DNA of 20,953 nucleotides, taken from positions 1 to 20,953 of IMG/VR virus record IMGVR_UViG_3300025120_000703, one strand, 5' to 3'. The notes beneath the pieces were generated by a model, which did not search any database, had not been told where the DNA came from, and saw nothing but the letters and a program-made list of their open reading frames with translations. Shown piece by piece: positions 1 through 20,953 of this stretch (position 1 is the stretch's first letter; every line of letters begins with the position of its first letter). Position numbers and translations under genes: made by a program. Source of the DNA: a virus.

Positions 1-190
1 CACGCACATGTAATCCGGAATCTATCATTTGGTCTAATAGCTCATGTACGTTAGTACCTAAACACTTATACTCTTCTGATGATTTAAAATTATCATTAAA
101 CTTGAAAATATCACCTACGAGAAATCCACCTCGTTCAAAACGTTTCATGTAACTTTCAAAAAGATTAACAAACTTCTTTACTTTAGCCAT
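1..190 (-). CDS. Hypothetical protein, leftward, 3' end outside window
   Basis: Reading leftward from an ATG at 190-188, the frame stays open to the window edge (63 full codons), so only the N-terminal part is visible. It begins MAKVKKFVNLFESYMKRFER and contains GGFLVGDIFKF near residues 21-31. The start is supported by a late octamer, CATAAATA on the minus strand, ending 5 nt upstream, the same geometry as at the rightward genes. There is no signal peptide or membrane segment in the visible part. I do not recognise the family. A late promoter in a virion gene region suggests a late protein, possibly structural, but that is inference from context only. Confidence 0.75.
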   Translation of the reverse strand, partial: MAKVKKFVNLFESYMKRFERGGFLVGDIFKFNDNFKSSEEYKCLGTNVHELLDQMIDSGLHVR

Positions 191-195
191 ACAAT

Positions 196-203
196 TATTT
201 ATG
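196..203 (-). promoter_or_regulatory. T4-type late promoter octamer, leftward
   Basis: The plus strand reads TATTTATG, which is CATAAATA on the minus strand. It ends 5 nt before the ATG at 190 and closely matches the T4 late consensus TATAAATA. It lies back to back with the rightward octamer at 210-217. Confidence 0.65.
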
Positions 204-209
204 CAATAT

Positions 210-217
210 AATAAATA
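210..217 (+). promoter_or_regulatory. T4-type late promoter octamer
   Basis: AATAAATA followed by 5 nt (ATAAT) and then the ATG at 223. It drives the three-gene basic-protein unit. There is no Shine-Dalgarno sequence between the octamer and the start. Confidence 0.65.
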
Positions 218-222
218 ATAAT

Positions 223-819
223 ATGGAATTTAACAATTTAGTTGAGGGTATCCTACAGTCCTTAAATGAGACTAAAGAAGCGCCTGATGGTTATTACTAT
301 ACTGAGAAAGGTAAACTAAGAAAGGGTAATCCAGCTTCTGATGGAAGAGGTGGTCCAAAGTATGCTTCTGATCCAACTGATAGGAAAAACTACGGTCCTA
401 GAGAGGACAATGAAGAACGTAAAAAGGGTAAGAAAAAGAAGAAAGGCCTTACCGGTTTGGCTTTACTCGCTCAACAAGAGCAAGGTGAGCAGATAGGGAG
501 AGATGGTAGAGGATTAGGTCCGGATTCAAGAAAGGATAAGGAAGAAGATGCTGAATATAGAGGACGTAAAGTTTCACTTAATAAGCCAACTCGTGGAGAT
601 GTTAAGAAGTTTAAAGTATATGTAAAGGATCCTAAATCAGGTAACGTTAAGAAGGTTAACTTCGGACACGGTGGGACATCAGCTAAACGTAAAGGTGAAA
701 AGACCATGAAGATACGTAAGAGTAATCCTAAAGCTCGTAAGTCTTTCAGGGCTAGACACAATTGTGACAATCCAGGACCTAAAACAAAAGCAAGGTATTG
801 GTCATGTAAAAAGTGGTAA
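223..819 (+). CDS. Basic Cys/Trp-motif protein, virion-associated candidate
   Basis: A 198-residue, strongly basic protein. The N-terminal part (residues 22-60) is rich in Gly, Lys, Asp and Pro. Residues 65-74 are nearly all Lys/Arg. An acidic EEDAE stretch at 107-111 precedes a C-terminal module (about 117-198) that starts KPTRGDVKKFKVYVKD and ends with ARHNC (C181) and RYWSCKKW (C195). From memory, this C-terminal module recurs in small basic proteins of marine T4-like phages and some algal viruses, and may belong to a catalogued DUF (possibly DUF5872); I could not verify that. The function is unknown. The charge and late promoter fit a DNA-binding or internal virion protein, which is inference. 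Its TAA stop overlaps the next gene's ATG (TAATG). Arg and Lys are often CGT and AAG here, less so in the large genes downstream. Confidence 0.85.
   Translation: MEFNNLVEGILQSLNETKEAPDGYYYTEKGKLRKGNPASDGRGGPKYASDPTDRKNYGPREDNEERKKGKKKKKGLTGLALLAQQEQGEQIGRDGRGLGPDSRKDKEEDAEYRGRKVSLNKPTRGDVKKFKVYVKDPKSGNVKKVNFGHGGTSAKRKGEKTMKIRKSNPKARKSFRARHNCDNPGPKTKARYWSCKKW
539..555 (+). repeat. Direct repeat copy 1, encodes EEDAE
   Basis: The 17-nt sequence aggaagaagatgctgaa occurs identically at 1507-1523 in the neighbouring gene. It encodes an acidic EEDAE linker just before the C-terminal basic module. Confidence 0.7.
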
Positions 820-1649
820 TGAAAACGTTTAAAGAATTTTTTACAGAAGGGCTATGGGCCAATATAAACGCTAAGAAAAAGCGCGGTGGTAAGAGTGCTC
901 GTAAGGGTAGTAAAGCGTATAAAGCAGCTAAAAAGGCTGGTAATAAGCTTAATAAGACAAAGCATTCTGATGAGGAAGATGCAGAGAGTAGCCCTGGACG
1001 TGTTAAGAGAGCCGGTGCTAGTTGTAAGGGTTCTGTAACTGAGCTTCGTAAGAGGGCTAAAAAGTATGGTGGTGAGAAGGGCAAGATGTATCACTGGTGT
1101 GCTAATATGAAGAGCGGTAAGAAGAAGAGGTCTGAAAGCGAAGAGGTAACTGAAGAAGATGCTCCATTTACGTTAGATGATGTATTAGAAAGTGGGATGG
1201 AAATTCTAGCTGATTACGGAGCGTACGAAGCAAATCTAAGAGGTTCCGAAACAAAAGATGCTGGAGTAGACTCTCTTAAAGAACTTGTTGAGTATTATCT
1301 ATCTAAATTAGAGTTAACAGATACAGATGCAGAGTATTATAAAAAAAGGCATGAAACATATCAAGCTATTTGGGATGAGAACTTTAGACTTAATAAAGAG
1401 TTATTAAGTCATGCATTTAATAAAGATGAAAGAAGGGATCAAGAGATTTTAAATCAACGATACAATGCTATGATATTATCTGCTATGAACGCACCGCAAG
1501 AGGGTGAGGAAGAAGATGCTGAAAAGAAGGTATCTAAGACTCGCGCTAAGTGTCAGGCTAAAGCTAAGCGTAAGTATGATGTATGGCCTTCTGCTTATGC
1601 ATCTGGGTATGTTCAGAAATGTGTTAACCGCGGAGGTAATATAAAATGA
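819..1649 (+). CDS. Modular basic protein with two Cys-paired modules
   Basis: A 276-residue protein. I place the start at the ATG at 819, which overlaps the upstream stop as TAATG, rather than at the in-frame GTG at 813. The head has GLWANINAKKKRGGKSARKG (11-30), resembling a 'GLWANIHAKRKRG' tag I recall in many viral proteins. Three further segments follow. A basic Cys module spans about 66-104 (C69 to C94, ending MYHWCANMKSG). A charged, probably helical region spans about 116-228. A C-terminal basic module spans 238-276 (C245 and C268, with the motif DVWPSAYASG). EEDA sequences stand at 52-56, 112-115 and 231-235, just before these segments. No catalytic motif is visible. The next gene's ATG overlaps this stop (ATGA). 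A DNA-binding or virion role is plausible, but the function is unknown. Confidence 0.85.
   Translation: MKTFKEFFTEGLWANINAKKKRGGKSARKGSKAYKAAKKAGNKLNKTKHSDEEDAESSPGRVKRAGASCKGSVTELRKRAKKYGGEKGKMYHWCANMKSGKKKRSESEEVTEEDAPFTLDDVLESGMEILADYGAYEANLRGSETKDAGVDSLKELVEYYLSKLELTDTDAEYYKKRHETYQAIWDENFRLNKELLSHAFNKDERRDQEILNQRYNAMILSAMNAPQEGEEEDAEKKVSKTRAKCQAKAKRKYDVWPSAYASGYVQKCVNRGGNIK
1507..1523 (+). repeat. Direct repeat copy 2, encodes EEDAE
   Basis: This is identical over 17 nt to 539-555. A shorter 12-nt version, gaagaagatgct, lies at 1152-1163, and a synonymous variant encoding EEDAE lies at 972-986. All four are in the same relative reading frame. Confidence 0.7.
1632..1637 (+). promoter_or_regulatory. 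Shine-Dalgarno site for the gene at 1646
   Basis: GGAGGT lies 8 nt before the ATG at 1646 and within the end of the upstream coding sequence. It is the only textbook Shine-Dalgarno sequence I find before any gene in the window, and it supports the 1646 start. Confidence 0.6.
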
Positions 1650-1891
1650 CCCAAAAACAGATATTAGAAAATTTAAGAGATTGGTTTAAAACACGTACAG
1701 ATAAGAAGACCGGTAAGAAATTTAAAGGTTGGGTCAACTGTAAAACAGGCGGTCCTTGTGGTAGAAAGAAAGCTGGTAAGAAAGGTTCTTCATATCCAGC
1801 ATGTAGACCGACTCACGCTGCATGTAAAAAAATTAAAGGTAAAAAATATAAGAAAAGAGGTCCTAAGAGGCAGCAGTGGAAAAAGAAGTAG
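1646..1891 (+). CDS. Small basic four-cysteine protein
   Basis: An 81-residue, very basic protein. After a short helical head (MTQKQILENLRDWFKTR) comes a module with NCKTGGPCGRKKAGKKG (31-47) and YPACRPTHAAC (50-60). The four cysteines (C32, C38, C53, C60) form a C-x5-C-x14-C-x6-C pattern that could bind a metal, though no such fold is shown. The tail is Lys/Arg rich. From memory, the 'GWVxCKTGxPCGRKKA...YPACRPT' module is widespread in small proteins of marine phages and large algal viruses and may correspond to a DUF (possibly DUF6321). It is coupled to the upstream gene by an ATGA overlap and has its own GGAGGT site. DNA binding is plausible from the charge, but the function is unknown. 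Confidence 0.85.
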   Translation: MTQKQILENLRDWFKTRTDKKTGKKFKGWVNCKTGGPCGRKKAGKKGSSYPACRPTHAACKKIKGKKYKKRGPKRQQWKKK

Positions 1892-1893
1892 CC

Positions 1894-1901
1894 ATTAAAT
1901 A
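1894..1901 (+). promoter_or_regulatory. T4-type late promoter octamer
   Basis: ATTAAATA followed by 5 nt (TATAC) and the ATG at 1907 of the gp25-like gene. It sits entirely in the 15-bp gap after the previous stop. Confidence 0.6.
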
Positions 1902-1906
1902 TATAC

Positions 1907-2395
1907 ATGGCTCTAATAAAGATAGATACCGTATCAGTAAGTAAGGCTGAGGACAATGCTATAAAGCAAAATTATCTTTATAAAGATCTATTTCTTGATA
2001 TAAAGAACTCTTACTCCTATAACTCTCAACTTAATAGAAAAGAAGAATTAAAAGACGTAGCTGGGTTATATGATATAGAGGCTATTAAAAATAGTATTGC
2101 TAATGCTCTTTTAACATCACCAGGCGAAAAGATATTAAGTCCGGAATTTGGCATTGATTTAAGGAGGTTTATATTCGAACCTGTAGATGAGTTCACAGAA
2201 GAAGATATAAAAGAAGATATAGAGTCTAATTTACCTAGATTTGAACCAAGAATAGAGTTAGAAAATGTTGAAGTTCAGGGTCTAGAAGATGAGCAACAGT
2301 ATAATATTCAACTACAAATAAACGTACCATCACTTAATGTATACGGTCTTTCACTTAGATCAGTATTAAATAGTAATGGATATAACTTCATATAA
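1907..2395 (+). CDS. 25: Baseplate wedge protein, gp25-like
   Basis: A 162-residue member of the gp25/GPW family, which in T4 sits in the baseplate inner wedge next to gp6 and gp53. The core runs from about residue 54 to 155. Its signature is ALLTSPGEKILSPEFGIDLR (67-86), followed by FIFEPVDE and a predicted helix, then a C-terminal beta pair around 117-150. T4 gp25 is 132 residues; the extra length here is mostly an N-terminal extension of about 40-50 residues. The start is fixed by the late octamer directly upstream. The gp6-like gene begins 5 bp after the stop, matching the usual association of these two wedge proteins. Confidence 0.93.
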   Translation: MALIKIDTVSVSKAEDNAIKQNYLYKDLFLDIKNSYSYNSQLNRKEELKDVAGLYDIEAIKNSIANALLTSPGEKILSPEFGIDLRRFIFEPVDEFTEEDIKEDIESNLPRFEPRIELENVEVQGLEDEQQYNIQLQINVPSLNVYGLSLRSVLNSNGYNFI

Positions 2396-2400
2396 ACATT

Positions 2401-4230
2401 ATGACTGATAAAAATAACGAACTTCTAGATTTTAATTTACCACAAGATGCTTACGCCGCTTTTGATGCAGTAAGCTTAAAAGATTTTATTGTAAAACGAT
2501 TAAATGAAAATGAAAAGTTTACAGATCAAAATTTTGAAGGTAGTAATCTAGCCGCTATTATAGATATTGTAGCGTATTCATATCACGTACTACTATTTTA
2601 TCTCAATAATACTGCTACAGAAGTCTCTTTTGATCAAGCTACATTATACGAGAACATGAATAAGATAGTCAAGACGATTGGCTATAAGCCGTCTGGTAAA
2701 CAAACTTCTTTAGCTTCTATTAACGCTACAGCTGCAGCTAGCTTAGCGACAGGCAATTACACGATAAAAAAATATTCATACTTTCTTGTAGATAACGTAC
2801 AATATACTACAAACAAAGATTATAGCTTTACTATATCAGAGACAAAAAAGCAAAGTTTACCAGTATTAAACAAAAATGTTATTTTATATCAAGGTACAGT
2901 CGGTGAATATCCAGATTACACAGCTCAAGGAAGTCAATTTGAAACTTTAAATATTGTTGTAGATAATATACTAGACAGTAATGATAGTAGATTTATAGCT
3001 GATAACACTTTAAGCGTATATGTTAAGGAAGCTGAAACGGGATTATATTATGAGTATAATGAAGTTGATAGTCTGTATATTGCAGATAAAAACGAAAGAG
3101 TTTTTGAAAAGAGGCTTAATGAAAATGGTCATTTTGTTATTAAGTTTGGTGATGGTGTTTCAGGTAAAATGTTAGCCCCGGGTAGTATTGTATCGGTAAA
3201 TTATATTTTATCTGACAATCAACGCGGTATTATAAGTAAGAACGCTATTAACGGTGATAAATTATTTGTTTATGATAGTTCACGTCAAAGAGAGATTTTT
3301 AATGATACTTACACTAATAAAAATTCTACTACTTTTGTAACTGCAGCTAATAGTTCGCTGCTAACGTTTAATAATCCTAATAATTCTTCACCTGTTGTAG
3401 ATGAAGAGACTGTTGATCAAATTAGGGAAAACGCTCCTAGAGTATTTAGTTCGCAATTAAGATTAGTTTCTACACAGGACTATGAGGCTTTCATGGACAA
3501 AAGTTTTAATAATATAGTTATTGATTCAAATGTAGTAAATAACCAGTCGTTTATTAATGAATATATTCAATACTTTTACGATATTTGCGTAGACCCGGAT
3601 AAATCAAATAGAGTCTTAATAAATCAAATTAACTTCGCTGATAGTTGTGATTTTAATAATGTTAATATATTTACGGTTCCAAGATTCACAATAACTAATG
3701 ATGGTGATTATCCTGAATTCCTAAGTAATTCTCTTAAAAATCTTATTATTGATTCTGCTAATGAAAGAAAAAGTCTTTCACAAGAAGTAGTTCCGCGAGA
3801 TCCAGTATATATGGCTTTTGATTTAGGGATTTCTAATCAAAGTAATATAGTTCCTAATATTAGCCAAGATACAACGTTAGTAGTAGTAAGAGAGTCTAGA
3901 AATAAGATAAACAGTGAGAGGCTTAAGTCTCAGGTAAGCGCTGCTATATTAAATTTCTTTAACCCGATATCAAATATTCTTGGCCAAGAGTTAGCATTGA
4001 ACACCTTAACATCAACTATCTTAAGTATAGAAGGTATTAAGAGAGTAGAAACTAGAAATAATAGCGAAAATATTTCATTTAAGGGTATTTCTCTTGTATC
4101 ATATAATCCTCTATATCCTACTGCTGATATAGAGTTAGTAAATCAAAATATAACCTTACCTTACTTTAAGTTTCCTTATTTTATCAATCCTAATTCGTTA
4201 TCTAGTAAAATCGTAGTAATAGATGAGTAA
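2401..4230 (+). CDS. 6: Baseplate wedge protein, gp6-like
   Basis: A 609-residue protein, close to T4 gp6 (660). In T4, gp6 forms the inner ring that ties the wedges together. The N-terminal part carries the conserved pattern FEGSNLAAIIDIVAYSYHVL (45-64), then FDQATLYENMNKIVKTIGY (77-95), typical of gp6 and Baseplate-J-like proteins. A beta-rich middle contains IKFGDGVSGKMLAPGS (about 247-262), another recurring motif of this family. The C-terminal region near 505-560 has the helix and turn (AAILNFF, then SIEGIKRVETRN) seen in these proteins. Translation starts 5 bp after the gp25 stop with no Shine-Dalgarno sequence, so coupling is likely. The end overlaps the next gene by 8 bp. Confidence 0.93.
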   Translation: MTDKNNELLDFNLPQDAYAAFDAVSLKDFIVKRLNENEKFTDQNFEGSNLAAIIDIVAYSYHVLLFYLNNTATEVSFDQATLYENMNKIVKTIGYKPSGKQTSLASINATAAASLATGNYTIKKYSYFLVDNVQYTTNKDYSFTISETKKQSLPVLNKNVILYQGTVGEYPDYTAQGSQFETLNIVVDNILDSNDSRFIADNTLSVYVKEAETGLYYEYNEVDSLYIADKNERVFEKRLNENGHFVIKFGDGVSGKMLAPGSIVSVNYILSDNQRGIISKNAINGDKLFVYDSSRQREIFNDTYTNKNSTTFVTAANSSLLTFNNPNNSSPVVDEETVDQIRENAPRVFSSQLRLVSTQDYEAFMDKSFNNIVIDSNVVNNQSFINEYIQYFYDICVDPDKSNRVLINQINFADSCDFNNVNIFTVPRFTITNDGDYPEFLSNSLKNLIIDSANERKSLSQEVVPRDPVYMAFDLGISNQSNIVPNISQDTTLVVVRESRNKINSERLKSQVSAAILNFFNPISNILGQELALNTLTSTILSIEGIKRVETRNNSENISFKGISLVSYNPLYPTADIELVNQNITLPYFKFPYFINPNSLSSKIVVIDE

Positions 4231-6313
4231 AATAAATACAACTTATGCACTATTTGATGTACATGATTATAAAAATGAAAGTGTTCTTTCTTCTTATAAT
4301 TTAGATATTACACCCTTAACTTTTAAGGCAGACTTACCTTCGACAAGCTTTTATTCAGATATAAATAAATTTGAAGCGCTATTTGATTTTGGTGATGGTA
4401 CTATAGGTACAGGATTAACAGCATCACACACTTACTCACTACCCGGGTTGTATAAAGTAAGAATGATAATTAATGATTGTGAGAATAATGCTCTATTAGC
4501 CTCTTATTCAACTGACATAAATATCTACGATTATATAGAAAATACATTTTCAGTAGAAATAGAAGATAATATTTTACCGCTATCAGCAGGTGAGTTTTCA
4601 AAACCAATTACTATTACTAATAAAGCTCCGTTTTATCAAGATAGTAATAATATATTCTACACTGTATCCGGGTTAACTATACCTAACTATTTTGATCTTA
4701 CACCTTATAAGTTTAATCACCTTCAAAAATACTACTCTTTCTACGAAAAGTCTTATATTGAAAATTTATCAGCAAGTGAATACAATGAAATACCCTTTAT
4801 AGGCGTTAGTGGTTCAAATATATATGTAAAGCTATCTGGCAACAAGATAGTGGATGCTAAAAGTACAGATATTGATAGTGTGTTTGTTGGAACGTCAGGT
4901 CGCGAATCATATTATTTTTCATCAGATCAAATTGCAAGTGGTATAACGATTAACCTTTTTAAAGATAGAAATAAGATTTTTAGTAAAAATAGTAATTTAG
5001 ATTATTCCCTTAATAATTTTAATAACAATTTATCAATATCTTTAACTGCTAACGTTGGAACTACCTCACTTTCAGCTAATTTAAGTTCATTAACCATTAA
5101 CGATAATGGATTAACTGAAGAGGGAGACGACGAAGCACAAATTTTCGATATTAGCCCAGTACAGTTCAAAAAGGCTCCCATACCGTTCTTTATTAAGCCT
5201 ACAAGTATATCTAATTATACTGTAAAGGGGTTAACATTAACCGGTAGTATTACAGGTAAATTGTATGATAGTAATAACCAAGAAGTAAATACATCTTACT
5301 ATAGTATATCTAGTCTAAACAGTTCTATTTCCGGTATAGATACAGATTATTGGTTTTATGGAAACTTAACCTATGATGATGGTCTTTCAACTGTCGACTC
5401 TTTTACACTAGTAGTTAGTGCGGAGTTTGCAAACTCGTCAGAGAATTTCATATTGGGCGGTAGAAGTGTTAGCTTTAGTATCTACCCTAAAGATTATTAC
5501 TATTTTGCAAAAGAGAATGAAGATATTGATTTTACAGAAGTATTTAAAAGCTTAAGATTTCAGGAAATCCTTTTAGATAAAAATATACTCTTTGATGATT
5601 TTATAGGTTCTATTTTTGGTAATTTAAGTTCTAGTAATTCATCTCTCGGTAAGACATTAAATGAAAAAATCTTTAATTTTGTAGATAATAACGCTAATAT
5701 TGACAAATGTAATTTAAACAGTCTTATTAATATAGGTAATCAACTAAATGAAAACACTAACGTTTATGACGAATCACTCTTTAACTTTCCACCGGCGATA
5801 GTAAGATTAATGAGCATGTTTTCTACTGATTATAATCAGTTTAAAGGAACTACAAACAAGTTTAAAGAGAACTTTAACGATAGAGGAATAACGACGAGAG
5901 ATAAATATGGAAAGAATTTAGGCTCAGAAATTGATATTTATTCCTATACAGTGACCGCTGGTACAGATATAGTAGCTTTGGAAAAGTTTAGCAATAACTA
6001 TTCTCTTCTAAATACCTACCAGCCAATTTGTGCTGTAGATGCATTGCAATATAAGTTGAGCGAATTCAACACCGACTGGGGATGGCCGTTAGTATTACCT
6101 AATAATTTTATATCGACTGATTTATCTAAGTTTTATACCTTTTACGAATATACTTCTGGGTTTGAAGGGACTGTATATGATGGAATCTTAAACTATGCAG
6201 ATAGTTTAAACTCCTTTGACATAACTACAGCGTTAAGTAGTTTTAGGGGTGATAATAATATAGAGGATATAGCGATCCGTAACTCATTGTTCAGTAGCTT
6301 ATCTATAATCTAA
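4223..6313 (+). CDS. PKD-domain virion protein, probable baseplate or tail part
   Basis: A 696-residue protein. Residues about 45-104 form a PKD-type Ig-like domain: FDFGDGT (54-60), HTY (69-71) and GLYKVRMIIND (75-85). A long Ser/Asn/Thr-rich beta region follows. The C-terminal part (about 415-696) is more helical, starting SFSIYPKDYYYF, with RFQEILLDKNILFDD around 445-460 and TDWGWPLVLPNNF near 616-628. I recall similar C-terminal segments in uncharacterised structural proteins of marine T4-like phages, but cannot name the T4 counterpart. Position right after gp6 suggests a wedge or baseplate-peripheral component. It shares an 8-bp overlap with gp6 and lacks a Shine-Dalgarno sequence. No signal peptide is seen. 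Confidence 0.85.
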   Translation: MSKINTTYALFDVHDYKNESVLSSYNLDITPLTFKADLPSTSFYSDINKFEALFDFGDGTIGTGLTASHTYSLPGLYKVRMIINDCENNALLASYSTDINIYDYIENTFSVEIEDNILPLSAGEFSKPITITNKAPFYQDSNNIFYTVSGLTIPNYFDLTPYKFNHLQKYYSFYEKSYIENLSASEYNEIPFIGVSGSNIYVKLSGNKIVDAKSTDIDSVFVGTSGRESYYFSSDQIASGITINLFKDRNKIFSKNSNLDYSLNNFNNNLSISLTANVGTTSLSANLSSLTINDNGLTEEGDDEAQIFDISPVQFKKAPIPFFIKPTSISNYTVKGLTLTGSITGKLYDSNNQEVNTSYYSISSLNSSISGIDTDYWFYGNLTYDDGLSTVDSFTLVVSAEFANSSENFILGGRSVSFSIYPKDYYYFAKENEDIDFTEVFKSLRFQEILLDKNILFDDFIGSIFGNLSSSNSSLGKTLNEKIFNFVDNNANIDKCNLNSLINIGNQLNENTNVYDESLFNFPPAIVRLMSMFSTDYNQFKGTTNKFKENFNDRGITTRDKYGKNLGSEIDIYSYTVTAGTDIVALEKFSNNYSLLNTYQPICAVDALQYKLSEFNTDWGWPLVLPNNFISTDLSKFYTFYEYTSGFEGTVYDGILNYADSLNSFDITTALSSFRGDNNIEDIAIRNSLFSSLSII

Positions 6314-6321
6314 AATAAATA
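6314..6321 (+). promoter_or_regulatory. T4-type late promoter octamer
   Basis: AATAAATA immediately after the TAA at 6311-6313, then 6 nt (ATATTA) and the ATG at 6328. Confidence 0.6.
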
Positions 6322-6327
6322 ATATTA

Positions 6328-9120
6328 ATGGAAAATGTAATAAAAGGTTATCCTGAAGTACCACAGTCTATTACTAATAGCAATGTAGTGGGTTCTAATG
6401 CTTTAGATCGAAACCAGGCTTTTTCCCTGATCGAATTTATAAAAGTAGTAAAGGTAGATTATGACCCAGATACATTACAAGGGTATTATACTACATATTT
6501 AAATAACTATAATAAAAAAACTAATAATAAAAACGTCGATAATGACTATCTAATAATAGATAGATATAGGGACTTTTTGAAGGAGATTACTATCAATTTT
6601 AGTAATAAGACTGAAAAGAAATTTCTGCAGCATCTAGATTTTAGCGATAATAATGATATAGCTATAGCGATTTCATTTTTTAGTAAGAAGTTAAGAGAAG
6701 TAGTAGATTATTATAGAGTAGAACGCGTTAATCTAAATAATGCATCAAATAAAGTTAGAACTAAAACGAGTAACTTTAACGTAGTCAAAAGTGCTTACAG
6801 TACAATACTGAACTTTCTTGATAATCGTGAAGATAGTTTAGTAGATTATAACTTGGTCAATATAAAGAATAATATACATGTCTCGTTGACTGAGTATTTC
6901 GATGTTTATACTTCTTATTTCAATCAAGAGCCGGTTGAAACAGAATATGGTAAGCATTTTTTAAGCTATAGTCCAGATGATCTACCTACTGATAATATTT
7001 TTCTTGCAAGTAACTCTGAGTTAGTAACAGAGGTATTCGAAGGTTATACTGAAATTTTAAAGTTATATTTAGAGGCAGATAGTATTTTTGATAATAAGAG
7101 AAACCTTACTGAAAAATATATTGGTACTGATTTTTATTATATTTCTTCTAATTCAGCTGGTGAATATGTATACGATATCCTTATTAAAGCGGAGAAGCCG
7201 TATAGTGATTTTTTAAATCAGCAATACCCTACCACAGCTAGTGTATTTGCTAATAAAATAAGTACAAAACGAGAGGCTGGGTTCTTTAAACCTACTAATA
7301 CGGGTATTAATGTTATACAGGCACCGGCTATTGACTTTGAGTTAAATAAGCAATACGAGCCTGATAGTCTTTTTATATTTCCTGACCCTAAAGTATTTAC
7401 TAATAACCAGGATATATTAGTTTTTAATATTGAGCCTAGTGATTTCTTTAAAAATATTTCCAGCGGTGTAGCTAAATTACAGCCTAATACAAGTAAGGAT
7501 GATACACCCTATATAGGGTATAGCTCTAAGTTTGACAACAGAACTGAGAGTACTGATTTAGCATTTCTTTTTGATCAAGGTTACATAGATGATAGTAAAA
7601 AGGATCTATTTGGAAATATTTTTGGATTAGTAAAAGATAATAACCAATTTAGAGATAATTTAACTGTTAAAAGTCCTCCAACAGTAAAAAATCTTATACT
7701 AAATGGCTATCAGTTTTATGATAGTTTATACAATGAAGGTTTCAACTTTAACTATAATACAGCTGATATAACTACCTTTACTGAAACTAAAAGATCAGGT
7801 CTATCTTCGTTCACTAACGGTTTAACTGCCCGTGAAACTTCACCATTTTTCCCATCTTCTGCATATAATATATTCTTTAGATATTTTTGCCCTTACGAGG
7901 AGCTTATCGAGCCCACAACTACAAACGTTGATTTTATAAACAGGAGTATTGATACCGCTGGTATTATAGACGGGGCATATTTTATGAAGTCTGATTACGG
8001 GTTTTTACCAGATCCTATTTCTTCTGATTTAAGCGCATTTTCTGATACAACCCAGCAATTCTACTATTCTGATTTAATAGAAGGTGGTATTGCTAGTTTA
8101 AGTGGCGCTTCTATACAACGTGCTTTATTAGATGATACTACTGCAGTTACTGAGAGTTTAACCGGTAACTTTTCTTTAAGTCTTCAACTTACCGCTTTAA
8201 ATAGTTTGTATAGTAGTTACGAAGGTGGTAGATTTACAGACAAGCTAAACTTTGATTATAGCTTAACACCAGAAAGCTATTTTTACGACGATACAGTTTT
8301 AGAAACTACTACTGTAGTTAGTAATACGTCTGCTGCTTTTGATAAATTTAACTCTAAAAATCTGCAGGGTAAAATTTACGTAAAAAATACATCAACTAAC
8401 ACAGGAGGAGAACTTTTAAATTTAATACCGTACCTTTCATCGAAATATAACGCGACTATAGTCAGCGATCTTTCAAGTAAAGTTTTAAATTTCGACTTAA
8501 TGTATGATACATTATTCATACAAACAAATAGTTTCTTTGTAATTGAGCAATTAAAATTTGAAGATAATAAATTTAATGACCCGTTTAGTGATAATATTTC
8601 GTTAACTCTTAATACTAATAATTTTGATAAAATAAGCAATAGATTTAAAAAAGATCTTAATGTATATTACTATAAGCTTAAAGTAGAACAAGATTCTACA
8701 CAAACTAAAACCCTATCTGTCTACCCAGAAATATACGAGTATAATTATACTGCAAAAACTAATATTAAGATATTTCCAAGAAATACTTTAGAGCTTAGTA
8801 ATAATATAAATAGATTTGTTTTATCAGGTTATGATGTATTATATGATAAGGTTGATACACCTATTATTACATATAGAGGGGATTTAGATTTATTTAATTT
8901 GAGTTATCTAGTGAAGGATCAAAATATGTCACCGGTTATAGCTAGTCATAACTTTTTTGTAGATAATAATAATAACGTAACGTTTGTAAGAGATGACTAC
9001 GTAAGAGCTGTCCACGATAACAAGACATTTACATTTGAAAATACTGATACATTAAATTCGTTTAGCTTTAATTTGAGCTCTGAACCTTTAACTGTTAGTA
9101 ATAACTCCTTGGTATTATGA
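6328..9120 (+). CDS. Large virion protein of unknown function
   Basis: A 930-residue protein, rich in Asn, Asp, Ser, Tyr and Phe as is usual for phage tail-surface proteins. Residues about 25-200 look largely helical (for example FSKKLREVVDYYRVERVNLN). The rest looks beta-rich, with recognisable segments such as GFFKPTNTGINVIQAPAIDF (about 313-332), KDLFGNIFGLVKDNNQF and NLILNGYQFYDSLYNEGFNF. I recall loosely similar segments in uncharacterised proteins of marine myoviruses. T4 has gp7 (1032 residues) in this gene-order position, but I see no sequence basis for calling it gp7. It has its own late octamer, and its stop overlaps the next start (ATGA). A structural baseplate role is inferred from context. 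Confidence 0.82.
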   Translation: MENVIKGYPEVPQSITNSNVVGSNALDRNQAFSLIEFIKVVKVDYDPDTLQGYYTTYLNNYNKKTNNKNVDNDYLIIDRYRDFLKEITINFSNKTEKKFLQHLDFSDNNDIAIAISFFSKKLREVVDYYRVERVNLNNASNKVRTKTSNFNVVKSAYSTILNFLDNREDSLVDYNLVNIKNNIHVSLTEYFDVYTSYFNQEPVETEYGKHFLSYSPDDLPTDNIFLASNSELVTEVFEGYTEILKLYLEADSIFDNKRNLTEKYIGTDFYYISSNSAGEYVYDILIKAEKPYSDFLNQQYPTTASVFANKISTKREAGFFKPTNTGINVIQAPAIDFELNKQYEPDSLFIFPDPKVFTNNQDILVFNIEPSDFFKNISSGVAKLQPNTSKDDTPYIGYSSKFDNRTESTDLAFLFDQGYIDDSKKDLFGNIFGLVKDNNQFRDNLTVKSPPTVKNLILNGYQFYDSLYNEGFNFNYNTADITTFTETKRSGLSSFTNGLTARETSPFFPSSAYNIFFRYFCPYEELIEPTTTNVDFINRSIDTAGIIDGAYFMKSDYGFLPDPISSDLSAFSDTTQQFYYSDLIEGGIASLSGASIQRALLDDTTAVTESLTGNFSLSLQLTALNSLYSSYEGGRFTDKLNFDYSLTPESYFYDDTVLETTTVVSNTSAAFDKFNSKNLQGKIYVKNTSTNTGGELLNLIPYLSSKYNATIVSDLSSKVLNFDLMYDTLFIQTNSFFVIEQLKFEDNKFNDPFSDNISLTLNTNNFDKISNRFKKDLNVYYYKLKVEQDSTQTKTLSVYPEIYEYNYTAKTNIKIFPRNTLELSNNINRFVLSGYDVLYDKVDTPIITYRGDLDLFNLSYLVKDQNMSPVIASHNFFVDNNNNVTFVRDDYVRAVHDNKTFTFENTDTLNSFSFNLSSEPLTVSNNSLVL

Positions 9121-9758
9121 ATACATACAATATTTCTCTTTCAACAACCTCAACATCGTCAACTTCTAATTATGATACTATAGATCTTTTTGATCAAACG
9201 GAAGTATCAATAGATTTAAGTAATATTTTTTCTGAAGTATTCCCGTACTACGTTGTTTTTGATTGGGGTGATGGGTCAGAGGTTTTAGAGCCTGAAATAA
9301 AGACATTTATAAATTATAGAACAGAGAGTATATTAAATGAAATTACAAAAGGAGTATCTCCCCCGTTTCTTAACACTACCTATAAGCATATTTATTACCC
9401 ATCCCCTAACAGTCTAGTAAAGTCGTTAACATTAAAAGTTGGTATCCAGTACACTACTGGTGAAGTTACTCAATTTAATATACCTATTGATATTCGAACC
9501 GAGGGATACTACGAAAATATTAGGGATGTTAAGCTTGAGGGAGTTAAGATAATTAATAATGTTAATCTCGATACCACCCTACAGCTAAGAACGGAGATAG
9601 ATAACTTTATTATTGAAACAACAAACAACACTAATGCGGATTCCTTTACTTCATTTGTCGTTAATGATGTGGGAGAAAATTTGCAAAAAGTTGAGCGTAA
9701 TAATAAAAATGTTGTAGTAGATAATAAAGACGGTACTGAAGTCATTATTGTTGAGTGA
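9117..9758 (+). CDS. PKD-like small virion protein
   Basis: A 213-residue protein. A low-complexity Ser/Thr head (residues 8-19) is followed by a probable PKD-like beta sandwich at about 28-128: FDWGDGS (48-54), then YKHIYYPS (89-96) in the place of the PKD HtY strand, then LTLKVGIQY (104-112). Compared with a usual PKD domain of about 80 residues there is an insertion of about 25 residues between the DGS turn and the HIY strand. The remaining C-terminal part is acidic and Asn-rich, ending VEVI-type beta residues. It is translationally coupled to the 930-residue gene through an ATGA overlap. The pairing suggests its product associates with that protein or with the PKD protein encoded at 4223; this is inference. 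Confidence 0.8.
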   Translation: MNTYNISLSTTSTSSTSNYDTIDLFDQTEVSIDLSNIFSEVFPYYVVFDWGDGSEVLEPEIKTFINYRTESILNEITKGVSPPFLNTTYKHIYYPSPNSLVKSLTLKVGIQYTTGEVTQFNIPIDIRTEGYYENIRDVKLEGVKIINNVNLDTTLQLRTEIDNFIIETTNNTNADSFTSFVVNDVGENLQKVERNNKNVVVDNKDGTEVIIVE

Positions 9759-9785
9759 TTTGATTCTTTAAAACATAGATAATGG

Positions 9786-9793
9786 CTTAAATA
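9786..9793 (+). promoter_or_regulatory. T4-type late promoter octamer
   Basis: CTTAAATA followed by 7 nt (TATAGTA) and the ATG at 9801. It lies in the largest non-coding gap of the window (42 bp, 9759-9800), in which I see nothing else. Confidence 0.55.
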
Positions 9794-9800
9794 TATAGTA

Positions 9801-12122
9801 ATGAGCTCAACTACTGTAAGTTTAAGTACATATAAATCTAACAAAGTAGGTTTGTGTGTAGACTCTCTCAACCTAACACAGTTTAGTAGAACTTATGCCG
9901 GTAATTTTTCTTTCAATTTTATTACAGCGCTCTCCGGAGCAGTAGACTTTAAGAATAAAAATTATACTGATTTCTATCTAACTAATTCAAATACGCTTAA
10001 TAAATTTATCGAATTCAAATCAGATAGATTAAAGCCTAGTTCTATCTATTCTTCGTTGCAGTTCTCTAAGTGTGAAGGGGCGGGTAACTATCTTAAATTT
10101 GTAAAAAATATTAGACCTGAATTTTTTAAAGGTTCAGATAGCTTTGTAGATATAAATTACTATGGAGCTACCGGTTTTAGTGATAAACAAAATGACAGTC
10201 TTACCCTATTTAATATTGAATTTATAGACGATTTTTATTGTTCAGTATCATATATCGAAAATAATAAAAAATATTATCTAGTAGCTACTGACGATCCTGA
10301 AGTGGAGGGTAATATACCTGTGTTATTTGTAAACGGGAATAAACTCAACAGAGAGAGTAGAAAGGTAGAGTATATTCTAACCAAAGCAGGTAGCGTACAA
10401 TATCTAACGTTTATAGTTAAAAAGGGTAGTAAGAAGTATATTTTAAGAAAGCATAAAGAGGTGTTAGTAGGTCAGGTTATTGATAAATTTGAAAATATTA
10501 ATTACTTTTATATTAACGGTACCTCTGCTAAAATAATTTTTAATCAAAGCACGTTAGTATCTGATCCTATAAATACTTCGTTTATTGAGTATACAGATAC
10601 AGAATATTTAATAAATGAAAGTAGGAGCTCATTTGATATAGAGTCTAATTATATTTTTTATAAAAATAGTAGTGTAGATAATAGTACATTTAACGTAATA
10701 AATTTAAAAAACATAGCTGACACCGCAGATAGCTTTACTTCTTCTAACAATTTACTTAGCTCAGATAACGACTTAGTGTTTAACGATAGGATAAGAAATT
10801 ATACTTCCATACTTAACGATATTAACGCTGAAGAAGATGCATCTTTAGAGTTAAATTTTGTAACTTACAACCTTTCCTATAAAATAACTCCCGGTTCAAC
10901 TTCATTTACAGCTCCTTCATCTCTAAATCCTTTTGGTAAGCTTAATATTAACGATACAAAATTCGTAGAGTCAGGATCCTTTGCATTTCCTTACCCTTAT
11001 TTTGCTGACAAGGTATATAAAAAGCTAGATAATATACCTGTTACAGAGGGTCAATATTTATGTACTTGGCTATCAGGCATGCCAGGAGAAGCAGGAATAT
11101 GGGTTGATAGATATTACTACCCGGACTTAGTCTCTAAAGCGACAGCATTAGGTAGTAAACCTATTTACAATATTACATATAACGATGCCATAGAAAATCT
11201 TATTGAGAGTAATTCTAATTTAAAAGCCTCGGTAACTGATAAATTATTTTTCGATAAATTGAGCGATCTTACTTTTGAACCTAAAAAAGAATATATTTAC
11301 GAAAGAATTAAGGGTGTAGAGAGGATAGACGAACAAATGCAATTAAAATATTGCGATTTAAAGAATCAAGAAAGGAGTGCACCTAACTACTATAAGGCTA
11401 TTAACACTAATGGAGGTTATACCTTAGCGTTTAAGTTTTTTAGTAATGATTTTTCTATAAAATCTCATGTAAATGAAATAGATGCAGGTATTTCTATTGT
11501 AAAAGTTGGTACAATTTTAAATTTAGAATTTAAGTTTTTCGACAATGCATCAAATAGGTATGAAACTTTTACAAAAACAATTACATTATCCGATTTAACT
11601 AACAACGATTTATATATATCTTTTAATAACTCTACTGGCACCGGTATAGTGTATTTAAATACTATAGAAGTCTTAAAATATAATTTATTATCTTTTCAAT
11701 ATACTAATAAGCAGATATTATTTGGAGATATTAACTTAACAAGTGAAGATTTTAATGGGGATATTCTATTATCAAATATTACGACTAATAACGCCATAAG
11801 TGATCTATTTTTATCACTACAGCCTTTATCTATAGAGGATGAAATTGTAACAGTATTTACAAGAAATATAAATAAAGTTGATGATCTTTATATCTCTCTA
11901 CCTTGTGGTATGAGAAACTATTCTGATAACATCGATACGCTTAATACTTTAGGAGCGAATTTAAAATCAAAATCAAATGTAGTTGATATTAACATCGACA
12001 ATTTAAATATTACAGATTTAGATGTTTTAAATCAAGTAAAAAATAATTTGTTAGCTGATATACAAAAAAGTTTACCAGCTACAACAGTAATAAACAAAAT
12101 AAACTTTAAAAATTTTAAATGA
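9801..12122 (+). CDS. Large virion protein with probable LamG-like region
   Basis: A 773-residue protein. Residues about 1-400 are beta-rich and unrecognised. A distinctive segment follows: CTWLSG (421-426) and GIWVDRYYYPD (432-442), a motif I recall from structural proteins of marine phages. Residues about 537-665 fit a concanavalin A/LamG-type jelly roll: GGYTLAFKFF, then a strand ISIVKVGTILNLEFKFFD, then LYISFNNSTGTGIVYLNTIE, the last resembling the 'body plus N' strand pair of LamG domains. The end (about 690-773) has DDLYISLPCGMRN and a helical tail. A LamG-like fold suggests carbohydrate binding or fibre attachment, but no binding residues can be assigned. The stop overlaps the next start (ATGA), so the two proteins are probably made together. 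Confidence 0.82.
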   Translation: MSSTTVSLSTYKSNKVGLCVDSLNLTQFSRTYAGNFSFNFITALSGAVDFKNKNYTDFYLTNSNTLNKFIEFKSDRLKPSSIYSSLQFSKCEGAGNYLKFVKNIRPEFFKGSDSFVDINYYGATGFSDKQNDSLTLFNIEFIDDFYCSVSYIENNKKYYLVATDDPEVEGNIPVLFVNGNKLNRESRKVEYILTKAGSVQYLTFIVKKGSKKYILRKHKEVLVGQVIDKFENINYFYINGTSAKIIFNQSTLVSDPINTSFIEYTDTEYLINESRSSFDIESNYIFYKNSSVDNSTFNVINLKNIADTADSFTSSNNLLSSDNDLVFNDRIRNYTSILNDINAEEDASLELNFVTYNLSYKITPGSTSFTAPSSLNPFGKLNINDTKFVESGSFAFPYPYFADKVYKKLDNIPVTEGQYLCTWLSGMPGEAGIWVDRYYYPDLVSKATALGSKPIYNITYNDAIENLIESNSNLKASVTDKLFFDKLSDLTFEPKKEYIYERIKGVERIDEQMQLKYCDLKNQERSAPNYYKAINTNGGYTLAFKFFSNDFSIKSHVNEIDAGISIVKVGTILNLEFKFFDNASNRYETFTKTITLSDLTNNDLYISFNNSTGTGIVYLNTIEVLKYNLLSFQYTNKQILFGDINLTSEDFNGDILLSNITTNNAISDLFLSLQPLSIEDEIVTVFTRNINKVDDLYISLPCGMRNYSDNIDTLNTLGANLKSKSNVVDINIDNLNITDLDVLNQVKNNLLADIQKSLPATTVINKINFKNFK

Positions 12123-15100
12123 TAAACTATTTTAAATATACTTCTGGTAACGCATTTACACTTAGTGGTGTAGACTATAGTGGTTTTGTAAATATCGATG
12201 ACAGTAGGCCATTTACAGGTCGTGTTAGGGACTCGTTTTCGGTTGAATTGAGCTCAAAAGGTAATTTTTTAGCGAGAAGTATTATAGAAAAGCGTGAGTT
12301 TGATAATTCACCAACAGCTTCTACAACTAATAAAGTAGCAAGTCCTGAATATTCACCAAGAAATGTTCTTAGTAATGATTTTTTAAGAAAAAACTTTGGT
12401 ATATTGTACCAGAATAATCTTTCTCTTTTTAGTTTAGGTCAGGTCTATAATAATTCTTATTTAGATACTTCTAATTTTAAAGATAAGTCGACATTAGGTG
12501 GATTTTATGGGTTATCATCTACAACTATAGACGATAGGGATGATGATAACAACACATTAAAAGACTTAGTTACTCCATATCATATAGATACTTTTAAAAG
12601 TGCTAGTAAAGAGAGATTTCCCGATTTATTTGAATTGGATAATGCTAAAAAATCGTATATTGAGACATTTGATGATGGATTTGTATATACTATTTCTACA
12701 GACACAAAAACAATTGCTTTTAGTGGAAGCTTTACCGGTCAAATCGAAAAAATTAGAAATAAAGCGATTCAAGATGGCTTAGCTGGTATAAAAAGACTAG
12801 ATGCTGATAAAGCAAACGGAGTTATTTATTCTCCCTCCTTAGAAGATAGTGGTATAAACTATACTAATATATATGATAGGGATATTTACCGTGCATGCAC
12901 TAAATTAAAGTTAGTAGATAGAGTAAAAACTTCTAATTTTAGAGTTGTTAATAATAATGTGAGCTTTGGTAAAACATATAAAGTAGTACAAGTAATAAAC
13001 AATGAAAATAATGTTATATTAGAGATTTCACCTAACACAACAAGTGAGGTTCTTGCTACTTTACCTGTATCTAATTTAAATAACCCGGAATATGTTAAAG
13101 TTGAGGCGAGATTTACGGATGATTTACTACTGATAGTGACTAAGCCTGTAAGTAACACTAAAATTTATAACGCTTACTTTATTGATTTACCAGAATTTAT
13201 AGAAAATGGTGTAATTCCTGAACCTAAAGAAATTAATAGAGTTAATTTTGAAACAAAATACAAATCACCTATTAGTTTGGATAGTATGTTTACTGTTTAT
13301 GGTACAGCTAGTTCATCATATATTGAAAATGTCCTAAATGGTGAACTTTCTTCAGAAAACCGTTACTACTACCCGTTATTCGAAAATAAGTCCGCTGTAA
13401 GAGAGTTTAGCTTATCAGAACCCCGAGAAATTACCTTCCCGGAGGAAAGCTCCTTAGCGGGTAAGGTTTTTTACTTTCCGGAGGATTATTTGAACGGGTC
13501 AGAAGAAAGACCAGATGGATTTTTTATTTATCGTGGAGATAGTTCATTAATTGACATGGATGTATCTTTTTCTGATTATGATAGTAACTTATTTATACTA
13601 AAAGATAATGGCAATGTAACAGAACGAATGGTAACTAATCCATTACCTATTACATCTTATGTTGATACAGAAGATTTATTATTTCCACCAGATATTCTCT
13701 TTACATCACCTTACAAATTTACCACTAATTCATGGAAGTTTAATACTAACCTATTCGAATCAAATAGAATATCCTTTATTAATACCTTTACAGATACCTT
13801 TGAAGATAAGACCTATTCCTATTTTCATAACGTAGGTAGAATCTATTTTTCTTCTTCTAATACCAATAAAAAGCGAATAAGCTTAGTACCTGCCGATCTA
13901 CAAAGCTTTTTTAATCCAGATATTTTTAATACTATTTGTGAAACAAGTTTAGGTATTAATTTAAACGTTCTAATTCAAGATATTTTACGAGATACTATTA
14001 ATATCTATAACAACTTTACAAGAATACCCACAGCAGGTGAATTTAAAAGTCTGAAGAAGTATTCTGTATCTAGTACCTCCGCTATACAACAACCGAACCA
14101 ACAGATTAAATTAGGAAATGTTACTTCACGAGTTGAAAATGGTCCGTGGGAGCCTCTAACAGTCGAAGGCTTTAAACAGACAGATATTTCCCTACGCGCG
14201 GTGAATAAGGGGACGGAAACTGAATATCTTGATGCGGGAAATCTTTACTTTAATCCATCAACCGGCTCTCAGCAAAATTTCATCACCCGGACTATTTGGG
14301 GACCACCGTTTACTCTAAAATTGCAGCCTGTTTTTGAGTTTTATGGAAAACAACCTACTGAAGAAGGATTAATAATTGGTACGCCAGACCCGTTTGTCTT
14401 TCCAGAGTATTACGGTGGTAATGTTAACCCACCTAGTTTGAGGGAAGTTATATATAGTGGCATTAATGATACGATACAAATTTCTCGGCAGCAGTATGAT
14501 CAATTTAAAGGATTATCTAAAGAAGCAAAGATTGAAAAGTACTATGATATCGTCGGACGAAAAGGATCAGAGAGGTACTTTATTATTGTAGAAGATCATC
14601 TTGGCAATATAAGTCGGAGAGTAGTATCTTATGATGAGTATAAAGAATTTCAAAAAATGTCTGAAGCAGAAAGGATGGAGAAGTACTATGACGTTGATGA
14701 AATTTTTGATTGTAAAAAGGCAAATGTTAGATGGAGGGAAGGAGTAGATCCAGATAATTTGCCAATAGGGGCTAACCTTAATCAGTTAATTGAGGTCAGC
14801 GAAGGTACAATTTTAAACATTACCCCCTCTCAGCTCGTTGGAGACTACGATGGAGAGATGCAAACGTTTACAGTAAGAGTAGATATTCCTGAGGGGTATG
14901 CGGCTCCTAGCCTTGATAATTTAGAATCTATATCTTGCGTACTACAAGGTACAAATGGTGATAGATTTAACAGAGTAAAGGTGTTTAACGATTATAAAAT
15001 ACCTACACCATTAGAGATAGATACTCGTAATTTTTACTTTCATAGTAATGAAAGTGTAAACTACTTATCAATAAACAGAGTATTTTCTAAATTATTTGAA

Positions 15101-15139
15101 CTTCAGAAAACTATTTACGATAGCATTCTAAGCAGCTAA
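12119..15139 (+). CDS. Very large virion protein with internal repeat
   Basis: A 1006-residue protein, the longest here and unrecognised. It begins MINYFKYTSGNAFTLSGVDY. The middle (about 250-380) alternates short beta strands (for example KTYKVVQVINNENNVILEIS and DDLLLIVTKPVSNTKIYNAY) and may form a propeller or other all-beta fold. Near the C-terminus two copies of a helix-like unit, residues 789-812 and 837-860, share Y-x2-F and EKYYD at a constant 48-residue offset. The tail (about 975-1006) is helical, ending FSKLFELQKTIYDSILSS. It starts by ATGA overlap with the previous gene and has no Shine-Dalgarno sequence. It lies just before the collar fibre genes, so a baseplate-to-fibre connector or tail-fibre role is plausible but unproven. 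Confidence 0.82.
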   Translation: MINYFKYTSGNAFTLSGVDYSGFVNIDDSRPFTGRVRDSFSVELSSKGNFLARSIIEKREFDNSPTASTTNKVASPEYSPRNVLSNDFLRKNFGILYQNNLSLFSLGQVYNNSYLDTSNFKDKSTLGGFYGLSSTTIDDRDDDNNTLKDLVTPYHIDTFKSASKERFPDLFELDNAKKSYIETFDDGFVYTISTDTKTIAFSGSFTGQIEKIRNKAIQDGLAGIKRLDADKANGVIYSPSLEDSGINYTNIYDRDIYRACTKLKLVDRVKTSNFRVVNNNVSFGKTYKVVQVINNENNVILEISPNTTSEVLATLPVSNLNNPEYVKVEARFTDDLLLIVTKPVSNTKIYNAYFIDLPEFIENGVIPEPKEINRVNFETKYKSPISLDSMFTVYGTASSSYIENVLNGELSSENRYYYPLFENKSAVREFSLSEPREITFPEESSLAGKVFYFPEDYLNGSEERPDGFFIYRGDSSLIDMDVSFSDYDSNLFILKDNGNVTERMVTNPLPITSYVDTEDLLFPPDILFTSPYKFTTNSWKFNTNLFESNRISFINTFTDTFEDKTYSYFHNVGRIYFSSSNTNKKRISLVPADLQSFFNPDIFNTICETSLGINLNVLIQDILRDTINIYNNFTRIPTAGEFKSLKKYSVSSTSAIQQPNQQIKLGNVTSRVENGPWEPLTVEGFKQTDISLRAVNKGTETEYLDAGNLYFNPSTGSQQNFITRTIWGPPFTLKLQPVFEFYGKQPTEEGLIIGTPDPFVFPEYYGGNVNPPSLREVIYSGINDTIQISRQQYDQFKGLSKEAKIEKYYDIVGRKGSERYFIIVEDHLGNISRRVVSYDEYKEFQKMSEAERMEKYYDVDEIFDCKKANVRWREGVDPDNLPIGANLNQLIEVSEGTILNITPSQLVGDYDGEMQTFTVRVDIPEGYAAPSLDNLESISCVLQGTNGDRFNRVKVFNDYKIPTPLEIDTRNFYFHSNESVNYLSINRVFSKLFELQKTIYDSILSS
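14483..14554 (+). repeat. Intragenic imperfect repeat, unit 1
   Basis: Encodes residues 789-812 of the 1006-residue protein (SRQQYDQFKGLSKEAKIEKYYDIV in two parts: SRQQYDQFKG and LSKEAKIEKYYDIV). It matches unit 2 at 14627-14698 in the Y-x2-F, S-x-E-A and EKYYD positions. Confidence 0.65.
14627..14698 (+). repeat. Intragenic imperfect repeat, unit 2
   Basis: Encodes residues 837-860 (SYDEYKEFQK then MSEAERMEKYYDVD), offset by exactly 48 residues from unit 1. The codons for EKYYD are nearly the same in both units (gaaaagtactatgat and gagaagtactatgac), consistent with duplication. Confidence 0.65.
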
Positions 15140-15147
15140 CATAAATA
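15140..15147 (+). promoter_or_regulatory. T4-type late promoter octamer
   Basis: CATAAATA, followed by 6 nt (TATTAT) and the ATG at 15154. Its first base is the one right after the previous TAA. It is the only octamer before the three-gene fibre unit. Confidence 0.65.
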
Positions 15148-15153
15148 TATTAT

Positions 15154-15837
15154 ATGTCGGCGAGTTTAGAAAATCAATTTATCTCAGATAGATATACATC
15201 CCTTTTACATTTAAGTGGTAGCTCAATTACAGGGGTTTTAGATTCGGTACACGATGGGTTAGGCAACGCTACACCTATTCAAATAAGCGATGCTAGGGTA
15301 GTTATTGGAGCTGGTAGTTCAATTATAGATGTAAATGAAGATGAGGCGTCTGTTTCAATTAATAATATACAGTTACCTACTGCTTCAACTGCTACTACGT
15401 TATACGATGTAATATTTCCAGTTAATTCAATATATCTTACAGCAACCAATATTAATCCTAGTAACTCATTCAGCGGTACAGTATGGGAATTAGTTTCAGA
15501 GGGTAGGTATCTAGCAGGTATCGGTACTGATAGTGATAAAAATGGCGAACAAGAAACTATTAGAGAGGGTTCTAATCTTGACACTTTTGGGGAATACAAA
15601 CACACACTAACAGAGTCTGAGATACCTAGTCACTCTCATGAACAAAACAATCGGATTGAAAGTTCACGTCAGTTAGTTGATAGAAGTCTTGGAATTTCTG
15701 TACAGCGCGGAAGATCCGATGATATCGATGATGGTAATAGTAGCTTATCAACAAAAACAACATCTACAGGTGGAAGTCAATCACATAATAATGCTCCTCC
15801 ATACTTTGGAGTATACGTTTGGAAAAGAACATCTTAA
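15154..15837 (+). CDS. Fibre-tip/receptor-binding-type tail protein
   Basis: A 227-residue protein. The first 45 residues look like an attachment segment. Residues 84-123 follow the pattern of phage tip domains that read 'PVGSIY...NPS..F.GT-W...GR.L.G': here FPVNSIYLTATNINPSNSF then GTVWELVSEGRYLAGIG. Then come GEYKHTLTESEIPSHSHE (146-163) and the C-terminal SHNNAPPYFGVYVWKRTS (210-227). This GG/E-H-L-T-x3-P-SH-x-H plus HNN-x-PPY-x3-Y-x-WKR layout is common in short-tail-fibre and receptor-binding tips of many phages, and its histidines are candidate metal ligands in a trimer. The exact T4 counterpart is unclear. It is the first gene of a fibre unit, 12 bp before the next gene. Confidence 0.85.
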   Translation: MSASLENQFISDRYTSLLHLSGSSITGVLDSVHDGLGNATPIQISDARVVIGAGSSIIDVNEDEASVSINNIQLPTASTATTLYDVIFPVNSIYLTATNINPSNSFSGTVWELVSEGRYLAGIGTDSDKNGEQETIREGSNLDTFGEYKHTLTESEIPSHSHEQNNRIESSRQLVDRSLGISVQRGRSDDIDDGNSSLSTKTTSTGGSQSHNNAPPYFGVYVWKRTS

Positions 15838-15849
15838 AAAATTTTAGCA

Positions 15850-17277
15850 ATGCCAGATATTACAATAGTAAAAATAAAAGTGAGACGTGGATCTGATGAT
15901 CAACGTAAGCAACTAGTATTAGATCAAGGAGAGTTAGGTTATACTATAGACACAAAAAGAGTGTTCGTAGGCGATGGTTCTTTATCTGGTGGTAGGGTAG
16001 TAGGTAATAAAAACTTTGGTGTTTTTAATTTAGAATCTGGTCTAGGTAATGTAGCAGGTGCTCAAATAGGAGATATCGGTTATGCTAATTCAAAACTATA
16101 CACTCTTACTGCAAGCGAATATGACTCTTCACTTACAGGTTGGGCCTACGTAGGTCCTGCGTTAGATAATGAAAATATTGAATTTACGGCCTCTAATACA
16201 CTAACTGTTAAGCAAAGCTCTTTAGATGCTAATGATATGACTAGTTCTGCTTTTGGTAGTGGACTGGTAAGAGACGGTAGTTCAATTTCAATTGATTTTA
16301 ATTCTGATTTCTTAGAGCTCTCTTCTTCAAAATTATCACTAAAAGAAAATTCTATTACGGAGCGGGAGATTACAACCACATCTATCTTGAGTGGATTAGT
16401 TGGAGGTGGAGGAGCTCCAATTAGTATTAATGTTGGAGAAGGTCTAGAGATCGATATTGATAATAGATTACAAACTTCCCCCGCAAAAAATAATTCAGTA
16501 TCTTTTAGCTCATTTGATAATCAAGCGTTTGGAGAAGGCCTAGTATATAACAATTCTACTAATCAAATTCAAAGTATTTTATCTGGTGTAAATTCTGAAA
16601 ATTTTGACCTTACTAACAGACGTTTATCTCTTATACAAACAGGAGTATCAGGAGTTTATGAAATGCCTCAGCTCTCATTAGATAACTACGGTATATCAAA
16701 TATACCACAATCCACTTTCTTTGATTGTTTAACAGCGACATCGTTAACAGGCGCTGATTTTGTACCAGTCGGGGCTATATTACCACATGCCGCCGCTATA
16801 GGTAACGTACCTGATGGTTATCTACTTTGTAACGGGCATTATCTATCACGTAGTGGGTACAGCGAACTTTATAGTGTTATAGGTACAGAGTACGGTAGTA
16901 CAGATAATACTGACTTTAGATTACCTAATCTAACAGGCGGTAATGTGTTACAATATGGCTCAGGTGACCTTCCACCTACTTCCCAAACGTGGTATTTAAC
17001 AGGTAGTACAACTGAGGGTTCCGGATCTACTTTAAATGCTGTTGCTACAAACTTTATAATTAAGGCTACTTCTATTGAAACTGGCTTATTCACAGGTGCA
17101 CCTAACCAAGGGTCGGAAGGATTAACACATAGTGGTACAACATATTCTACAACTGATTCAGACGGTAATTCCTTTATTCTCAGTTCAGCAGGTTTTTTAA
17201 CACTAGCTTTATCTGGTAGTACGCGAAATAATGGCGCTACTTTTGATAGATACGCAATACCAATTTTTAACTACTAA
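15850..17277 (+). CDS. Tail-collar fibre protein with Mtd-N-like head (copy 1)
   Basis: A 475-residue protein. The head (about 6-54) has KVRRGSDDQRK, GELGYTIDTKRVFVGDG and GGRVVGNK. This matches the pattern of the N-terminal domain of the phage major tropism determinant and related fibres, which joins the fibre to the virion. A low-complexity Ser/Asn-rich shaft follows (about 110-300). A phage tail-collar domain spans about 305-370: PVGAILPHAA, PDGYLLCNGHYLSRSGYSEL, and YGSTDNTDFRLPNLTGG. After NFIIKA (402-407) comes a variable Gly/Ser/Thr-rich tip (about 408-475). Collar domains occur in T4 gp12-type short fibres. It shares head and collar with the product of the next gene. No Shine-Dalgarno sequence or octamer lies in the 12-bp gap before it, so it is read from the 15140 promoter. 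Confidence 0.88.
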   Translation: MPDITIVKIKVRRGSDDQRKQLVLDQGELGYTIDTKRVFVGDGSLSGGRVVGNKNFGVFNLESGLGNVAGAQIGDIGYANSKLYTLTASEYDSSLTGWAYVGPALDNENIEFTASNTLTVKQSSLDANDMTSSAFGSGLVRDGSSISIDFNSDFLELSSSKLSLKENSITEREITTTSILSGLVGGGGAPISINVGEGLEIDIDNRLQTSPAKNNSVSFSSFDNQAFGEGLVYNNSTNQIQSILSGVNSENFDLTNRRLSLIQTGVSGVYEMPQLSLDNYGISNIPQSTFFDCLTATSLTGADFVPVGAILPHAAAIGNVPDGYLLCNGHYLSRSGYSELYSVIGTEYGSTDNTDFRLPNLTGGNVLQYGSGDLPPTSQTWYLTGSTTEGSGSTLNAVATNFIIKATSIETGLFTGAPNQGSEGLTHSGTTYSTTDSDGNSFILSSAGFLTLALSGSTRNNGATFDRYAIPIFNY

Positions 17278-17285
17278 CATATACC

Positions 17286-18791
17286 ATGGCTTCAATTGAA
17301 ATATTAGAAAACACACTCTTAAAACTATTAGTACGTAGAGGTACCAACGAAGATAGAAAGAATATTACCTTAGATGAAGGTGAATTAGGATATGCTTCTG
17401 ATACTACGCGACTGTTTATAGGAGACGGTACTACGGTTGGAGGTAACTTAATAGGTAATAAATTCTTAGGTAGTAGGTCTGATGTTACTCTCGAAACTGG
17501 TGAGATAAATGATCTAGCTTTCGATAATGATAATAATACATTACAACGCATTAAGCAAAATAATGGTTCAGCTGCTTTAGATTGGGAAACAGTATCAAAT
17601 TTATTGAGTTCAGGTAATGCGTCTATTGTAATTGATGCTGCTCAACGCGCAACTGTAGGTACTCTTTCTGCTGGTAATTTTTCTGCTGATGCTCTAGGTA
17701 ATAGTATTGAGCTTGACACAAGTAATAGAATAGCCTTAAGCAGTAGTATTAGTATTAATGAGATTAAACAACGTACAATTGATGCTACTAGCTACTTAAC
17801 TTTACCTTCCAAGCTTAAAATTAGTTCTATTAATTACGATTTTCCTTCAACAGCCGCATCTACAAATAATAGTTTTCTTATATCTAATACTAATAATGAA
17901 TTATCGTGGGGGTTACCTCCAGTTATAACAAGTACTGTACCTACAACTACTGCAAATCAAATACCTGCAGGTACAATAGTACCTTTTGTAACAGGAGCTG
18001 ATTTTATACCTTACGGTTGGTTAAAATGTGATGGATCAGAGGTATTAGGTACAGATTACCCTGATTTATCTGGGGTTATAAGTACACGATATGGGGGAAC
18101 GGTATCAAGTTTCAATCTACCCGACTTTACTAATAGTGCATTGTATGGTACAAATGTGGATGATCCGTTTTTATCTACAAAATATAGCATAGCTTCAGGT
18201 CATAGCACTGATACGAACGAGCTTTCTGCGTTTGGTACTACGTTTATCATAAAAGCCTTCCAGGATAGCGTACAAGCTCCTACTATTAACTTTAGTACAC
18301 CATTATCTGCAACCTTAAATGGGGTTAATATTACCGATACTACAACAGAATTCTTAAGCGGTACGATAGAAGTTGGATTATCCGGGTTTAAAGAAGATAA
18401 TTGCATATATAAAACTGTTTATCTTGATGAACCTGTGATACTTGCTGACAACATCAGCTTAGATAGTGGTATGACGTCATGGCAAACATTTAGTCTAGGT
18501 AATATTGGACCTTCAAATATAAAAGCAATCTTTGGTGTAATAAGACCTGGACAGATGTCGAGCGCGAATGGATATGAACAAATTATATACAGTACATATG
18601 ATAACACAACTGCTCCAGAGGGTAGTACAAAGAAATTTATGTTAGCGAGGCATAAAGGTCCTAATAAGAGAAATGATATGCACACAGCAGGATTTTCTGC
18701 TAGGGTTGATAGGGCTAATAATAATATTTACCTGGCTAGAGCCGGTAGGAACCGTGCCATATACATTGAAATACATGGATATAGTGTTTAA
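17286..18791 (+). CDS. Tail-collar fibre protein with Mtd-N-like head (copy 2)
   Basis: A 501-residue paralogue of the preceding protein. The head (about 11-59) has KLLVRRGTNEDRK, GELGYASDTTRLFIGDG and GGNLIGNK. The shaft (about 105-215) is low-complexity. The tail-collar domain lies at about 226-290: PAGTIVPFVT, PYGWLKCDGSEVLGTDYPDL and YGGTVSSFNLPDF. After TFIIKA (319-324) the C-terminal region (about 325-501) is unlike copy 1: it is about 175 residues long and has VYLDEPVILADNISLDSG, GVIRPGQM and a basic stretch ARHKGPNKRND (454-464). This is probably a separate folded tip that contacts the host surface or closes the trimer. It starts 8 bp after the previous stop, with no Shine-Dalgarno sequence. 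Tandem duplication followed by tip replacement would explain the pair. Confidence 0.88.
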   Translation: MASIEILENTLLKLLVRRGTNEDRKNITLDEGELGYASDTTRLFIGDGTTVGGNLIGNKFLGSRSDVTLETGEINDLAFDNDNNTLQRIKQNNGSAALDWETVSNLLSSGNASIVIDAAQRATVGTLSAGNFSADALGNSIELDTSNRIALSSSISINEIKQRTIDATSYLTLPSKLKISSINYDFPSTAASTNNSFLISNTNNELSWGLPPVITSTVPTTTANQIPAGTIVPFVTGADFIPYGWLKCDGSEVLGTDYPDLSGVISTRYGGTVSSFNLPDFTNSALYGTNVDDPFLSTKYSIASGHSTDTNELSAFGTTFIIKAFQDSVQAPTINFSTPLSATLNGVNITDTTTEFLSGTIEVGLSGFKEDNCIYKTVYLDEPVILADNISLDSGMTSWQTFSLGNIGPSNIKAIFGVIRPGQMSSANGYEQIIYSTYDNTTAPEGSTKKFMLARHKGPNKRNDMHTAGFSARVDRANNNIYLARAGRNRAIYIEIHGYSV

Positions 18792-18795
18792 CTGC

Positions 18796-18803
18796 TGTAA
18801 ATA
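18796..18803 (+). promoter_or_regulatory. T4-type late promoter octamer
   Basis: TGTAAATA, then 5 nt (TCTAT) and an ATG at 18809. It supports the 52-codon ORF as a real gene. Confidence 0.55.
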
Positions 18804-18808
18804 TCTAT

Positions 18809-18967
18809 ATGGAAGAGTTAATAGTTGAGGGTCTTGATTACGAAGACTTTGTTAATTTAAAAGAATATCTACTTAAATTATCGTTTAATGTAGATGAATT
18901 AGAAGAATTAGTAAAAGTAAAAGACATTATAGGTAAGCTCGACCAGATAATTGACGCGTTTAATTAG
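18809..18967 (+). CDS. Small acidic helical protein (52 residues)
   Basis: A 52-residue ORF filling the space between the second collar fibre gene and the next late gene. The sequence starts MEELIVEGLDYEDFVNLKEY and has 14 Asp/Glu against 5 Lys and no Arg. The leucine/isoleucine spacing (for example VDELEELVKVKDIIGKLDQI) suggests one or two amphipathic helices, perhaps a coiled coil. Its reality is supported by an in-frame late octamer 5 nt upstream, by exact fit between neighbours (17 bp after one stop, 22 bp before the next start) and by lack of any other gene there. No family is recognised. A chaperone, assembly or adaptor role for neighbouring fibres is possible, but nothing in the sequence demonstrates it. 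Confidence 0.7.
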   Translation: MEELIVEGLDYEDFVNLKEYLLKLSFNVDELEELVKVKDIIGKLDQIIDAFN

Positions 18968-18975
18968 TTCTACAG

Positions 18976-18983
18976 TATAAATA
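18976..18983 (+). promoter_or_regulatory. T4 late promoter octamer, perfect consensus
   Basis: TATAAATA exactly as in T4, followed by 6 nt (TGTATA) and the ATG at 18990. Confidence 0.75.
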
Positions 18984-18989
18984 TGTATA

Positions 18990-19853
18990 ATGGCCTTACC
19001 ATCCGACATTCTTCTTCCATCTGATGCAAGATACTATCAGTTTGTAGAGACAGATTTAAGTTATAACTCAAATTATGACATAGTATGGTCGTTACAGTTT
19101 AAATTACCTGGTGATAGTGTATACAATAGTAACTACGAGTACGCGTTTGGTACTTTTTTAACTTCATTAACAGGAGAACTTTCATCCTTACCCGGTCAAT
19201 ATGTTGGAGATACTGACCCTCTATTAGTATCAGGTCAAACACAACTATTAACAGATCAATCACCTACTTCTGCAATTACAACAGAAGGTGAAATAGATTT
19301 AATGGTTGATTCCACTACTTTAAGTGGTCAGCTTATTAAAGTAGTGTTCGATAGTACAGGTTTATATGGACTTTCAGGTAGAAACGGTAGAGGCGGTGTT
19401 GGAGAGCATCAGATAAAAAGAAATAGCTTATGTATACGTGATTATTTTCACAATCTAGTGTTTTACGAGCATTTATCAGCTTTCTCACCTACCTTTTCGC
19501 TAACTTCTGATGAATTTGAAACATTAAGAGTTAGATATGCTAATTTGGGTACTAAGATCTCTATAGATAAGAAGATAAATACTAAATACCAAACTCTAAC
19601 CACTGTACAGTTACCATTCAGACTAAAGGAATTTGATAATCTTGATAATGTTTTTGTTGGATATTCATTTAGTACACCTATTTCTACACAAAACACAGCA
19701 TTATCAGTAGGAGACTTCTTTATTAAAAATGCTCATATAGAAGGATTAGAGACTACAGAAGTATTAACACAAACGATTACTTCAGCACCGTTAAGCTTCA
19801 ATCCAAATACATCTTTCTCTACAGTTTCCTTTGTTAGCGCTATACCAGTGTAG
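18990..19853 (+). CDS. Virion protein, possible L-type-lectin-like jelly roll
   Basis: A 287-residue, all-beta-looking protein. Several strands follow the order seen in L-type/ConA-like lectins: YDIVWSLQFKLP (29-40), YAFGTFLTSL (51-60), LIKVVFDSTG (115-124, in the place of the lectin VEFDT strand), LRVRYANLGTKISIDKKI (179-196), and FVGYSFSTPIS (222-232, like the lectin VGFSATTG strand), then FFIKNAHIEG (243-252). I see no clear Ca or Mn ligand set, so sugar binding is uncertain. It has its own perfect late promoter and lies between fibre genes and a glycosyltransferase. A surface adhesin or virion decoration protein is a reasonable guess; plain structural protein is the alternative. Confidence 0.8.
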   Translation: MALPSDILLPSDARYYQFVETDLSYNSNYDIVWSLQFKLPGDSVYNSNYEYAFGTFLTSLTGELSSLPGQYVGDTDPLLVSGQTQLLTDQSPTSAITTEGEIDLMVDSTTLSGQLIKVVFDSTGLYGLSGRNGRGGVGEHQIKRNSLCIRDYFHNLVFYEHLSAFSPTFSLTSDEFETLRVRYANLGTKISIDKKINTKYQTLTTVQLPFRLKEFDNLDNVFVGYSFSTPISTQNTALSVGDFFIKNAHIEGLETTEVLTQTITSAPLSFNPNTSFSTVSFVSAIPV

Positions 19854-19870
19854 ATTAAAAGCTAATACGG

Positions 19871-19878
19871 TGTAAATA
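19871..19878 (+). promoter_or_regulatory. T4-type late promoter octamer
   Basis: TGTAAATA followed by 5 nt (GTTGC) and the GTG at 19884. The spacing supports the GTG start over any downstream ATG. Confidence 0.55.
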
Positions 19879-19883
19879 GTTGC

Positions 19884-20720
19884 GTGAGTAAGCTGACTAT
19901 CGGTTTAGCCGTGTATGATGATTATGATGGAGCTTTTTTTACGCTTCAGTCGCTAAGAATGTACCACTCTGAGGTAATGGATAGAGTTGAATTTGTTGTT
20001 ATAAATAACAACCCTACAAGTGACCATGGAAAAGCTCTTAAAACTATGGTTGATACTATAACTGAACCAAAAACCTATCTAGAGTATACAAAATATAGTA
20101 GTCCTTTTATTAAAGGTAAGATTTTTGATATAGCAGAAACGGAATATGTATTAGTTATCGATAGTCATGTTTTGCTGGAACCAGGCTCCCTAAAAAAGTT
20201 ACTCGATTACTACGATAAAGGTCTTGATAACGGTAATTTATTACAGGGACCTCTATTGTATGATGATTTACACAATGTATCTACTCATTTTGACTTTTCA
20301 TCTAAAGAATGGAGTGGTTATATGTGGGGAGCGTGGGCTACTGATAAGAGAGGTACTAAATCTTCTAACAAGCCATTCACCATACCTGGTAATGGTATGG
20401 GTCTATTTAGCTGCAGAAAAGATGCTTGGTTAGGCTTTAATAAAAGTATGAGAGGCTTTGGTGGAGAAGAAGGTTATATACATGAAAAGTATAAACTTCA
20501 AAATAGAGAAACAATATGCTTACCATTTTTGAGATGGAATCACCGATTTGCCAAACCTAGTGGTACTCCTTACAAACTTGATGTAAATCAAAGGTTTAGA
20601 AACTATATGATCGCTTTCCAAGAGGTCGGTAAGGATACAAAAGAGGTCATCGACAACTTTCAACGTGTAGTTTCAACAGAATATATAAAGGAAGTTAAAA
20701 GGGAATTAAATATTACCTAA
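19884..20720 (+). CDS. GT-A glycosyltransferase, family 2-like, DxH type
   Basis: A 278-residue protein beginning at GTG, consistent with the late octamer 5 nt upstream. The fold is GT-A: LTIGLAVYDDYDGAFFTLQS (4-23) is the first nucleotide-binding strand and helix, and VEFVVINNNP (35-44) is the second strand. The metal site is DSH (93-95, in YVLVIDSHVLLEP), a DxH in place of DxD. PGNGMGLFSCRKDAWLGF (168-185), GFGGEEGYIHEKY (191-203) and WNHRF (218-222) supply acceptor-side and base residues. DxH and GGEE together resemble polypeptide GalNAc-transferases. No signal peptide or membrane segment is present, so it should act in the host cytoplasm. Location after fibre genes with a late promoter suggests a virion protein as target, but host glycans are also possible. 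The end overlaps the convergent gene by 15 bp. Confidence 0.88.
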   Translation: MSKLTIGLAVYDDYDGAFFTLQSLRMYHSEVMDRVEFVVINNNPTSDHGKALKTMVDTITEPKTYLEYTKYSSPFIKGKIFDIAETEYVLVIDSHVLLEPGSLKKLLDYYDKGLDNGNLLQGPLLYDDLHNVSTHFDFSSKEWSGYMWGAWATDKRGTKSSNKPFTIPGNGMGLFSCRKDAWLGFNKSMRGFGGEEGYIHEKYKLQNRETICLPFLRWNHRFAKPSGTPYKLDVNQRFRNYMIAFQEVGKDTKEVIDNFQRVVSTEYIKEVKRELNIT

Positions 20721-20953
20721 CTTACATTCAACTTTTAAGTCTTGATAGAGGGAAGGGAATCTCTCTTCAACATATTTATGAAATGCGAGAGGTTTAACCC
20801 AATCGTTGTTATGCATATTAACACCCTTCTCTTCTAGTTTATCAGCCACCTTACCTACCCCTTCAATAAGACAAGCCCATCTTACAAATTCATCAAACTG
20901 CATTACTTTAGTTGTACCATCTTTAAGATTAAATTTAAATGTCTTTTCGTATT
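20706..20953 (-). CDS. Hypothetical protein, leftward, 5' end outside window
   Basis: The minus-strand frame is open from the window edge to a TAA at 20708-20706, giving at least 82 residues. The ATG at 20903 gives a 65-residue product, but the frame continues upstream of it without a stop (ending DGTTKV-MQFDEF), so that ATG is probably internal. The visible part has MQFDEFVRWACLIEGVGKVA and NNDWVKPLAFHKYVEERFPS and looks helical. I do not recognise the family. It is convergent with the glycosyltransferase gene, sharing 15 bp at the 3' ends, with no evident terminator hairpin between them. Confidence 0.7.
   Translation of the reverse strand, partial: YEKTFKFNLKDGTTKVMQFDEFVRWACLIEGVGKVADKLEEKGVNMHNNDWVKPLAFHKYVEERFPSLYQDLKVECKLGNI

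Follow-up and report, generated by a model that had tools for sequence, protein, structure and literature searches.

Placement of a late-promoter octamer directly at the gene start is a rule of the phage lineage analysed here and is not special to the 52-residue gene under study. The window, by which we mean the whole stretch of DNA analysed, is the IMG/VR record IMGVR_UViG_3300025120_000703, positions 1-20,953 (20,953 nt). On balance, we slightly favour the explanation that this lineage has moved its late promoters onto start codons, giving a gp55-type programme of leaderless mRNAs with Shine-Dalgarno-like sequences almost lost, in which the 52-residue gene would be one leaderless cistron and perhaps encode a head cargo protein with a short tag. 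So framed, the gene would belong to the late virion genes of a marine T4-type phage, and its product would be a candidate new virion component. The features of the locus are as follows.

18809-18967, + strand: gene of the conserved 52-aa small protein; the A of its ATG is the predicted transcription start (leaderless)
18796-18803, + strand: T4-type late promoter octamer TGTAAATA, predicted to occupy -13 to -6 from its sequence, the spacing rule and T4 numbering
18976-18983, + strand: octamer TATAAATA of the downstream gene, 6 nt ahead of that gene's ATG
17286-18791, + strand: fibre gene encoding Mtd_N and tail Collar domains, with relatives upstream in 39/39 loci
18990-19853, + strand: gene of a 287-aa protein from a family without assignment; relatives downstream in 39/39 loci

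The 52-residue ORF is a real gene under purifying selection. It sits within a 198-nt gap (18792-18989) and its product carries 14 acidic and 5 basic residues, both as described in the first-pass annotation. The family comprises 39 loci, made up of 34 relatives from an IMG/VR scan (11 in an earlier scan), 4 found through a pattern scan, and the window, and these encode 32 distinct proteins of 52-55 aa. For nine close sequences, which are related so that the pairs are not independent, pooled pS was 0.33 and pN 0.049, corresponding to a dN/dS of ~0.12. The annotation had named conservation and synteny as checks on the gene, and both gave positive results: the frame is kept in 39 loci under this selection, and a relative of the fibre gene stands upstream in every one. 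Its description of the gene as lying between two adhesin genes holds for the upstream neighbour, with its Mtd_N and Collar domains; the downstream neighbour had no Pfam or PHROG family match. In L031, a 72-aa gene of no known family (16575-16793) lies between the small gene and a 299-aa gene; relatives of this 72-aa gene occur in 27/39 loci and are absent from the window clade and L079-L081. Further downstream in the window, a GTG-start gene (19884-20720) weakly matches glycosyltransferase family 2 (E 5e-4, short of the Pfam cut-off), and octamer TGTAAATA ends 5 nt before its start.

The small protein was compared with known families and structures. It had no match to Pfam at 0.1 and nothing significant in PHROG (best E 0.013 for the window protein and 0.004 among 12 members); the weak PHROG matches were all to function-unknown families and were taken as chance. 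With two members as queries, 50,697 phage records gave only matches with E of at least 1, and none of 161 pattern stretches in GTDB genome contigs was confirmed. A fold search against BFVD and PDB returned nothing at E ≤ 0.001, and the best E in a PDB sequence search was 0.096. The family profile found nothing at E ≤ 0.1 in pieces of T4, P-SSM2, Mosig, HTVC008M, RM378, KVP40, Cr30 and phiM12; pelagiphage and phiM12 small proteins annotated as gp51 were compared by eye and set aside.

The surrounding genes link the window to T4-type phages. It contains gp25, gp6-like and gp10-C-like baseplate genes, and a gene for a PKD-domain protein (4223-6313) adjoins them. Among the matches listed, the window gp6 and the major capsid protein of the relative G001 came closest to cyanophages and other T4-type phages, with 23-34% identity. 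G001 (197 kb) carries a gp21-type protease, gp23 and gp55; it is the one record of five relatives with the protease, the other four being fragments without a match. gp55 homologues were present in 3/6 records searched, all of them relatives of the window.

We counted octamers with respect to gene starts. With up to one mismatch allowed, the window contains 129 octamers versus 125.7 expected by chance; the number of octamer-like sites is thus at chance level, and the site therefore matters solely through its position. For genes of at least 60 aa, an octamer stood 4-8 nt before the start in 6/16 window genes (0.11 expected; the 52-aa gene is outside the 16), and in 56/238 genes of G001, 15/40 of G002, 10/26 of G003, 20/38 of G004, 10/34 of G005, 39/152 of G006 and 53/183 of G007. 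In these counts for the window and G001-G007 the start was chosen among early ATGs, and 0.1-1.1 genes were expected. With the first ATG only, in 727 genes of eight related (not independent) records, TAAATA ended 5, 6, 7 and 4 nt before the ATG in 118, 56, 17 and 0 genes, respectively, as compared with ~1.5 expected per position and 5.8 over the four. Across G001-G005 and the window, 6/106 octamer genes overlapped or abutted the upstream gene versus 129/257 (p ~1e-17). A pyrimidine occupied position -1 in ~98% of 62 genes with 5-nt spacing versus ~50% of 257 others, which fits the expectation for a transcript starting on A. Shine-Dalgarno-like sequences are scarce in the lineage, being found, for example, in 6/113 (G006) and 9/130 (G007) non-octamer genes, and A at -3 was mildly in excess in non-octamer genes (0.53).

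In the textbook system of T4 late transcription, genes carry leaders and Shine-Dalgarno sites. For T4 late promoters, PMC2988020 gives -13 as the position of the first octamer base, and no -35 box. An octamer that spans -13 to -6 and is separated from the ATG by 5 nt would put +1 on the A of the ATG, and a leaderless mRNA is predicted. The octamer of the small gene is placed such that T4 numbering would put its transcription start on this A, and late mRNAs of the lineage, with octamers 5-7 nt before the ATG, should likewise be leaderless. We class the octamer as a putative T4-type late promoter on its T4-type sequence and the gp55 homologues in relatives, with the 5' end predicted from T4 numbering. 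A promoter fused to the start codon would couple the selection of the transcription start to the point where translation begins, and would fit hosts in which Shine-Dalgarno sequences are rarely used.

We also examined pieces of other phages for octamers near starts. These were found in 0/18 genes of T4, 1/112 of P-SSM2, 1/65 of RM378 and 0/66 of phiM12; the counts for KVP40 (0/79) and Cr30 (0/85) came from pieces with mostly non-virion-annotated genes and are little informative. Two cultured pelagiphages showed a partial form of the arrangement; the counts were 5/58 for Mosig and 8/50 for HTVC008M, and a direct search of Mosig gave 8 octamer-ATG fusions, 5 of them at annotated starts. Among the best matches in the open-licence literature, at the level of titles and abstracts, none described leaderless late genes for T4-type phages. 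Late-promoter prediction is described as unsuccessful in pelagimyophages in PMC7029224. A remark by the AR9 authors, that phage transcripts are often leaderless (PMC5312081), indicates that leaderless phage mRNA as such was already known. The octamer-ATG spacing offers a simple route to late promoters and corrected gene starts in uncultured marine phages.

At the small gene, 5 nt separate the T4-type octamer NNTAAATA (18796-18803) from the ATG (18809), which is the distance that the first-pass annotation had given, and the proposal made there of a late-type promoter stands for the window clade. The gene's own exact octamer was found in 9/39 loci, all of the window clade; L012 has a one-mismatch octamer 5 nt from the ATG, and in L079-L081 an exact octamer lies just 1 nt from it. 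Directly after the small gene, an octamer followed by an ATG 4-8 nt later was present in 36/39 loci, and in the sister clade this octamer of the following gene overlaps the stop codon of the small gene. The 23 sister loci have a constant 32-nt gap between fibre gene and small gene, with a conserved TAACTA and no exact octamer of the small gene's own. TAACTA was considered as a promoter in the sister clade and rejected, as it was not enriched before other genes (2 versus 3.6 expected). Within the 32 nt before the small gene in L073-L078 and L082-L098, an AT-rich hairpin stands immediately ahead of the ATG in some loci (for example L074, -10.5 kcal/mol) and not in others. The arrangement suggests that, for most family members, the small gene is probably the last one on the fibre transcript. 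Because its own octamer occurs in just 9/39 loci, a dedicated dose is no family trait; the idea that a dedicated promoter signals a required amount of the protein was not upheld, the promoter-on-start arrangement being lineage-wide.

For the function of the small protein, our best guess, and a tentative one, is an internal protein targeted to the capsid. Two further features bear on this.

18809-18832, + strand: codons 1-8, MEELIVEG, the most conserved part, predicted to be flexible; contains I-V-E|G and is a candidate both for a capsid-targeting sequence and for a cleavage site of gp21 type
18839-18961, + strand: predicted two-helix hairpin, residues 11-22 and 28-51 (AlphaFold2, mean pLDDT 91.7)

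The first-pass annotation had pointed to heptad-like hydrophobics, and the protein is helical by prediction. Residues 1-10 had no regular structure in the model, with a pLDDT of 74 versus 80-97 in later blocks. In the alignment of 32 proteins M1, E3, V6, E7, G8, D13, K43 and I47 are invariant, and I5 is kept in 31 of the 32 distinct proteins, with V in the other; pN was 0.084 for residues 1-16 versus 0.235 for residues 17-54 (22 sequences). A tail that is flexible yet the most conserved part suggests a recognition peptide. I5-V6-E7|G8 fits the rule L/I-X-E for the gp21 prohead protease near the N-terminus, which PMC9026906 gives for T4 internal proteins; the same source states that the first ten residues of T4 IPIII suffice for sending a protein into the head. 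T4 gp22, gp23, gp24 and gp67 contain sequences of the L/I-X-E type, and I-E-E-G is present in G001 gp23.

Three lysine/arginine-rich proteins are encoded at window positions 223-819, 819-1649 and 1646-1891 and are candidate DNA-binding head cargo. Two of them have N-termini of the capsid-targeting type, MEFNNLVE|G and MKTFKEFFTE|G. By eye, the G007 relative of the first has LLEE|AY at the matching place.

The proposed path is as follows. A gp55-type late polymerase would make a leaderless mRNA of the small gene, which a ribosome would take from its 5' AUG. The flexible N-terminus MEELIVE would carry the protein into the prohead core, like the short capsid-targeting sequence of T4, and a gp21-type protease would cut after I-V-E; targeting and cleavage together form the weakest step. 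A 45-residue acidic helical hairpin would be left inside the head and possibly be ejected with the DNA.

We next asked how far the motif is shared. A scan for MEELIVEG gave 18 stretches, 10 of them on contigs that the family already included; of the other eight, 4 were family members, 3 belonged to one unrelated 218-aa protein and 1 to an unrelated 74-aa protein, so no other related payload was found with the exact sequence. Looser L/I-X-E N-termini occur, without a significant excess per homologous cluster. In G001-G005 and the window, L/I-X-E-A/G/S lay within the first 13 residues in 26/409 genes versus 210/8220 later bins; versus bins from the seventh on, the figures were 26/409 and 153/6249, bins two and three also being somewhat raised; the excess was significant in this first count. 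Six of the 26 genes belong to the small-protein family, and without it the counts were 20/403 versus 209/8202 (p 0.006). They fell to 10/246 versus 119/3999 (p 0.34, not significant) when each homologous cluster was represented by a single protein, and conserved N-terminal motifs in 109 orthologue trios numbered 4/109 versus 26/1291 (p 0.29). Our confidence in capsid targeting was lowered to its present tentative level because the N-terminal enrichment vanished without the family and duplicates. The head-cargo reading rests on the family's own invariant flexible tail, the gp21-type protease and gp23 site of G001, and the two window N-termini. Counted against the tag were the shortness of the motif, the invariance of E3 and V6, which the protease rule does not need, and the continuation of conservation to residues 9-14. 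The 7-residue propeptide is shorter than the 10-20 residues quoted for T4 (PMC5694885), the gene is in the fibre cluster in all loci, and the protease was seen in a single record.

A rather doubtful alternative casts the small protein as an adaptor of the fibre or baseplate, or as a general fibre-assembly factor, with its fixed flexible N-terminus docking onto a conserved partner and the hairpin holding the shaft or base of the Mtd_N/Collar fibre. The gene keeps the same place after the fibre gene throughout the family, and in the 23-locus sister clade, with its constant gap and no exact own octamer, it probably shares one transcript with the fibre; however, the order of neighbouring late genes is likewise kept across loci, which makes linkage weak evidence. 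The first-pass annotation had suggested a fibre chaperone or adaptor. A tip-specific chaperone is disfavoured, because the small protein does not change together with the fibre tip (last 130 residues): in 23/75 pairs of loci whose small proteins share at least 85% identity, the tips share less than 50%. By eye, the fibre C-termini fall into several unlike types while the small protein stays related, and different tips stand beside the same small gene. The identities of small protein and tip correlate overall (0.84), as expected from shared ancestry. These observations count against the tip-specific form only, leaving the general adaptor at the doubtful standing given above; no match to T4 gp57A was found. 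Fibre tips in L073-L078 and L082-L098 are glycine-rich and end in EW(S/N/T), unlike that of the window clade.

We consider it unlikely that the product is a non-virion late protein that affects the host or late regulation, with IVEG matching the protease rule by chance. The motif does occur in ~2.5% of 13-residue bins and its N-terminal enrichment is not significant without duplicates, but conservation in the protein is highest in the flexible tail, and the gene stands in a virion gene cluster. We consider it quite improbable that the octamer beside the ATG serves in translation, as a Kozak-like signal of the kind described for Bacteroidota and reported for Flavobacterium johnsoniae in PMC6847099, rather than as a promoter: the few Shine-Dalgarno-like sequences and the mild A excess at -3 in non-octamer genes would suit it, but the octamer has the same sequence as the T4 late octamer, is all but missing from genes that overlap or abut an upstream one (which also have little room), goes with a pyrimidine at -1 in spacing-5 genes, and gp55 homologues occur in relatives.

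Returning to the capsid-targeted internal protein, the small protein resembles T4 IPI-III and Alt, which are gp21-processed, in its short conserved N-terminus, the L/I-X-E rule and a variable payload (as set out in PMC9026906), and differs from them in its 7-residue propeptide, fibre-cluster gene and acidic payload, its targeting and cleavage being predicted from sequence. T4 gp67, a prohead core protein, also begins with a similar sequence (MEGLIEA), is acidic and is listed as a gp21 substrate in PMC9026906, but was rejected as a relative (hhalign probability 1.2%, no match); by eye, G001 has a separate 48-aa gp67-like candidate adjoining gp21. T4 gp57A is likewise small and serves fibres in T4, while the small gene adjoins a fibre gene, but it too was rejected (hhalign probability 0.6%, no match). 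The late promoters of T4 (gp55/gp33/gp45) share with the window lineage the octamer and, in relatives, gp55 homologues. In an 18-kb stretch of T4, in contrast, the distance from octamer to start is 14-28 nt (5 genes) rather than 5-7 nt, and 11/18 genes have a Shine-Dalgarno-like sequence, which is uncommon in the window lineage. HTVC008M differs in having a Shine-Dalgarno-like sequence in 20/42 other genes, and searches of phage records with two family members did not recover the small protein. The late genes of HTVC008M are nevertheless like those of the window lineage: its first 50 kb (L128, 1-50000) contain 10 octamer-ATG fusions, 10/10 at annotated gene starts, which makes HTVC008M a cultured phage with candidate leaderless late mRNAs.
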